From Clostridia bacterium (GTDB taxonomy: Bacteria > Bacillota > Clostridia > UMGS1810): a DNA stretch of 64,000 nucleotides. The stretch spans positions 62,001 to 126,000 of the forward strand of contig JAFUPN010000001.1 of the NCBI GenBank assembly GCA_017481205.1, written 5' to 3'. This document shows, piece after piece, positions 1-64,000 of this stretch (its first letter is position 1; every line of letters starts with the position of its first letter). The notes beneath the pieces were generated by a model. That model was given only the letters and a program-made list of their open reading frames with translations, was not told the DNA's origin and did no database searches. The translations under genes and the position numbers were made by a program.

Positions 1-1
1 T

Positions 2-2689
2 GCCAGTCTGATGAAGTACACCGAGTACAATGTCGGTCTGTACAATGTACAGGGTGGCAACAGAGCTGCATATTTCACCATGAACCCCAAGGCTGCCGCA
101 GACAACGGCAACTCTAACGGATTTGCTTTAAACGGTGACCGTATACCTTCAAATGTGAAACAGAAGGTATGGCTCAACGGCAATACTTATGACCAGATAT
201 GGCGTCCCTACGCTTGGAACAACTACCGCTTTGTGGTAAGAAAACAGCAGAATGCGGATACAGGCGCAGATGAGTATTTTGCCGACTTGTATCTCAACGG
301 TGTATATTTCTACAGAATCGGTCAGAGAAACACAACAGCTAATTTTGCTACCTTTACCATGGCAATGGTTATGAATGCCGGTATTACCCACGCAGGTTAT
401 TACCTTGACAACCCCAGATTCTATTACGGTGTGACCGAAGCTGATGGTGCTGTTTCAGCCAAAGGCGCATTCAAGCTGGATAACTTCGATTTCAATGACA
501 AGCCTGCATATACCTATGCCGCAACAGACGGCTCTACTACCTATGCAAGCGGATATCCTTATATCCAGGGTGAGGATGTAGACCATGTAATGGGTACAAT
601 CAGACGTTACAACGCATGGAACATGACTCTCGATATCCAGAAGGGTAAGCACGGTAAGGCAGCAGAGGATTCTTCACTCTCTGTTACCGGTAACGGCAGA
701 ATCAACTTTGACCGTCAGGTGACTGAATCAACCTCCAACGCCACAACATACTCTACCCCTCACGGCACAATGCTTGCTGAGGGCGATACTCTGGAGATTG
801 CTACAGATGTACTCTTTACCGACACATCAAAGGCATTTACTCTCCAGACTTATCTCCACGGTGACGGAGGTTCAGATCGTCTTGCAATTCAGGTTACACC
901 AAACTACTACGGTCACGGTCACTGGCAGGATGCCGATGATTTCCAGAATCACAGAACAGAAATCAGCCCAGGTCTGCCTCTTAACAAGTGGATAAGACTC
1001 AAGCTCTTTATCACCAGAGGTACATCCACCAGCTACAACAAATATTCTATCTATGCAGATAATATCGCCATTGTAGAAAATGCAGACCTCGCATACTGGT
1101 ACAGTGACGAAAGCTTCCCCGATAAGGCTATCAGTGATACTCCTGTTTCCGTAAAGGGCGAAGCGCTCAAGACAGGTTTCTCAAAAATATACTTCCACGG
1201 TAATGCTAATTACGACAACATCACCTTCGGCAGATACCTTGGCGGTGCTACATATTCTGTAGACAGCAATATCCCTGTTATCATGGGTAAAGACAACCCC
1301 GAAGGCACCATGCCCTCAATCAGAGGTAAGGTATTCCCTGGTACCTGCACACTGGCTGAGATTATCTCTCAGTTCGGTCTTGATACAGATGAGGCAGTAG
1401 CTTCTTATGTGGTTCGTGACGAAAGCGGTAACACAGTTACAGACTATACTCAGGCTGCAGGCGGCAAGTACATTGACATCACCACCGCAGGTGGAGAGCA
1501 TATGTATGCAACTCTCTCCGCAGACAAATATCTCCAGAATGTTACCGAGGTAACTGACGGCGCTTTTGGCAACTTCACACTCCACGATGGTGCCATCACT
1601 GCAGAGAACGTAGCGGCAGGCTACGGCAGAGCTGCCAGTGACAATAGCATTAAGATTACAAATACCGATACTGCAAATCCAGACAGAGTTGTTAAATACA
1701 CTCCCAATTCCTATGACAACAGTGTATTTGAGCTGTCATTCCTTGCTGATGAAAATACCAACTTCAACATGGGCTACGATGTACTCTACATCATAGACGG
1801 CGGAAATACAGATGCAAGAAAGAATAATACCGGTTCTGCAAGAGGTTATGCTCAGATTCTTACAATCAAGGATGGCATAATCACAGGCCACAGGAACCCA
1901 AGTGCTACAGTATTCAATATCGGCACATACAATGTGGGCGAATGGACAAAGCTTCGTCTGCGCTTTGACAATGCTGAAAAATACGGTTGGGTTAGCATAA
2001 ACGACGGTCCGGAGGTAAAGCTTGACAACGGCCCCGGCGGCTATATCTACAAGATTCGTGACATTTATATCACACTTCCTGCAGGCGGCAGTCAGATTAT
2101 AGATGATATCAGATTTATGGAAGGTGCAAGAGTTCCTGCAACTGCTCCAGCAATCACAGCTATAGACAGCGAAGAACTCTTTGTAAAGGGAAATTCCATT
2201 ATAGCTACAGACGGTCTCCTTGGCGGATTTGTAGACATGGCATTTGACGATGCTATCACAGTAAATCCTGCTGCATCAATTGTACGTTACATTGATGCAA
2301 ACGGTGCTCTCGTTACAGACGACAGCAAGGACGATACAATCGCTAAGTATGTGCTTACAAATAACGATACCTACACCTACTATAATGTAGGCTTCTATAA
2401 CTTCGACTGCATAACAGTAGATGGCACCACCGCTAAGGTTGAGCTTATCAGCAAGGACATTGCAAATGTAAGCAATGCAAAGCTTATCACTGCTGTATAT
2501 GCAGGTGAGAGCGGCGCTCTCAAAGATGCTTCCATCACAGACCTCAGCTTTGCTGCAGATGCAGCAGGAGTTCCTGTTGCAACAGTTAGCGACTATGCTG
2601 AGCCTGCATCCGCAGATGGTGATATGGTTACATACTATGTATGGAACATGAATACACTTATGCCTCTGTGCAAGAGTGTTGATAAATGA
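2..2689 (+). CDS. Large probable secreted/cell-surface beta-rich protein, 5' end outside window
   Basis: The reading frame is open to the left edge, so the protein is longer than the 892 residues visible from the first in-frame ATG at base 11. It is rich in Gly, Asn, Asp, Thr, Tyr and aromatic residues and almost free of Cys, as in extracellular beta-sandwich proteins. Three similar stretches (about residues 50-160, 240-410 and 520-700 from base 11) each end in a phrase such as LDNFDF, YDNITFG or IDDIRFMEG, which looks like concanavalin/laminin-G-like carbohydrate-binding modules; this is a fold-level guess. No catalytic motif is recognised and no C-terminal anchor is visible. Codon use is unusually rich in C-ending codons, as in highly expressed genes. 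The next gene is a GH105-type hydrolase, so a role in polysaccharide binding or breakdown is plausible but inferred. Confidence 0.6.
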   Translation, partial: ASLMKYTEYNVGLYNVQGGNRAAYFTMNPKAAADNGNSNGFALNGDRIPSNVKQKVWLNGNTYDQIWRPYAWNNYRFVVRKQQNADTGADEYFADLYLNGVYFYRIGQRNTTANFATFTMAMVMNAGITHAGYYLDNPRFYYGVTEADGAVSAKGAFKLDNFDFNDKPAYTYAATDGSTTYASGYPYIQGEDVDHVMGTIRRYNAWNMTLDIQKGKHGKAAEDSSLSVTGNGRINFDRQVTESTSNATTYSTPHGTMLAEGDTLEIATDVLFTDTSKAFTLQTYLHGDGGSDRLAIQVTPNYYGHGHWQDADDFQNHRTEISPGLPLNKWIRLKLFITRGTSTSYNKYSIYADNIAIVENADLAYWYSDESFPDKAISDTPVSVKGEALKTGFSKIYFHGNANYDNITFGRYLGGATYSVDSNIPVIMGKDNPEGTMPSIRGKVFPGTCTLAEIISQFGLDTDEAVASYVVRDESGNTVTDYTQAAGGKYIDITTAGGEHMYATLSADKYLQNVTEVTDGAFGNFTLHDGAITAENVAAGYGRAASDNSIKITNTDTANPDRVVKYTPNSYDNSVFELSFLADENTNFNMGYDVLYIIDGGNTDARKNNTGSARGYAQILTIKDGIITGHRNPSATVFNIGTYNVGEWTKLRLRFDNAEKYGWVSINDGPEVKLDNGPGGYIYKIRDIYITLPAGGSQIIDDIRFMEGARVPATAPAITAIDSEELFVKGNSIIATDGLLGGFVDMAFDDAITVNPAASIVRYIDANGALVTDDSKDDTIAKYVLTNNDTYTYYNVGFYNFDCITVDGTTAKVELISKDIANVSNAKLITAVYAGESGALKDASITDLSFAADAAGVPVATVSDYAEPASADGDMVTYYVWNMNTLMPLCKSVDK

Positions 2690-2721
2690 TATAATAAATA
2701 ATAATTCCACCTGATGTCTTG

Positions 2722-2918
2722 TCAAAGCCGGTACGTCAGACTGCCTAATGTTTAATTATCGCACAAAAGAGCCATTCAGGGATGGTGGCTGTCAGATGCT
2801 TTGCATCCTTTTTGCATGGAAAATCCTGATTTTCTGTGCAAAAAGCTCCCCGTCCCTACAGAATGGCAAGCAAAATCGGTAATAATTCGACAGTCTGACG
2901 GCATTGTACCGGCTTTGA
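2722..2918. repeat. MITE-like inverted-repeat element
   Basis: The 281-bp gap between the first two genes is filled mostly by a foldable element. Its ends are inverted copies: 2723-2743 (CAAAGCCGGTAC then GTCAGACTG) and 2891-2917 (CAGTCTGAC then GTACCGGCTTTG), the right arm carrying 6 extra bases. Inside lies a near-perfect hairpin, 2808-2825 pairing with 2828-2845. Bases 2848-2887 recur almost exactly at 5317-5356. There is no coding capacity, which fits a non-autonomous mobile or interspersed repeat. The inner hairpin may also stop transcription from the upstream gene. Confidence 0.7.
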
Positions 2919-2970
2919 TTTGAAGCTGTCTCAGATTTTACCTGCAATTATCAAAGGGGTGTGAAAAGGA

Positions 2971-4998
2971 TTGATTAAAGACAAAAACCAATTACTAAGC
3001 GCAATAGACCTTATCGGCAAGCGTATGTTTGAAACCAGACCGAGAGAGGATATTGCTCTGAGACCTTATATAAAGCCTGATTTTGCAACCCGCAATTTAA
3101 GGCACAATATACGCATTGACCTTGGGAAGGCTTTCCCTGAGGCAAAATGCGGAGATTATGTATATGTTTCCGTAGCCATGAAGGCTTCCGACGATTCTCA
3201 CTATGCCATATCCTCATGCGGAATGGACAAGGCATGGCTCAACGGCGAGGAAATTGTTTTTGAAGATGAAAAAAAGGATTTTGGCGGCGGCAAGGGCTTC
3301 CGCAAGGCAGAGGTAAATATGCACCGGGGCTTAAACAGCCTTGTATTTAAATGTGTTTGTACCGAAGAGGGATTTCTTCTTGACTATATTACAGCTCATA
3401 TCTACTGGCCTTTCCTGTGGATATGTGATTATCTTCTCTGGGCACGTGATACTGTTCCCATGGAAGAATATGCCGATGAACAGGGCTTTGCTCTCAGCGA
3501 GCTTGTAAAATCCGGCGAAAATAAAAGCTTTACCGATTGTGATATTGTATTCCCCAAGCCCTCGGCTGAGGATAATATTATTGACTTTGCTTCACTGTAC
3601 GGTGAAGAGGACGGCGAATATGCTTTTGCGCTTTCTTATGCAAAGGCACACGGAACACTTGATATTAAAAGCGAAAATAACTTAACTGTATATATAAACG
3701 GCAAAAAGACAGACAGCCTCGCTGTGTCAGAGGGGGATGAAATACTCATATCCTGCAGACGGGGCGGCAAATGGGGCTTTGAATGTGCCTCAAACTCCAT
3801 TCTTCATCTGCCTCCGGTAACCACCGGGAGAAAAAACGGCACTCACTGGCTGCTTTTAGGCGCCATGGCATCAAGTGAGGCGGTAGAGGTTCAGTTCAAA
3901 AAGCCTTACTCCACTGTAAGCGGAGACAGTACCTTCTGGCGCTTTGCCGATAAGAATGTTTACTTAAGACCTTATCTCGATACCTGCTTTTTCGGACAGT
4001 GGTTTTACGGTCTCATGGTGGGAGAGTACGGTCTCTTGCGTGCATCGGCATACGACAGCAAATATTATGACTATTTCCACGACAGTATGCGTATTCTTGC
4101 AGAGTACTATCCCTATATGCAGTATGAGGGCAAGCTCTACGGCGATTCAACCTTCCTGAAAAGAAGTGTTAAAACCCATGACCTTGATTCAATAGGCACA
4201 ATAGGCATGAATCTTTATGAGCTGTATATCCGAGAGCAGGACGAGACTCTCAAGGCTGATATCAGATATGTACTTGACAGACTGGCAGAAAGTGTGTTTA
4301 AGCATATCCCTCGCATGGAGGACGGCACCTTCTACCGTGTGCACACTCTGTGGGCGGATGATACATACATGAGCTGTCCCTTCCTGGTGAGAATGGGCAA
4401 CCTGACCGGAGATCCAAAGTATTACGACGAGGTAATTCTCCAGCTTAATAATTACAAAAAATATCTGTATATTGATGAGTACAATGTATTCTCACATATA
4501 TATTTTCCCGAGGACAGCAAGGCAAACAAGGTTCCATGGGGACGCGGCAACGGCTGGGTATATATGTCCCTTGCCGAGGTTATAGAGCATCTGCCTGAGG
4601 ATTACAAGGGCAGGGAAGAGCTTGTAGACCTGTTCAAAACCTCTGTAGAGGCTCTGCTCTCTCTTCAGGGAGACAACGGCATGTGGCACCAGGTGCTCAC
4701 AAAGTCCGAGACCTATGACGAAACCTCCTGTACAGCTCTGTTTTCAGTGGCTATTGCAAAGGGTATCAAGATGGGTCTTCTTGATAAAAGCACATATCTG
4801 CCTGTTATAGAAAAAGCAGTGGACGGGATACTCAATAATTCCGTTGCTCCAAACGGCGATATATACGGCGTTTGCCGCGGCTCAGGCTGTTGCTATGATT
4901 GGGAATACTATGCACAGCTTGGCACAGTGTGCGGAGATGACCACGGCACCGGCATTGTCCTTGCGGCAATATGCGAGCTTATTGAGCTAAAGTATTAA
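2971..4998 (+). CDS. GH88/GH105-type unsaturated glycuronyl hydrolase
   Basis: The 675-residue protein has an N-terminal non-catalytic part of about 320 residues with a galactose-binding-like look, followed by an alpha/alpha-barrel of the GH88/GH105 type. Family hallmarks are WADDTYMSCPFLVRMG near residue 455, carrying the Asp expected to be catalytic, and WGRGNGW near residue 523. Characterised GH105 enzymes (YteR, RhiN) hydrate and remove unsaturated glucuronyl or galacturonyl residues left by pectin or other polyuronide lyases. No signal peptide is seen, so it is probably intracellular. The start is TTG; an AAAGGGG Shine-Dalgarno lies at 2954-2960 and no in-frame ATG is well placed. The long N-terminal extension is unusual, since single-domain GH105 enzymes have about 370 residues. 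Substrate is not determinable. Confidence 0.8.
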   Translation: MIKDKNQLLSAIDLIGKRMFETRPREDIALRPYIKPDFATRNLRHNIRIDLGKAFPEAKCGDYVYVSVAMKASDDSHYAISSCGMDKAWLNGEEIVFEDEKKDFGGGKGFRKAEVNMHRGLNSLVFKCVCTEEGFLLDYITAHIYWPFLWICDYLLWARDTVPMEEYADEQGFALSELVKSGENKSFTDCDIVFPKPSAEDNIIDFASLYGEEDGEYAFALSYAKAHGTLDIKSENNLTVYINGKKTDSLAVSEGDEILISCRRGGKWGFECASNSILHLPPVTTGRKNGTHWLLLGAMASSEAVEVQFKKPYSTVSGDSTFWRFADKNVYLRPYLDTCFFGQWFYGLMVGEYGLLRASAYDSKYYDYFHDSMRILAEYYPYMQYEGKLYGDSTFLKRSVKTHDLDSIGTIGMNLYELYIREQDETLKADIRYVLDRLAESVFKHIPRMEDGTFYRVHTLWADDTYMSCPFLVRMGNLTGDPKYYDEVILQLNNYKKYLYIDEYNVFSHIYFPEDSKANKVPWGRGNGWVYMSLAEVIEHLPEDYKGREELVDLFKTSVEALLSLQGDNGMWHQVLTKSETYDETSCTALFSVAIAKGIKMGLLDKSTYLPVIEKAVDGILNNSVAPNGDIYGVCRGSGCCYDWEYYAQLGTVCGDDHGTGIVLAAICELIELKY

Positions 4999-5011
4999 AT
5001 AATCAATGTTT

Positions 5012-5050
5012 AAAATCGGATACGCAGATTTTTGTGTATCCGGTTTTTGT
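5012..5050 (+). terminator. Rho-independent terminator after the GH105 gene
   Basis: CGGATAC at 5017-5023 pairs with GTATCCG at 5036-5042 and is followed by a T-rich run. It lies just downstream of the GH105 stop codon. Confidence 0.75.
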
Positions 5051-5198
5051 GTTTAAAATCAATTTCATCACTTCGCCGGGCGGAATATCCTTGCTTGTTA
5101 CCTTGTAACGGCTAAAAATTTATTTTTATATTCACACCTTATCAGTCAGTTAACGCTGCCAACTTCCCCTCAATTAAGAGACGATTATTTCAATTATT

Positions 5199-5356
5199 GA
5201 ATCCCTCAGTCAGCTACGCTGACAGTTCCCGTCTTGCTTCCCTTGCAAAGCCCTCCTTGCCTAAAGGAGGGGGGGACCGTAGAAGACGGTGGGAGGATTC
5301 CGGTAGGGCGTGACGACCCCGTCCCTACAGAATGGCGAGCAAAATCGGTAATAATT
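5199..5356. repeat. Composite interspersed palindromic repeat
   Basis: Within the 467-bp gap at 4999-5465. An outer GAATCC (5199) pairs with GGATTC (5295-5300). Inside are GTCAGC-TAC-GCTGAC, CCTCCTTGCCTAAAGGAGG, and CGTCTT pairing with AAGACG. A second palindrome, GTAGGG to CCCTAC, follows at about 5303-5328. The last 40 bases (5317-5356) match 2848-2887 with one mismatch. Sequences of this type (CCCTCAGTCAGC...) are familiar as multi-copy intergenic repeats in Clostridia. The rest of the gap holds the terminator on the left, the promoter on the right, and otherwise nothing I recognise. Confidence 0.7.
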
Positions 5357-5402
5357 TAAAACACCTGTCACTCTGACAAACAGAGTTTTCGTCATGGTAT
5401 GC

Positions 5403-5431
5403 TTGACAAGCCGCCGGCTTTTTGGTAAAAT
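5403..5431 (+). promoter_or_regulatory. Sigma-A-type promoter for the yhaO-yhaN unit
   Basis: TTGACA at 5403-5408, a 17-bp spacer, then TAAAAT at 5426-5431. It sits 34 bp upstream of the yhaO-like start codon. Confidence 0.75.
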
Positions 5432-5465
5432 ATATGATGTATAATTATTTGGGGGACAAAATTAT

Positions 5466-6563
5466 ATGGATACAGTAAAAATTCTTCATACTGCAGATTT
5501 GCATTTAGACTGCCGCTTCTCCGGGCTCTCTGCCCAAAAGAGCAAGCTGCGCAGACAGGAACTCAAAGATTCTTTTGCCGACGCACTTAAGGAATATAGC
5601 GATGCTGATATTGTGCTTATATGCGGAGATATATTTGACAATGCAAGCTTTGCAAGGAGTACTGTAGCCTTTCTTGAAAACCTGTTTTCAAGCTACCCCG
5701 ATACATCATTTTTTATTACTATGGGCAACCACGACCCCTGCAACTCCCGTGCTGCCGAAATGCTCAGGGCCTCTGTTCCTGATAATGTTGTTATATTTTC
5801 CGACAAGGCAGAGTATATGGAGCTTGATGAGCTTGGAGTCCGTGTGTACGGCATGAGCTTTTCTGATAAATATGAGTACGAGAGCTTCATGACCGAGTTT
5901 GAGGTGATTAAGGATGATTATATAAATATCCTTATGCTTCACGGCGAGCTCACAGGCAAGCTGTCGGAAAGCAAGTATAATCCCATTACTGCAGAGCAGC
6001 TTGAGCTCAGCGGCTTTGATTATGTTGCCCTTGGGCATATACACAATTTTGACGGAATACATCTTGCCGGCAGGACATACTATGCCTACAGCGGTACCCA
6101 TGAGCCCCATGGCTTTGATGAATGCGGACCAAAGGGTGTTATATACGGTCAGGTGGGAAAGGGAATGTGCCGTCTTGGTCTTAAGACGACCGCTTTGCGC
6201 AACTATGAGGATATCAGACTGGATATTTCCTCCGCCCGTACTCAGGAGGAGTTAGCTGATATGATAAGCTGCGCTGTTGCTGACAAAAAATCTTTTTACA
6301 GGATAAATCTTACCGGTACCTTAACAGACAATATATCTGTTGACTGCGGCTTACTTGAGGAGACAACAGACGCATTCTATATCAAAATCACTGATTCAAC
6401 CCACCACAGCTACAACCTGGATATGCTTGCGCTTGAGACCGGGCTTAAGGGATATGTTGCAAAAAATGTTTTAAAAGAGCTTGAAAACTGCTCAGACAGC
6501 GATGTTGCAAAGGTTTGCGCCGCTTCTGACTATCTGTTTGAGCTTATAGATAACGGAGTCTGA
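5466..6563 (+). CDS. yhaO: YhaO/SbcD-like metallophosphoesterase (DNA exonuclease subunit)
   Basis: A calcineurin-like phosphoesterase of 365 residues with the full metal-binding set: DLH in HTADLHLD (about residue 10), GDIFD (about 54), GNHD (about 87), LHGEL (about 158) and GHIH (about 190). This is the SbcD/Mre11-type nuclease fold; YhaO is the Bacillus form. It is expected to act with the SbcC/Rad50-like ATPase encoded 2 bp downstream in DNA end processing, in the cytoplasm. The ATG at 5466 follows a GGGGGA Shine-Dalgarno. Length fits the family. The substrate of the YhaO branch is poorly known, so the nuclease role is family-based inference. Confidence 0.85.
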   Translation: MDTVKILHTADLHLDCRFSGLSAQKSKLRRQELKDSFADALKEYSDADIVLICGDIFDNASFARSTVAFLENLFSSYPDTSFFITMGNHDPCNSRAAEMLRASVPDNVVIFSDKAEYMELDELGVRVYGMSFSDKYEYESFMTEFEVIKDDYINILMLHGELTGKLSESKYNPITAEQLELSGFDYVALGHIHNFDGIHLAGRTYYAYSGTHEPHGFDECGPKGVIYGQVGKGMCRLGLKTTALRNYEDIRLDISSARTQEELADMISCAVADKKSFYRINLTGTLTDNISVDCGLLEETTDAFYIKITDSTHHSYNLDMLALETGLKGYVAKNVLKELENCSDSDVAKVCAASDYLFELIDNGV

Positions 6564-6565
6564 GG

Positions 6566-8137
6566 ATGAATATTAATAAACTGACTATTCAGTCTTTCGG
6601 AAAATTAAATAACCGTTCCTTTGAGCTTTCCGACGGCTTCAATGTTGTTTACGGCGATAATGAAAGCGGCAAAACCACTATTGTCTCTTTTATAAAATAT
6701 ATGCTTTTCGGCTTTCACGGCAGGAGATCTGAGTCAAATCTCATTCCCGAGGAAAAATATTCTCCATGGGACAATACTGCCATCAGCGGCAGTATGGACT
6801 TTACTTACTGCGGACATGACTATATCACAGCCCGTTCAAACGGCGTGAGGAGGGAATATTCCACCCTCAACAATACCTTGGGTGCAAAGAGCTTTGATGG
6901 AATAAATCCCGGCGAAGAAATCTTTGGTATAGATGAAGCGGCTTTCTGCAGAACCTACTGTCTTTCGGCTGCCAGCGGAGTTTTTTCTGCAGCAAAAAAC
7001 GATGATATAATCATCCGTCTGTCAAATCTTAAATCCAGCGGTGATGAGACTGTATCATATGAAAAGGTTAATGCACGGCTTATGTCCGACAAAAAGAAAA
7101 CCCTTGAGGAAATCCGCCGTAAGGGTGATGAAATAATGGAGCTTCGCCGTACTCTTGAGCGTATCAGAGCATGGGACGAGAGGCTCAAGACTTTGTCATC
7201 ACAGCTTTATGATACCGATAGCGACATTGCAGGTATGCGCCGCACTCTCAGCGATACCGACAAAAAAAACGAGCAGTATGAACAGCTTAATGAGAGCTAT
7301 TCTTCTTTAAGATTGTATCAGATTTTAAAGGCGGTTATCTTTGTTTTATTGATGGTTCTGACATGTGTTCTGTTGTTTTCCAGTGCGTTTGAACCAATTT
7401 TTGCCGTTGTTACCGGTGCGGCTGCAGTTGTTGATATATTGTTTATGATACCGTCGAGAATAAGAATGGCAAGGATAGAGCGCGCCTTGGCAAAGTCAGA
7501 TATGGATGCGCCTATTTATTCCGAAGATGTAAAATCCCATATTGAGCGGACAGAGAGCCGCAAGAATGATATTTTAAAGGAAATGGGCGCTATAGAGTCA
7601 AAGCTTGAGCAGGAATATGACTATGATGATGTGTGTTCAAATATAGATTTGCTCACAGAAGAAAAGCATGAGCTTGAAAAAAAGCTTGAGGTTATAGAAA
7701 AGGCTAAGTCAATACTTGATATTTCCTATGAGGAGCTCAAAAATATCTTTGTGCCTGAGCTTAACAAACGAGCTTCGGAAATATTTTCTGCTCTTTCGGG
7801 ATATAAATATAACGATGTGATTGTTACTGATACATTTGAAATTCTTGTGAAAAACGAAGAGCGCTACCGCAGCTCAAAATATTTTAGTACAGCCATTCTT
7901 GAGCTGATGTATTTTTCCCTGAGGCTTGCCCTGTGTGAGCTTATTGGCGGCGACGAAAAGCTCCCGGTTTTTCTAGACGATTGTTTCACCTCTCTTGATG
8001 ACCGCAGGGTTTGTACTGCTCTTGAATTTCTTACAGAGTATGCCAAGGATGGCAGACAGATTGTGTTTTTTACTTGCCACGGCAGAGAATTTCGCTATCT
8101 CTCAGGTATTGACAGCGTAAATATTATTACTGTTTAA
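6566..8137 (+). CDS. yhaN: YhaN/SbcC-like AAA ATPase with central membrane hairpin
   Basis: An SMC/Rad50-type ATPase of 523 residues. The N-terminal half has Walker A GDNESGKT (about residue 31). The C-terminal half has Walker B FLDDCFTSLDD (about 469) and a switch His in FFTCHGRE. A charged, probably coiled-coil stretch (about 170-245) is followed by two hydrophobic segments (about 251-302) and a second coiled coil. The hydrophobic pair suggests the arm tip sits in the membrane. It is much shorter than Bacillus YhaN (over 900 residues), with most of the arms missing. It is translationally linked to yhaO (2-bp gap), so the pair probably forms one complex. Confidence 0.8.
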   Translation: MNINKLTIQSFGKLNNRSFELSDGFNVVYGDNESGKTTIVSFIKYMLFGFHGRRSESNLIPEEKYSPWDNTAISGSMDFTYCGHDYITARSNGVRREYSTLNNTLGAKSFDGINPGEEIFGIDEAAFCRTYCLSAASGVFSAAKNDDIIIRLSNLKSSGDETVSYEKVNARLMSDKKKTLEEIRRKGDEIMELRRTLERIRAWDERLKTLSSQLYDTDSDIAGMRRTLSDTDKKNEQYEQLNESYSSLRLYQILKAVIFVLLMVLTCVLLFSSAFEPIFAVVTGAAAVVDILFMIPSRIRMARIERALAKSDMDAPIYSEDVKSHIERTESRKNDILKEMGAIESKLEQEYDYDDVCSNIDLLTEEKHELEKKLEVIEKAKSILDISYEELKNIFVPELNKRASEIFSALSGYKYNDVIVTDTFEILVKNEERYRSSKYFSTAILELMYFSLRLALCELIGGDEKLPVFLDDCFTSLDDRRVCTALEFLTEYAKDGRQIVFFTCHGREFRYLSGIDSVNIITV

Positions 8138-8185
8138 AGCACTTTTGTGTTTAAATATAGTTATTTTCAGAAAGGATGATGTAAT

Positions 8186-8545
8186 ATGGCTAATGCATGC
8201 TTTGAATTGGCAAAAGGTTCTATTACCATTGATACAGAGGTTATTTCCAAAATTGCGGGAATTATTGCAACAGGCTGCTACGGAGTTGTGGGCATGGCTT
8301 ATCGCTCTAAATCAGACGAGTTTGCTTCACTTCTAAAAAAAGACAATATAACAAAAGGTATAAAGGTTTCTGTAAACGATAAGATTGTTTCGATTGATAT
8401 ACACATTATTATTCAGTACGGTGTCAATATCAATGCAATATGCAACAGTATTATCAATAATGTTAAATACCAGGTTAACCACATGACAGGTCTCGAGGTA
8501 GGGGATATCAATGTTTATGTGGAAGGCTTCAGAGTTCAGGAATGA
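8186..8545 (+). CDS. Asp23/Gls24-family protein (YloU-like)
   Basis: A 119-residue Asp23-domain protein with the typical ISKIAGIIATGCYGVVGM opening and a predicted beta-rich body (VSIDIHIIIQYGVNI). It is followed 10 bp later by a DAK2-domain gene. This pair matches the yloU-yloV order of Bacillus, which separates it from the YqhY-type paralogue at 59549. Asp23 proteins are small soluble proteins linked to envelope homeostasis; the exact role of YloU is not established. ATG start with AAAGGATG upstream. Confidence 0.85.
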   Translation: MANACFELAKGSITIDTEVISKIAGIIATGCYGVVGMAYRSKSDEFASLLKKDNITKGIKVSVNDKIVSIDIHIIIQYGVNINAICNSIINNVKYQVNHMTGLEVGDINVYVEGFRVQE

Positions 8546-8555
8546 GGTGCTTTAA

Positions 8556-10187
8556 TTGATAAACATAATTAACGGAGAAATTTTCTGCGGGATGCTTATG
8601 TCTGCCGCAAATAATCTGTGTAATTACAGACAGGTTGTAGACAGCATGAATGTTTTCCCTGTTCCTGACGGAGATACAGGTTCAAATATGTCTATGACTA
8701 TTACCGCCTGTGTAAAGGCTGTTGAAGAAAACAGGGATAAATCTCTCCCCGATATAACCAAGCTGGCGGCAAATGCTGCTCTGCGCGGTGCCAGAGGAAA
8801 CTCAGGCGTTATATTGTCACAGCTTATTCGCGGTATGCAAAAAAGCCTTGCAGGAGTAGATGAGGCTGACTGTAGGAATATTGCAGCAGCTTTCAGAAGC
8901 GCTGCAGACAGCGCATACAGGGCTGTTATGAAGCCTACAGAAGGCACTATTCTCACCGTAGCACGTATGATGGCTGAGGCAGCAGAGGCAAAGGCTGCTG
9001 AATATGAAGATGCGGCAGCTTTTCTTGAATATATAACAGATGCGGGAAACAAGGCTCTTGCAAAAACTCCCCAGCTTCTTCCCCAGCTTAAGCAAGCAGG
9101 GGTAGTGGATTCCGGCGGTCAGGGACTTATGTATCTGATTGAAGGAGCACTGCATTATCTCAAAAACGGAGAGATTATCTCAGCAAACGAGACTTCAGCT
9201 GAAGAAACAGCTTCTGAAGCGGCAGAGACCGCCTCTGCAGATATTAAATTTGCATACTGCACAGAGTGCATTATAGAAAAGAAAGACTCCAAGGCTGATA
9301 CCTTCAAGTTCAAGACCACCATCGAAATGATTGGCGACAGCATGGTTGTTGTTGACGATGAGGAAATAATTAAGGTTCATATCCATACCAACAATCCCGA
9401 TGTTGTGCTTAGCGAGGCGCTCAAGCTTGGCGAGCTTTCCAATGTAAAAATCGAAAATATGAAGCTTCAGCACAGCAATATCATAAAAGAAAAAGAATCT
9501 TCAGAGCCCGAAACACCTGCAGAGCCTCCAAAAAAATATGGCTTTGCGGCTGTAGCGGCAGGTGAGGGCATTGCAGACACATTCACTCAGCTCGGTGTTG
9601 ACAGAATCATACAGGGCGGTCAGACCATGAATCCCAGCACAGACGATATACTGAATGTGATTGAGAGCATAAATGCAGAAAATGTTGTTGTTTTCCCCAA
9701 CAATAAGAACATCATCATGGCTGCGGAACAGGCAAGGGATATCTCAAAGAAAAATGTAATTGTTATTCCCACAAAAAGTATTACCCAGGCTGTAACCTGT
9801 ATGCTTGCATACGATGAAGCCATGGAGCCTTCTGAGCTTGAGGAAGAGATGAGCTCTGCCAAGGACAATGCTGTGAGCGCTCAGATAACCTTTGCGGTAA
9901 GAGACACCACTGTAGACGGTATGGAAATACATGACGGTGATATTCTCGGTATTGTTGAGGGCAAAATCAAATATGTTGACAAGACTGTACATGACTCAGC
10001 TCTTAACATAATCAAAGGCTATGCAAATGACGATACATCCCTTATAACCCTGTTTTACGGTTCCGATACAACTGAGGAAGAGGCCGACGCACTCAGCGAA
10101 GCAGCAGAAGAGCTCTTCCCTGATGTGGAATTCAGCGTAATCTACGGTGGACAGCCTGTATACAACTATTATATATCAATAGAATAA
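8556..10187 (+). CDS. DAK2-domain protein, YloV/FakA-like fatty acid kinase
   Basis: A 543-residue protein. The N-terminal DAK2/DhaL ATP-binding domain carries FPVPDGDTGSNMSMT (about residue 29) and the GARGNSGVILSQ loop (about 78). A middle and a C-terminal domain follow, the latter rich in VVVFPNNKNIIMAAEQA-like sequence. This is the organisation of FakA, which phosphorylates fatty acids bound to FakB for phospholipid synthesis. An acidic linker sits at about residues 208-228. The start is TTG at 8556 after GAGGTG. It is cotranscribed with the Asp23 gene upstream and probably recG, 5 bp downstream, as in Bacillus. No fakB is in the window. Confidence 0.85.
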   Translation: MINIINGEIFCGMLMSAANNLCNYRQVVDSMNVFPVPDGDTGSNMSMTITACVKAVEENRDKSLPDITKLAANAALRGARGNSGVILSQLIRGMQKSLAGVDEADCRNIAAAFRSAADSAYRAVMKPTEGTILTVARMMAEAAEAKAAEYEDAAAFLEYITDAGNKALAKTPQLLPQLKQAGVVDSGGQGLMYLIEGALHYLKNGEIISANETSAEETASEAAETASADIKFAYCTECIIEKKDSKADTFKFKTTIEMIGDSMVVVDDEEIIKVHIHTNNPDVVLSEALKLGELSNVKIENMKLQHSNIIKEKESSEPETPAEPPKKYGFAAVAAGEGIADTFTQLGVDRIIQGGQTMNPSTDDILNVIESINAENVVVFPNNKNIIMAAEQARDISKKNVIVIPTKSITQAVTCMLAYDEAMEPSELEEEMSSAKDNAVSAQITFAVRDTTVDGMEIHDGDILGIVEGKIKYVDKTVHDSALNIIKGYANDDTSLITLFYGSDTTEEEADALSEAAEELFPDVEFSVIYGGQPVYNYYISIE

Positions 10188-10192
10188 CGGAT

Positions 10193-12253
10193 ATGGAATT
10201 TCAGGAATATGTAAATTTTTTGAATTCTGAATTAACAGTAATAAAAGGAGTTGGCGAAAAAAAGTCAGCTCTTTTTGCTAAACTCGGAATTAACTGTGTG
10301 TGGGACCTGCTGTATTATTTCCCTTATGAGCACGAGGACAGACGCTCTTTTTACAAAATTGCCACCTGCCCCGATAATAAGCTGTGCTGCATCAAGGCAA
10401 TTCCAAAGGGCAAGCTTCTCAAAAAAAACATACGCAAAAATATTGCTCTTTTCACCCTTACGGTAGCAGATAATTCCGGCTTGGTGAATGTAAAGTTTTT
10501 TTCAAATCCCTATTACAAAATAAGCTTTGACCTGGATACCGAATATGTTTTTTTCGGCAGGATGGTCACAGGCTATGGCAAGAGGGAATTTGAAATGAAA
10601 TCCTACGAAAAATCAGGTGGAGGAAATACCGGAGTTATGCTCCCGGTATATCATGCTTCTGCAGGACTGGGACAGAATGTTATCCGCAAGACTGTGCGCG
10701 ATGCCCTTGGCGGTGTTGATTACTTGGTTGACTCACTGCCGGAGTCTGTTATAAGCAGATATAACCTATGCACGATTGACGAAGCTGTACGTCAGATGCA
10801 TCTGCCCGATAGCGAGCAGGCTCTTGCAAGGGCGAGAGCCAGACTTGTTTTTGAAGAGCTTTTTGTACTGCAGCTTGCCCTGATGTTTTTAAAAAGCAGA
10901 AGGACAGAAAATAGCGGTCTTGTTTTTCAGAAAATCTCTGTTGCGGCAGATTTTGCAAAAAAACTACCCTTTGAGCTGACCGACTCTCAGAAGCAGGTTA
11001 TCAACGAAATATGCACTGACTTCCGCTCCGGCAAGCCCATGAATAGACTGCTCCAGGGCGATGTAGGCAGCGGAAAGACAGTAGTTGCCGCGGCGGTAAT
11101 GTATACCGCCCATGCAAACGGATATCAGAGCGCCATGATGGCTCCCACGGAAATCCTTGCACAGCAGCATTATAATACTCTGACAAGCTTTTTTGGTGAT
11201 AGCCTTAATATTGCTCTGCTCACCGGCTCAACCGGCAAAAAGAAAAAGCTTCTTGCCGATATAAAGGACGGTAAATATGATATAGTTGTAGGCACTCACG
11301 CTCTTATTGAGGGCAATGTAGAATTTGCCAATCTCGGACTTTGTATAACCGATGAACAGCACCGTTTCGGTGTTAATCAGAGAGCAAGGCTGTTTGAAAA
11401 GGGTATGACCCCTCATGTGCTTGTAATGAGCGCAACTCCCATTCCGCGCACCCTGTCTTTGATTCTCTACGGAGACCTAGATGTTTCAATTATCAATACC
11501 CTGCCAAAGGGCAGAGAGCCGATAGATACCTTTTGTGTTAAATCGGACATGCACAACCGAGTTTACGGCTTTGTAAAAAAACAGCTGGACGAAGGCAGAC
11601 AGTGTTATGTGGTGTGCCCCCTGGTAGAAAAATCGGATACCATGGATGTTACCTCAAGCGTTGAGTTTGAGGAGGAGTTGAGAAGCAAGGTGCTTCCCGG
11701 GTACCGAATCGGTCTTTTGCACGGCAAGATGAAGGCTGCACAAAAGGATGAGATTATGACAGCATTTAAGAATCTTGAGCTTGACCTGCTTGTATCCACA
11801 ACAGTTATTGAGGTTGGTGTGGATGTGCCCAATGCAAATATAATAGTTATAGAAAATGCCGAGCGCTTCGGCCTGTCACAGCTTCATCAGCTAAGGGGCA
11901 GAGTAGGCAGAGGTCAGCATAAGTCATACTGCATCCTTGTTACCGATGCTGATAATAAAGAGACCTCAGAGCGTATGAGCATTATGACCGCCACAAACGA
12001 CGGCTTTAAGATTTCTCAGAAGGACTTAGAACTTCGCGGTTGCGGAGAGTTTTTCGGTACACGTCAGCACGGTCTGCCTGAGCTTAAGGTGGCAAATCTT
12101 TTTACGGATATTGATGTGCTTAAGCTTGTACAGCAGGCGTGCGGAGAAATTCTTGCAGAGGACCCGCTTCTTGAAAGCGGTGACATGGCAATGATAAGAG
12201 CTCGTATACAAAAGCTTTTTGCAGAGTATGATAATTTTAATATATTTAATTAA
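10193..12253 (+). CDS. recG: ATP-dependent DNA helicase RecG
   Basis: A 686-residue superfamily 2 helicase. The N-terminal wedge/OB domain is followed by Walker A GDVGSGKT (about residue 289), the DEQH box with RFG (about 387), SATPIPRTLSL (about 415) and QLRGRVGRG (about 566), and then the C-terminal TRG-like region. RecG reverses stalled forks and migrates branched DNA. Length is normal for the family. The start ATG lies only 5 bp after the yloV-like stop, and its Shine-Dalgarno is weak (ACGGAT), suggesting translational coupling. Confidence 0.95.
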   Translation: MEFQEYVNFLNSELTVIKGVGEKKSALFAKLGINCVWDLLYYFPYEHEDRRSFYKIATCPDNKLCCIKAIPKGKLLKKNIRKNIALFTLTVADNSGLVNVKFFSNPYYKISFDLDTEYVFFGRMVTGYGKREFEMKSYEKSGGGNTGVMLPVYHASAGLGQNVIRKTVRDALGGVDYLVDSLPESVISRYNLCTIDEAVRQMHLPDSEQALARARARLVFEELFVLQLALMFLKSRRTENSGLVFQKISVAADFAKKLPFELTDSQKQVINEICTDFRSGKPMNRLLQGDVGSGKTVVAAAVMYTAHANGYQSAMMAPTEILAQQHYNTLTSFFGDSLNIALLTGSTGKKKKLLADIKDGKYDIVVGTHALIEGNVEFANLGLCITDEQHRFGVNQRARLFEKGMTPHVLVMSATPIPRTLSLILYGDLDVSIINTLPKGREPIDTFCVKSDMHNRVYGFVKKQLDEGRQCYVVCPLVEKSDTMDVTSSVEFEEELRSKVLPGYRIGLLHGKMKAAQKDEIMTAFKNLELDLLVSTTVIEVGVDVPNANIIVIENAERFGLSQLHQLRGRVGRGQHKSYCILVTDADNKETSERMSIMTATNDGFKISQKDLELRGCGEFFGTRQHGLPELKVANLFTDIDVLKLVQQACGEILAEDPLLESGDMAMIRARIQKLFAEYDNFNIFN

Positions 12254-12360
12254 CAGCATCAATAATGTTACAATATTGTAAAAAATAAAAAAAACTCTTT
12301 AAATTATAATATTTGTGTGTTAAAATATAAAATAAGATAAATATAATTTGAGGTGGCTTG

Positions 12361-13428
12361 ATGTTAGACAAATTATCGGGAATAGAAGAAAGATTTAAGG
12401 AACTTGAAGTTAAAATTGCCGATCCCGAGGTAATTGCCGACCAGGAGCAGTGGAGGGTTATGTGTAAGGAACACTCCGACCTTGCCCCGATTGTTGCAAA
12501 GTATAAAGAATACAAAGACCTGAGCGACAACATTGATGAAGCAAAGGAAATGCTTGAAGCCGGCGGGCTTGATAAGGAAGAAAAGGAAATGATAGAGGAG
12601 GAGATATCCTCCAGTAAAAAACGTATAGAAGAAGTAAACGATGAACTCAAGATTCTGCTTCTGCCCAAGGACCCCAATGACGACAAAAACGTTATTGTTG
12701 AAATCCGCGGCGGTGCAGGCGGCGATGAGGCTGCGCTCTTTGCGGCAGACCTTATGCGCATGTACACCATGTATGCCGAGACAAAGCGCTGGAAGTGCGA
12801 GATACTCAGCACCAGCGAGACAGATATAGGTGGATATAAGGAAGTATCCTTTGCTATAAACGGTGATGGGGCCTACAGCAGGCTCAAGTTTGAATCCGGT
12901 GTACACAGAGTCCAGCGAATCCCATCTACAGAATCCGGCGGAAGAATACATACTTCCACTGTTACTGTGGCGGTTCTTCCCGAGGTGGAGGAGGTTGAGG
13001 TTGAGATTAACCCCAACGACCTGAGAATAGACGTATTCAGGGCAGGAGGTCCCGGCGGTCAGTGTGTAAACACCACTGACTCTGCGGTTCGTATTACCCA
13101 TATACCCACAGGAGTTGTGGTATCCTGCCAGGATGAGAAGAGCCAGCATAAGAATAAAGACAAAGCAATGAAAATTCTTCGTTCAAGAGTATACGATATT
13201 TTTCTGCAGGAGCAGAATGACGCCATATCCGCAGAGCGTAAGAGCCAGGTTGGTACCGGCGACCGCAGTGAGCGAATAAGAACCTACAACTACCCTCAGG
13301 GCAGAGTCACTGACCATAGAATAGGTCTTACACTTCACAGGCTTGAGGCGGTGCTTAACGGAGACCTTGACGAAATCATCGACGCACTCATCACCACTGA
13401 TCAGAGTGAAAAGCTTAAGCAGGGCTGA
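12361..13428 (+). CDS. prfA: Peptide chain release factor 1
   Basis: A class I release factor of 355 residues. The GGQ motif (GGPGGQCVN, about residue 230) triggers peptidyl-tRNA hydrolysis. The stop-codon reading tripeptide region reads [14 protein letters not shown], i.e. P-S-T where most RF1 proteins have P-A-T or P-V-T; this still fits the RF1 P-x-T pattern and excludes RF2 (SPF). The ATG at 12361 is preferred over the TTG three bases upstream because GAGGTGG at 12350-12356 is correctly spaced. The AT-rich 100-bp gap after recG suggests its own promoter. Confidence 0.95.
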
Positions 13429-13461
13429 TTATCAGGAGTGCTTGCAAAAGGAAGAAGCTTT

Positions 13462-14469
13462 ATGAAAACAGTTACTGTTGATAAAAACAATCTTGAGGGT
13501 GCTGCTGTGTGCCTGAGAAACGGCGGCCTTGTGGTTTTTCCCACAGAGACGGTATACGGACTCGGTGCCGATGCATCAAACCCTCAGGCGGTAGAAAATA
13601 TATACAAAGCTAAGGGCAGACCCAGCGACAATCCTCTTATAGTACATATAGCTAATTTTGATGATGTATACAAGCTTGCAAGGGAGATACCCGATTTTGC
13701 AGCTGAGCTTATGGAAAGATACTGGCCCGGACCGCTTACCCTTATTTTCAAAAAGCAGCCCCATGTTATTGACAGAGTTACAGCCGGGCTTGACACTGTT
13801 GCAGTGCGGTATCCGTCCAATCCTATAGCCAATGAGCTTATACGCAGGAGTGGTGTGTTTGTGGCGGCTCCGTCGGCAAATCTGTCCGGCAGTCCCAGTC
13901 CCACGGTGTACCGACATGTTAAGGCTGATTTGGATGGCAGGGTAGACTATATAGTAAACGGCGAGGGCTGTGAAATCGGTCTTGAATCCACAGTGGTGGA
14001 TGCCAGCGGTGATTTCCCGGTTATTCTCCGTCCCGGAGCAATTACTCTTGAAATGCTGAGTAAGGTTCATCCCGGTGCATGTATGGATCCTGCTTTGCTT
14101 GATTCCGATAAGGTTGAGAAGCCAAAATGCCCCGGTATGAAATATATACATTATTCGCCGAAGGCTGATGTTATAGTTGTGTGCGGTGAAAAGCAAAATC
14201 GCACCGAATACATAAGCTCTCAGCTTAAGGCAAACTCCAATGCAGGAGTCATGACATTTTGCGGCGGGGAATATCCCGATGCAAAATGTACACTTTCTGC
14301 AGGAAATACCATGCAGGAATACGGTCATATCCTGTTTTACAATCTTCGGGAGTTTGACGGGCATGGAGTAGACACTGTTTATGCCGAATTTGAAATTCAG
14401 GACGGCATGGGTGACGCAGTAAAAAACAGGCTGTACAAATCAGCCGGTTTTAATATAGTAAATGTTTGA
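13462..14469 (+). CDS. Threonylcarbamoyl-AMP synthase, Sua5/YwlC type
   Basis: A 335-residue protein with an N-terminal YrdC domain (ETVYGLGADA, KAKGRPSDNPL, APSANLSGSPSPT) and a C-terminal Sua5 extension after about residue 210. It makes threonylcarbamoyl-AMP from Thr, bicarbonate and ATP for the universal tRNA modification t6A37. The product is used by TsaD, encoded three genes downstream. The ATG at 13462 is chosen because AAAGGAAG lies 7 bp upstream; a GTG at 13438 is in frame but lacks a good site. The order prfA-sua5-phosphatase is also seen in other Firmicutes. Confidence 0.92.
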   Translation: MKTVTVDKNNLEGAAVCLRNGGLVVFPTETVYGLGADASNPQAVENIYKAKGRPSDNPLIVHIANFDDVYKLAREIPDFAAELMERYWPGPLTLIFKKQPHVIDRVTAGLDTVAVRYPSNPIANELIRRSGVFVAAPSANLSGSPSPTVYRHVKADLDGRVDYIVNGEGCEIGLESTVVDASGDFPVILRPGAITLEMLSKVHPGACMDPALLDSDKVEKPKCPGMKYIHYSPKADVIVVCGEKQNRTEYISSQLKANSNAGVMTFCGGEYPDAKCTLSAGNTMQEYGHILFYNLREFDGHGVDTVYAEFEIQDGMGDAVKNRLYKSAGFNIVNV

Positions 14470-14479
14470 GGTTAACGGT

Positions 14480-14935
14480 ATGAAAATCATTTTTGTTTGC
14501 ACTGGAAATACTTGCCGAAGCCCCATGGCAGAGGCTATACTCAAAAAAATGGTATATGCTGAAAATCTTGATGTCATTGTTGAGTCAAGAGGCACCAGCG
14601 TATATTCTGACGACCCCATCAATCCCAAATCCGCAGAAGCCCTTGCTACAATCGGTATAAAAAATGTTATACACAGAGCAAGGCAGATTACGAAATCGGA
14701 TATTGAAGAGGCGGATATAGTGCTCACCATGACCCAGCAGCACAAGCTATCATTGGTAAAGACCTTTCCTGATTATCGGTACAAAATATTCACCTTGGCA
14801 GAATATGCTGTTGATTCCAGAGACGATATTTCCGACCCCTTCGGCAAAAGCCAGATTTTTTACAATTTTTGCGTTCAGGAAATCAAAAAGCTTGTGGAAA
14901 CTCTGTTTGAAGAAATCAAGGAGCAGCTGGCATGA
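14480..14935 (+). CDS. Low-molecular-weight protein phosphatase (YwlE-like, arginine or tyrosine phosphatase)
   Basis: A 151-residue LMW-PTP fold enzyme with the P-loop CTGNTCRSP at residues 8-16 (Cys nucleophile, Arg phosphate binder) and the general-acid Asp in SDPFG near residue 123. The Thr in CTGNTCRS is the residue type that favours phospho-Arg in YwlE, so protein-arginine phosphatase activity is plausible but not shown. The start ATG at 14480 follows TGAGG, which overlaps the sua5 stop codon. The gene overlaps rimI by 4 bp. Confidence 0.88.
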   Translation: MKIIFVCTGNTCRSPMAEAILKKMVYAENLDVIVESRGTSVYSDDPINPKSAEALATIGIKNVIHRARQITKSDIEEADIVLTMTQQHKLSLVKTFPDYRYKIFTLAEYAVDSRDDISDPFGKSQIFYNFCVQEIKKLVETLFEEIKEQLA

Positions 14936-15381
14936 GCATTGAAATAATCAGCCTTTCGGAAAGCATGGCAGAGAATGTGCATAATCTTGAGTGCCTCTGC
15001 TTTCCTGACCCATACAGCGAAAGTGTTCTCCGCAAGGATTTTGCCAATCCGTCAAATATATGCTTTTGTGCGGTTTGCTGTGATATCTTAGCAGGATACT
15101 GCATCTGCTCAACCGTACTCGATGAGGCGGAGCTGCAGCGTATTGCAGTGTCTGATAAATTCAGAGGTCAGGGCATAGCGTCGCTTATGGTTGATTATCT
15201 TATTGAACAGTGTAATTTTAAGGGAATATCCCGGATGTATCTTGAAGTAAGGGAGTCAAACACTCCCGCACGCAGATTATATGAAAAACACAATTTTATT
15301 CAGACAGGTATCAGAAAGGCTTATTACCGTGATAACGGCGAAAATGCTGTTCTGTATGCACTGTCGTTGAGCAGGCGGTGA
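14932..15381 (+). CDS. rimI: Ribosomal-protein-S18-alanine N-acetyltransferase
   Basis: A GNAT acetyltransferase of 149 residues. The acetyl-CoA loop RGQGIAS lies near residue 80, and the RimI signature [18 protein letters not shown] lies near residue 105. RimI acetylates the N terminus of ribosomal protein S18, and its gene habitually travels with tsaD. Start ATGA overlaps the stop of the phosphatase gene. Confidence 0.88.
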
Positions 15382-15385
15382 TAAA

Positions 15386-16390
15386 TTGCTTATTCTTGGA
15401 ATAGAAACTTCTTGTGACGAAACCTCTGCAGCAGTTGTAAGAGACGGCAGAGAGATACTCTCAGATGTGATATCGTCACAGATAGACATACATACACAGT
15501 TTGGCGGAGTAGTGCCCGAAATTGCATCACGTAAGCATCTTGAGGCTATCAACGGAGTTATAGACAGTGCGCTTGAAAATGCCGGAGTTACTTTGGATGA
15601 TATTGATGCAATAGGCGTAACCTATGCCCCAGGTCTTGTGGGTGCGCTTCTGGTAGGCGTGTCTGCGGCAAAGGCGCTTTCCTTTGCAACCGGCAAGCCG
15701 CTTATTCCGGTGCACCATATAAGAGGGCATATATGTGCCAACTATATTGAACATAAGGATTTGGAACCACCCTTTGTGTGCCTGGTGTGCTCAGGCGGTC
15801 ACAGTCACATTATCCATGTTAAGAGCTATACCGACTATGCTGTGCTCGGTCAGACCAGAGACGATGCGGCAGGGGAGGCCTTTGACAAGGTTGCAAGAGT
15901 TCTCGGTCTCGGCTATCCCGGCGGTCCCAAGATAGACAAGCTTGCGAAAGAAGGTAATGATGATGCAATTTCCTTTAAAAAGGTTTCCTTCGGCAAGGGC
16001 TGCTATGATTTCAGCTTCAGCGGTATCAAAACCGGAGTTATCAACTATCTTCACAATGCAGAGCAAAAGGGAGAGACGGTTTCAAAGGCTGATTTGGCGG
16101 CATCCTTTCAAAAGAATGTAACAGAGGTTCTTATAGGCAATCTGGTGGAAGCGGCAAAATCTGTCGGTGTTGATACAATTGCTCTTGCAGGCGGTGTTGC
16201 TTCAAACAGCAGATTAAGACAGGAGCTTGACCGCAGAAAAGGCAACTTGCGGGCTGTGTATCCCTCACCCAAGCTGTGTACGGACAACGGCTCGATGATA
16301 GGCTGCAGTGCTTTTTACGAGGCGCAGAGCGGCAGATATGCAGACATGACGTTAAATGCCATACCGTATCTGAGTGTGGATTTAATATAA
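15386..16390 (+). CDS. tsaD: tRNA N6-adenosine threonylcarbamoyltransferase
   Basis: A 334-residue ASKHA-fold protein. Hallmarks are the N-terminal [12 protein letters not shown], the metal-binding HHIRGH (about residue 109), CSGGHSH (about 135) and [10 protein letters not shown] (about 271). It transfers the threonylcarbamoyl group onto A37 of tRNAs, together with TsaB and TsaE, which are not in this window. The start is TTG at 15386, 4 bp after rimI, so translation is probably coupled. Length is typical. Confidence 0.94.
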
Positions 16391-16412
16391 AAATTTTAAG
16401 GAGGCTTAAGCA

Positions 16413-18245
16413 ATGAAAAAATCTAAAATTTTGAACATCTTTGTTTCATTAACGGTAGTTGTGTGCCTGGTTTTCACAACTGCATACGCAGCGTTCCCGG
16501 ATGTACCGGAAGATAGGTATAATTGGGCCGTAGAGGCTATAAATTCTATGGCAGACGAGGGTATTATCAAGGGATATGAAGACGGTACATTCCAACCCGA
16601 AAAATCCATTTCCAAGTTAGAAGGTCTTGTGCTTATCGCAAGAGTTCTCGGATGTGATGCTTCCGAAAATGAAATTTTTATGGATGAAGCTAAATATATG
16701 TATAAAGATATAATCGAAGATTATGAATTAAGCTTCGGTGAAAACGAGCTTGCATATCTTCTTCTCAAGGGTGTTATAACCGAAGAGGAGCTTGAGGTAT
16801 ATGTAGGCGACGGTAATAGCGGAACACCTCTTATGAGATATGAGGTTGCAATGCTTCTCACAAAGGCTCTTGATGCCGAGGACAATCTTCCCTCTGCCTC
16901 CGCTCTGACCTATGCCGATGCAGATAGTGTTCCCGCTACTGCAAAAAAATATGTTCGCTATGTGACAGAGCAGGGTCTTATGAATGGTATGGAGGACAAC
17001 AAGTTCTCACCAAACACAGGTGTTACCCGTGCTCAGGCTGCTGTACTTCTGAAAAAGCTTCAGAACAAGACAAATTATCAGTTCAGGACAGGCACTGTAG
17101 TTGAGATGGATACAGTTACAAGCATAATCCGCCTTAAGGACAGCGAGGGAAGCACTATTTCCCACAGCATTCTGCCCAACGTTATCCTCAGATATGACGG
17201 CGAGCGTATTACCAAGGCAGAAATTGCATCCGGCTACAATGCATCTATCACATACAAAGATGCAGAGGTTTATGCAATAGACTTTACCCCCTCACTCATA
17301 GACGATTATGTATACGGTGCCCTTACCTCTATAACCACCAAAGGCACTATGTCTATAGGTGTGGCGGTTATGGGCGAAAATGATACTGAGCCCGCTGCTG
17401 AAAAAACTGCCTATAAGCTCACTGATGATGTAGTAGTAACAGTTGACGGAGAGGATGCTTCTGTAGGCTCTCTTAAGACCGGCTATTACGTAAAGCTTAA
17501 CATCAAGAGCGGCAAGGTTAAGGCAATTGAGGCAGAGCAGAGACAGTCAAGTGTGTCCGGTACTCTGGCAGGAATATATTTTGACCCCGTATTTAAAATT
17601 GCTGTAACAAACAAAAGCGGCGATACCTCTGAGTATCTCCTCAAGGACAGCGCAACCATCACCAGAAACGGCAAATCTGCCGAGGCTTCTGACCTTACCG
17701 AGGGAGATATAGTTTCAGTAACTCTTGATTACGGCAGGATTTCAAAGCTTACCGCAACCAGCAAGACAAGCACCAAGTCCGGTGTTATCACTGAAATCCT
17801 CATTTCAAGCAAGCCCAAGCTTACTCTCACAATAGAGGGTGAGGATGTTACATATCCTCTGTCTGCAACTGCTGAATTTTCAATAACCGGCACAGACGGA
17901 ACAAATACAATTTATGATTTGCGTACAAACACTGTTGCCACCGTAACTATTGAGAGTGATACTATCACCAAGGTTACCACAACAGCGGCAACCGAGACAA
18001 AGACAGTCACAGGTGAGGTTGTAAGCGTAACACCTGCAGCAAATGTATTCCAGGTTAAATATACAGATCCTTCTACAGGCGTTACACAGACTGATTCAAT
18101 ACTTGTTAACTCCAAGACAACCATTATTGATATCAACGGAAAGAGCCAGAAGATCAGTGCTCTTACTATCGGTACACAGGTAACCGTATACGGAACCATC
18201 GGTTCAGGTATTGTTGCAGCAACCACTGTTATGAAGCTTGACTGA
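16413..18245 (+). CDS. S-layer-homology (SLH) domain surface protein
   Basis: A 610-residue exported protein. Residues 1-28 are a classic signal peptide ending at TAYAA. Three SLH modules follow at about residues 29-220 (FPDVPEDRYNWAVEAI, GIIKGYEDGTFQPEKS, YVRYVTEQGLMNGMEDNKFSP). The C-terminal 390 residues are beta-rich and Thr/Ser/Val-rich, with repeating phrases such as GTVVEMDTVTSIIRLKD and GDIVSVTLDYGRISKL, and have no catalytic motif I know. SLH modules bind secondary cell-wall polysaccharide, so the protein should sit on the outside of a monoderm wall. AAGGAGG at 16398-16404 gives an excellent ribosome site. A terminator follows. Confidence 0.9.
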   Translation: MKKSKILNIFVSLTVVVCLVFTTAYAAFPDVPEDRYNWAVEAINSMADEGIIKGYEDGTFQPEKSISKLEGLVLIARVLGCDASENEIFMDEAKYMYKDIIEDYELSFGENELAYLLLKGVITEEELEVYVGDGNSGTPLMRYEVAMLLTKALDAEDNLPSASALTYADADSVPATAKKYVRYVTEQGLMNGMEDNKFSPNTGVTRAQAAVLLKKLQNKTNYQFRTGTVVEMDTVTSIIRLKDSEGSTISHSILPNVILRYDGERITKAEIASGYNASITYKDAEVYAIDFTPSLIDDYVYGALTSITTKGTMSIGVAVMGENDTEPAAEKTAYKLTDDVVVTVDGEDASVGSLKTGYYVKLNIKSGKVKAIEAEQRQSSVSGTLAGIYFDPVFKIAVTNKSGDTSEYLLKDSATITRNGKSAEASDLTEGDIVSVTLDYGRISKLTATSKTSTKSGVITEILISSKPKLTLTIEGEDVTYPLSATAEFSITGTDGTNTIYDLRTNTVATVTIESDTITKVTTTAATETKTVTGEVVSVTPAANVFQVKYTDPSTGVTQTDSILVNSKTTIIDINGKSQKISALTIGTQVTVYGTIGSGIVAATTVMKLD

Positions 18246-18277
18246 TAAAAAAGCAATTAAAAAATATCTTATATATC

Positions 18278-18311
18278 AAAAACCGCAGAAAATTAAAATT
18301 CTGCGGTTTTT
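18278..18311. terminator. Bidirectional terminator between SLH gene and GRE activase 1
   Basis: AAAAACCGCAGAA (18278-18290) pairs perfectly with TTCTGCGGTTTTT (18299-18311). It has A and T runs on both sides, so it can serve the converging genes on both strands. Confidence 0.88.
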
Positions 18312-18321
18312 GTCAGTTATT

Positions 18322-19158
18322 TTAAAATATTTTCTTATATGATTCAATAATACCCTTATCCAAATCAGGATAGTTATTAAAATGCATATTCAGCGCTTCA
18401 TATTTGTACTGCCCCATTTTATGATAGGGCAAAAGCTCAATATTTTTGTATCTGATGCCCTGTAGGAAATCAGCAATTTTTCTGATTTCTCCGGTATGTG
18501 TATTGAAATCGGGTATGATTGGTATTCTTATAACAATCTCAGCCTTGCCGTTGTCAGACAGCTGCTTCAGATTGCTGAGGATTGTCTTGTTTGATACGCT
18601 TGTTCCTTCAATGTGCAGATTTTCGCTAACTGCCTTTATATCATAAAGAAACATATCTGTATAAGGAAGGATTTTTTCAAAGCTTTCCCACGGTACATTG
18701 CCGGCTGTATCTACGGCAGTATGTATGCCTGCTTCCTTACACATTTTGAGGATTTCTTCAAGAAAATCCGCTTGAAGCATACACTCTCCGCCCGAGAAAG
18801 TAACTCCTCCGCCTGAGGCTTCATAGAAAATTTTATCCTTTATAATCTGCTCAAAAACCTCTTGCACTGTATACTCTTTTCCGCAAATCTGCCTTGCTTC
18901 GTTGGGACACTGTATAATACACTGCCCGCAAAAAACGCAGCTGCCTGAAGTGTTTTGACATATTTGCCTACATTGTCCGCATCCTGTGCATTTGGTTTTA
19001 TAGTGCATCATTTGCCGTGAAAATACCTGACTTTCCGGATTGTGACACCATTTGCATTTTAAATTGCAGCCTTTAAAGAATATCGTTGTCCGTATACCGG
19101 GTCCGTCAACATAAGAATTTCTCTGTATTTCAAAAATTGTTGCTTTAATTTTATTCAT
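18322..19158 (-). CDS. Glycyl-radical enzyme activating protein (PflA-like), system 1
   Basis: A radical-SAM activase of 278 residues. GCNLKCKWC near residue 30 carries the CxxxCxxC [4Fe-4S] site. An inserted ferredoxin-like region holds two full CxxCxxCxxxC sets (CTGCGQCRQIC and CVFCGQCIIQC), the usual arrangement of non-PFL GRE activases. FSGGECMLQ binds SAM. It should install the glycyl radical on the GRE encoded immediately upstream. I chose the ATG at 19158, 2 bp after the GRE stop; an in-frame ATG at 19194 would overlap the GRE by 34 bp. The activase looks intact although its partner carries a frameshift. Confidence 0.88.
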   Translation of the reverse strand: MNKIKATIFEIQRNSYVDGPGIRTTIFFKGCNLKCKWCHNPESQVFSRQMMHYKTKCTGCGQCRQICQNTSGSCVFCGQCIIQCPNEARQICGKEYTVQEVFEQIIKDKIFYEASGGGVTFSGGECMLQADFLEEILKMCKEAGIHTAVDTAGNVPWESFEKILPYTDMFLYDIKAVSENLHIEGTSVSNKTILSNLKQLSDNGKAEIVIRIPIIPDFNTHTGEIRKIADFLQGIRYKNIELLPYHKMGQYKYEALNMHFNNYPDLDKGIIESYKKIF

Positions 19159-19160
19159 CT

Positions 19161-21280
19161 CTATTTTGCTCTTTCTATTATCATATCCTGCCATTCCTTA
19201 CTCATCGTGACAAACCGGGCATTCCATCCAGAAACGCGCACGGATAAATTCTGATAGTTTTCCGGATGCTTTTGTGCCTCTGTCAAAGTTGCTTTATCAA
19301 CCGTGTCTATTTGCATAAAATGACCGCCCAACAGCACAAAACCCTTTATCAGACCGGCAATTGCTGTAATCGCATTATCATTATCTATGCTTGAGGGGAC
19401 AAAACCAATATCAAGAGCTGCACCGGTATACTGTTTTTTTAAATCAGCTTTACAGTATGATTTTATAATTGCCGCTGCACCGTTATGATCTGTTCCTGGA
19501 GTCGGAGATAAATTTCCTGACAGAATTTCACCTTGCTTTCTTCCGAAGGGAGTGGCTATCCGTGACGGTGCCCATTCAATCTGTCTGCCGAAGGTACTGA
19601 CTCCGCTTACAAAACGTATGGGTGTTTTTTCGTCATACGTCTTGCACATATCCGAAAAATCATTGAGGATTTTTACCGCAATTTCATCGACCTCATCACA
19701 GTCATTTCCAAAATATGTATAATTGCTTAATATGCGTTTTCTCAATGCTTCTTCATTTTCCCAATTGTTTTTTAAAATTCTCATAAAATCCGTAAAAGAA
19801 ATTATTTTGTCCTCAAACACAGCTTTCTTAATGGCATAAAGGCTGTTTACAGCATCAGGCAGACCGCCTATGTGTGGAGAAATAACGTTGTAAACCGTAC
19901 CGCCCTCTTTGTAGGACAGACCTTTTTCGATACATGACTGCTCAAATAACGAAACAGCCGTGCAGGGATTATTTGCTTTGAAGGTAATCATATCATCTTC
20001 AAGCTTTGTCAGGACACATTCTTCGTATATGGCTCTGACTTGATTTTTTAAATCAACCTCATATTGATAAAGTAAAGAAGCGAATGTATCAAAATTAACC
20101 TTTTCATCATAATCCTTTAAAGTGACTTGCTGTAAAGTTTTAAAGCGTCAAAGGGAATATAAGAAAAATTTGTTTTGCCGGGAATCTGAACCTCCCAGCA
20201 TCCGTCATTTGCAAATGCTCTTGCCTCAATCTGCGGATATCCCATATCAGCCAGAGACTCCAGAATCAAGTCTTCGTTATACACAGCAACCACTCCGCCT
20301 CCGTAACGAATTACTTCAGCAACGCGAGTGAGAAACTTTTCATCAGTTTTTTTATTTATTCTGACAGTTGTTGGAAAATCACTTATACCTGTTTCTTCGA
20401 TTATATCAAGTACAAGGTAAGTCACCTCGTTTGTAACATCGTTTCCGTTTTCATCAATTCCTGACAGAACAATGTTCTGATAATGCTGTGCATCGCCGCT
20501 TACAGTATCTTCACCTGTAATCCATTCGCAGCCTTTTATAAAGAAGTGTGCCAGAATTTCTCTTGCTTCATACAGTGTTATTTTGTTGTTTTTTAAGTCA
20601 GCGTCAAGATATTTTCCAAGCAACACATCAATTCTGCCAAATCCCGGCCAGCATCCGGTTAATCTTAAAAAAGAAAAACAAAACCAAATGCTCTGCACTG
20701 CTTCATAAAAGCTTGCTGCAGGACTAAAAGGAACACGCTTCATGTTTTCTGTTATGCGTTCAAAGCCTTGCCTTTTTGATAGCTCATCAATATATCTCAT
20801 GCGCCATATCTCCATACAGTCTATGCAGTGAATACAGCTTTTTATAAACTCTGTTTTTGAAGGGTCTGTATGTGTGGCAAGTGATTTTTTCGCCTTCTCT
20901 CTTATTCCGTCCATACCGATTTCAAGAACCTCAAAAAAATCCACTGTCAGATGACTGACTCCTGTTGGAGCTCCGCGTTCTTCGTTTTTGTATGCAGCAG
21001 GCAGCTGATGAGTTATTGCATCACCGAGAGTTGCCGCACCGCTTAGAAGCTCGCCGTCGCAGATTCTGACAGGCGCTTTTGTGACGATTTCATAAATTGC
21101 AGTATTGTATTTTTCTATAGGGGACATATTCTCATAATTTTCAATATGATTAAGAGAAACATTTGGGGTTTTCAATGTGTCTTTTCCATACTTATGATTC
21201 AGTGATTCATAAGCAAAATTTCTTGTTTTTCGGCTGAGCCTTACCGGTCTCTTACAGTCAGAAGATGTATAAAACTCCAT
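19161..21280 (-). pseudogene. Glycyl-radical enzyme (PFL-like), system 1, interrupted by a frameshift
   Basis: Two reading frames add up to one GRE of about 706 residues. The N-terminal part runs from ATG 21280 (GGAGG upstream) to a stop near 20117. It contains the presumed thiyl-radical Cys in NDGCWEVQIPGK (about residue 361), with Glu two residues later as in GRE dehydratases and decarboxylases. The C-terminal part continues in the -1 frame (DYDEKVNFDTFA...) and ends with the glycyl-radical loop RVSGWNARF. In that loop the usual Tyr after Gly is Trp. A single missing T in the short T run near 20121 would restore the frame (S-L-L-K-D-Y-D). The substrate is unknown. It may be a true pseudogene or a sequencing/assembly error; nearby decayed genes favour the former. 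Confidence 0.8.
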
Positions 21281-21341
21281 ATAATTATCCTCCAAAATTT
21301 ATATTTTACAAAATAATATCATATTTCGTGAGCACGGTACA

Positions 21342-21370
21342 TTGACATGCTTATTAAAAATATGTATAAT
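21342..21370 (+). promoter_or_regulatory. Consensus sigma-A promoter for the AraC-family regulator
   Basis: TTGACA (21342-21347), a 17-bp spacer and TATAAT (21365-21370), a perfect consensus. The start codon is only 17 bp downstream of the -10 box, so the leader is very short. The 107-bp intergenic region also has to contain the promoter of the divergent GRE. Confidence 0.85.
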
Positions 21371-21387
21371 ACTACTGAGGTGATTTT

Positions 21388-22173
21388 GTGAAAATTGAAA
21401 GTATTGATATTAAATATTTTAACTTTTCTGGATTTTCATCCTCTTCGATTGACGGGCATGTTCATATAAAGCAGCTGCCATATTTATCCATTGTGCAATC
21501 AAAGGTCGGTTCATATGGGATTATGCTTGATTGCGGCATGGAATATACCACTGATGAGGGGGCGTTTTTTATTGCTCCGTCTCATGTAACACAAAAGATA
21601 ACACATTTTGCCAATAAAGAAATCAATAAATTTTCGGCAAGATATGTATTTTTGGATGTGATAATTAATAACACATATCATCTTGATGATATTATTGATT
21701 TTCCTGTTGTCACGGATAAGGCTTCTTCCGTGATTTTTGATAGTGCTTTTAATACATTTGAAGCGTCGGATAATGTGTGTGACCGAATGGCTTGCTTGTA
21801 TAATATTATCAAGCATTTGTTGGAAATATCTACAGAAAAAATCACATACCGTAATAGCGCAATATATCCCGTTATTGAATATATCAAGGTAAATTACATG
21901 AAAAGCATCAGTGTATGCGATATGTCAGAGATTATTAAAATGTCTGAATCAAATTTATATTCAGTATTCAAAAAATCTACCGGTAGCTCACCGATAAAGT
22001 ACCTTAATGAATACAGACTGTCTATGGCGTGTGAGCTTTTGCTTCACACTGACAGCAGTATAAAAGCCATTGCTGAAAAAGTAGGAATACCTGACCAGTT
22101 TTACTTCAGTAAGCTGTTTAAAGCCAAATATTCAACCTCTCCGCAAAAGTACAGAAAAATAAACCTGTATTAA
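21388..22173 (+). CDS. AraC-family transcriptional regulator, GRE system 1
   Basis: A 261-residue regulator with an N-terminal cupin-like ligand domain and a C-terminal double helix-turn-helix. The latter is recognised from SVCDMSEIIKMSESNLYSVFKKSTG, split over about residues 172-196, and IKAIAEKVGIPDQFYFSKLFK at about 228-248. The start is GTG at 21388, after GAGGTG. It is divergent from the frameshifted GRE and its activase, so it is probably their activator; the inducer is unknown. The decayed carbohydrate genes that follow on the same strand may once have belonged to its regulon. Confidence 0.85.
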   Translation: MKIESIDIKYFNFSGFSSSSIDGHVHIKQLPYLSIVQSKVGSYGIMLDCGMEYTTDEGAFFIAPSHVTQKITHFANKEINKFSARYVFLDVIINNTYHLDDIIDFPVVTDKASSVIFDSAFNTFEASDNVCDRMACLYNIIKHLLEISTEKITYRNSAIYPVIEYIKVNYMKSISVCDMSEIIKMSESNLYSVFKKSTGSSPIKYLNEYRLSMACELLLHTDSSIKAIAEKVGIPDQFYFSKLFKAKYSTSPQKYRKINLY

Positions 22174-22293
22174 AACACCATGCAAGCATTTTAATCGGAA
22201 TGTATTTTTTGAATGTAAGCAAAAATCTAAAAAATGCGATATTTTTATTTTAAAATATATATTAGTGTGATACAATGGACATGAGGTGATATT

Positions 22294-22986
22294 ATGGAGT
22301 TTTTACATGGCAGTGTTTTTAAATAACAAGACAGGACACTCTCAGTGATATTGAAAATAATTTTATACAGATGAAGGAATCAGGTCTTGACACAGCGGTT
22401 ATTCTGACAAACCATATTGCAGTTAATAAAGAAACCTCTGATATACTGGAAAAATACGTTGCTGATGGCGGAGTTTTGATTACAGACGGAAAATTCGGAA
22501 TAACAGATGAACTGTCTATGCTCAATAAAGAGCTGCCCGGCGGTGAATTTAACAGATATGTGGGAACAGATTATATTGATACAGATTACGAAAACCTGGA
22601 CTTTGACTATAAAGGCAAGACTGTAAGAGGATTTTATGGTAAAGATATTGTTGAGGTAAGGGATGCCGATATTTTGGGCACTTTTGCAGACAGCGGTGCT
22701 GCCGTTACTTCCAGAGGGCACAAATCCGGTTCGGTAATCTCCGTTAACACGCATCTCTGGTATGGCTACAGCAAAACTTAAAGATAAAACAATAAGATAC
22801 TTTGCAGATAAAATCTCGGATGAACTGAACCTAAGACTTTATACAACCGATAATACTCTTAAGATAAAACTTTGCGAAAATGAAAAAGAATACATCGCCT
22901 TTGTATTTAATTATACTGATGAAGATATCAAAGGACATATTTCCTGCAGTTTTATTGACGAAGATGTGTTTGTTCGGGGCAAATGA
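22294..22986 (+). pseudogene. Decayed fragment of a GH42-like beta-galactosidase-type protein (C-terminal region)
   Basis: An ATG at 22294 with GAGGTGA upstream opens a frame that stops at once (22320). From 22323 another frame reads through ILTNHIAVNKETSDILEKY, VADGGVLITDGK and KELPGGEFNRYVG. This resembles the glutamine-amidotransferase-like trimerisation domain of GH42-type glycosidases. The homology continues past 22760 in a third frame (KLKDKTIRYFADKI ... FVFNYTDEDIKG), as a small C-terminal beta domain. The catalytic barrel is absent. At least two frame changes and loss of the N-terminal part make it a remnant. The family assignment rests on pattern memory and is moderate. Confidence 0.6.
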
Positions 22987-23015
22987 TGTAATTATTCTGA
23001 GAAAGGAAAAGAACC

Positions 23016-24047
23016 ATGGCTAAGCTTATTAAACAAATTGAAACAAGAGTTGTCAGAAGCTACAGAGGAGGAAAGCTTATTGATGAATTTTTAGGTAAGG
23101 AAAATCCATCAGACTGTTTTTTGCCAGAGGACTGGATATCTTCCTTTGTAGAGGCAAAGAACCCTGATTATATACCAAATGAAGGGATAACAAGAGTAAT
23201 GTCTGACAAAGGCGAAAGGCTTATTACAAATGTAGTTTCACCGGCGGATTTTGGATCGGGCAGAGATGTACCGGGAGTGCTCATAAAGCTCCTTGACTCA
23301 GCAGAACGGCTGGGAATTCAGGTTCATCCAACACCTGAGTTTTCAAAAAAGCATTTCGGCACCCCCTACGGAAAAACAGAATGCTGGCATATCTTGGGTA
23401 CAAGAGAGGATATGGACAGTGCAGTTTATATCGGCTTCAAAGAGGGTGTTACTAGACAGATATGGAAAGACCTATACCAAAAGCAGGATATCCCCAAAAT
23501 GCTTGACTCTATGCACCGCTTTGAGGTAAAGCCGGGAGATACTATCCTTGTAACAGCAGGCTCACCCCATGCCATAGGTGCCGGGTGCTTTTTACTTGAA
23601 ATACAGGAACCGAGCGACTATACCATGAGGGTAGAAAAAACAACCCTGGCAGGTACTGTTCTTTCGCCCTGGCAGATTCACTACGGTGCAGGAGAAGAAA
23701 ATATGCTCGATTGCTTTATATATGACGGATTGTCCAGGGAGGATGCCAGAAAAAGATATTTTCTTACTCCGCAGGTCACTGAGGGAGAGAATTTTACTCA
23801 CAGCAAGCTGGTAACATATGCGGACACAACCTGCTTTAAGTTAGAAAAATCAGAGGGAGTATATGAATTTGCCCCCGACAGCTTTGTTACATTGGTTGCA
23901 ACCTCAGAGGGCAGCATTGCTACCGCTGAGGAGGAAATTAAAGTGAGCAAGGGAGACAGGGTGTTTGTCCCTGCAGGTTCAGGAAAAATCACTATAAATG
24001 GTAGCAGTATAATATGCTATCCACCCAAGGTACAGGAGAGTAAATGA
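23016..24047 (+). CDS. manA: Mannose-6-phosphate isomerase (class I type)
   Basis: A 343-residue cupin-type isomerase with the zinc-site residues expected for the Bacillus/Gram-positive ManA family: IQVHP (Gln, His; about residue 91), GKTECW (Glu) and the later AGSPHAIGAG (His; about 190). It interconverts mannose 6-phosphate and fructose 6-phosphate. ATG start with GAAAGGA upstream. This gene looks intact although the genes on both sides are degraded, so it may be kept for polysaccharide or sugar metabolism, or its decay has not begun. It overlaps the downstream DUF2264 remnant by 4 bp (ATGA), showing they once formed an operon. Confidence 0.82.
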   Translation: MAKLIKQIETRVVRSYRGGKLIDEFLGKENPSDCFLPEDWISSFVEAKNPDYIPNEGITRVMSDKGERLITNVVSPADFGSGRDVPGVLIKLLDSAERLGIQVHPTPEFSKKHFGTPYGKTECWHILGTREDMDSAVYIGFKEGVTRQIWKDLYQKQDIPKMLDSMHRFEVKPGDTILVTAGSPHAIGAGCFLLEIQEPSDYTMRVEKTTLAGTVLSPWQIHYGAGEENMLDCFIYDGLSREDARKRYFLTPQVTEGENFTHSKLVTYADTTCFKLEKSEGVYEFAPDSFVTLVATSEGSIATAEEEIKVSKGDRVFVPAGSGKITINGSSIICYPPKVQESK

Positions 24048-24445
24048 TGATTAAGACAAGAAAAGATTTAATGAAGCTTGCAGCAGAATACTATGTGCCG
24101 CTTCTTGAAAAAGCTACACACAGATATGAAAATAATGAACAGTATGTATTGCAGATACTGTTGGCTATAATGTGACTCTGCTTGAAGAGCTGTTCCGTCC
24201 GCTGTGGGGTATAGCTCCAATACTCAGGGAAGAGAGCCTTGAAATAACAGTAAATGGCGTAAAATATCCGGTAAGCGAGTATATAACAAAAGTCATCTGC
24301 GAGGATATTGACGAAGCATCGGACAAATGCTTTGATAAAGATGTAACCGATGATTCGTTAATCAGCTTTGAAAACCAGTTTGTAACAGAGATTGCCGCAT
24401 ATCTTGTAACGGTTATTTTTGCGAGAGAAACACTCTGGGATATTC
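24044..24445 (+). pseudogene. Remnant of a DUF2264-family protein (N-terminal part)
   Basis: From ATG 24044 the frame reads KTRKDLMKLAAEYYVPLLEK and stops at 24174. Continuation in another frame gives VTLLEELFRPLWGIAPIL, the hallmark N-terminal motif of DUF2264 proteins, and goes on to about 24445. Only about 130 residues of a family that is normally over 550 residues long remain. DUF2264 genes are often found with polysaccharide-utilisation genes, but no activity is assigned. The 3' end runs directly into a carbon-nitrogen hydrolase fragment, so a deletion has removed the rest. Confidence 0.65.
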
Positions 24446-24919
24446 TTTCGCAGGACAAAGCAGAATTGGCATAATGATTTGCTTTGACAACTATTTCCCC
24501 GAATCTGCGGCGGCTCTCGGAGCCAAAGGGGCGCAGCTGATTCTTTATCCGCTGTACGGAGATACCCTTAAGATTGACTGGGAGCTCAAGCTCAGGACAA
24601 GAGCGATAGACCATGCTCTTTATATCGCACCATGCCAGATAGACAAATATTTTGACGTCGCCTACACCGGAGTTGTTGACCCGGAGGGCAATGTGGTAGA
24701 GAAGCTCACAGAGGTTTCATCATATAAGGTTGTTGAAATTGATTTGGATAAAGAGGTTATTACAAACACCATGGCAGTACCCGGTCGGAAGGACAGAAGG
24801 AAAATCTGAAGGACTATCTCCATCGGTGCAGAAACTATAATGCATATTACTCCCTGACAGAACAGGAAGCACCGGTTAAGTCATGGGAAGAGATTTTCAA
24901 GGGAAATCCCCCTGTTTGA
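24440..24919 (+). pseudogene. Remnant of a carbon-nitrogen hydrolase (nitrilase superfamily), C-terminal part
   Basis: The frame GQSRIGIMICFDNYFPESA starts just before 24460 and holds the nitrilase catalytic Cys in MICFDNYFPE. It continues through ILYPLYGDT and RTRAIDHALYIAPCQ and stops at 24809 after a frame change near 24790. The frame beyond resumes a family-like tail (KENLKDYLHRC ... SWEEIFKGNPPV) up to the stop at 24917-24919. The N-terminal half with the catalytic Glu and Lys is missing. It is therefore non-functional. Confidence 0.7.
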
Positions 24920-24924
24920 TGACA

Positions 24925-24960
24925 AAACTCCGCTATATCTAATCAGCTATAGCGGAGTTT
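24925..24960. terminator. Bidirectional terminator at the end of GRE operon 2
   Basis: AAACTCCGCTATA (24925-24937) pairs perfectly with TATAGCGGAGTTT (24948-24960). It lies between the decayed rightward genes and the stop codon of the leftward GRE. Confidence 0.88.
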
Positions 24961-24972
24961 AATATTAATTAT

Positions 24973-27195
24973 TTACATTCCCTGTAAAAATCTGTCAACT
25001 ACAAGCTGTCTGAACTTTGGTGACAGTGATGCAAAGTAGGCCGTAAATCCGGTTACTCTCACTACCAAATCAGGATGAGACTCAGGATTTTTGTGGGCTT
25101 CCATCAGCTTTTCTGTGTCAAGGATGTTTATGTTTATCAGAGTGCCGCCCTGTTCAAAATGAGCTTCAATGAGACTCAGCACAGCATCTATGCCACCTTC
25201 TTCTACGGTGATTTTGGGGTCAAATTCTATCTGTAGCGGAGCAGAGTTGCCGTAGCCGCATTGTACCGAGGCTATGCCGTTTGACTGAGCGGTAACCGCA
25301 CCGTCTCTGCGGAATCCGCTGTTTGGATTTGCACCGTGGGATATGGGCTCGCAGCTTTTTCTTCCGTTTGGTGTTGCAGCCACTGCTGTTCCGTACTCAA
25401 TTGACCGTGCCCAGGAAAACCAGCCAGGCACCAAAGTTCTGCCATCAGGCATAGGGGTGGATTTAATTATTTTTGTAAAGCTCTCTGTAAGCCTTATTGC
25501 CCACCTGTCTGCTTCAGTACCGCCGCCGCAGTATTTTGGAGCAGAGCTCATTATAGCACGTATTCTCTCATTTTTTGCTCCTTCAAAGTTGCTTTCCAGT
25601 GCTCCAAACAGCTCGTCCCAGCCAAGGAGCTGTTCTTTTTCTATTCTGTCAGATATTGCGCCAAGAGAGTCCGCCACAACTGCAAGACCTGCACCGTCTA
25701 CACCAACGGTATAGAGCTTTGCACACTCAGAAATATCAAGACCTTTTTCTATAGTGTCGTGCATCATAAGGTTCATGATAAGCTCAGGTGTTACATCGTG
25801 ACAGTGATCTATATGGAGATTAATTCCTGCTGCTGTAACCTCTGCCGCAATTTTAAGATGCTTTTCGTACAGCTCAAAGAGTTTTTCTGCAGACTTGACT
25901 ACTTCATTTTTCAGGTCATTCAACGCATGTTCAAATACCTTTGCTATGTTTATTTTTACAGTGTCGTTCATTGGAAATTCCTTGCCCGGCACGCACATCC
26001 AGTTGCAGCCCACTGCAATTCGCTCTCTTGCGGTTTTCTTGTCAACACCGTTGCGCATATAGCCTTCGGCAAGTGCCTTGTCGTTGCAGAATCTCGGCCA
26101 GCCGTTTTTATTTTTGAAAAGGTAATACACAGCCCTGCGCAAAAATTCTCTGTCGCAGTTTTCGTGCACTCTTACTGTCAGATTGCAGGAGATATTGATA
26201 GAATCTGCCGCCTCAAGTATCAGATAAGACAAATGGTTTGTCATGTCTCTGTCGTTTTCGTCAACTCCGGATATCTGATAATAGTGCGGGTCAATAAGCA
26301 AAAGATTTGCTATGAGGAATTTTGCAGTCTCATCGTCAAGGATGCCGTTTCTGACATCGTTTTCATAGTAGGGGAGAAGAATCACGTCCAGCTGAAAGCC
26401 TGCACCGTCTCTGGTATAAATTCTTGATGCACAGTTAAAATGCGCTACCCATTGGCATGCCTCGTAAAAGGTCTTTGGCGCGCCAAGCTTTATATTTTTG
26501 TTTACTTCCAGCATTTTGGTGAGATTTTCTCTTATTTCCGGTCTTGTTTCGGAAACAATCAACTCTTCAATTTTGTCAATATGTCTTTGTATAAAGTCGC
26601 ATATTGCTATGACGCATCTTTCTTCTGCGTTATAAAAATCTTCTTTTCCCTTATTTATATCTCTGTATTTTCTTATTTTTTCCAATAGTCCGCCAAATCC
26701 TGACTCAAGTCCGATTCGATAGTCGCAGGCAAAGTGTGCGTCTCCGTCAATTCCCGTCTGGATATTGTATTTCTTTTGCAGCGGCTTCAGGTCGTCATAG
26801 GGGAATCTTTGCTCGTCCCAGCGCTTGCTCCACTGTGCAGTGGCTGTTTTCATAAATTCCATGGTTTTTGGTCTTTTTTTCAGCCAGTCGGGCATATAGT
26901 GCAGGTCGCCTCTGTAGTTTACCAACATATCTCTCCAACGTCCGCACAGCATTTCCATAGGGTCTACATATGCAGGATGTGCTCCTATAACCCGTACAAA
27001 GTTTTCACACATGCCGTCGTATCCGTAAAAACTGCCGTTTGAGCTGTTATACCAGGGTTCTACCTCATAGTCCTTGGTTATGGGCACAGTGCCGAAGTCG
27101 TCTAAGTCTGTATATCCGTTCTGAGCTCTTTTTTCAAGAGTGTGCCGGATTTTAGTTTCTCTCATGGATTTTAGTCTGTCAGCGTATGTAAGCAT
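24973..27195 (-). CDS. Glycyl-radical enzyme of unknown substrate, system 2
   Basis: A complete 740-residue PFL-like GRE. The glycyl radical site is RVTGFTAYF, Gly at about residue 716 and 25 residues from the C terminus; it has Thr and Phe where the usual fingerprint has Ser/Ala/Cys and Tyr. The presumed thiyl-radical Cys lies in AVGCNWMCVPGKEF (about residue 397). Known GRE eliminases and decarboxylases carry Cys-x-Glu here; this protein has Cys-Asn-Trp-Met-Cys, so the general-base Glu is absent and a second Cys sits three residues on. The start codon lies inside the end of the activase gene (17-bp overlap), giving tight coupling. It is last in an operon with four Gfo/Idh/MocA proteins. A sugar-derived substrate is inferred. 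Confidence 0.88.
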   Translation of the reverse strand: MLTYADRLKSMRETKIRHTLEKRAQNGYTDLDDFGTVPITKDYEVEPWYNSSNGSFYGYDGMCENFVRVIGAHPAYVDPMEMLCGRWRDMLVNYRGDLHYMPDWLKKRPKTMEFMKTATAQWSKRWDEQRFPYDDLKPLQKKYNIQTGIDGDAHFACDYRIGLESGFGGLLEKIRKYRDINKGKEDFYNAEERCVIAICDFIQRHIDKIEELIVSETRPEIRENLTKMLEVNKNIKLGAPKTFYEACQWVAHFNCASRIYTRDGAGFQLDVILLPYYENDVRNGILDDETAKFLIANLLLIDPHYYQISGVDENDRDMTNHLSYLILEAADSINISCNLTVRVHENCDREFLRRAVYYLFKNKNGWPRFCNDKALAEGYMRNGVDKKTARERIAVGCNWMCVPGKEFPMNDTVKINIAKVFEHALNDLKNEVVKSAEKLFELYEKHLKIAAEVTAAGINLHIDHCHDVTPELIMNLMMHDTIEKGLDISECAKLYTVGVDGAGLAVVADSLGAISDRIEKEQLLGWDELFGALESNFEGAKNERIRAIMSSAPKYCGGGTEADRWAIRLTESFTKIIKSTPMPDGRTLVPGWFSWARSIEYGTAVAATPNGRKSCEPISHGANPNSGFRRDGAVTAQSNGIASVQCGYGNSAPLQIEFDPKITVEEGGIDAVLSLIEAHFEQGGTLININILDTEKLMEAHKNPESHPDLVVRVTGFTAYFASLSPKFRQLVVDRFLQGM

Positions 27196-27946
27196 ATTTT
27201 TTCAGCTCCTCCATATATTCATTCGAAGGGGTTTTGAATTCTTTTTGTTCAATTCCCATTGCCTTTGCCTTTTCTGTTCCTAAGGGATGATAGGGCAGAA
27301 GCTCATATTGTATCACATTATTCAGCTGCTTTGCAAAGGCAGATATTTTGTCAATTTCCTGTTTTATCCCGGGTATAACAGGAGTACGCAATATTATCGG
27401 GATGCCGAGCATGTCGGCTTTTTCTATATTAGCTCTGATTATACCAGGGTCGATACCCACATATTCTCTGTGTATATCCTTGTCCCATATTTTAAGGTCG
27501 CACATTATCAGGTCAAGCTTTGAGATAACAGCTTCGCTGTATATCGCCATTGAGGTTTCAACAGCAGTGTGTATACCCTGACTTTTGCATTTGTCAATTA
27601 ATGTATTTAAAAAATCTGCCTGCATAAAGGGCTCACCGCCGGAGAAGGTCACACCTCCGCCTTTTACATAGTACTGCTTATCATGGAGTATTTGCTCCAT
27701 AACCTCGTCGGATGACATTTCTTTTCCGCAGATGACTTTTGCGCCCGAAAAACACCCTTTACTGCACATTCCGCAGCAGATACATTTTTCCGGATATTCC
27801 AGCAGCTGAGGCTTCGGGTCGATTGTTTCCGGGTTGTGACACCATGCACAGTGCAGAGGACATCCCTTGAAAAACACCGTTGTCCTGAGCCCGGGTCCGT
27901 CATGTACGGAGGAACGCTGTATATCAGCGATTATGCCTGTTTGCAT
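27179..27946 (-). CDS. Glycyl-radical enzyme activating protein (PflA-like), system 2
   Basis: A radical-SAM activase of 255 residues. GCPLHCAWC near residue 29 carries the [4Fe-4S] CxxxCxxC site, and FSGGEPFMQ is the SAM-binding loop. The ferredoxin-like insert is shortened to a single CxxCxxCxxxC set (CICCGMCSKGC); most non-PFL activases, including the one at 18322, have two. It overlaps the GRE start by 17 bp and the preceding oxidoreductase by 16 bp, so its partner is clear. It should generate the glycyl radical on the downstream GRE under anaerobic conditions. Confidence 0.9.
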   Translation of the reverse strand: MQTGIIADIQRSSVHDGPGLRTTVFFKGCPLHCAWCHNPETIDPKPQLLEYPEKCICCGMCSKGCFSGAKVICGKEMSSDEVMEQILHDKQYYVKGGGVTFSGGEPFMQADFLNTLIDKCKSQGIHTAVETSMAIYSEAVISKLDLIMCDLKIWDKDIHREYVGIDPGIIRANIEKADMLGIPIILRTPVIPGIKQEIDKISAFAKQLNNVIQYELLPYHPLGTEKAKAMGIEQKEFKTPSNEYMEELKKYAYIR

Positions 27947-29037
27947 ATGGCTTTCTCTTTTCCGCTTGCATTGCTTTTTATTGCCGCGTCAAGTATTGCC
28001 ATAACCTCCATGTTTGCATCCAGTGTAAGCATTGGATGGATGTCCTCACCGGTGTTTATGTGGTTTGCATAATGACATGGCATATTTTTAAATTTTTCTT
28101 CAAAGGTATATTCCGGGATTTCCACTTCGTTTCCGTATATATCATATGCCTTGACATCAGGCGCATTTTCAGCACCGCCAGTGCACATGATTACTCCGTG
28201 AGTGCACAGAACCATTGGCCCGGAGGGTATAACGGCTCTTGGTGTAGACCATGTACCCTCAATAACAGACATTTTGCTGTCATATTTTATTATAGCCGCA
28301 AAGTTGTCGTCCGTATCCCCAAAGGGAGTGTTAAGATTTGCACCCATGCTCATAATGCTCTTAGCATCCGTTCCCATAAACCATCTTGAGAAGAAGCATC
28401 CGTAGCAGCATATATCAAGGTATACACCGCCGCCCAGCTTTTCACTGTGCCACCAGGTTTTGCTTCTCTGCTCATCAGTCATTTCCTCAGCATTTTCGCT
28501 GACGCCTCTGTGCTTTGCCCCTTTGCCCAAGGGTCCGGTATGACCGTTTATGTATCTGAGCTTTATGGGCTCGCCCACGATTTTGCTGTCCAGTGCCGCT
28601 TTCATTCTGAGTATATATTCACGCCATACAACAGGCCAGTTTACAACAGCCTTGATACCGTATTTGTCTACAACGGCTTTAATTTTGTACGCTTCTTCCA
28701 GGCTGACCGCTACAGGCTTTTCGATAGATACATCCACTCCGCGTTTGGCACATTCCTCAACCACTTCGGGCTTCTGCACATTTTCTGTCAGGATAAATGC
28801 AATATCCGGTTTTATTTCATCAAGCATTTTTCTGTAATCATCACACACATTGCTGCAGTATTTGGTACGCACATTTTCTATGTTCCATTCCGGAGTATAG
28901 CGGAGTGGGGGAATTTTTTCTGCCTGCGACTCAACATCTGCAATTGCCACCAGCTCCATATCTTCTCTTTCGCTGATATACTGGGCAATCTCATTGACAT
29001 GCATGTGTGAAAATCCTATAATAACTGCTTTAATCAT
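27931..29037 (-). CDS. Gfo/Idh/MocA-family protein, atypical GxxHxH type (operon copy 4)
   Basis: A 368-residue protein of the Gfo/Idh/MocA oxidoreductase fold. The N-terminal Rossmann turn is VIIGFSHMHVNEIA, where the usual GxGxxG is replaced by a GxxHxH pattern. The Lys motif is kept in SIEKPVAVS (about residue 110). In the catalytic region GGGVYLDICCYGCFFSRW the customary GxHxxD is missing, so there is no obvious catalytic His. It is most like the copy at 30176. It overlaps the activase gene by 16 bp. It may still bind NAD(P) and a sugar, but activity could differ from ordinary dehydrogenases. Confidence 0.82.
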   Translation of the reverse strand: MIKAVIIGFSHMHVNEIAQYISEREDMELVAIADVESQAEKIPPLRYTPEWNIENVRTKYCSNVCDDYRKMLDEIKPDIAFILTENVQKPEVVEECAKRGVDVSIEKPVAVSLEEAYKIKAVVDKYGIKAVVNWPVVWREYILRMKAALDSKIVGEPIKLRYINGHTGPLGKGAKHRGVSENAEEMTDEQRSKTWWHSEKLGGGVYLDICCYGCFFSRWFMGTDAKSIMSMGANLNTPFGDTDDNFAAIIKYDSKMSVIEGTWSTPRAVIPSGPMVLCTHGVIMCTGGAENAPDVKAYDIYGNEVEIPEYTFEEKFKNMPCHYANHINTGEDIHPMLTLDANMEVMAILDAAIKSNASGKEKAICKQA

Positions 29038-29062
29038 AATTAATTATCCTTTCAATCTATCA

Positions 29063-30172
29063 TTACAGGCTGTCTGCTCTTACCTCTCTGCCCAGCTCTG
29101 CCGATTTATAGAAGCACTCAATTGCCTTGGTTACCTCTATATTCTGATGGCGCTTTATGAGATATTCCTCCTTGCCAGCAAGAGTGTTCATGATATTTCT
29201 GTACATGTATCTATGCTGTTCAAAGGGCACGCCCTTGTATTCGCCGTTGTCAAACCATTTCATATCACATTCCGACTGGAATTTTCCTATGTTTTTGTAA
29301 AGCTTTTCCTTGTTTACACTGAGACCGCCCTTGTCACCGCATATAACCATATCAAGATTGGTTGTAGGCAGATTTATTGCCCATGAGAATTTAAAGTTGA
29401 CAGTCATGCCTCCCTCAAGACGCATGAATCCTGTTGAAAATTCCTCCACGTTAAATTCTCTGTAGTCAAAAGGTCTTGGTGTAAAGGTGCCGTCATATGC
29501 ACCGCTTTCTGCTATGGAGAGCAGTATATCCTCGCCTTTATCTGCAATTTTTGTATAGGCGCTTCCGGACACTGCCTCAACCTTCTTGTCACCAACAATC
29601 CAGAGCAGTGAGTCAATGAGGTGTACACCAAGGTCGCAGAAGGGACCGCCGAAGTTGTGTTCCTTCATATGGAACATACCCCAGGTAGGGATGCCTATTC
29701 TCCTGATAAATTCAATATCCGAGAAGTACACTTCACCCAACTCACCGCTGTCCACCAGCAGCTTTGACTGCTGCATATAGTTTCTCCATCTCATACACTG
29801 GCAGGGGAAGAGCATTTTGCCGCATCTCTCAGCTGTGTCCCACATTTCCTCAGCGTCCTTAACCGTCAGTGCCAGTGGCTTTTCGCAGGCTACATGAGCG
29901 CCTGCCTCAAGGGCTTTTATTGTCCATTCCTTGTGATATACATTTGGTGTGCATACTGCTACAAAGTCCGGCTTTACTTCATCCAGCATTTTCTGCGGGT
30001 CTGTGTAGTATTTGGGCACATTATGTCTTTTCGCGGTTTCTGCGGCTGCCTCTTCGCGGATATCTGCCACTGCCGCTACGTCAACGAGACCTTCTTTTCT
30101 TAATATATTCAGTGCAGGAAAATGCGCACTGTTTGCTATCATACCTGTTCCTATAACTGCTACCTTCAACAT
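29063..30172 (-). CDS. Gfo/Idh/MocA-family NAD(P)-dependent oxidoreductase (operon copy 3)
   Basis: A 369-residue protein with a conventional dinucleotide site (VAVIGTGMIANSAH), the catalytic Lys motif CEKPLALT (about residue 96) and the catalytic His region CDLGVHLIDS (about 180). Members oxidise or reduce hydroxyls of sugars, inositols or sugar phosphates with NAD(P). GGAGG precedes the ATG. It lies 3 bp after copy 2, inside the operon feeding the GRE. It is the most canonical of the four copies. The substrate cannot be read from sequence. Confidence 0.88.
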   Translation of the reverse strand: MLKVAVIGTGMIANSAHFPALNILRKEGLVDVAAVADIREEAAAETAKRHNVPKYYTDPQKMLDEVKPDFVAVCTPNVYHKEWTIKALEAGAHVACEKPLALTVKDAEEMWDTAERCGKMLFPCQCMRWRNYMQQSKLLVDSGELGEVYFSDIEFIRRIGIPTWGMFHMKEHNFGGPFCDLGVHLIDSLLWIVGDKKVEAVSGSAYTKIADKGEDILLSIAESGAYDGTFTPRPFDYREFNVEEFSTGFMRLEGGMTVNFKFSWAINLPTTNLDMVICGDKGGLSVNKEKLYKNIGKFQSECDMKWFDNGEYKGVPFEQHRYMYRNIMNTLAGKEEYLIKRHQNIEVTKAIECFYKSAELGREVRADSL

Positions 30173-30175
30173 GAT

Positions 30176-31258
30176 TTATTCCTCCTCAAATGGTTCTTCT
30201 GCTTTTTCGATATTTCCCGATTCACATGATTTTCTTCCTGCGTCCAATGCCGCCATAACCTTCATATTAAAATCAGCCGTTACCATTTCATACAGCGGCT
30301 TTCCGTCAAGTATAAATTCCGCAATGTTTTTTGCTATATCCTCACTGATTGGCTCACAGTCATATACAGCGTTTGGCTCCGGTGTGGGTACATAGGGGAT
30401 AAAGTTTGTATATACCTTTACCCGGGGCGAAAATCTGTCTGCTACGATAACTCCCTTTTTACCGAATATTACCGGTCCTGTGGGTATCTCGCCGTTGCTC
30501 AGGGTAGACCAGGAGCCTTCTATCAGTCCTATTGCATCGCCAAAGTCTATGGTAAATGCCGAATAATCCTCGCAGTCGGCAAAATCCAGGATGAACCTTT
30601 TGCTCATTCCCGCAACTCTCTTTGCGGTTTTTCCTGTTATCCATGTGGACAGCACACAGCCGTATCCTGCATAGTCGCATATAGAGCCGCCGCCTCTGTC
30701 TCCTCTGTACCACCATAGCTTTGCAAGCTCATCCTTAGGGTGGTTATCCGGAATATACGGTCCGCAGGTGGCAGGACTGCGGTAATGCACTCTTATGACA
30801 TCGCCAATAATTCCGCTGTCGGCAAGCTCCTTTGCCTTACGGAATGACGGGAACCAGGCAATAGGCCAGTTAATAATCAGCTCTGCCTTGCTTGCCTTGT
30901 GTGCTCTGTACATTCTCTTTGCGTCTGCCATAGACAGTGTCATAGGCTTTTCGACTACAGCATGAATATCCATTGATAATACTTCTTCAACAATATCGGC
31001 ATGACCCTTGATATCGGTACATATCACCGCTATATCAATATTCTGCCGCAAAAGCTCTTTGTAATCGTCCCATATTTTCAGTTCAATATTGTCGGGCATA
31101 TTAAGCTTCAGCCGTATCTGATATTCTTCCTCAGTATATGGCGGTACATCAGCTATTCCGACTATTTCGTATACATCGCTCATCCTGTGAAAAACCGGAG
31201 TAAGTGTTTTTACATGGATATGAGCTATACCTATTATTGCTACTCTTAGTTTTTTCAT
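30176..31258 (-). CDS. Gfo/Idh/MocA-family protein, atypical GxxHxH type (operon copy 2)
   Basis: A 360-residue protein of the same fold. The Rossmann turn reads AIIGIAHIHVKTL (GxxHxH instead of GxGxxG), the Lys motif is VVEKPMTLS (about residue 107), and the catalytic region is GGGSICDYAGYGCVLSTW, again with no GxHxxD His. Copies 2 and 4 share WW-x5-GGG-x3-D-x3-YGC-x2-S-x-W and form one subtype. The ATG at 31258 is preferred to the GTG at 31267 because GAGGTG is then spaced normally. It lies 12 bp after copy 1. Confidence 0.82.
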   Translation of the reverse strand: MKKLRVAIIGIAHIHVKTLTPVFHRMSDVYEIVGIADVPPYTEEEYQIRLKLNMPDNIELKIWDDYKELLRQNIDIAVICTDIKGHADIVEEVLSMDIHAVVEKPMTLSMADAKRMYRAHKASKAELIINWPIAWFPSFRKAKELADSGIIGDVIRVHYRSPATCGPYIPDNHPKDELAKLWWYRGDRGGGSICDYAGYGCVLSTWITGKTAKRVAGMSKRFILDFADCEDYSAFTIDFGDAIGLIEGSWSTLSNGEIPTGPVIFGKKGVIVADRFSPRVKVYTNFIPYVPTPEPNAVYDCEPISEDIAKNIAEFILDGKPLYEMVTADFNMKVMAALDAGRKSCESGNIEKAEEPFEEE

Positions 31259-31270
31259 TTTTTTCACCTC

Positions 31271-32362
31271 TCAGAATGTTGTTTTCAGGTCTATTGTTCG
31301 TCCTGTTTCTATAGCTTCGGGAATTTTGCACATTATTTCAAGCACATGGCGTGCGTGCTCAGGAGACAGCACAGGCTTGGTGTCGTTTTCAACTGAATTT
31401 ATTATGTCTCCGAGACAGCAGCACTGGCTTATTAGCTTCTTGGGGATATTTATCCAGTCCATAGGCTCTATCCATCCTCTGATGCCTCTCTCGGGAGAAT
31501 CTATATATACCTCCGGCTTGGGATTTGTCATATACGGCTTGGTAAAGGAGATTGTGCCGCTCTCGCCGAAAATTTCAAGCTGCGGAGCACGGGAAGCCTT
31601 CTGAGAAAAACCGGTGTCTACCATCGCCATTCTTCCTTCGCCGAAATCCAGGGTAATTACGTACTGGTCGGGAAGCATATCTGTTTTAATCTTCTTACCG
31701 TCATAATTGCCGGAGCGCACCTCTCTGGTCGGAGTTGTCACCTTTGCCATACATGCAATTTTCTTTGCCGGTCCCATTACCGAGGTTACAATCTGCAGCC
31801 CGTGGACTCCCATGTCAACCAGTGCTCCTGCGCCCGGCTCAAAAAACCAGCTTGGGTCTGCTTCTCTGTACTGGAAGTATTCGGGTCCGCCATGGGACAT
31901 ATTGCATTTTGCGTAGTAGGGGACACCGATTGCTCCGTCGGCAATCATCTGCTTTGCTATGTTCAGGTCGTATCTCATGGGATGTATCGGTACGCAAACA
32001 AATTTTACATTCATTTTCTCTGCAAGCTCAATTTGTTCTGTAATAGCCTCAACTGTGGGTGCGGCAGGCTTTTGAGAAATAAGGTGCTTTCCAGCAGAGA
32101 GAACAGCCATGTTTATCTCATGATGTGCCTGAATAGAGGCTGCGTCAATGGCTATGTCAAAATCACAGCTTTCTATAAGCTCGTATACAGTTTTATAATG
32201 ATTTGGAATATTATATTTTTCGCAAGCTTCAATAGCGCGCTCCTCCACTATATCAACCGCCGCCACGCAAACAGCATTCGCTTCCTTGCTTATGTTTAGA
32301 AAATACTGTGCGTTAGCAAACATTCCGCAGCCGACAACTGCGACCTTCCATGTCTTTTTCAT
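31271..32362 (-). CDS. Gfo/Idh/MocA-family oxidoreductase (operon copy 1)
   Basis: The first gene of the leftward GRE-2 operon, 363 residues. It has a conventional Rossmann turn (VAVVGCGMFANAQY), the Lys motif as ISQKPAAPT (Gln instead of the common Glu before Lys-Pro, about residue 96), and a catalytic-His region GALVDMGVHGLQ (about 184). It is likely an active NAD(P)-dependent dehydrogenase or reductase of a sugar-like compound. The ATG at 32362 has GAGGTG upstream; an in-frame GTG at 32371 overlaps that site and is rejected. It is divergent from the AraC regulator at 32487. Confidence 0.87.
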   Translation of the reverse strand: MKKTWKVAVVGCGMFANAQYFLNISKEANAVCVAAVDIVEERAIEACEKYNIPNHYKTVYELIESCDFDIAIDAASIQAHHEINMAVLSAGKHLISQKPAAPTVEAITEQIELAEKMNVKFVCVPIHPMRYDLNIAKQMIADGAIGVPYYAKCNMSHGGPEYFQYREADPSWFFEPGAGALVDMGVHGLQIVTSVMGPAKKIACMAKVTTPTREVRSGNYDGKKIKTDMLPDQYVITLDFGEGRMAMVDTGFSQKASRAPQLEIFGESGTISFTKPYMTNPKPEVYIDSPERGIRGWIEPMDWINIPKKLISQCCCLGDIINSVENDTKPVLSPEHARHVLEIMCKIPEAIETGRTIDLKTTF

Positions 32363-32395
32363 TAAAATCACCTCATAAAAGTTAAAAATTTTATA

Positions 32396-32423
32396 TTTAC
32401 ATTTTACATTCCGGTGGTATAAT
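32396..32423 (+). promoter_or_regulatory. Possible promoter of the second AraC-family regulator
   Basis: TTTACA (32396-32401), a 16-bp spacer and TATAAT (32418-32423) in the 124-bp divergent intergenic region. A second AT-rich -10-like sequence lies near 32453. No clear leftward promoter was found; an AraC-activated one often has poor boxes. Confidence 0.5.
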
Positions 32424-32486
32424 AGTAAATGGAATATATTTTCAAATCCTTGTATTATATTAACATCAGAATTGGCGGTGAACGTT

Positions 32487-33404
32487 ATGATTTACAGCTG
32501 CAAATTTGACAAAATGCCTGAAATACACGATTTTTACAGATGTGTGCGCAACACTGTGTGGCAGATTGCAGACAGATACAATATTCTTATTTTCGTGACA
32601 GACGGCAAGTGTCATATATCCTGCGACGGAGAGGAATATGACGTAAGCGAGGGAGAAATATTCTTTATTCCCGCGGGTCATTCCTATGTACGCAGACCCA
32701 TAGACAATGCCATGTGCACCATGCATTACATACATTTTACCTTCGGCGAGGATTTTGTTCAGGAGACCGTCGAAAATTTGGCAAGCGATATTGCGCAGCT
32801 TAAGGAACAGCTTGACCGGGAAATTCTCAGAGGTGAAACCAACATTGCTTATCCTGACAAGGTGTATCTTCAGAATAAGAATACACCTGATAATTTTGAG
32901 GGCATAATGAAAGCCCTTTTGTCGATAAATCTGTTTTCAGAAAAAAGACAGCTTATGTGCAAGCTTCAGTCTGCAATAAATTTAAGCCGTATACTTGCAG
33001 ATATTTCTCAAAAAACACTTGATACTGTATTAACGGACAGAACTCTCAGAAGCATAAGGATTATACCCCCTCATCTCAAAAGAGCGATAGGCTATATTTC
33101 AAGCCATTATTCCGAGCAGATTTCCCTTGAAAATCTTTCTGAGCACTGCAATGTATCTAAGCAGCAGATGATACGATATTTTAAATCCGCCTTCGGTGTG
33201 ACACCGGTTCACTACATAACAGACTATAAGCTTTCCCGCGCAAAGGAGCTGCTGTTTTATCATACTGAGCTTACAATCAAGGAAATAGCTCTTGAGCTTG
33301 GTTTTGACAATCAATCCTATTTCTGCAAGGTTTTTTCACGAAATATGGGAGAGAGCCCGAGTGCATACAGGGAGAGAACGCATAATTTTGTTGAAAGCGA
33401 ATAA
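32487..33404 (+). CDS. AraC-family transcriptional regulator, GRE system 2
   Basis: A 305-residue regulator. The N-terminal cupin domain contains DGKCHISCDGEEYDVSEG and IFFIPAGHSYVRRP, typical of sugar-sensing AraC proteins. The C-terminal double helix-turn-helix includes SLENLSEHCNVSKQQMIRYF (about residue 212) and IKEIALELGFDNQSYFCKVF (about 262). Divergent from the four-oxidoreductase/GRE operon, it is the likely activator responding to the pathway substrate. I chose ATG 32487 with GGCGG 7 bp upstream; a TTG at 32472 is in frame. Confidence 0.87.
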   Translation: MIYSCKFDKMPEIHDFYRCVRNTVWQIADRYNILIFVTDGKCHISCDGEEYDVSEGEIFFIPAGHSYVRRPIDNAMCTMHYIHFTFGEDFVQETVENLASDIAQLKEQLDREILRGETNIAYPDKVYLQNKNTPDNFEGIMKALLSINLFSEKRQLMCKLQSAINLSRILADISQKTLDTVLTDRTLRSIRIIPPHLKRAIGYISSHYSEQISLENLSEHCNVSKQQMIRYFKSAFGVTPVHYITDYKLSRAKELLFYHTELTIKEIALELGFDNQSYFCKVFSRNMGESPSAYRERTHNFVESE

Positions 33405-33445
33405 CAAACGTTACATAAAAAATATCAAAAATACCAAAAAAACTG

Positions 33446-33474
33446 TTGAAAAACACAAATGATTGTAGTATAAT
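33446..33474 (+). promoter_or_regulatory. Promoter of the surface-polysaccharide cluster
   Basis: TTGAAA (33446-33451), a 17-bp spacer and TATAAT (33469-33474), 37 bp before the first gene. No other convincing promoter was noticed in the cluster, whose genes are spaced by at most about 60 bp and often overlap, so most or all of it may be one transcript. Confidence 0.75.
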
Positions 33475-33511
33475 TACTTTTGTATATGTATGCACAAAAG
33501 AAGGTATATAA

Positions 33512-34636
33512 ATGTCAGAAAAGAGAATTTGGCTTTCTTCTCCAACAATGCACGGTGAGGAACAGTTGTTTATAAATGAGGCGTTTGATACAAACTGGAT
33601 TGCGCCCTTGGGAAAAAATGTTACGGAATTTGAAAATGAGATGGCGGCGTACGTAGGATGCAAGTCTGCTGCCGCAGTGACCGCAGGCACCCATGCACTT
33701 CACATGGCTGTAAAGCTTGCGGGGGTCGGCAAAGGCGATATTGTACTTTGCTCTGACCTTACATTTTCGGCAACCGTCAACCCGGTAAGTTATGAGGGCG
33801 GTGTTCAAGTCTTTATAGACTCCGAGCGCGATACATGGAATATGGATCCGGAGATACTTGAATCTGCTTTCAAAAAGTACGGAAGCAAGGTTAAAGCAGT
33901 AATAGCAGCCAATCTGTACGGCACACCCGCAAAGCTTGATGAAATAGCAGATATATGTAGCAGATACAATGCTGTCTTTATTGAAGATGCCGCAGAATCA
34001 CTTTCAGCAAAGTACAAAGGACGTCAGACAGGCACCTTCGGCAGATATAACGCAATCAGCTTCAATGGCAACAAAATCATTACAACCTCCGGCGGCGGTA
34101 TGTTTCTGTCAGATGATGAAGATGCTGTTGCAAAGGTGAGATTCTATTCTACCCAGTCAAGAGACCCGGCTCCTTGGTATCAGCACAGTGAAATTGGCTA
34201 TAACTACCGCATGAGCAACATAGTAGCCGGTATAGGCAGAGGACAACTTATTCATATTGATGAGCATAAAAACCTTAAAACAAAGATTTATAACAGATAT
34301 AAAAAAGCTTTTGCGGATTTACCGGTTGAAATGAATCCGTATACCTCTGACTGTGAGCCAAATTTCTGGTTAAGCTGCTTTACGGTTAACAGAGATTGGG
34401 CAGAAAGAGTAACACCGGAGAAAATACGTCTTGCGCTGGAAAGCGAAAATATTGAGTCCAGACCCATATGGAAGCCTATGCATATGCAGCCTGTATTTGC
34501 AGGGAGAGATTTTGTGACAAATGGTGATAGCGTTGGCGAAGATATATTTGCAAGAGGACTGTGCCTTCCTTCTGATATAAAAATGACCGAGGAAGAACAG
34601 CAGAGAGTTATTGACATAATTAAGGGGTTGTTCTGA
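33512..34636 (+). CDS. DegT/DnrJ/EryC1/StrS-family PLP aminotransferase
   Basis: A 374-residue sugar aminotransferase. FIEDAAESLSAKYKG (about residue 157) and the PLP-lysine region FNGNKIITTSGGGM (about 185) are diagnostic. The closest familiar type is the PglE/UDP-4-amino-4,6-dideoxy-GlcNAc transaminase group, which works with a PglC-type transferase as encoded next. It would amino-modify a nucleotide sugar for the initiating residue of the polysaccharide. The matching 4,6-dehydratase (PglF-like) is not in this cluster. First gene of the cluster; its stop overlaps the next start. Confidence 0.88.
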   Translation: MSEKRIWLSSPTMHGEEQLFINEAFDTNWIAPLGKNVTEFENEMAAYVGCKSAAAVTAGTHALHMAVKLAGVGKGDIVLCSDLTFSATVNPVSYEGGVQVFIDSERDTWNMDPEILESAFKKYGSKVKAVIAANLYGTPAKLDEIADICSRYNAVFIEDAAESLSAKYKGRQTGTFGRYNAISFNGNKIITTSGGGMFLSDDEDAVAKVRFYSTQSRDPAPWYQHSEIGYNYRMSNIVAGIGRGQLIHIDEHKNLKTKIYNRYKKAFADLPVEMNPYTSDCEPNFWLSCFTVNRDWAERVTPEKIRLALESENIESRPIWKPMHMQPVFAGRDFVTNGDSVGEDIFARGLCLPSDIKMTEEEQQRVIDIIKGLF

Positions 34637-35316
34637 TGTATTATAGGTTTTTCAAAAGACCTGTTGACATATTCTGCGCGTTGGCAGCAATAGTAGTTTT
34701 TTCATGGCTTTACATATTGGTGGCTGTTCTTGTTAAAATAAAGCTCGGCAGTCCTGTTATATTCAGACAGCCCAGACCCGGTAAGGATGAAAAGATATTC
34801 AATCTGTATAAATTCCGTACCATGACCGATGAAAGAGACGAGAATGGCGAGCTCATGCCGGATGATGTCCGCCTGACGAAGTTTGGCAAATTCTTACGTT
34901 CCACCAGTCTTGATGAACTTCCTGAGGCTTTTAATATACTTAAGGGAGATATGAGTGTTGTCGGTCCAAGACCTCAACTTGTGCGTGATATGGTGTTTAT
35001 GACAGATGAGCAGCGCTGGCGACATTCTGTAAAACCAGGACTCACCGGACTTGCACAGGTTAATGGCCGCAACGGCATAACCTGGGAGCAAAAACTCAGC
35101 TATGACCTTGACTACATAAAAAAAATCACTTTTATGTCCGATGCAAAAATTGTTTTCCTCACTGTATGGAAAGCCTTTGTAAAACAAGATGGTGTTGCTC
35201 AGGAGGGGATGGATACCGCTGAGGATTTTGGTGATTATCTTTTGAATTCCGGAAAAATAGATGAATATACATATAATAATTTACAAAATAGTGCAATAGA
35301 ATTGATGAGGCAGTAG
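34636..35316 (+). CDS. Initiating sugar-phosphate transferase (PglC/WcaJ-type)
   Basis: A 226-residue monotopic phosphoglycosyl transferase. An N-terminal hydrophobic re-entrant segment (residues 8-32) is followed by KFRTMTDERDENGE, STSLDELPEAFNILKGDMSVVGPRPQ (in two overlapping hallmarks, about residues 94-119) and KPGLTGLAQVNGRN. It transfers sugar 1-phosphate from a UDP-sugar to undecaprenyl phosphate, starting the repeat unit. Size matches the small PglC class rather than the large WbaP class. Its pairing with a PglE-like aminotransferase suggests a bacillosamine-like first sugar. Confidence 0.9.
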   Translation: MYYRFFKRPVDIFCALAAIVVFSWLYILVAVLVKIKLGSPVIFRQPRPGKDEKIFNLYKFRTMTDERDENGELMPDDVRLTKFGKFLRSTSLDELPEAFNILKGDMSVVGPRPQLVRDMVFMTDEQRWRHSVKPGLTGLAQVNGRNGITWEQKLSYDLDYIKKITFMSDAKIVFLTVWKAFVKQDGVAQEGMDTAEDFGDYLLNSGKIDEYTYNNLQNSAIELMRQ

Positions 35317-35321
35317 ATGGT

Positions 35322-36155
35322 ATGAAAATAGATGGATGGAAATATTATAATCATGCTGTAATTCCTGATTGTGCACCGCACGATACGCCTGACATCAATC
35401 CTGTCATTGATGGTAGTATATGGCAAATAGATGGCGGAAAACCAATACTTGCCCGTTGGACAACGAATTTTGATTGCGGGTACGATACCGGATGGTATTT
35501 TGTAATAAAAGATACTCCTTTTGATATTGGTGCTGTTAATGCTAAAAGAAGATATGAAATAAATAAAGGAAATAAAAATTTTAATTTTCGTAAGATAGAT
35601 GTTTCAATTGACGGTGATGCATTATATGATGTTCATGTCTGTGCAACAGAAACGTATGGTGGTGTTACTGTTCAGTGTAAGCAGGATTTTTTAAATTATA
35701 TACATTCATGTATAAAATTCGGCCAAGACCTTTTTGGTGTGTATTTGACTGAGAATGACCGACTTTGCGGATATTCTTTATTGGATGAGAAGGATGATTA
35801 CATAGTATTTATCTCTCAAAAGGCAGATCCTTCATATGAAAAACAAGGTCTCAATGCTGCATTGGTATACGGAATATGCGAATATTATAAAGCATCTCTG
35901 GAAAAAGGTAAATATATTTGTGATGGTGAAAAATCCATATTGCATACTACTGCATTTCAGGATTATCTTGAAAAATATTTTATGTTCAGAAAAGCGTATT
36001 GCAGGTTGAATATAAAATTTAAAATGCCTTTTTCTATAGCATTGTCATTGGTGTATCCATTCAGGAAGCTTATATACAGAATAGATGTCCTTAGAAAGAT
36101 TGGCGGCTTGCTCAAAATGAAGGAAATTGTAAAAAGCAAAAAAACAGAGAGGTAA
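35322..36155 (+). CDS. Hypothetical protein, possibly a GNAT-like acyltransferase of polysaccharide clusters
   Basis: A 277-residue soluble-looking protein I do not recognise with certainty. The middle part (LFGVYLTENDRLCGYSLL then DPSYEKQGLNAALVYG) resembles a GNAT fold core with an acetyl-CoA loop, as in FemAB/GNAT proteins found in polysaccharide operons. The N-terminal part is aromatic-rich (DGWKYYNHAVIPDCAPHD, WTTNFDCGYDTGWYFVIKD). Location directly after the PglC-like gene suggests it could acylate the amino sugar, replacing a PglD-type acetyltransferase, but this is inference. AT content rises sharply from this gene on. Confidence 0.45.
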   Translation: MKIDGWKYYNHAVIPDCAPHDTPDINPVIDGSIWQIDGGKPILARWTTNFDCGYDTGWYFVIKDTPFDIGAVNAKRRYEINKGNKNFNFRKIDVSIDGDALYDVHVCATETYGGVTVQCKQDFLNYIHSCIKFGQDLFGVYLTENDRLCGYSLLDEKDDYIVFISQKADPSYEKQGLNAALVYGICEYYKASLEKGKYICDGEKSILHTTAFQDYLEKYFMFRKAYCRLNIKFKMPFSIALSLVYPFRKLIYRIDVLRKIGGLLKMKEIVKSKKTER

Positions 36156-36160
36156 ATGTC

Positions 36161-36925
36161 ATGGATTTGGTTTCCATAATTATGCCGTCGTACAATACGG
36201 CTGAATATATCGCTGAAACAATCAAATCAGTTTTAAATCAGACATACAAAGAATGGGAATTGATAATTGTTGATGACTGTTCCTCTGATAATACTGATGA
36301 CGTGGTTGCAACTTTTGCCGACAGCAGAATCAGATATATCAAGAATGACAAAAACAGCGGTGCGGCGATTTCACGTAACAGAGCTTTGAGAGAAGCAAAC
36401 GGTCGATGGATTGCTTTTTTGGACAGTGACGATTTGTGGGAACCAAAAAAGCTTGAACTGCAAATTACTTTTATGGTGAAAAATAATTATAAATTCACAT
36501 ATACAGATTATCGTGTCATCAATCCGAAAGGTGATATGTTGCCGTATATTTGCACAGGTCCTGACAAAGTCACTAAGCGAAAATTGTATAATTATTGTTA
36601 TTTTTCGACGATAACTGTTATATATGACAGAGAATATATTGGGCTTATTCAAATCGAAGATGTTCGAAAAAACAATGATTATGCTATGTGGTTTAAAGCT
36701 GTGGAAAAGACGATTTGCTACAGATTCCCTGAATGTTTGTCATATTATTGCAAGCGAGATAATTCGGTTTCAAGCGGCAGTAAGTTGAAACTTATTAAGT
36801 ATCATTACATAATGTTCCGCAAGGCACTACATAAGGGTAAAGTTATCTCTGTCTTGCTGACTGTGAATAACCTTATACATGGATTTATAAAAAAAATCAG
36901 ATACAGAAGATATATTAGTTATTAA
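36161..36925 (+). CDS. Family 2 glycosyltransferase
   Basis: A 254-residue GT-A enzyme. It has the N-terminal IIMPSYNTAEYIAETIKSV, the nucleotide-binding DDCSSDNTDD and the metal-binding FLDSDDLWEP (DxD at about residue 88), with a short C-terminal basic tail and no membrane segment. It would add one sugar to the lipid-linked repeat unit on the cytoplasmic face. Donor and acceptor are not predictable. Confidence 0.88.
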   Translation: MDLVSIIMPSYNTAEYIAETIKSVLNQTYKEWELIIVDDCSSDNTDDVVATFADSRIRYIKNDKNSGAAISRNRALREANGRWIAFLDSDDLWEPKKLELQITFMVKNNYKFTYTDYRVINPKGDMLPYICTGPDKVTKRKLYNYCYFSTITVIYDREYIGLIQIEDVRKNNDYAMWFKAVEKTICYRFPECLSYYCKRDNSVSSGSKLKLIKYHYIMFRKALHKGKVISVLLTVNNLIHGFIKKIRYRRYISY

Positions 36926-36942
36926 TAAAGAGGTTAAAGTAA

Positions 36943-38268
36943 ATGAATTCATTATATGATAGTATTGTCGGTAATAAGGATTGCCTGGCTGTAATAGGCT
37001 TAGGATATGTTGGTATGCCTATTGCAGTTTCCTTTGCAAAAAAAGGCATAAACGTTATCGGATTTGATCTGAACAAAAGCAAGATTGAATTGTATAAATC
37101 CGGCATTGATCCAACAAACGAAGTCGGAGATGATGCAATAAAAGAAAGCGCGGTTAAATTCACCTGTGACGAAACTGAACTTCTTCGAGCTAAATTTCAT
37201 ATTGTGGCTGTGCCTACACCTGTTAATTCCGATCATACCCCAGATCTGAATCCGGTTATCGGCGCCAGTGAAATAATCGGCAGAAATCTTACTCCTAGCT
37301 CTATTGTTGTGTATGAATCAACTGTTTATCCCGGTGTTACTGAGGATGTATGTATTCCTATTCTTGAAAAAGTGTCAGGATTAAAGTGCGGCAAAGATTT
37401 TAAAGTTGGATACTCTCCTGAACGTATTAATCCCGGAGATAAAATTCACAGGCTGGAGAACATCCCAAAAATAGTATCAGGATGTGACGAGGAGGCTCTT
37501 GCAGAAATTAAAAATATTTATGATATTGTCGTAGATGCTGGAACTTATCCTGTATCCAACATTAAAACAGCTGAAGCTGTAAAAATTGCAGAAAATAGCC
37601 AGCGTGATATCAATATTGCTTTTATGAATGAATTGTCTAAAGTATTTGACAGGCTTGACATAGATACCAACGAAGTTGTTGACGGAATGAATACAAAATG
37701 GAATGCTCTCGGCTTTAGACCTGGTCTGGTAGGTGGACATTGTATAGGTGTGGATCCGTATTACTTTACATATAAAGCAGAAAAACTCGGATATCATAGT
37801 CAGATTATATTGAATGGCAGAATTGTTAATGACAGCATGGGTAGTTTTGTGGCCGAGGCAGCAATCAAAAAAATTATATTAGCAGGAAAAGCACCAAAAA
37901 AATCTAAGGTTGTGATTATGGGACTTACTTTCAAAGAGAATTGCCCGGATATTCGTAACAGTAAGGTTGGGGATATTATCAAGCATCTTGAAGAATATGA
38001 TATTGTTCCCGATATTATTGATCCATGGGTTAATCCGGATGAGGCTATTAGCGAGTACAATGTCAGAATTGTTCAGATTGCTGATGTAAATGATGCGGAT
38101 TGTGTCATAGTAGCCGTAGCACATGACGAATTCAAAAAGCTACCTCTTTGCGAAATTGACAAACTGTTTAGAGAGTGTCCGGCAGATAAAAAGGTACTTA
38201 TTGATGTCAAGGGTATTTTCAAAAAGGATGAATTGATAAAATCAGGCTATAGTTTCTGGAGACTTTAA
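36943..38268 (+). CDS. Nucleotide-sugar dehydrogenase, WbpA/TviB type
   Basis: A 441-residue UDP-sugar 6-dehydrogenase. The NAD site is VIGLGYVGMPIA; GYSPERINPGD, AENSQRDINIAFMNEL and the catalytic-Cys region GLVGGHCIGVDPYY (about residue 265) follow. Such enzymes oxidise UDP-GlcNAc or UDP-GalNAc to the uronic acid. It is one of two dehydrogenases in the cluster (see 45216); their different sequence types suggest two different uronic acids or a redundancy. Its composition is less AT-rich than its neighbours. Confidence 0.85.
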   Translation: MNSLYDSIVGNKDCLAVIGLGYVGMPIAVSFAKKGINVIGFDLNKSKIELYKSGIDPTNEVGDDAIKESAVKFTCDETELLRAKFHIVAVPTPVNSDHTPDLNPVIGASEIIGRNLTPSSIVVYESTVYPGVTEDVCIPILEKVSGLKCGKDFKVGYSPERINPGDKIHRLENIPKIVSGCDEEALAEIKNIYDIVVDAGTYPVSNIKTAEAVKIAENSQRDINIAFMNELSKVFDRLDIDTNEVVDGMNTKWNALGFRPGLVGGHCIGVDPYYFTYKAEKLGYHSQIILNGRIVNDSMGSFVAEAAIKKIILAGKAPKKSKVVIMGLTFKENCPDIRNSKVGDIIKHLEEYDIVPDIIDPWVNPDEAISEYNVRIVQIADVNDADCVIVAVAHDEFKKLPLCEIDKLFRECPADKKVLIDVKGIFKKDELIKSGYSFWRL

Positions 38269-38287
38269 TCGGAAGCGGTGATAATAA

Positions 38288-39115
38288 ATGAGCAAGATAG
38301 AAGTCTTGTGTGCAACTATGCATCAAACGGATTTTTCTTTGATAAAAAAAATGAATATAAGTACTGATGTTGTGTTTGCAAATCAAGCAGATAAATATGA
38401 ATATTCGTCGGTAGATTTTGATGGTAATCATGCAAAAATGATTACTACAAATACAATCGGTGTCGGTGTTAACAGAAATATAGCATTGATTCATGCATCT
38501 GATGACACCGATATAGCATTAATAGCTGATGATGATATGATATATAATGATAATTATGTTAAAATCATATCAGAAGCTTTTCAGAAACTACCGGATGCAG
38601 ATGCTATTATTTTTAATATAAAAACCATCGGAGCACAAACTAATAGACGTACACTTCGAAAAATATCTCGTATACATAGCTATAATTGTTTGAATTACGG
38701 AGCAGCAAGACTTGCTGTAAAGCTCAAAAGAATAAAACAAGAAAATATGTTTTTTCATAGAAGTTTTGGTGGTGGAACCGAATTTTCTTCTGGAGAAGAT
38801 TCGCTGTTTATATGGGATATGATAAAGCGTAAATTTAAAATATATGCTTACCCTGCAACCATCGCAACCGTTGATCAGAGCTCATCGACTTGGTTTAAAG
38901 GATATACCAAGAAATACATATTTGACAAGGGTGCTTTATTTTATTGCTTGTCGAAACACTATTACTTTTTATTAAATTTCCAGTGTTTAGTAAGACACAA
39001 ATGTATGTATAAAGATTCAGGACTGACTTTTATACAAGCATTCAAGCTTATGATAAACGGAGTTGAATACTTTAAAGCCGGATTAACGTATAAAGACTAT
39101 ACGAATAATTCATGA
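38288..39115 (+). CDS. GT-A-fold glycosyltransferase (family 2-like)
   Basis: A 275-residue protein with an acidic metal-binding stretch IALIADDDMIYNDNYVKI (about residue 75) and a GGGTEFSSGEDSLFIWDM acceptor-side motif (about 160), both typical of family 2-like transferases. The usual N-terminal PxYN motif is absent (it begins IEVLCATMHQTDFSLIKKM), which marks a divergent subgroup seen in capsule clusters. Donor unknown. Very AT-rich coding sequence. Confidence 0.75.
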   Translation: MSKIEVLCATMHQTDFSLIKKMNISTDVVFANQADKYEYSSVDFDGNHAKMITTNTIGVGVNRNIALIHASDDTDIALIADDDMIYNDNYVKIISEAFQKLPDADAIIFNIKTIGAQTNRRTLRKISRIHSYNCLNYGAARLAVKLKRIKQENMFFHRSFGGGTEFSSGEDSLFIWDMIKRKFKIYAYPATIATVDQSSSTWFKGYTKKYIFDKGALFYCLSKHYYFLLNFQCLVRHKCMYKDSGLTFIQAFKLMINGVEYFKAGLTYKDYTNNS

Positions 39116-39175
39116 TGATGAAATTACACATAACTAAAATTATTTATACAGATAACATAGAAGAGGTGTATAATT

Positions 39176-40111
39176 ATGCTTTTTTCTGTAATTATTCCTG
39201 CCTATAATGCTGATAAATTCATAAAGCGCAGTATTGCAAGTGTGTTAAATCAAACTTTTACGGATTTTGAATTGATTGTTGTTAATGACGGTTCAAATGA
39301 TATGACGGGAGAATATGCAAGAAGCTTTGAAGATAAAAGATTATTTGTAATTGATAAAGAAAATGAAGGTGTTTCTGTAGCAAGGAATACCGGAATTAGC
39401 CTTGCCAAAGGCGAATTCATATGCTTTTTAGATGCAGATGACGAATATCTTCCTGAACATCTATCAACTTTATCTGATGCAATCAAAGATAATATTGTGA
39501 ATGATTTTTTTGTTACAAGATTCAATGTTTCCATGATTTATGATAACAATAAAACATCTAATCCAAAAGTTACAAACAAAACATATTTTTATGAAAATGT
39601 TACTGAAAAAATTTTATTTAATTCTGAATTGATATGGACGGGCTGTGTTTGTATAAGACGAAAAATTTTTGAACTCTACGGTGTTTTTGAAGCTGGTGTG
39701 AAAATTGGCGAGGATACAGATATGTGGAGAAGAGTATATGTGCATACTGGTGTTGTTTATATTGATAAAGTTACAGTAAAAAGGAACCGTGACGGCAGCG
39801 AGGCAACAAGACATTATACCCGAAATTTTAATGCAGACCCGCTGAATCGTATGGCTTATTTTTTTGGTGACCACACTATAACTGATAATGTTAAAGAAAG
39901 TTTAAAAATACAATATGAATTAACCAAACTTCAAGTTGTCAGATCTTATTTGTTTATAGGCGATAAAAAGAAAGCATCAGAGCAATTCAAGCTTATAGAT
40001 AAATGTAAAATTCCTAGAAAACGCATATTAATAACCCGTATATGTTTTATTATACCATCAGGTATTATCAGATACTTTATCAGATTAAGAAACAGAGGGT
40101 TATACGAGTAA
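39176..40111 (+). CDS. Family 2 glycosyltransferase
   Basis: A 311-residue GT2 enzyme: IPAYNADKFIKRSIASVLNQ, VNDGSNDMTGEY, FLDADDEYLPEH (DxD at about residue 87) and GEDTDMWRR (about 178). A basic, partly hydrophobic C-terminal tail may contact the membrane. GAGGTG precedes the ATG. Acts in repeat-unit assembly; specificity unknown. Confidence 0.88.
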   Translation: MLFSVIIPAYNADKFIKRSIASVLNQTFTDFELIVVNDGSNDMTGEYARSFEDKRLFVIDKENEGVSVARNTGISLAKGEFICFLDADDEYLPEHLSTLSDAIKDNIVNDFFVTRFNVSMIYDNNKTSNPKVTNKTYFYENVTEKILFNSELIWTGCVCIRRKIFELYGVFEAGVKIGEDTDMWRRVYVHTGVVYIDKVTVKRNRDGSEATRHYTRNFNADPLNRMAYFFGDHTITDNVKESLKIQYELTKLQVVRSYLFIGDKKKASEQFKLIDKCKIPRKRILITRICFIIPSGIIRYFIRLRNRGLYE

Positions 40112-40140
40112 ATAAATTTGTAGTGGTTTGGGAGATATTT

Positions 40141-41334
40141 ATGAATAATGTTCATGAAAACACAAATAATACGACATCTGCAAATGCTTTCAAAATACTC
40201 ATGATTCTTATTTGGACTCAGGATACTCTTTGGGGGTTTATCAGAGTATTTTTTATGGGTATTCCCATAATTAACAGTATTGCTGATTATATAATTCCGG
40301 GAATGTTAATAGTTTTTGCTATACTATCTTTGCCATGGATAATTATGAACATTAGAACTACGGATATGCTCATATATGTAATTTTGATACTATGTATATT
40401 CGTTTCTACTCAGTTGTATCCGCGGAATGCGCCATACATAGAAAGTTCATTCATTGACATTGTTATAAAAGCTTTACCTATGTATTTTATTGGACTTGCA
40501 TATAATCATGAGATTTCAAAACAACAATTATATTTTTGTTCGCTAGTCTCTATTTTGGGTATGTCTATATATCAATTTTATTTGCTGTCAACAGGACGTG
40601 AATTAAATAGCGATAATATGCATGCTGCATATAGTGTATTACCGAGTGTTATGTATATTATATATTATTTTTTTGAAAATAAAAAATCAATGGCATTATT
40701 TTTGTGCATCATCGGGATTTTTCTGGTGTTTTCGTATGGAACCAGAGGCCCCGTGTTGGCAATGATTGTATTTTTAATTGTTGGCATATATTTGAAGTCA
40801 AGAAAAAACCGATATTTATACATTTGCATTGGCATAGGAGTTGTTTTTTTAATATTTTCGACTGATATTGTTATGCGAAGTGTTATGTATTTACAGAATA
40901 CATTTGAAGAAATAGGATTAAGTACAAGAATATTTGACTTCTTTATCAATGGTGATATAACATATTCCAGCGGTAGAGATATTATTATGGATGATACAGT
41001 TGCATTGATTAAAAGAAAAGCATTATTCGGATATGGTATGATGGGAGATAGATATTATCTTTCCGGTAGTTATACTCATAATTTGTTTTTAGAATTGTGG
41101 TGTCATTATGGTATTATATTGGGTTCTGCTTTAATACTTTTTTTTATATCAACACCTTTGGAGGGATTACGATGTTGCAAAGCAGATATTAAATTATTTC
41201 TAATAATGCTTGTTTGCATGATATATACAAAGCTGATGGTTTCGAGTTCATATTTAATCGAACCATTTTTATACTTCATGATTGGTGTTAGTGTAGCTGC
41301 TGTAAGAAAGGCAAAATTAAGGAGGTTGTGTTAA
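40141..41334 (+). CDS. O-antigen polymerase/ligase-like membrane protein (Wzy)
   Basis: A 397-residue protein with about ten predicted membrane segments. The conserved Wzy_C-type loop includes FSYGTRGPVLAMIVF and YTHNLFLELWCHYG. Candidate polymerase of the lipid-linked repeats on the outer face of the membrane. The ATG at 40141 is chosen because GGGAG lies 7 bp upstream; an ATG at 40042 in the same frame lies inside the previous gene and has no site. The stop overlaps the next start by one base. Confidence 0.82.
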   Translation: MNNVHENTNNTTSANAFKILMILIWTQDTLWGFIRVFFMGIPIINSIADYIIPGMLIVFAILSLPWIIMNIRTTDMLIYVILILCIFVSTQLYPRNAPYIESSFIDIVIKALPMYFIGLAYNHEISKQQLYFCSLVSILGMSIYQFYLLSTGRELNSDNMHAAYSVLPSVMYIIYYFFENKKSMALFLCIIGIFLVFSYGTRGPVLAMIVFLIVGIYLKSRKNRYLYICIGIGVVFLIFSTDIVMRSVMYLQNTFEEIGLSTRIFDFFINGDITYSSGRDIIMDDTVALIKRKALFGYGMMGDRYYLSGSYTHNLFLELWCHYGIILGSALILFFISTPLEGLRCCKADIKLFLIMLVCMIYTKLMVSSSYLIEPFLYFMIGVSVAAVRKAKLRRLC

Positions 41335-42479
41335 TGAAAGTTTGTGACGTTGTTCTAAATTCTATATGGCATGATCCTCGGGTACGCAAACAGATTAATG
41401 AATATATAGTCAATGGAGTTGATCTTAGTTGCGTCGGAGTAAAATGTAAAAGATATGATTCCAAAAGAATCGCTGATTTGCCATGCAAAACAATAATTGT
41501 CGAACCCGATTCTAAATATGCAGGCAAACAAAAGAATGTATTTCGAAAATTAAAAAGGGAACACTTACTCCAAAAAGCAGTTTGCAAAGCTATTCTCGAA
41601 CAAAAACCAGATATTATTCATGCAAATGATTTGAATGCACTAATTCCAGCATATATGGCAAGCCGTAAATTAAAATGCAAGTTGATATATGATTCTCATG
41701 AAATTAATACAAAAGATTTATATTTCAGAGATAAACGTTTATATGCGTTTATTTTAAGAATGGAAGAAAGATTTATATGCAAGAGAGTGGTAAAAATGAT
41801 ATGCGTCAGCAATTCAGCTGCCGAATATTTTGCTAAATATTACAATATTGAAAAACCAATGGTAATAACAAATTGTACTCTTAAATCTGACCAATGCAAT
41901 TCAACTAAAAAAAATGATGGATTTGAGATAATTAATCATGGTCAGTTTTTAAGCGGTCGCGGATATGATATTATGGTCGAAGCATTGCCGCTTCTTAAAG
42001 AATATTCAGATATTAAAATAGCCTTGCGCGGTGTTGGTTCTATGGGAGATAAACTATGTGCAAGAGCTGAAGAATTAGGAAATGATAATTTCAGATTTTA
42101 TGAGCCTGTACATGTTAGCGAACTAGTTAGAGAAGCTTCAAAATCAATGGTTGGTGTAGCAATAACAGAACCAATATGTATTAATTTTAAATTATCTGTA
42201 TCAAATAAACTGTTCGAATATGCAGCAGCAGGACTCCCGGTAATTATGTCAGATATACCTGAGCACAGATATCTTAATGAAAAGTTTAAATTTGGCATAA
42301 TTATAGATGAAAATACACCACAACAATTTGCAGATGCTGTAGTAAAATTATACGAGGATAGAGAATTTTATTTAAAGTGTTCGGATAATGCAAGACGGCT
42401 TTCTAATGAAATCTATTGGGAAAAAGAATTTTCAAAGTTGATTTATTTCGAAAAGAACTTATATGAAAATGAGATGTAA
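41334..42479 (+). CDS. Family 4 glycosyltransferase
   Basis: A 381-residue GT-B enzyme. The N-terminal domain has ANDLNALIPAYMAS and KLIYDSHE, the C-terminal domain INHGQFLSGRGYDIMVEAL and LFEYAAAGLPVIMSD, a nucleotide-sugar binding helix of the family 4 type. Retaining glycosyl transfer to the repeat unit is expected. The start at ATG 41334 follows GGAGG at 41321-41325. Confidence 0.85.
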   Translation: MKVCDVVLNSIWHDPRVRKQINEYIVNGVDLSCVGVKCKRYDSKRIADLPCKTIIVEPDSKYAGKQKNVFRKLKREHLLQKAVCKAILEQKPDIIHANDLNALIPAYMASRKLKCKLIYDSHEINTKDLYFRDKRLYAFILRMEERFICKRVVKMICVSNSAAEYFAKYYNIEKPMVITNCTLKSDQCNSTKKNDGFEIINHGQFLSGRGYDIMVEALPLLKEYSDIKIALRGVGSMGDKLCARAEELGNDNFRFYEPVHVSELVREASKSMVGVAITEPICINFKLSVSNKLFEYAAAGLPVIMSDIPEHRYLNEKFKFGIIIDENTPQQFADAVVKLYEDREFYLKCSDNARRLSNEIYWEKEFSKLIYFEKNLYENEM

Positions 42480-42481
42480 TT

Positions 42482-43975
42482 ATGAAATCAAAAAACAATT
42501 TGAAAACAGGTGTAATTTTGTCATACATACTCTTGGCTTTTAACACTTTGTACGGCTTTGTTATTACTCCTTATATATTAAGCCATGTTGGCGTTGGAGA
42601 TTATGGTGTTTATAAATCAGTGTCAGCCCTTAGCGCGTCATTAGTTGTGCTTGATTTGGGACTTGGTTCTACAATGACAAGATATATGGCAAAATACAAT
42701 GCAAAAAACGATACTGAAAATGCTTGCAACTTTACAGCCATGATTTTAATTCAGTTTTTTGTTGTTGCTGTAATTGTTATATTGTTCGGAGTTGTATTTT
42801 ACTTAAATATTGACAATATCTATAATGCATCTTTTGATGGAAAAGAACTGAAACTAGCAAGAAATTTGTTGACTTTTCTTATAATTAATATGGTGTTGAG
42901 ATTATTTGAAAATCTAGTATCAGGAATAACTATGGGATATGAAAGATTTACTTTTACCAACGGAATCAAGGTTATATCTATCATTATAAAATTTTGCTTA
43001 ATTCTGATTCTGTTACCCATGGTAAAAAATATATTGTTGGTTGTTGTTTTGGAAACATTAATTGTCAGTTTGAGTGTAATTGTATTTTGTTTCTACAATT
43101 TCACACAAATTGGTGTCTATCCAAAATTATCAAGATGGGATTATAATGAATTTAAGGAGTCATTCGGATATACGTTTTTGATGTTTGTTCAAACTATAAC
43201 TATACAATTTAACGGGAATATTGACAATGTATTGATAGGTTCAAAAATCAGTAGTATATCAGTTACTGTATACTCTATGGCATTAATGATATATGGAATG
43301 TACGAAAACCTTTCAGTTTCAATTTCAAATATAATGCTTCCCCAAATGACAAAAAAAGTTTTAGCAAATGCAGAATCGGATGATTTGCAAAATTCAGTTG
43401 AAAGAATAGGTTCGTTACAATTTATTTTGCTTGCTGCTGCTTTAGGTGGATTTATAGTTTTAGGACGAGACTTTTATAGTATTTGGCTTGGATCTGATTT
43501 TAAAGATTGTTATTACTTGACACTTATATTAATTATACCAGTAACAATACCTATGATTCAAAATGTGTGTTTGTCTATTTTGAGAGCTCAAAACAAAATG
43601 GTATACAGAACTGTAACATTAGCTTTTTCATGTGTTATAAATGTCATTATAACAATATTTGGAATTGATTTATTTGGATATTGGGGCGCTGCAGTTGGTA
43701 CCTCCTGTGCAACGTTGTCAAATATTATATTAATGAATATTTATTATAAAAGGAAACTTAAATTTCAAATCATTAAAATGTTCAAAAATATATTTGGAAA
43801 AACCCTCATTATAGCAGCTGTTTCATCTGTTTTGACTTGGATAATACACTTGTTTATGAATGGAACATGGTTTTCTTTAATCATTAACATTATATCTTTT
43901 ATGGTGATTTATATGCTGAATATATGGTTATGGGGATTAGATAGTCAAAGCAAAAAAATGATTAAAATAAAATGA
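42482..43975 (+). CDS. Polysaccharide repeat-unit flippase (Wzx)
   Basis: A 497-residue polytopic protein with about 12-14 hydrophobic segments in the MATE/polysaccharide-export fold (ILLAFNTLYGFVITPYIL at the start; DLGLGSTMTRYMAKYNAKND typical of Wzx/RfbX). It moves undecaprenyl-linked repeats across the membrane for Wzy. Lies 2 bp after the glycosyltransferase stop. Together with the Wzy-like gene it identifies a Wzx/Wzy-dependent assembly route. Confidence 0.9.
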   Translation: MKSKNNLKTGVILSYILLAFNTLYGFVITPYILSHVGVGDYGVYKSVSALSASLVVLDLGLGSTMTRYMAKYNAKNDTENACNFTAMILIQFFVVAVIVILFGVVFYLNIDNIYNASFDGKELKLARNLLTFLIINMVLRLFENLVSGITMGYERFTFTNGIKVISIIIKFCLILILLPMVKNILLVVVLETLIVSLSVIVFCFYNFTQIGVYPKLSRWDYNEFKESFGYTFLMFVQTITIQFNGNIDNVLIGSKISSISVTVYSMALMIYGMYENLSVSISNIMLPQMTKKVLANAESDDLQNSVERIGSLQFILLAAALGGFIVLGRDFYSIWLGSDFKDCYYLTLILIIPVTIPMIQNVCLSILRAQNKMVYRTVTLAFSCVINVIITIFGIDLFGYWGAAVGTSCATLSNIILMNIYYKRKLKFQIIKMFKNIFGKTLIIAAVSSVLTWIIHLFMNGTWFSLIINIISFMVIYMLNIWLWGLDSQSKKMIKIK

Positions 43976-43997
43976 CAACAAAATAATAGGAGTTATT

Positions 43998-45191
43998 ATG
44001 AAAATAGGTATACTTACTTATCACCGAAGTATAAATAATGGAGCTGTAATACAATGTTATAGTCTTGCAAAAAGACTAAAAAAAGAATTTAATTATGCAG
44101 ATGTTGAGGTTATAGACTATCATATGCCTATTGCAGAAAAGAATTATTCAACTTCGTTGGCTGACTACATCAAATCGTCGTCTATTTACATTTCATTCAA
44201 AAAAATGTGCAAACTTTTAATAGATCCTTTATTTTTAGTAAGATTAGGTAAACGAAAAAAGAGTTTTGCTGAGGTTTTGACAATTTTGCCATTATCTAAT
44301 ACAAAAATTTTTGAGAATGATACAAAGACATTGTTTGATTTTATCAATGACAACTATGATGTAGTGATTGCAGGAAGTGATGCAATTTGGAATTATAATA
44401 TGAGAGGATTTCCAAATCCGTATTTCTTGGATGATTCTATTAAATCAATAAAATTCTCTTATGCTGCCAGCTGTTATGGAATGTGCTACGAAAACATCTC
44501 TGAATACGAAAAGAACAGAATCAGAGAAATTCTCGACTCATATAGTTATTTGGGAGTAAGAGATGACGAATCAGAATTTTTTGTGGATTATCTGTCATGT
44601 AAAACGCCAAAATCTCATACCTGTGATCCAACAGTTTTTTTGGATGTTAATGATTTACCAATTGATATAAAATCGCTGGAAGCAAAGATGAAAATCAAAG
44701 GATTTGATTTTAAAAAAACTGCTATTGCTATTATGGGATCATCTGAAATGTGCAAAATGGTAAGAAAAATGTACGGAAAAAAATATCAAATTGTTGCTTT
44801 GTATAATTACTGTAAAAATGCTGATGTTAATTTATATGATATATCCCCATATGAATGGGCTTATGTTTTTCGGTATTTCAAACTAACATTTACTACATAC
44901 TTTCACGGGACGTTGCTTTCCTTAAGAAACGGTACACCTGTTATATGTGTGGCACTTGAAACAGATTATTCTAAAAACCACACTACGAAAGTACAGGATT
45001 TTTTGCATAGATTAAATATGGACGAATTTTATTTTCATACAGATTATAATTCACTTAATATTAAATCTATCAAAAAAAAATCTGATTATTTATTGAATAA
45101 TGATATATCATCTGACATACTGTCAAAAATGGATAAAGAAGCAAAAACAGCTGATTTGTTTTTTGAACAGCTAAGAATTGCGATTAAATAA
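43998..45191 (+). CDS. Polysaccharide pyruvyl transferase family protein
   Basis: A 397-residue protein with the family opening IGILTYHRSINNGAVIQCYSL, a central VIAGSDAIWNYN (GSD-x-W) and the C-terminal FTTYFHGTLLSLRNGTPVI motif with the conserved His. Members add a ketal pyruvate from phosphoenolpyruvate to a sugar. Pyruvylated wall polymers are the ligand of SLH domains in several Firmicutes, which gives a possible link to the SLH protein at 16413; this subgroup is however more typical of exopolysaccharides. Confidence 0.85.
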   Translation: MKIGILTYHRSINNGAVIQCYSLAKRLKKEFNYADVEVIDYHMPIAEKNYSTSLADYIKSSSIYISFKKMCKLLIDPLFLVRLGKRKKSFAEVLTILPLSNTKIFENDTKTLFDFINDNYDVVIAGSDAIWNYNMRGFPNPYFLDDSIKSIKFSYAASCYGMCYENISEYEKNRIREILDSYSYLGVRDDESEFFVDYLSCKTPKSHTCDPTVFLDVNDLPIDIKSLEAKMKIKGFDFKKTAIAIMGSSEMCKMVRKMYGKKYQIVALYNYCKNADVNLYDISPYEWAYVFRYFKLTFTTYFHGTLLSLRNGTPVICVALETDYSKNHTTKVQDFLHRLNMDEFYFHTDYNSLNIKSIKKKSDYLLNNDISSDILSKMDKEAKTADLFFEQLRIAIK

Positions 45192-45215
45192 ATTACGCAT
45201 GATAGGAGCATTGAA

Positions 45216-46436
45216 ATGATTAATGTTATAGGTCTCGGATATATTGGCCTGCCCACAGCACTGATGATGGCGGCACATGGTTTGGAAATTGTTGGAACAG
45301 ATTATAATACAGAGCTAATAAAGACCCTTAATTCTGGCAGGACGACCTTTAAAGAAGATGGGCTTGATGAATTGTTTATTAATGCTGTAAAAGGCGGTAT
45401 AAGATTTACTAATGAATATCAGATTACTGATACATACATTATATCAGTTCCCACACCTTATGATAAGTTTTCAAAAAAGGTTGATGTCTGTTATGTTATA
45501 TCAGCTCTTGAAAGCATAATGCAGGTTTGTCCCAAGGGTGCTGTTGTTATAATCGAGTCAACGGTTTCTCCGGGTACGATAGACAAATATGTCAGACCGA
45601 CCATTGAAAGAAATGGTTTTAAAATAGGAGAGGATATCCACCTTGTACATGCCCCTGAGCGGATTATACCCGGGAATATGATTTATGAACTCGTGTACAA
45701 TAACCGTACCATAGGCGCAGATAAACCCGAAGTTGGCGAAATGGTAAAAGAATTATATGCTTCTTTTTGCAAAGGCGATATTATTGTAACTGATATCCGC
45801 ACCGCAGAAATGACCAAAGTTGTTGAAAATACTTTCCGAGCAGTAAATATAGCTTTTGCAAATGAACTGGCGAAAATATGCCGTCACGACGGAATGGATG
45901 TATATGAAATAATTCGTATCTGTAACATGCACCCTCGAGTAAATATTCTTCAGCCAGGACCTGGGGTGGGAGGTCATTGCATATCTGTTGATCCTTGGTT
46001 TCTTGTAGGGGATTATCCAAGTCTTGCAAATGTTATTGATGAATCCATGAAAACTAATGATGGTATGCCCGACTTTGTTCTCAACAGGATATATGAGATA
46101 ATAAAAAAAGAAAATCTGAGTGATGTTTCGAGAATAGGATTGTATGGACTCTCTTACAAAGAGAATGTCGATGATTTCAGGGAATCACCAACGCTGCAGC
46201 TTCTTGAATGTCAGGAAAGACATTTGGGTTTTTCGCTAAAAGTATATGATCCTTTTATCAAAGATGATATTGTTTCAAATCAATATCATGATTTTGACAG
46301 TTTCCTTGCTGATGTAGATTTAGTGGTTATAATGGTTGGACATGATGAAATTAAAAATAACTTAAATAAACTTTGTGGTAAGGTGATATTTGATACTAGA
46401 AACATTTGTGATTTACCAGGCACATACAAATTATAA
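45216..46436 (+). CDS. UDP-N-acetyl-D-mannosaminuronate-type dehydrogenase (WecC-like)
   Basis: A 406-residue nucleotide-sugar dehydrogenase: VIGLGYIGLPTALMMAA, VHAPERIIPGNM, VENTFRAVNIAFANEL and the catalytic-Cys motif GPGVGGHCISVDPW (about residue 250). The HAPERIIPGNM and VGGHCISVDPW forms are those of WecC, which oxidises UDP-ManNAc. The WecB epimerase that supplies UDP-ManNAc is not in the window. Composition is close to the genome background, unlike the Wzy/Wzx region. Confidence 0.85.
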   Translation: MINVIGLGYIGLPTALMMAAHGLEIVGTDYNTELIKTLNSGRTTFKEDGLDELFINAVKGGIRFTNEYQITDTYIISVPTPYDKFSKKVDVCYVISALESIMQVCPKGAVVIIESTVSPGTIDKYVRPTIERNGFKIGEDIHLVHAPERIIPGNMIYELVYNNRTIGADKPEVGEMVKELYASFCKGDIIVTDIRTAEMTKVVENTFRAVNIAFANELAKICRHDGMDVYEIIRICNMHPRVNILQPGPGVGGHCISVDPWFLVGDYPSLANVIDESMKTNDGMPDFVLNRIYEIIKKENLSDVSRIGLYGLSYKENVDDFRESPTLQLLECQERHLGFSLKVYDPFIKDDIVSNQYHDFDSFLADVDLVVIMVGHDEIKNNLNKLCGKVIFDTRNICDLPGTYKL

Positions 46437-46475
46437 TTAATATAATATTTTTTTGAAAGTGGGGAATATTTTATC

Positions 46476-47633
46476 TTGGAAATCGCAGAAAAAATGTTAC
46501 TCAAACTTGTCCGTTCACAGGTTTTTGACTATGAACTTGATAAGGATTTTAAAAACAACTTAACGACAGAAAATATAGAAAAAATCTGGAATTTGTCCGG
46601 AATGCATTCATTGGCTTCTGTGGTTTCTTCAGCTTTTGTTGATAACAATTTGTGCACAGACGTAATTAAGACTTTCTTTTCAACAGAAGTCTATCGTTTT
46701 ATGTGTGAGTCTGAACGACAGGATTATGAACTAAAAAAAATATGTGATGTGTTGAATAATTCAAATATATTTCACATTCCACTTAAGGGCTCCGTTATAA
46801 AGAAGCTGTATCCACAGAGTTGGATGAGGACGAGCTGTGACATAGATATCCTGGTTCATGAAAACGAACTGGAAAGAACAGTAAATCTCCTGGAAAACGA
46901 GCTTAGCTACACATATGAAAGTAAAGGACTCCACGATATAAGTATGCTCACACCGAGCAATGTGCATGTTGAACTGCATTATCTTTTGATAGAAGAAAAC
47001 CGCCTCAAAAGTAATATTTTGCAAGATGTATGGAGTTATGTGACTGTAGTGCCCGATAGTAAATATACCATGCTGATGACCGACGAAATGTTCTATTTCT
47101 ATCACATTGCTCATATGGCAAAGCATTTTAAAAGCAATGGTTTCGGAATAAGACATTTGATAGACTTGTGGATACTTAATCATAAAATTGAATTTGAACG
47201 CAATAAACGTGAACATCTCTTAAAAAAGGGCAATTTACTTAAATTTGAACAGGCTGTGTATCATTTATGTGAAGTACTGTTTGATGATGCAACATCCGAT
47301 GATAAAACCGATATGTTTATTGATTACATTTTCAATAGCGGCACATATGGCTCCCTTTACAATGATATTGCCCTTAAACGTATGAATGACAGAAAAAGCA
47401 AGCTTGTATATTACTTTAACCGAATTTTCATGCCGTGCCGCGAGCTTATAATTCTGTATCCGTCTCTCAAAAGTAAGCAATGGCTGTATCCATACTATTT
47501 GCTTAGAAGATGGCTTAGAATATTGTTTTATAAAAATCATAAAAGGCTCGTTGCTGAATTGCAGTCTAATTCGGCATTGAATGGAAGAAAAATGAAAATT
47601 TTTGAGGAAATCTATAACAGTCTTGACTTATAA
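46476..47633 (+). CDS. Nucleotidyltransferase-fold protein (NTP_transf_5 family)
   Basis: A 385-residue protein with HIPLKGSVIKKLYP (about residue 100) and RTSCDIDILVHENEL (about 116, with the D-x-D metal pair), the hallmarks of the NTP_transf_5 family found at the ends of polysaccharide and lanthipeptide clusters. FYHIAHMAKHF is also typical. The biochemical role is unknown. The start is TTG at 46476 after GTGGGGA. It is the last gene of the cluster before a terminator. Confidence 0.75.
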   Translation: MEIAEKMLLKLVRSQVFDYELDKDFKNNLTTENIEKIWNLSGMHSLASVVSSAFVDNNLCTDVIKTFFSTEVYRFMCESERQDYELKKICDVLNNSNIFHIPLKGSVIKKLYPQSWMRTSCDIDILVHENELERTVNLLENELSYTYESKGLHDISMLTPSNVHVELHYLLIEENRLKSNILQDVWSYVTVVPDSKYTMLMTDEMFYFYHIAHMAKHFKSNGFGIRHLIDLWILNHKIEFERNKREHLLKKGNLLKFEQAVYHLCEVLFDDATSDDKTDMFIDYIFNSGTYGSLYNDIALKRMNDRKSKLVYYFNRIFMPCRELIILYPSLKSKQWLYPYYLLRRWLRILFYKNHKRLVAELQSNSALNGRKMKIFEEIYNSLDL

Positions 47634-47637
47634 ATGT

Positions 47638-47685
47638 AAAACAGACTTTTCAAGTATATCATCTATACAACGGAAAGTCTGTTTT
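47638..47685. terminator. Terminator at the end of the polysaccharide cluster
   Basis: AAAACAGACTTT (47638-47649) pairs with AAAGTCTGTTTT (47674-47685) around a 24-base loop region. It has A- and T-rich flanks, so it can serve the convergent exporter genes as well. Confidence 0.8.
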
Positions 47686-47689
47686 TATT

Positions 47690-48130
47690 TTAATGATTAT
47701 TTTGAGTCTTCCCAACCATATAAATCACCGCGGAAACAACAGTAATTCCAGCTGCAATACCAAAGGTATACTGTATTGTGGCGAAGCCGAAGCTCCGGAA
47801 GAGCTCAGCATTGCCTGCAACCGCATTGCTCACGGTATAATAAAGAGAGCTGCCCGGGATAAGCGGCACAACCGCTGGGATGTAGAATATGATTGCAGGG
47901 GCTTTCATAATACGTGCCATTATTTCTGCAAAGGCTGAGCAGAATATGCCGGTAATCACGCTGGAAACAAACATACTCATGCCGGCGCTTTCGCAGATGA
48001 GGTAGATTGCCCATCCGATTAAACCGCCTGCCGCTCCCTGGATAATATATTTTTTGTTCACATTAAACAGCATTGCAAAGCCCATTGAACCGATAAATGC
48101 TGTTATAAGCTGTATGATAACTGGTTTCAT
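47690..48130 (-). CDS. ThrE-type threonine/serine exporter, small subunit (YjjB/DUF3815-like)
   Basis: A 146-residue protein with four hydrophobic segments and the motif FYIPAVVPLIPGSSLYYTV (about residues 82-100), diagnostic of the C-terminal half of ThrE. In many Firmicutes the exporter is split, as here, with the larger half encoded 3 bp upstream. Expected to sit in the cytoplasmic membrane as a heteromer. Substrate is inferred from Corynebacterium ThrE and from YjjPB, which exports succinate in E. coli. Confidence 0.85.
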   Translation of the reverse strand: MKPVIIQLITAFIGSMGFAMLFNVNKKYIIQGAAGGLIGWAIYLICESAGMSMFVSSVITGIFCSAFAEIMARIMKAPAIIFYIPAVVPLIPGSSLYYTVSNAVAGNAELFRSFGFATIQYTFGIAAGITVVSAVIYMVGKTQNNH

Positions 48131-48133
48131 TTT

Positions 48134-48895
48134 TTATACTCCTATAGCCGATATTGCCAGCATAAATCCCAGTGACAGGGCACCTGTGCATAGCAGACTC
48201 TCGATAAATTTAATACCGCCCGAAAGCATATTGCCGACCAACATATCACGCACCGAATTGGTAATGGCAATCCCGGGAATGAGCAGCATTATATCACCGA
48301 TGATGATTTTGTCGCTGTGAAGAAAGGGCAGAAGCCCTGCTATAAGGCAAATGCAGCCTCCGATTACCGCTGAGCAAATGAAATTGAATATTATGCTGTT
48401 GGGGCATTTGGGTGCAACACGCTGCTGTAAAAGGCATATTGCCAGCGCAAAAACACCTGCTGCAACTCCGTCCGGCACACTGCCGCCGAAAAATATGGCA
48501 AATCCGCCTGCGGCAAGGAGACTGCCAATATAGAATTTGTTGTTTCTTACGTGCAGTTTTTTTATTTCTCCAAGCTTATTTCCCAGTTCATCTATATTCG
48601 GATTTTTATCAGCGCATTTTCTGCTAAGGTCGTTGAGCTTTTCGAGCTTTATAAAATCCGTGCTCACCGAGGAAACAATTCTTCTTGTACTTGTAATTCT
48701 CACAGAATCTTCAAAACAAAGCGTAAGCACTATGCTTGAGGTTATTACAAAAACATCTGTTTCCAAAGCTCCGAAGGCTCTGCCCATGCGCGCTATGCTG
48801 TCCTCAACCCTTGAAACCTCGCCGCCGGACAGTAGCATGGCTTCGCCGAAATCCAGAAGCAGGTCAACAAGCCGGTTATATTCGTTTTTATTCAT
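48134..48895 (-). CDS. ThrE-type threonine/serine exporter, large subunit (YjjP/DUF1212-like)
   Basis: A 253-residue protein. The cytoplasmic N-terminal part contains LLSGGEVSRVEDSIARMG, the conserved DUF1212 motif. The C-terminal half has five hydrophobic segments, with LLIPGIAITNSVRDML near residue 205. Pairs with the small subunit immediately downstream. The ATG at 48895 (AAGGGTG upstream) is preferred to one at 48937. Confidence 0.87.
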   Translation of the reverse strand: MNKNEYNRLVDLLLDFGEAMLLSGGEVSRVEDSIARMGRAFGALETDVFVITSSIVLTLCFEDSVRITSTRRIVSSVSTDFIKLEKLNDLSRKCADKNPNIDELGNKLGEIKKLHVRNNKFYIGSLLAAGGFAIFFGGSVPDGVAAGVFALAICLLQQRVAPKCPNSIIFNFICSAVIGGCICLIAGLLPFLHSDKIIIGDIMLLIPGIAITNSVRDMLVGNMLSGGIKFIESLLCTGALSLGFMLAISAIGV

Positions 48896-49050
48896 GAAAT
48901 TCACCCTTAATGCTGTAATTTTACTTAAGTATAACACATTGTATGTGTATTTTGCAACAAATTAAAACTTTTTTTGTAAAACCCCTTACTTTTTTGGATT
49001 ATGTGTGATATAATATTATAATAAATTTATAGTGGGAGGTTATGGCATAA

Positions 49051-50664
49051 ATGTATACATACTTACTGGTTATTGCATCGGTTATCACCCTTTGCGTTTT
49101 GTGTAACAAGATTTCAAACAAAATTGGTATTCCCACACTTCTTGCATTTATAGTTCTCGGTATGTTTTTTGGCTCCGACGGTGTTGTTAAAATTGATTTT
49201 GACAATTACTATGCAGCTCAGGAAATATGCAGTATGGCCCTTATATTTATCATGTTTTACGGCGGCTTTGGTACGAAATGGAGTCTTGCAAAGCCTGTTG
49301 CACTGAAGGCATCGCTGCTTTCGTCTATTGGTGTTGTTGTGACGGCAGGTCTTGTAGGCTTGTTTTGTATGTTTTTTTTGCATACAACCGTTGTTGAAAG
49401 CTTTCTGATTGGCGCTGTTATCAGCTCAACAGACGCGGCATCCGTGTTTTCGATACTCCGTTCAAAAAAACTGAATCTTAAGTATAATACTGCCTCAATG
49501 CTTGAGGTGGAAAGCGGCAGTAACGACCCTTTTTCTTATATGCTTACAGCTATGCTGATTACCATGCTTGATGGAAGTATAACCACCGGTCAGATTGTTG
49601 CCATGCTCGCAAAACAGCTTATTTTCGGTATCGCTATGGGATTTTTTACTGCTTTTGCCGCCCTTGCCTTTTTGCGCAGGCTGAGAATATCCAATTCCGG
49701 CTTTGACGGTGTGTTTATTGTAGCAGTTGCCCTGGTTTCGTATGCGGCAACCTCTTTAATAGGCGGTAACGGATATCTAAGTGTTTATATAACAGGTATA
49801 GTCATCGGAAACTCAAAAATTGACAATAAACAGGCTCTTGTGCACTTCTTTGACAGTGCCACAGGTCTTATGCAGATGTCTTTGTTCTTTTTACTGGGTC
49901 TTTTATCATTCCCGTCACAGCTGCCTGCTATAGCTCCCGTTTCGATTATGGTTGCGCTGTTCCTTACCTTTGTGGCCCGACCCATTGCAGTATTTGCAAT
50001 TCTCAAGCCTTTTTCCTGCAGTACAAGGCAGTGCCTGCTTGTATCATGGGCAGGAATGCGCGGAGCGGCTTCCATCGTTTTTGCCATTATGACTGTTACA
50101 TGCTCCGGCATAACTCACAACGATATATTTCATATTGTGTTTTTCATAGTTCTGTTTTCAATACTTGTACAGGGCTCTCTCATACCTTTTGTGGCAAAAA
50201 AGCTTGATATGACCGATGATTCATCAGACGTTATGAAAACCTTCAATGACTATGCCGATGAGGTACCCGTGCAGTTTATACAGTTTATCATGCCTGAAAA
50301 TCACGCATGGTGCAACCGTAAGATAATGGATATTCAGTTTCCGCCGGATTCTCTGGTGGTGCTGCTGGTCCGCAACGGCAGAAAGATTATTCCCAGAGGC
50401 GGCACCATGATAGAGGCGGGCGATGTTCTTGTGCTTGGCGGATTGTCTTCTGTTGATCACACCGAAATTCATTTATACGAAAGAAAGCTTGACAAAGGCG
50501 ATGAATATATAGGCAAGAGTATAATGGAGCTCGAGGTAATGCAAAAGCTTATTGTTATTATTCTCAGAAGGGGAGAAACCATTATCCCTACAGGAAAAAC
50601 TATTCTTATGGAAAACGATATACTTGTTATAAACGAGCTGAGCAGCAATAAGCAAGTATATTAA
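49051..50664 (+). CDS. K+/H+ or Na+/H+ antiporter of the CvrA/NhaP2 type
   Basis: A 537-residue CPA1-family antiporter. About 12-13 membrane segments occupy residues 1-395, with the ion-site motif SSTDAASVFSILRS (about residue 128) and ESGSNDPFSYML (about 153). A cytoplasmic C-terminal part has two TrkA_C/RCK-like modules (SLVVLLVRNGRKIIPRGG and LIVIILRRGETIIPTG). CvrA/NhaP2 proteins extrude K+ or other monovalent cations in exchange for protons. The ATG at 49051 is 11 bp from GGGAGG; a two-codon ATG-GCA-TAA lies between. Confidence 0.88.
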   Translation: MYTYLLVIASVITLCVLCNKISNKIGIPTLLAFIVLGMFFGSDGVVKIDFDNYYAAQEICSMALIFIMFYGGFGTKWSLAKPVALKASLLSSIGVVVTAGLVGLFCMFFLHTTVVESFLIGAVISSTDAASVFSILRSKKLNLKYNTASMLEVESGSNDPFSYMLTAMLITMLDGSITTGQIVAMLAKQLIFGIAMGFFTAFAALAFLRRLRISNSGFDGVFIVAVALVSYAATSLIGGNGYLSVYITGIVIGNSKIDNKQALVHFFDSATGLMQMSLFFLLGLLSFPSQLPAIAPVSIMVALFLTFVARPIAVFAILKPFSCSTRQCLLVSWAGMRGAASIVFAIMTVTCSGITHNDIFHIVFFIVLFSILVQGSLIPFVAKKLDMTDDSSDVMKTFNDYADEVPVQFIQFIMPENHAWCNRKIMDIQFPPDSLVVLLVRNGRKIIPRGGTMIEAGDVLVLGGLSSVDHTEIHLYERKLDKGDEYIGKSIMELEVMQKLIVIILRRGETIIPTGKTILMENDILVINELSSNKQVY

Positions 50665-50700
50665 ATAAATATTAATTATTCTACAAAGGAGAATATCAAA

Positions 50701-51660
50701 ATGTTAGTTGATCTTAAACCACAGGAGTTGTTTCAATACAACGGTATCAGTCCCAGACCTGATGATTTCGACGAATACTGGGATTCCTCTCTGGCTGAAA
50801 TGAAGGCTGTTGACCCGCAGACAGAACTCGTTCCATGCCCATGGAATTTTAAGAATGTTGATGCATATGATATGTATTATACCGGTGTGGGCGGTGCAAG
50901 AATTCATGCGAAGTACGTGCGCCCAAAAAATGCTGTTAAAGCACCGGTTATCTTCTGGTTTCACGGATATTCCGGAAAGGCAGCCGGCTGGACACAGATT
51001 CTCGGATTTGTCAGCCAGGGATATTGTGTAGCGGCGCTAGATTGCAGAGGTCAGGGCGGCTGCTCCGAGGATGTAGGCGGTGTTACCGGTAACACTCTCA
51101 GCGGACACATTATAAGAGGTCTTGATTCCGACAACCCAAGGGATTTACTTTTCAGAAGCATTTTTCTTGACTGTGCTCAGTTGGTACATATTGTAGAAAA
51201 ATTTGAAGAGGCTGACCCTGACAGACTTTTTGCCATGGGCGGCTCACAGGGCGGCGCACTCACATTTGTCTGTGCATCCCTTTGTCCGCAGATAAAGGCT
51301 GCCGCTGCAGATTATCCTTTCCTGTCAGATTATAAGAGAGTGTGGGAGATGGATATGGCTGAAAGAGCCTATGTTGAGCTTAAGGATTATTTCAGACGCT
51401 TTGATCCCCGCCATGAAAAGGAGGACGAAACCTTCTACAAGCTCGGATATATTGACATTCAGAACCTCGCTCCCAGAATGAAGGCAAAAATGCTGATGTG
51501 TACGGGTCTTATGGACAATGTATGCCCGCCGTCTACTCAGTTTGCTGCATACAACAAAATCAAATCAGAGAAAAAAGTTATTTTTTATCCTGATTTTGGA
51601 CATGAAGGTCTGCCGGACAGGGATGAACTCGCACTGCAGTGGTTTGACGAAAATTCCTGA
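50701..51660 (+). CDS. AXE1-family acetylxylan esterase / cephalosporin-C deacetylase
   Basis: A 319-residue alpha/beta-hydrolase of carbohydrate esterase family 7. The nucleophile Ser is in GGSQGGAL (about residue 182), the Asp in GLMDNVCPPST (about 271) and the His in GHEG (about 300). RGQGG (about 115) is the family's oxyanion-side motif. CE7 enzymes remove acetyl groups from short xylo-oligosaccharides and other acetylated sugars in the cytoplasm. No signal peptide. GGAG upstream of the ATG. It forms a single-gene unit closed by a terminator. Confidence 0.92.
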   Translation: MLVDLKPQELFQYNGISPRPDDFDEYWDSSLAEMKAVDPQTELVPCPWNFKNVDAYDMYYTGVGGARIHAKYVRPKNAVKAPVIFWFHGYSGKAAGWTQILGFVSQGYCVAALDCRGQGGCSEDVGGVTGNTLSGHIIRGLDSDNPRDLLFRSIFLDCAQLVHIVEKFEEADPDRLFAMGGSQGGALTFVCASLCPQIKAAAADYPFLSDYKRVWEMDMAERAYVELKDYFRRFDPRHEKEDETFYKLGYIDIQNLAPRMKAKMLMCTGLMDNVCPPSTQFAAYNKIKSEKKVIFYPDFGHEGLPDRDELALQWFDENS

Positions 51661-51697
51661 TATAAGTATTTTTATTATACGTTTTTAAATAATACGG

Positions 51698-51742
51698 ATA
51701 AAATCCCTTGTACTCTGAGACAAAGACTGCAAGGGATTTTAT
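51698..51742 (+). terminator. Rho-independent terminator after the AXE1 esterase
   Basis: ATAAAATCCCTTG (51698-51710) pairs perfectly with CAAGGGATTTTAT (51730-51742). Confidence 0.85.
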
Positions 51743-51810
51743 TTGCCGGAGCTCTGTTTTTAACATACTGTGAACAATTGAAAAATTACGGTTATTTTGT
51801 AAAAAAATGT

Positions 51811-51839
51811 TTGAAACATAGAGCCTAATTTGGTATAAT
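51811..51839 (+). promoter_or_regulatory. Sigma-A promoter of the lipid cassette
   Basis: TTGAAA (51811-51816), a 17-bp spacer and TATAAT (51834-51839), about 30 bp before the first gene of the three-gene unit. Confidence 0.78.
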
Positions 51840-51869
51840 ATATTAATACTTGCAGAAAGGATGATTATT

Positions 51870-52340
51870 TTGGATAGTTTTACCGGTGTTGTTATTTATG
51901 CCTGTGTGTGCTCTCTCGGAGTCCTGGTATCGGGACTACATTGGCCCAGAAAGCTTTTTGATTACACCTCAAAGCTTTTTATGCCAAAAAAATGGGAGCT
52001 TAATACCAACATTTATAATTTTCTTAAAGTCGGCAAATGGAAGAACAAAGTTCCGGATATGAGCAAAATTGTAAAAAAGCTTCCTACTAAGCAAATTTCC
52101 CAGCTTAGCATTGACTCGTTAAAGCTCCTTATAAAAGAGACCTGTGTGGCTGAAATTGCGCATATTCTGCTCATTATACTTGCTATTCCCATGAATTTTA
52201 TATGCGACGGAATTTCCGGCTTTGTATGCTTTCTTATGTACAGTGTCGGTAATCTTCCGTACATTATTATCCAGCGTTACAACAGACCAAGATTGATAAA
52301 GCTGCTTGAGAGGATGGAAAATAAAGAATGCGAGTCTTGA
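51870..52340 (+). CDS. CrtO-like acyltransferase-family membrane protein
   Basis: A 156-residue protein with an N-terminal membrane segment, a cytoplasmic basic part (YNFLKVGKWKNKVPD) and two close C-terminal hydrophobic segments. ETCVAEIAHILLIILAIP and NLPYIIIQRYNRPRL match the conserved end of the glycosyl-4,4'-diaponeurosporenoate acyltransferase (CrtO) family. There are no carotenoid genes nearby, so it probably acylates another glycolipid; the neighbours (glycolipid-type glycosyltransferase and PAP2) support this. The start is taken as TTG 51870 because AAAGG lies 9 bp upstream; the ATG at 51861 touches that site. The stop overlaps the next gene by 13 bp. Confidence 0.72.
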   Translation: MDSFTGVVIYACVCSLGVLVSGLHWPRKLFDYTSKLFMPKKWELNTNIYNFLKVGKWKNKVPDMSKIVKKLPTKQISQLSIDSLKLLIKETCVAEIAHILLIILAIPMNFICDGISGFVCFLMYSVGNLPYIIIQRYNRPRLIKLLERMENKECES

Positions 52341-53437
52341 TTTTAACCTGCAATACCGGCGGAGGACACAACAGTGCTGCTCTTGCTCTTGAATCATATT
52401 TTCAGGAGGTTGGTGTTGAATGTGACATAGCCGATTTTCTCGGTTTTGGAAAAAGCTTTGCAAACAACATCATATGCAATGGGCATGTTTTTATATACAG
52501 ACATGCTCCGAAGCTATTTGAATGGGGATACAAAAAGGCTGAAAGCGATACCCAAAGAGGCGAAAATTCAATCATATACAAATATTGCTCAGCATATGCT
52601 GATAACCTGTACAAATTCCTTCAGATGCATAAATATGACTGCATAATATCTGTACACATATTTGCCACAATCGCTCTTGACTACATAAAAAAGCATATGG
52701 ACAGCAGGCTTTTTGCCTGTCATGTATCAACCGACTATACTTGCTATCCTGAAATCAGCAATACAGACCTTGACTGCTATTTTATTGCACATAAGGCGCT
52801 TATTGAAGAGCATTCTAAAAATGGTATGCAAAAAAATAAGCTTATACCCAGCGGTATTCCTATCAGAGATATTTTTTATAAAAAAGCTTCTTCAAAGGAA
52901 GACGCCAAGAAAAAGATAGGCGTCAGCCCGGCAAAAAAGATGATTTTGCTTGCGGGCGGCAGTATGGGCTGCGGTCCCATGGAGGAGATTACCGAGCTTC
53001 TTCTCGAAAAACTCGGAGATGCTGTTACTATAGCAGTTATATGCGGCAGTAACGAAGCTATGTATGAAAACCTGAGTGTATACGATAAGCTGCATTTGCG
53101 CGGGTTTGTAACCAATATCAACCAATATATGCAGGCGGCGGATGTGTTGCTGACAAAAGCCGGAGGTCTTACAATAACTGAGGCTGCTGCCTCAAATCTG
53201 CCTTTGGTATTTATCAATGCGGTTTCCGGGTGTGAGTCATACAATCGTGATTTTTTCAAAAACAATGGCTATGCCCTTGCTTCAATATCTGTTGAAGAGG
53301 TTGCAGACAATGCAATAGAGCTGCTTGAAAACGAAAAAATGCTGAAAACTGTTACAGAGCGTATGAATACTGATTTTTCTGTACCTGCATCAAAAATAAT
53401 ATATGAAAAGCTTGCGGAGGTAGTTGACAATGCCTGA
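52328..53437 (+). CDS. MGDG-synthase/UgtP-like diacylglycerol glycosyltransferase
   Basis: A 369-residue GT-B (family 28) enzyme. The N-terminal MGDG_synth domain opens LILTCNTGGGHNSAALALE and contains CHVSTDYTCYPEI. The C-terminal domain has ILLAGGSMGCGPMEEI (about residue 212) and the UDP-sugar site KAGGLTITEAAASNLPLVF (about 278). Family members add glucose or galactose to diacylglycerol to make membrane glycolipids. It overlaps both neighbours, so the three genes are translated together. Confidence 0.88.
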   Translation: MRVLILTCNTGGGHNSAALALESYFQEVGVECDIADFLGFGKSFANNIICNGHVFIYRHAPKLFEWGYKKAESDTQRGENSIIYKYCSAYADNLYKFLQMHKYDCIISVHIFATIALDYIKKHMDSRLFACHVSTDYTCYPEISNTDLDCYFIAHKALIEEHSKNGMQKNKLIPSGIPIRDIFYKKASSKEDAKKKIGVSPAKKMILLAGGSMGCGPMEEITELLLEKLGDAVTIAVICGSNEAMYENLSVYDKLHLRGFVTNINQYMQAADVLLTKAGGLTITEAAASNLPLVFINAVSGCESYNRDFFKNNGYALASISVEEVADNAIELLENEKMLKTVTERMNTDFSVPASKIIYEKLAEVVDNA

Positions 53438-54131
53438 CTGGAAAAATTTCAGATTATCAAAGCTTAACACACCTGAGTATAAGCATTTGTTATTGCTTTT
53501 GTACTGGCCGGTATATCTGGCGGTTTTTCAGGCTCTTGAGCATTGGACTGACCGTGAATATACAATCCTACACAGCTTTATTGACGATTACATACCCTTC
53601 AACGAATATTTTGTTGTACCATACCTGTTCTGGTTTGTATACATGTTTTCCATGTCGGTATATGCTGCGTTTTTTGACCGTGATTGCTTTGTATATTATA
53701 TGAAGCTGATTATTATCACCTCAACCACGGCCTGCATAGCATATTTGGTATATCCGACCGCCCTTGAGCTGAGACCCTCTGTGTTTCCAAGAGACAATAT
53801 TTTTACCGATATTACAAAAATGATATATTCATTTGATACGAGTACCAATGTGTGTCCGTCTATGCATGTGACAGGCTCGGTGGCAACAATGCTTGCTTCC
53901 TTCAAAGCAAAGCATATGAACAAATCATGGAAGCTCACTTCTGCAATATGTGCTGTCCTTATATGTGCATCAACGGTATTTATGAAGCAGCATTCAATTA
54001 TTGATGTATTCTGGGCTTTGGTTGTATGTGTTGCTGCTGAAGGAATAGTACGTATATCGGATTCAAAATTAACAAAAAACTATAGCCGAATAATAACACA
54101 AGACATTGACACATCAAATAATATTCAATAA
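53430..54131 (+). CDS. PAP2-superfamily membrane phosphatase
   Basis: A 233-residue protein with about six membrane segments and the PAP2 signature: CPSMHVTGSVATML (about residue 143) and FMKQHSIIDVFWA (about 186), each with the catalytic His. The first motif (K-x6-RP) is modified to TALELRPSVFPRDN. It could dephosphorylate phosphatidic acid to the diacylglycerol used by the glycosyltransferase encoded just upstream, or recycle a prenyl or inositol phosphate. ATG 53430 overlaps the upstream stop; GGAGG lies 9 bp before. Confidence 0.83.
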   Translation: MPDWKNFRLSKLNTPEYKHLLLLLYWPVYLAVFQALEHWTDREYTILHSFIDDYIPFNEYFVVPYLFWFVYMFSMSVYAAFFDRDCFVYYMKLIIITSTTACIAYLVYPTALELRPSVFPRDNIFTDITKMIYSFDTSTNVCPSMHVTGSVATMLASFKAKHMNKSWKLTSAICAVLICASTVFMKQHSIIDVFWALVVCVAAEGIVRISDSKLTKNYSRIITQDIDTSNNIQ

Positions 54132-54154
54132 AACTTTATATCAGACTTCTTATT

Positions 54155-54203
54155 AAAAAACACCTGTCATCCTAACTGATAGCGAAGGATGGCAGGTGTT
54201 TTT
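54155..54203 (+). terminator. Rho-independent terminator of the lipid cassette
   Basis: CACCTGTCATCC (54161-54172) pairs with GGATGGCAGGTG (54187-54198), preceded by A6 and followed by T5. The A/T flanks make it usable for the convergent sigH gene as well. Confidence 0.87.
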
Positions 54204-54236
54204 GTTATATGTTTTTGTTATATGTTTTTGTTATAT
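54198..54236. repeat. 13-bp tandem repeat, three perfect copies
   Basis: GTTTTTGTTATAT is repeated head to tail at 54198-54210, 54211-54223 and 54224-54236. The first copy begins at the last base of the terminator stem, so the U tract has been triplicated. Confidence 0.9.
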
Positions 54237-54274
54237 AAAATATTTAAAAATTATACTTTATCCGCCGAAGAGGG

Positions 54275-54916
54275 CTATTTATTATCTTTATCAGCGGCTT
54301 CCTCCAAAACGTTTTTTTCAATCTTGCGCTTTATTCTCTGCAGAGCGTTATCAATGGATTTTTCGGTTTTGCCAAGTTCACGGGCGATATCAGCATAGGT
54401 CTTGCCCTCAAGATACAGCAACAGTACCTCTGCTTCATAATCGCTGAGAACAGAAACTATCTTGCTTTCGGTATTGATATACGACTCTCTGTTTATAAGA
54501 ATATCTTCCGGAGACAGCTCAACCTTATCTATAAGAATTTCCACCAGAGTTGTATCGTCATCCTCATCATAAACCTTGTTGCTGAGGGATACATATGAAT
54601 TGAGAGGAATATGCTTTTTTCTGGTCGCAGACTTAATTGCGGTGATAATCTGGCGCTTTATACACAGATTTGCAAAGGCACTGAAGGATGGGCTTACTTT
54701 AGGCTTGAAATCTCTCACAGCCTTAAAAAGACCAATCATACCTTCCTGAATTATATCCTCACTGTCTGCTCCGATAAGAAAATAACCTCTGGTTTTAGAA
54801 CGCACAAAATCCATATATTTGCACAGCAAAAAATCAGTGGCATCGTTGTCACCGCAGGAAGCAAGCGCCGCTATCTCTTCATCTGTCATCGAAGCAAATC
54901 TGTTTTTGTCACTCAT
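54275..54916 (-). CDS. sigH: RNA polymerase sigma-H factor (sporulation/transition state)
   Basis: A 213-residue sigma-70-family factor. Region 2 includes ADSEDIIQEGMIGLFKAVRD and FSAFANLCIKRQIITAIKSA; region 4 includes LSDYEAEVLLLYLEGKTYADIA, split over about residues 150-172, and KTEKSIDNALQRIKRKI. This is the Spo0H pattern. SigH directs genes for entry into sporulation. The ATG at 54916 with CAGGTGAT upstream is preferred to the ATG at 54949. It is divergent from the spoIIIA operon, a different setting from Bacillus, where sigH lies near the rplJL/rpoB region. Confidence 0.9.
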   Translation of the reverse strand: MSDKNRFASMTDEEIAALASCGDNDATDFLLCKYMDFVRSKTRGYFLIGADSEDIIQEGMIGLFKAVRDFKPKVSPSFSAFANLCIKRQIITAIKSATRKKHIPLNSYVSLSNKVYDEDDDTTLVEILIDKVELSPEDILINRESYINTESKIVSVLSDYEAEVLLLYLEGKTYADIARELGKTEKSIDNALQRIKRKIEKNVLEEAADKDNK

Positions 54917-54955
54917 GTAATCACCTGCAATCAAAAAAATATCTTCCATTAAATA

Positions 54956-54984
54956 ATTTTATACAATTATCGGGAATTTGTCAA
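54956..54984 (-). promoter_or_regulatory. Sigma-A-type promoter of sigH
   Basis: On the minus strand TTGACA (54984-54979), a 17-bp spacer and TAAAAT (54961-54956), about 40 bp before the chosen sigH start. No clear sigma-E promoter for the divergent spoIIIA operon could be recognised in the same 127 bp. Confidence 0.72.
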
Positions 54985-55043
54985 GATTTTGTTCTAACAG
55001 CAGCAGAGATTAAATATATTTATACAGAAACGGAAGTGATAAT

Positions 55044-55976
55044 CTGAAAAAACAACCGAAAGATATTAAAAGGGAATTATCATGCTTTATCCCCGGGAGA
55101 ATTTTCCGTATTTTCGAAAAAGCTTTTGAAAGCACCGACTGGGACAACCTTGAAGAGATAAGAATATTTAAAAAAGGGGCAATCGTTGTAAACATCGGCG
55201 GAGAAAAGTCGTATGTATCATCGGATTTTAAAATAACAAAGCATGGAAAAGAATTTGTAACGGATGAAGCGGTTATCGACGAGCTTATAAATATTCTTAC
55301 CTGCTGCTCAAAATATGCCTACAAGGAATGTCTCGGCTCAGGCTATCTGACTGCCGGAGGAGGTCACAGAGTAGGACTTACAGGAACGGCAGTAACTATG
55401 GAAAACGGCTCATATATGCTTAAGGATATATCAGCTGCTAATATAAGGGTTTCAAAGGATATATCAAAATTTTCTGCATCAGATGAATTACTGAATGATG
55501 TGCTCTCATGGGGCACTACAGCTATAATTTCGCCGCCGAAATGCGGAAAAACAACCTTCCTGCGCAGAGCAGCAAGGCAAATAGCATCGGAGGCTGTTAT
55601 GACATCTGTTTGCATAATTGATGAAAAAGACGAAATATGTGCGGTAGATAAGGGTATTCCTTTTTACCGCACCGGTTTAAATGTTTGTATTATAAACAGT
55701 ATGCCCAAGGATGACGCAATCGGCATGATGATAAAAAACATGGCTCCGGAAATTATAATCTGCGATGAGATAACCACGGCAAAAGAAGCTGAGGCAGTAA
55801 AAAACGCTGCATTAAGCGGAGTTAATGTTTTGTTTACCGTTCACGGAAAAAACAAGGCAACTATGAAAGAAAAGAGCTTTCTGTCTTGTCTGGAGGGATA
55901 TGTTGACAGCGTTGTTGAACTTAGCGACAGACTAGGCCCCGGCACGGTTGAAAGCATAGAAAGGAGAAGGACATGA
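55044..55976 (+). CDS. spoIIIAA: Stage III sporulation protein AA (secretion-type ATPase), probable CTG start
   Basis: A 310-residue AAA ATPase related to type II/IV secretion ATPases. It energises the SpoIIIA-SpoIIQ channel between mother cell and forespore. Walker A is SPPKCGKTTFLRR (about residue 165), Walker B IICDEIT (about 240). N-terminal homology (IPGRIFRIFEKAF, LGSGYLTAGGGHRVGL) continues well upstream of the first in-frame ATG (55398), so that ATG is internal. The frame is open back to 55014 but contains no ATG, GTG or TTG before the conserved part. A CTG at 55044 has GGAAG seven bases upstream and gives a length close to the Bacillus protein, so I take it as the start. Confidence 0.85.
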   Translation: MKKQPKDIKRELSCFIPGRIFRIFEKAFESTDWDNLEEIRIFKKGAIVVNIGGEKSYVSSDFKITKHGKEFVTDEAVIDELINILTCCSKYAYKECLGSGYLTAGGGHRVGLTGTAVTMENGSYMLKDISAANIRVSKDISKFSASDELLNDVLSWGTTAIISPPKCGKTTFLRRAARQIASEAVMTSVCIIDEKDEICAVDKGIPFYRTGLNVCIINSMPKDDAIGMMIKNMAPEIIICDEITTAKEAEAVKNAALSGVNVLFTVHGKNKATMKEKSFLSCLEGYVDSVVELSDRLGPGTVESIERRRT

Positions 55977-56485
55977 TTGTATTTAAGCTTGCAGGCGCCG
56001 GTGCCATACTTATAGCGTCATATATGACTGCAAGAAATCTTCACAGTAATATGAAAGACAGGGAAAAAGAATTGGAAGAAATAATATTCATGTTTGAAGA
56101 AATGAAAAATAATTCATTTAACAACAACGATATTTCAGCATTAATTGAAGAAAGTATACAAAAAACCAATTTTAAAACCAAGCAAATATTTAAAAAATTT
56201 GTCTTATTGATGCACGAAAATAAATATACAGATTGTTTCGAGGCATGGGAAAATGCAAAAGACATGATGACACCGCTTTCCAAAGAAGATACGGCAGCTC
56301 TTGACAGCTTTTTTAAAAAATCAAACGACAGCACAGTAAGCTCATTTATAGAAAAAACAGATGAGGTTATAAAACGCCTTGCGGACAACCTGAGAGAAAT
56401 TAAAGAAAATGCTGATAAAAACAAAAAAATATATTATAACTCTTGTATATGTATAGGTATACTGACAGTTATATTGCTTATTTAA
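55973..56485 (+). CDS. spoIIIAB: Stage III sporulation protein AB
   Basis: A 170-residue protein with a short N-terminal membrane segment, a charged helical body (MKDREKELEEIIFMFEEM) and a C-terminal membrane segment (YYNSCICIGILTVILLI). Matches SpoIIIAB in length and layout, an assembly component with similarity to type II secretion GspF-like proteins. Start ATGA overlaps the spoIIIAA stop. Confidence 0.88.
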   Translation: MIVFKLAGAGAILIASYMTARNLHSNMKDREKELEEIIFMFEEMKNNSFNNNDISALIEESIQKTNFKTKQIFKKFVLLMHENKYTDCFEAWENAKDMMTPLSKEDTAALDSFFKKSNDSTVSSFIEKTDEVIKRLADNLREIKENADKNKKIYYNSCICIGILTVILLI

Positions 56486-56504
56486 ACAACAAGGGGAGGA
56501 AAAC

Positions 56505-56699
56505 ATGGAACTTGATTTAATATTTAAAATAGCGGGAACGGGCATAATAGTAGCCATATTGCACAGACTTCTTGTGCAGGCTGGCAGAGAGGAGCAGGCA
56601 CTCATGCTTTCAATAGGCGGTCTTGTGGTAGTCATGCTGATGATTGTATCAGAGATAAACGCGCTTTTTGAAGCAGTGCGTACTATGTTTACATACTGA
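56505..56699 (+). CDS. spoIIIAC: Stage III sporulation protein AC
   Basis: A 64-residue protein with two hydrophobic helices (IFKIAGTGIIVAILHRLL and ALMLSIGGLVVVMLMIV), identical in organisation to SpoIIIAC of Bacillus. Membrane component of the SpoIIIA machine. GGGGAGG upstream of the ATG. Confidence 0.92.
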   Translation: MELDLIFKIAGTGIIVAILHRLLVQAGREEQALMLSIGGLVVVMLMIVSEINALFEAVRTMFTY

Positions 56700-56701
56700 C
56701 A

Positions 56702-57079
56702 ATGATACGGACAATACTGATTAGTATATTAGGTATAATGATTATAAATATGATAAAACAATACAGAAGCGAATATGCTGTACCGGCGGCAGTCGCAGTA
56801 TCTGTCTGTCTTTTGTGGATAATAGCTGAAGAAGCAATTGCTTTAAGGGAGATAACCGGAAGCCTTACAGATGAATTGAATATTGATTCAGAGCTGGTCA
56901 GAGATATAATAAAGATTATCTGTATATCATATGCACGAAAAATAGGCTGTGATATGTGCACGGATTTCGGGTATAAAGCTATAGCTGATAAGGTGGATAT
57001 TTTTGGAAGATTTGCTGCTGCAGCTGTAATTATACCAAAGCTTCATTCGCTGTATGTTGACATAATTAAGTTATTGTAA
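56702..57079 (+). CDS. spoIIIAD: Stage III sporulation protein AD
   Basis: A 125-residue membrane protein with about four hydrophobic segments and the conserved ELVRDIIKIICISYARKIGC. Length and place, two bases after spoIIIAC, agree with SpoIIIAD. Confidence 0.92.
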   Translation: MIRTILISILGIMIINMIKQYRSEYAVPAAVAVSVCLLWIIAEEAIALREITGSLTDELNIDSELVRDIIKIICISYARKIGCDMCTDFGYKAIADKVDIFGRFAAAAVIIPKLHSLYVDIIKLL

Positions 57080-58164
57080 TGTTGATATTATATAGAACTT
57101 TTATATTACTAATTACATTTTTTACATTTGCATTAACAGAGGCATCAGCTGCAGAATTAAAAACATGTGCTATATACACAGATGCCTTGAATGATACTGT
57201 ATCAGCGAGCTTAAGTAATAATATTTCCCTCAGTGAGATGCTTGAAATGATTTCGTGTGGTGAATATGATGCGCTGCTGTCCCATGTTGCAGAAGCTGTA
57301 AAATTAAACCTCAACGATGCTATAATTAACCATAATGAAATTATGTATACTTTAATTGTTTTGATACTGATTTCCTGCTGTACAAATATAATTTTAGGTG
57401 ATGATTTTCGACCTGATGTAAGCTACATAAATATTTCAGCTGCTTTTCTGTTGCTTTCTTTATTTTCAGGAATGTATATACTTGCTGACAAAGCAGTTAC
57501 AGATATTTTTGAGCTTTTAAAAAACGTGCTGCCTGTTTTTCTGGGCTTTTCTGTAATATCAGCAAAAAGTGCTTACCTGAATACTGTCTTTGTATTTTAT
57601 ATGACCGGATTTCAATGGCTAAGCAAAAACCTGCTGCTTCCTCTTATAGCTATTGCTGCAGTAATGAGCATTATCTCTTCCTCAGGAGGCGGTATTGACT
57701 TTTCCAAGGGTAAATCGTCTCTTCTTGCTGCGGTAAATTGGACAATAGGCATATATACAACGCTTTTTCTTTGCTTTATCAAAATGCTGAGTATTTCTCT
57801 GTATCCTGCAGACAGGATTATTTACGGCGGTATCAGATATACTTTGTCAAAGGGCATACCTGTGGTGGGCGGATATGTTTCTGATTCACTGGAATCTGTG
57901 CTTGGAGGTGTTTCTGTCATTAGAAGCTCTGTGGGAGTTGCAGCTGCAGCAATACTTGTAACAGTTTCTGCTGTTCCTGCAGTTCTACCGATGCTTATTG
58001 GATGGCTTTTGAAGCTGCTGGGCGGATTTACTGCCATATTTTCTGATAATTCAACCTCGGCACTGGTAGGAGATATAGGCATATGCATCAGTGAGCTCGG
58101 TATCCTGCTGCTCGTGTGTGCCATAGGCTTTATCACCGGATTTTCTATTATGCTGTCAGGATGA
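57079..58164 (+). CDS. spoIIIAE: Stage III sporulation protein AE
   Basis: A 361-residue protein with a signal-like N terminus (ILLITFFTFALTEASA) and about seven further membrane segments. The typical SpoIIIAE sequence VAAAAILVTVSAVPAVLPML is near residue 295. Membrane core of the SpoIIIA complex. The ATG overlaps the spoIIIAD stop by one base. Confidence 0.9.
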   Translation: MLILYRTFILLITFFTFALTEASAAELKTCAIYTDALNDTVSASLSNNISLSEMLEMISCGEYDALLSHVAEAVKLNLNDAIINHNEIMYTLIVLILISCCTNIILGDDFRPDVSYINISAAFLLLSLFSGMYILADKAVTDIFELLKNVLPVFLGFSVISAKSAYLNTVFVFYMTGFQWLSKNLLLPLIAIAAVMSIISSSGGGIDFSKGKSSLLAAVNWTIGIYTTLFLCFIKMLSISLYPADRIIYGGIRYTLSKGIPVVGGYVSDSLESVLGGVSVIRSSVGVAAAAILVTVSAVPAVLPMLIGWLLKLLGGFTAIFSDNSTSALVGDIGICISELGILLLVCAIGFITGFSIMLSG

Positions 58165-58221
58165 TTTCTGATTTTAACGGTAAAATATTACATTCTTTGA
58201 GATTTGGGGTTGATTATATAA

Positions 58222-58500
58222 ATGAAAGCTTCTACGGTTATGTCGTGTATAGTACCGGCAGCTGCCATATGTAGCGCCGCAAGCTTGCTTTTGCCGGACA
58301 AAGCAGCGGTTAAATGGACAAATATTTTATGTGCTGTATATATTCTTACTTGCCTGTTTGCTTCAGTCAGAAGCTTTCTGCCGGATTTTAAATCAGAGGC
58401 CGAAGAAATTATTTTTTCATCCGAAAAAATAAGCAAAGATATTCAGGAAGAAATTGAAAGTATAATAAAAGATAATTACAAACAGGATGTATCGCCATGA
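58222..58500 (+). CDS. spoIIIAF: Stage III sporulation protein AF, short form
   Basis: A 92-residue protein with two N-terminal membrane helices (CIVPAAAICSAASLLLPD, WTNILCAVYILTCLFASV) and a charged helical tail. It is less than half the length of Bacillus SpoIIIAF (about 206 residues): the periplasm-like ring-forming domain is missing. A TAA directly precedes the ATG in frame, so no longer start exists; no frameshift extending it was found. Position between AE and AG fixes the identity. The 57-bp gap before it is unusual in this tightly packed operon. Confidence 0.8.
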   Translation: MKASTVMSCIVPAAAICSAASLLLPDKAAVKWTNILCAVYILTCLFASVRSFLPDFKSEAEEIIFSSEKISKDIQEEIESIIKDNYKQDVSP

Positions 58501-58967
58501 TTGATATTATTAAAACAAGTAAATTCAGGAATGCTGTGCTGTTGTTTCTTACAGGGATTATCCTGATGCTGCTGCCGGATATAAGCTTTACCCCAAAAGC
58601 TGTATCCTCCGGCGAAAAAGCTTTTCCGGACGGAATTGAACAATCATTATCAGAGGCTCTCAGAGAGACTTATAATCTTGAATATGCCAAGGTTATTATC
58701 ACTTATGATACTTATGGCGAAAAGGTAGTCGAATACAACTATGAGCAGACAGTTTCCGATACGGAAAACACCTATCAGAAAAGCTCTGTAGCTGACAAAA
58801 GCAGCAATCAGCCCTTTGTTAAGACAGAAAAACTGCCTTATGTCAGAGGCGCACTGGTATCTGTTTCGGCTGCGGATGAAAACACCTGTTTTGAAATACG
58901 CTCTGCAGTTTCAACACTGCTTGGTGTGTCTGTAAATAAAGTAAATGTAATCAGCGGAAAGGAATGA
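58497..58967 (+). CDS. spoIIIAG: Stage III sporulation protein AG
   Basis: A 156-residue protein: cytoplasmic start, one membrane helix (VLLFLTGIILMLLPDI) and an extracytoplasmic domain with the ring-building motif (AKVIITYDTYGEKVVEYN, then VSAADENTCFEIRSAVSTLL). SpoIIIAG forms a large ring of the mother cell-forespore channel. Shorter than the Bacillus protein (about 229 residues). Start ATGA overlaps the AF stop. Confidence 0.88.
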   Translation: MIDIIKTSKFRNAVLLFLTGIILMLLPDISFTPKAVSSGEKAFPDGIEQSLSEALRETYNLEYAKVIITYDTYGEKVVEYNYEQTVSDTENTYQKSSVADKSSNQPFVKTEKLPYVRGALVSVSAADENTCFEIRSAVSTLLGVSVNKVNVISGKE

Positions 58968-58971
58968 TTTT

Positions 58972-59478
58972 ATGAAAAAGAAATTAATTGTAGTTGCCGT
59001 TTTGGCGGTCATGCTGGGTATCACCGGCTATGTAAATTATGTGGGTGAAAGGTCCGAGCTTGCCGCAGCCGATACGGATGATGAATATATCCCCGTCGGC
59101 GAGGCTGTACCGATTTCCTCCGAAAGTATAAAGGAGGTTGATTATTTTCAAAAAGCAAAAATTGACAGAGAGGCTGAAAGAGCCGAGACAATTGACCTCC
59201 TTAATAATATGATAAACAACCCCAATACAACTGCCGATTCAAAGGTTAATGCCGAAAACAGACTGGCTGCCATTGCCGATAACATATCTGTAGAGGCTGC
59301 TGCTGAAGGTCTTATTAAAGCCAAGGGCTACCACGACGCTGTTGTATACATAGGTGAGTCCTCTGTAAACGTGGTAGTTGCTGCAGAAACTCTTACTGCC
59401 GGCGATACTGCAAAAATAAGAGATATTGTTTTTGAACAAACTAACAATAATAATATAAAAATAGTTGCAGTAAAATAA
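58972..59478 (+). CDS. spoIIIAH: Stage III sporulation protein AH
   Basis: A 168-residue membrane-anchored protein (helix at residues 4-22) with a YscJ/FliF-like domain (VNAENRLAAIADNISVEAAA, AKGYHDAVVYIGESSVNVVV). SpoIIIAH binds SpoIIQ from the forespore side in Bacillus to form the channel. Last gene of the spoIIIA operon; the promoter of the next unit overlaps its 3' end. Confidence 0.9.
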   Translation: MKKKLIVVAVLAVMLGITGYVNYVGERSELAAADTDDEYIPVGEAVPISSESIKEVDYFQKAKIDREAERAETIDLLNNMINNPNTTADSKVNAENRLAAIADNISVEAAAEGLIKAKGYHDAVVYIGESSVNVVVAAETLTAGDTAKIRDIVFEQTNNNNIKIVAVK

Positions 59479-59493
59479 ATTTTGTGTTATAAT
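59465..59493 (+). promoter_or_regulatory. Probable promoter of the yqhY-nusB-xseAB-OLE-oapA-dxs unit
   Basis: TTGCAG (59465-59470), a 17-bp spacer and TATAAT (59488-59493). It would let the housekeeping genes and the RNA be expressed independently of the sporulation operon upstream. Confidence 0.62.
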
Positions 59494-59548
59494 ACTTAAT
59501 GTAGTAAAATTTTCTGTGCTTTTTTTGCACAAATCCGGAGGGATAAAC

Positions 59549-59956
59549 ATGACAGAAAACAATATAAAAAACGAAACAAACGGAAATATCAAAATTTCCG
59601 ACGAGGTTATTATTACCATTGCATCTGTTGCTGTTTCCGAGATTGAGGGTGCCAGCTGTGTAAACGGCACACTTAATGAAATAGCTCAGAAATTCGGCAA
59701 GAAAAATTTTGCTAAAGGTATTAAGGTTACTGTGGAAGAGGAGATTACCCTGGATGTTAACATTGTTGTTGACTACGGGGTTAAAATTCCTGAAGTAGCA
59801 TGGAATGTTCAGGATAATGTTAAAAAATCCGTTGAGCTCATGAGCGGTCTTACTGTAGGCAGGGTTAATGTTCATGTTGTTGACGTAGCCCAGAAAAAGC
59901 AGGATGAGGCTCCGGCTGTTGAGGCTCAGGACGAGGCTGACGCACAGGAAGAATGA
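59549..59956 (+). CDS. yqhY: Asp23/Gls24-family protein (YqhY-like)
   Basis: A 135-residue Asp23-domain protein (IKISDEVIITIASVAVSEIEG; VTVEEEITLDVNIVVDYGVKI) with an acidic C-terminal tail ending in EDADAQEE-like residues. In Bacillus YqhY sits between accBC and nusB and is linked to control of acetyl-CoA carboxylase; accBC are absent here. The ATG at 59549 follows GGAGGG. It is a paralogue of the YloU-like protein at 8186. Confidence 0.88.
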   Translation: MTENNIKNETNGNIKISDEVIITIASVAVSEIEGASCVNGTLNEIAQKFGKKNFAKGIKVTVEEEITLDVNIVVDYGVKIPEVAWNVQDNVKKSVELMSGLTVGRVNVHVVDVAQKKQDEAPAVEAQDEADAQEE

Positions 59957-60016
59957 TTTGGCGCAGCTCTGCATATGATAACCTGCAGAGCTGCAGCTTT
60001 ATTACCGGAGGTATAT

Positions 60017-60421
60017 ATGAGCAGAAAAAACGCGCGTGATTGCGCATTTAAACTGATATTTGAAATACCGTTCCATGATGGAATTACTCCTGACGAGCGT
60101 GTAGAGCAGTATTTTGAATACGGTGAATATGAGGATATTAACACAAATGATAAGGAATATATTTCCGTTACTGTTTGTGATTGCTTCAACAATATAGAAG
60201 CTATCGATAAAAAAATTTCCGATTCTCTGGAAAACTGGAGACTTGACAGACTGTCTAAAATTGATTTGTCAATTCTGCGTCTGGCGGCTGCGGAAATTTT
60301 GTTTAACAGCGATATACCGTTCAGGGTGTCTGTAAATGAAGCAGTAGAGCTTGCAAAGACATACAGTGAGGACAACTCACCATCCTTTGTAAACGGTGTG
60401 CTGTCTAAATTCGAAGGCTGA
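60017..60421 (+). CDS. nusB: Transcription antitermination factor NusB
   Basis: A 134-residue all-helical protein. Hallmarks are the N-terminal RKNARDCAFKLIFEI and the C-terminal IDLSILRLAAAEILF, VSVNEAVELAKTYSED and FVNGVLSKF. NusB with NusE binds BoxA RNA in rRNA transcription. The ATG at 60017 follows CCGGAGGT; an ATG at 59975 lacks a site. Confidence 0.95.
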   Translation: MSRKNARDCAFKLIFEIPFHDGITPDERVEQYFEYGEYEDINTNDKEYISVTVCDCFNNIEAIDKKISDSLENWRLDRLSKIDLSILRLAAAEILFNSDIPFRVSVNEAVELAKTYSEDNSPSFVNGVLSKFEG

Positions 60422-60436
60422 CAGGGAGGTTTGATT

Positions 60437-61627
60437 ATGCCTGTTATTACTGTCAGCCAGCTCAACAACTACATGAGACGTTATGTGGATAACAACTCAA
60501 ATTTGAGCGGTTTGTATATAAAAGGCGAAATATCAAATTTTAAAAGGCACAGCTCCGGTCACTTGTATCTTACTTTAAAAGACAGCGGGTCTGTGCTTAA
60601 GTGCGTTATGTTTCAATCCTATGCCGCATCTCTCAAGTTTTCTCCAGAGAATGGAATGAAGGTTATTGCATTCGGCAGGGTATCGGTATATGAAGCCGGC
60701 GGAGTATATCAGCTGTATATAGAACAGATTATCCCTGACGGAAAAGGGGAGCTTTATGCAGCATATGAACAGCTTAAGGCTCAGCTCGAAGCACTGGGAT
60801 ATTTTGACCCTGCGCACAAAATGCCGCTTCCGCAGTATCCCGGCACCATAGGTGTTGTAACCTCGCCTGAAGGTGCTGCTGTAAGGGATGTGCTCAGCGT
60901 GCTTGGACGCAGATTTCCCCTTGCCGAAATACTGATATATCCGGCTCAGGTTCAGGGTATTGGTGCTTCTGATACCATAGTCAGCGGTATTGAATATTTT
61001 AATGCCACATCCCCTGCGGATGTGCTGATTATAGGAAGAGGCGGCGGTTCCATCGAGGATCTGTGGGCTTTTAATGAACGCAATGTTGCAGATGCAATAT
61101 ATAATTCTCACATACCGATAATATCTGCTGTGGGACATGAAACAGATTTTACTATAGCCGATTTTGTTGCAGATATGCGTGCTCCCACACCTTCTGCAGC
61201 TGCAGAGATGGCTGTTCCTGACTGTACGGAGCTGTACAGACAACTGAAAATGTCTTCTGATAAGCTTGCAACCGCTTTATCAAGCACTTTAAAAATTAAG
61301 AGAAATAAATTTGAAGCCCTGATGAGAACAAATATGGATAACCTCCTTATACGTTATATTCAGGATAAAAAAATTTATACCGACGATATAATTGCAGAAA
61401 TGACCGAGGCTTATGAAAACACCGTAGCCGGAAAGCGCAATAGCTTTTCTACTCTGTGTGCAAAGCTTGATGCTCTCAGCCCTGTGAAAGTTCTTTCCAG
61501 GGGCTATTCTGTGGCAAGAACATCAAAAGGCATTGTGTCCTCAGTAGCCGATGTAGCTCCCGGAGATGACATTGATATAACATTGAATGACGGTACTTTA
61601 AACTGTCAGGTAAAACAAATACAGTAA
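60437..61627 (+). CDS. xseA: Exodeoxyribonuclease VII large subunit
   Basis: A 396-residue protein: OB-fold domain (LYIKGEISNFKRHSSGHLYL), nuclease domain (IGVVTSPEGAAVRDVLSVL, IIGRGGGSIEDLWAFNE, SAVGHETDFTIADFVAD with the catalytic residues) and a helical C-terminal part. With XseB it degrades single-stranded DNA. The ATG at 60437 is 8 bp from GGGAGG. folD, often found before xseA, is missing. Confidence 0.95.
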   Translation: MPVITVSQLNNYMRRYVDNNSNLSGLYIKGEISNFKRHSSGHLYLTLKDSGSVLKCVMFQSYAASLKFSPENGMKVIAFGRVSVYEAGGVYQLYIEQIIPDGKGELYAAYEQLKAQLEALGYFDPAHKMPLPQYPGTIGVVTSPEGAAVRDVLSVLGRRFPLAEILIYPAQVQGIGASDTIVSGIEYFNATSPADVLIIGRGGGSIEDLWAFNERNVADAIYNSHIPIISAVGHETDFTIADFVADMRAPTPSAAAEMAVPDCTELYRQLKMSSDKLATALSSTLKIKRNKFEALMRTNMDNLLIRYIQDKKIYTDDIIAEMTEAYENTVAGKRNSFSTLCAKLDALSPVKVLSRGYSVARTSKGIVSSVADVAPGDDIDITLNDGTLNCQVKQIQ

Positions 61628-61639
61628 GAGGTGTATTCT

Positions 61640-61852
61640 ATGGCAAAATCATCAAAAAGCTTTGAAAGCAAAATGGAAATGCTTGAAGAAATAGTAACCA
61701 AGCTTGAGAGAGGAGAAGCTCCTCTTGAAGAATGTATGAGCATGTATGAAAAAGGCGTTGCTCTTGCCAAAGAATGCATGACCATGCTGGATGAAGCTGA
61801 ACAAAAAATTAAGACAGTAGGTGCAGCCGGACAAGCTGCTGCCGATGAATGA
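61640..61852 (+). CDS. xseB: Exodeoxyribonuclease VII small subunit
   Basis: A 70-residue helical protein (SFESKMEMLEEIVTKLERGE; LEECMSMYEKGVALAKECM) with the standard XseB pattern. It is 12 bp after xseA; GAGGTG precedes the ATG. The structured RNA begins about 30 bp after its stop codon. Confidence 0.93.
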   Translation: MAKSSKSFESKMEMLEEIVTKLERGEAPLEECMSMYEKGVALAKECMTMLDEAEQKIKTVGAAGQAAADE

Positions 61853-61883
61853 TTTTTTTGTTTGGAATATAAATTAATACAAA

Positions 61884-62710
61884 ATTAATGGTGGTGCAGT
61901 ATTCTAGTCAGATCTTCCGCTTTTTAAGATGGGCCTAAAAATCCATTAAAGGGCATATCGATGAAGTTCCTGGTGTTTGCTTCTTACGCCCAGTTTGGGG
62001 TTGATGCTGGGAGTTAAGGATTAAGGGCGATCCGCAATGGCATGTGGGCGTTGACCCTTTTTCCGTGGAGACCCGAATATGTAGGCAATGATGGGGCTGC
62101 ACAGATATTTATTTCTGTGCTCACCCTTTAGTGCTATAGTCGAAACAAAGTAATCCGAACCCGCCTGAAAGACATGAAATTTTTTAGGGCGAGGATTTTT
62201 TGCTGCGTAAGGCGAAAACGTTGGCAATCTTGACTGATTGCCGTGTATTTTAACACAACGAAAGCAACAATCCGCCGGTAAAAATCTGAGTTCGGATTGT
62301 TTTGCTTCGGCTATGGTGCTTATGAGTTAGTTAAGCTGCTTACGTATCGGGATAAAACCTGTTTTGCGGTGTAGGTAACAATATGCTGTGAGCAGTGTAG
62401 CCTGCCTTGAGTGAATGTGGTGGAAAATTGTTCATGCCCGGTACCAACGGCCATTGGAACCGGGAAATCGCTCTTTAAACCCCATTTGCAAAAGAGGCTA
62501 AGAAATCGGGATGACTGTGAGGAAAACTCCTAGACTGTTTTATATAAAGGATTGCAGTACGGACTAAGTGGTAGTTTAGCAATGCGCACGGTGACGGCGT
62601 ATGCAGAATTTTAAAAGGGAACTGCCGGATTGGCGACGAACCGGTAATTCTGCGGGAAAGCCCGCTGAACCTAAGCCGTAAATTTTACTTTATATATTAC
62701 CACCATTAAT
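61884..62710 (+). ncRNA. ole: OLE (ornate, large, extremophilic) RNA
   Basis: An 827-base non-coding stretch between xseB and a small membrane-protein gene followed by dxs, the known setting of OLE RNA. Its ends are perfectly complementary: ATTAATGGTGGT (61884-61895) and ACCACCATTAAT (62699-62710), a 12-bp closing helix. Internal hairpins are visible: GCACAGA 62099-62105 with TCTGTGC 62114-62120; GGCAATC 62223-62229 with GATTGCC 62236-62242; AACAATCCG 62266-62274 with CGGATTGTT 62293-62301. No frame shows coding character, and composition is richer in G than the flanks. In Halalkalibacterium halodurans OLE RNA is abundant, binds OapA at the membrane and affects growth in cold, alcohol or Mg2+ stress. 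I identify it by context and fold, not by a covariance search. Exact 5' and 3' ends of the transcript are inferred. Confidence 0.88.
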
Positions 62711-62732
62711 ATATAAATCAGAGGAAACTTCA

Positions 62733-63293
62733 ATGAAAAAAGTAAAACCTAATAATAAATGGGTCAGACTCGTTACAGCAGTTGCTTTTGTGATATCAAT
62801 TCTACTGAGCATTGTTACTAACACTGTTGTAAACGACCTGTATCTGGCTGCGGCATTTATAGTGCTGCTTGCGGTAATTGCCTCAGGTATATTTTTCGAT
62901 GTTATAGGACTGGCAGTTGCAACCGCTACGGAGGTGCCTTTTCACGCAAAAGCGGCAAAACGCCTTATCGGAGCCAGAGAGTCTATTTATCTCATACGCA
63001 ATGCTGACAAGGTATCAAGCTTTTGCAATGATGTTATCGGTGACATAGCCGGAGTTATATCAGGCGGGCTTGCCGCTTCAATTGTCGTTAAAATACAAAC
63101 TAGTATTCCCGGTGCCGCAGGTATATGGCTTAATCTCTTGCTGACTGCAAGTGTTTCGGCAGTTACTATCGGTGGGAAAGCTTATTTTAAAACCATTGCC
63201 ATGAACAAAAGCTACAGTATTGTTGAAAAATGCGGTATAGTAATATACAAGATTTCAAATCTGTCCAGGCTAAAAAGTAACGAAAAGAGATAA
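62733..63293 (+). CDS. oapA: OLE-associated membrane protein OapA
   Basis: A 186-residue protein with four hydrophobic segments (about residues 12-32, 34-60, 103-121, 130-150) and a basic N terminus ([12 protein letters not shown]). It has a conserved-looking loop [20 protein letters not shown] (about residues 65-84) rich in basic residues. OapA proteins are encoded directly after OLE RNA and bring two per RNA to the cytoplasmic membrane. GAGGAAA lies before the ATG, 22 bases after the RNA's closing helix. It shares the operon with dxs (4-bp gap). Identity rests on position, size and topology. Confidence 0.85.
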
Positions 63294-63297
63294 GAAA

Positions 63298-64000
63298 ATG
63301 AGTATACTTGATTCAATAAATTCACCCGAAGATGTCAGAAAGCTTGATATCGGACAATTAAATATTCTTTCGGGAGAAATCAGAGAATTTCTTATAAAAA
63401 ACATTCTTGTAACCGGAGGACATCTGGCGTCAAACCTTGGAGTGGTAGAGCTTACCCTTGCCCTTCACAAGGTGTTTGACTTATCTGTTGACCGGCTGAT
63501 TTTTGATGTAGGTCATCAATCCTATGTGCACAAAATTATAACCGGCAGACGCGAGGCTTTTTCAACCCTCAGAAAGCTCGGAGGCTTATCTGGATTTCCC
63601 AAGCCCTGCGAAAGCATATATGATGCCTTCGGTGCAGGTCATGCAAGCACGTCAATCTCAGCGGCGGCAGGCATTGCACGTGCCAGGGATTTGCAGGGAG
63701 AGTCCTATAACGTGATTGCTTTTATAGGTGACGGCGCCCTTACCGGCGGTATGGCTTTTGAGGCGCTTAATGATATCGGTCAGCGTAAATCTAAAATGAT
63801 TATAATACTCAACGACAATGAGATGTCTATAGAAAAAAACGTGGGCGGGCTTTCTGCCCATCTGGGATTGTTGCGTTACAGTCAGAAATATCTGAATACA
63901 AAAAATGCTGTGGCGGAATATCTTGATAAAAAAGGAAAAAAAGGTGCTGTATTGGCTCAATGGATAAAATCTGCCAAGGACAGGTTTAAGTTTGCGACAA
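63298..64000 (+). CDS. dxs: 1-deoxy-D-xylulose-5-phosphate synthase, 3' end outside window
   Basis: The first 234 codons of a transketolase-fold enzyme, running off the right edge. The DXS signatures are present: [18 protein letters not shown] (about residue 41), [16 protein letters not shown] (about 72), [15 protein letters not shown] (about 115) and the thiamine-pyrophosphate loop [17 protein letters not shown] (about 143) with NDNEMSI. It condenses pyruvate and glyceraldehyde 3-phosphate in the MEP isoprenoid pathway. In many Firmicutes ispA lies between xseB and dxs; here it is replaced by the OLE RNA and oapA. Confidence 0.95.

Follow-up and report, generated by a model that had tools for sequence, protein, structure and literature searches.

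The region between xseB and oapA in the 64-kb window (the whole stretch of DNA analysed, 64,000 nucleotides) holds a full-length OLE RNA of the OLE-OapA membrane complex, the P7 arm of which was very probably invaded by a transposed 177-nt MITE that left the RNA core intact; we put the probability of this reading at roughly 0.85. The OLE RNA itself belongs to a known class. The novelty lies in a naturally occurring MITE insertion into an OLE RNA that is otherwise intact; a literature search (most subscription papers lay outside its reach) found no published description of such a case.

Identity and setting of the OLE RNA

The Rfam OLE model (RF01071), which the sequence-only reading had proposed as a check on its OLE assignment, matches 61875 to 62719 from the first to the last model position (468.1 bits; E = 3.1 × 10−134; curated cutoff, 50), a full-length covariance-model match. 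It is the sole Rfam match in the window, and a genome search gave a copy number of one. The interval given earlier, 61884 to 62710, corresponds to the outer ends of the closing helix. The features of the locus are as follows.

60431 to 61627, + strand: xseA, exodeoxyribonuclease VII large subunit (NCBIfam TIGR00237, 479.9 bits; start codon predicted)
61643 to 61852, + strand: xseB, exodeoxyribonuclease VII small subunit (NCBIfam TIGR01280, 75.5 bits)
61875 to 62719, + strand: OLE RNA gene (RF01071 model positions 1 to 616; bounds set by the Rfam model, not transcript ends)
61884 to 61895, + strand: 5' arm of the 12-bp closing helix P1 (100% complementary to 62699 to 62710; covaries in 52 OLE RNAs)
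62699 to 62710, + strand: 3' arm of P1 (100% complementary to 61884 to 61895; covaries in the same RNAs)
62733 to 63293, + strand: oapA, OLE-associated membrane protein A, 186 aa (homologues 37 to 51% identical; OLE upstream at 17/17 loci)
63298 to 63999, + strand: dxs, 5' part, running off the window (Pfam PF13292, 321 bits)

The gap between the end of xseB (61852) and the start of oapA (62733) contains no plausible coding frame, as the earlier reading had held, and the gene order nusB-xseA-xseB-OLE-oapA-dxs is the standard OLE setting that it had recognized. No Pfam or NCBIfam model matches the 186-aa product of oapA; its homologues share 37 to 51% identity, and OLE lies directly upstream in all 17 homologue loci scanned, including those of Paenibacillus, Bacillus, and Alkalihalobacillus, which together identify the protein, at the level of sequence and neighborhood, as an OapA orthologue. 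In the Rfam alignment, the self-complementary kissing loop of P9 is present as GGCC within the loop CCAACGGCCAUUGG; a GGCC-type kissing loop of P9 is the dimer contact in OLE (PMC12286853). We conclude that 61875 to 62719 is a genuine full-length OLE RNA. Of the G-richness ascribed to it, the positive GC skew stands, though the bias is only mild (GC, 0.39 to 0.48). The suggestion that a nonextremophile host widens the ecological range of this RNA did not survive, since the published record of OLE RNAs already spans 2,822 Bacillota genomes, uncultured gut clades among them (PMC11332333).

A spoIIIA operon (AA, AB, AC, AD, AE, and AH by Pfam) is located at 55398 to 59478, just upstream, suggesting that the host is probably a spore former. 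A correlation of OLE with sporulation genes has been published, and the operon in the window agrees with this.

The two 12-nt arms at the ends of the RNA are exactly complementary, as had been read from the sequence. After OLE loci were oriented by their CTAGTC motif, as in all later analyses, cognate 5' and 3' ends paired at a mean of −18.8 kcal/mol, compared to −12.5 kcal/mol for ends swapped between molecules (n = 52), a cognate mean reached in 0 of 20,000 permutations; given that the 52 RNAs are mutually related, these values are support rather than a probability, and two-sided changes recur. Six core P1 pairs are standard in 48 to 52 of the 52 RNAs, with compensatory changes at pair 1 (C-G, 20; U-A, 19; A-U, 3), pair 5 (G-C, 38; A-U, 12), and pair 6 (G-C, 44; A-U, 4; U-A, 1). 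The helix is therefore real and general to OLE. It is neither new nor special to this locus: Lyon and Breaker already list P1 as part of the OLE structure (PMC12265935). The RF01071 structure leaves both termini unpaired and lacks P1 despite its clear covariation in the 52 sequences; adding P1 would sharpen the model. Separately, an 11-bp A/U hairpin can form at the 3' end of OLE (62689 to 62699 with 62707 to 62717); it would loop out the 3' arm of P1 and thus compete with it.

A dispersed repeat in stem P7

At 845 nt, the OLE RNA in the window is the longest among the approximately 300 OLE matches listed, followed by one of 723 nt (genome G278), while most listed matches span 540 to 690 nt; the comparison counts 936 genomes over all queries, and the lowest-scoring matches fall outside the list, so longer ones may exist. 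Within the host's own family, five further genomes carry OLE, with spans of 670 to 683 nt. The unusual length had thus been noted correctly, whereas the extra OLE domain invoked to account for it proved to be a MITE-type repeat found at dozens of other sites in the genome.

The excess is confined to one loop in the first of the two stems preceding P9, where 243 nt replace 7 model positions in the Rfam alignment. Published texts call these two stems P7 and P8 (PMC11332333, PMC12265935), and we take the enlarged stem to be P7, a name mapped from those publications, not computed, with the GGCC kissing loop of P9 as the anchor. The distance from the conserved GTGGAGACC to the conserved AAACCTG is 281 nt in the window compared to 104 to 114 nt in family relatives. 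One 177-nt element at 62137 to 62313, in distal P7, accounts for the excess: P7 minus the element, with one TA kept, measures 106 nt. This is a comparison with the empty site by length only (106 versus 104 to 114 nt), since the distal P7 sequences of the relatives are not alignable; length and element boundaries together point to a precise insertion into P7. The features of the enlarged stem are as follows.

62072 to 62351, + strand: stem P7 including the insert (Rfam alignment, predicted fold, and lengths; named after PMC11332333 and PMC12265935)
62133 to 62317, + strand: predicted long hairpin, 27 bp plus one A·C mismatch (62133 to 62160 with 62290 to 62317)
62137 to 62313, + strand: MITE-type mobile element, 177 nt, in distal P7 (genome dispersal; boundaries from aligned copies)
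62137 to 62160, + strand: left terminal inverted repeat TAGTCGAAACAAAGTAATCCGAAC (alignment of copies; repeat-pattern search)
62290 to 62313, + strand: right terminal inverted repeat GTTCGGATTGTTTTGCTTCGGCTA (alignment of copies)

Searched against its own genome by BLAST, the insert gave 54 matches at an E value of ≤1, among them eight nonself matches at 5 × 10−14 or better (73 to 84% identity, in both orientations). We fetched 35 stretches of the genome and aligned the copies to define the family, a repeat of approximately 275 bp that has TAGCCGAAAGATAATAATCCGAAC at one end and the inverted complement of that sequence at the other, of which the 177-nt OLE copy is a shorter, diverged member. 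The family consensus matches its own genome 75 times, 11 of these at full length with 91 to 98% identity, and also matches other genomes of the family, most often G003 (38 matches), G010 (20), and G011 (18). With up to 3 mismatches allowed, the terminal repeat has 80 matches in the genome versus 0 for a reversed-pattern control. The OLE copy has TA at each end, as do 12 of 18 paired copies, with no longer duplication, and the terminal arms of the OLE copy are 24 nt long and pair with three G-U positions and one A·C position. Given the dispersed copies, terminal inverted repeats, and TA ends, we conclude that the insert is a MITE. A search of 13 genomes for a cognate DDE_3 (IS630-type) transposase was negative (the insert's own genome is 71% complete), and 15 stretches around terminal repeats, inspected by eye for an autonomous parent element, contained no recognizable transposase. 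Another known RNA family inside the insert was rejected, the best Rfam match being RT-2 at 13 bits (cutoff, 40).

Several observations on the repeat and on other OLE loci are recorded here in their own right. MITEs with TAGCCGAAAGATA(A/G)TAATCCGAAC ends (also given as TAGCCGAAAGATA(A/G)TAATCCGAA) are abundant in one uncultured Clostridia family, occurring in G000, G003, G010, G011, G006, G008, and G004 (loci L061 to L107). They include subfamilies of 73 to 75% identity that have only the inner part in common, and several matches in G003 lie at contig ends, where the MITE has probably broken the assemblies. The loops of P7 (34 to 50 nt) and of P8 (69 to 76 nt) are both enlarged in two OLE RNAs of another family (L210, 670 to 1385, 716 nt; L211, 1501 to 2223, 723 nt). 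As a negative control, and in search of a second repeat within an OLE RNA, the additional P7/P8 sequence in the 723-nt RNA of G278 was compared to its own genome, which yielded no second copy. Finally, OLE matches in G506, G390, and G540 (L219, L220, L221, L224, L226, L227, and L231) are split, covering 54 to 277 and 286 to 435 with the ends missing; these may be contig ends, sequence gaps, or rearranged OLE.

Condition of the RNA and fate of the insert

We propose that a MITE of 177 nt, with TA ends and terminal inverted repeats, transposed into the P7 arm. Because the element ends are inverted repeats, the transcribed insert would fold back on itself as a 27-bp side hairpin branching from P7, leaving the base of P7 paired. 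In the predicted fold, the four outer pairs (62133 to 62136 with 62314 to 62317) are OLE sequence outside the element, and a long, near-perfect stem encloses the insert inside a helix of a structured RNA, as in intervening sequences of the rRNA type. The folding z-score of −8.5 was set aside as evidence of RNA function, since any inverted repeat yields such a score. P7 and P8 are not dimerization contacts, and some OLE RNAs lack them (Lyon and Breaker, PMC12265935; see PMC11332333, by which P7 is dispensable in some clades), which would explain why an insertion in P7 is tolerated. The OLE core should still be able to fold, dimerize, and bind OapA, while the hairpin, less certainly, is either retained after maturation or cleaved by RNase III.

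Cutting of the hairpin by RNase III is compatible with the MITE insertion reading and concerns only the fate of the insert: mature OLE would then consist of two pieces held by base pairing. In length, the 27-bp stem resembles that of the intervening sequence in Coxiella 23S rRNA (28 bp), an element that RNase III excises to leave a fragmented, functional RNA (PMC4990558), and Correia MITE repeats in transcripts are likewise cut by RNase III (PMC10969869). By analogy, the hairpin is a plausible RNase III target. However, it might be shielded by the OLE complex, and excision is reported for no OLE. We regard as possible, with odds clearly against it, a naturally split OLE in this lineage, in which RNase III removes or nicks the P7 hairpin and the pieces still form the membrane OLE-OapA complex, as a counterpart of fragmented 23S rRNA.

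Domestication of the insert, which would make it a genuine additional OLE domain with a partner or function of its own, is unlikely. The insert is retained in an intact OLE, and its ends continue the P7 branch with OLE-side pairs; however, the same sequence occurs at many unrelated sites in the genome, five relatives lack the insert, and the arms deviate from perfect pairing at just four positions, a number too small to reveal selection.

If the insertion had instead inactivated OLE, this copy would be a decaying pseudogene, perhaps with transcription truncated at a hairpin inside the element. Its bit score is the lowest among the OLE-bearing genomes of the family (468 versus 480 to 499), and a terminator-like hairpin lies at 62222 to 62243; however, the U tract of this hairpin is poor, and a single site of this kind is within what shuffled sequences yield. 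Of the 201 near-invariant positions outside P7 (≥97% conservation across 48 other OLE RNAs), 198 are unchanged, the window OLE ranks 15 of 49 in root-to-tip distance, indicating no acceleration, the closing helix is intact, and the downstream oapA and dxs frames are open. The core is thus undamaged, and the RNA shows no sign of decay. This holds even though the copy in OLE differs considerably from the rest of its family (by 16 to 27% from the best-matching copies), so that the insertion does not look recent; part of this divergence may predate the insertion. Inactivation is therefore quite improbable. The insertion is carried by only one genome and so may be a short-lived variant.

The weakest alternative, a repeat copy misjoined into the OLE of a metagenome-derived genome in 43 contigs, some of them ending in copies of the repeat, is very improbable, since the sequences on either side of the insert are parts of a single OLE RNA, correctly ordered, with xseB and oapA outside, and the longest exact stretch that the insert shares with any fetched copy is 23 nt, a poor site for a false join.

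Implications and comparison with known systems

Few structured bacterial RNAs that lack a known biochemical function are as large as OLE, and there is little knowledge of which of its parts tolerate change. The 177-nt insertion, which arose naturally in an RNA that is otherwise intact, marks distal P7 as a permissive site, in agreement with structures that lack a dimer contact in P7, and suggests this position for tags or circular permutation. It also provides a case in which the gene for a large nonribosomal RNA has taken in a mobile repeat, and a caution that apparent extra domains of long noncoding RNAs can be repeats.

Compared to the full-length type of OLE RNA (Fernando and Breaker 2024, PMC11332333), the RNA in the window shares all model positions, the core, the closing helix, OapA, and the xseB-dxs neighborhood; its P7 is enlarged by a MITE from approximately 106 to 281 nt, whereas known variants 1 and 2 depart in the other direction, with P7/P8 shortened or lost. 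The pneumococcal RUP, a TA-targeting MITE of Streptococcus pneumoniae that is attributed to an IS630 transposase, is likewise small and noncoding, with many copies, terminal inverted repeats, and TA ends (PMC2229807); the family described here differs in sequence, no parent insertion sequence was found for it, and one copy lies inside a structured RNA gene. Correia/NEMIS elements of Neisseria are also MITEs whose transcribed repeats form hairpins, which RNase III cuts (PMC2229807, PMC10969869), but they are unrelated to the OLE insert in sequence, and the work on them concerns mRNAs, not a structured RNA. The 23S rRNA intervening sequences, such as that in Coxiella helix 45 (PMC4990558), share with the OLE insert a selfish nature and a stem of approximately 27 to 28 bp by which a helix in a large structured RNA is lengthened; in contrast, the insert described here sits in OLE and belongs to a genome-dispersed family, and it is for the rRNA system that excision is known.
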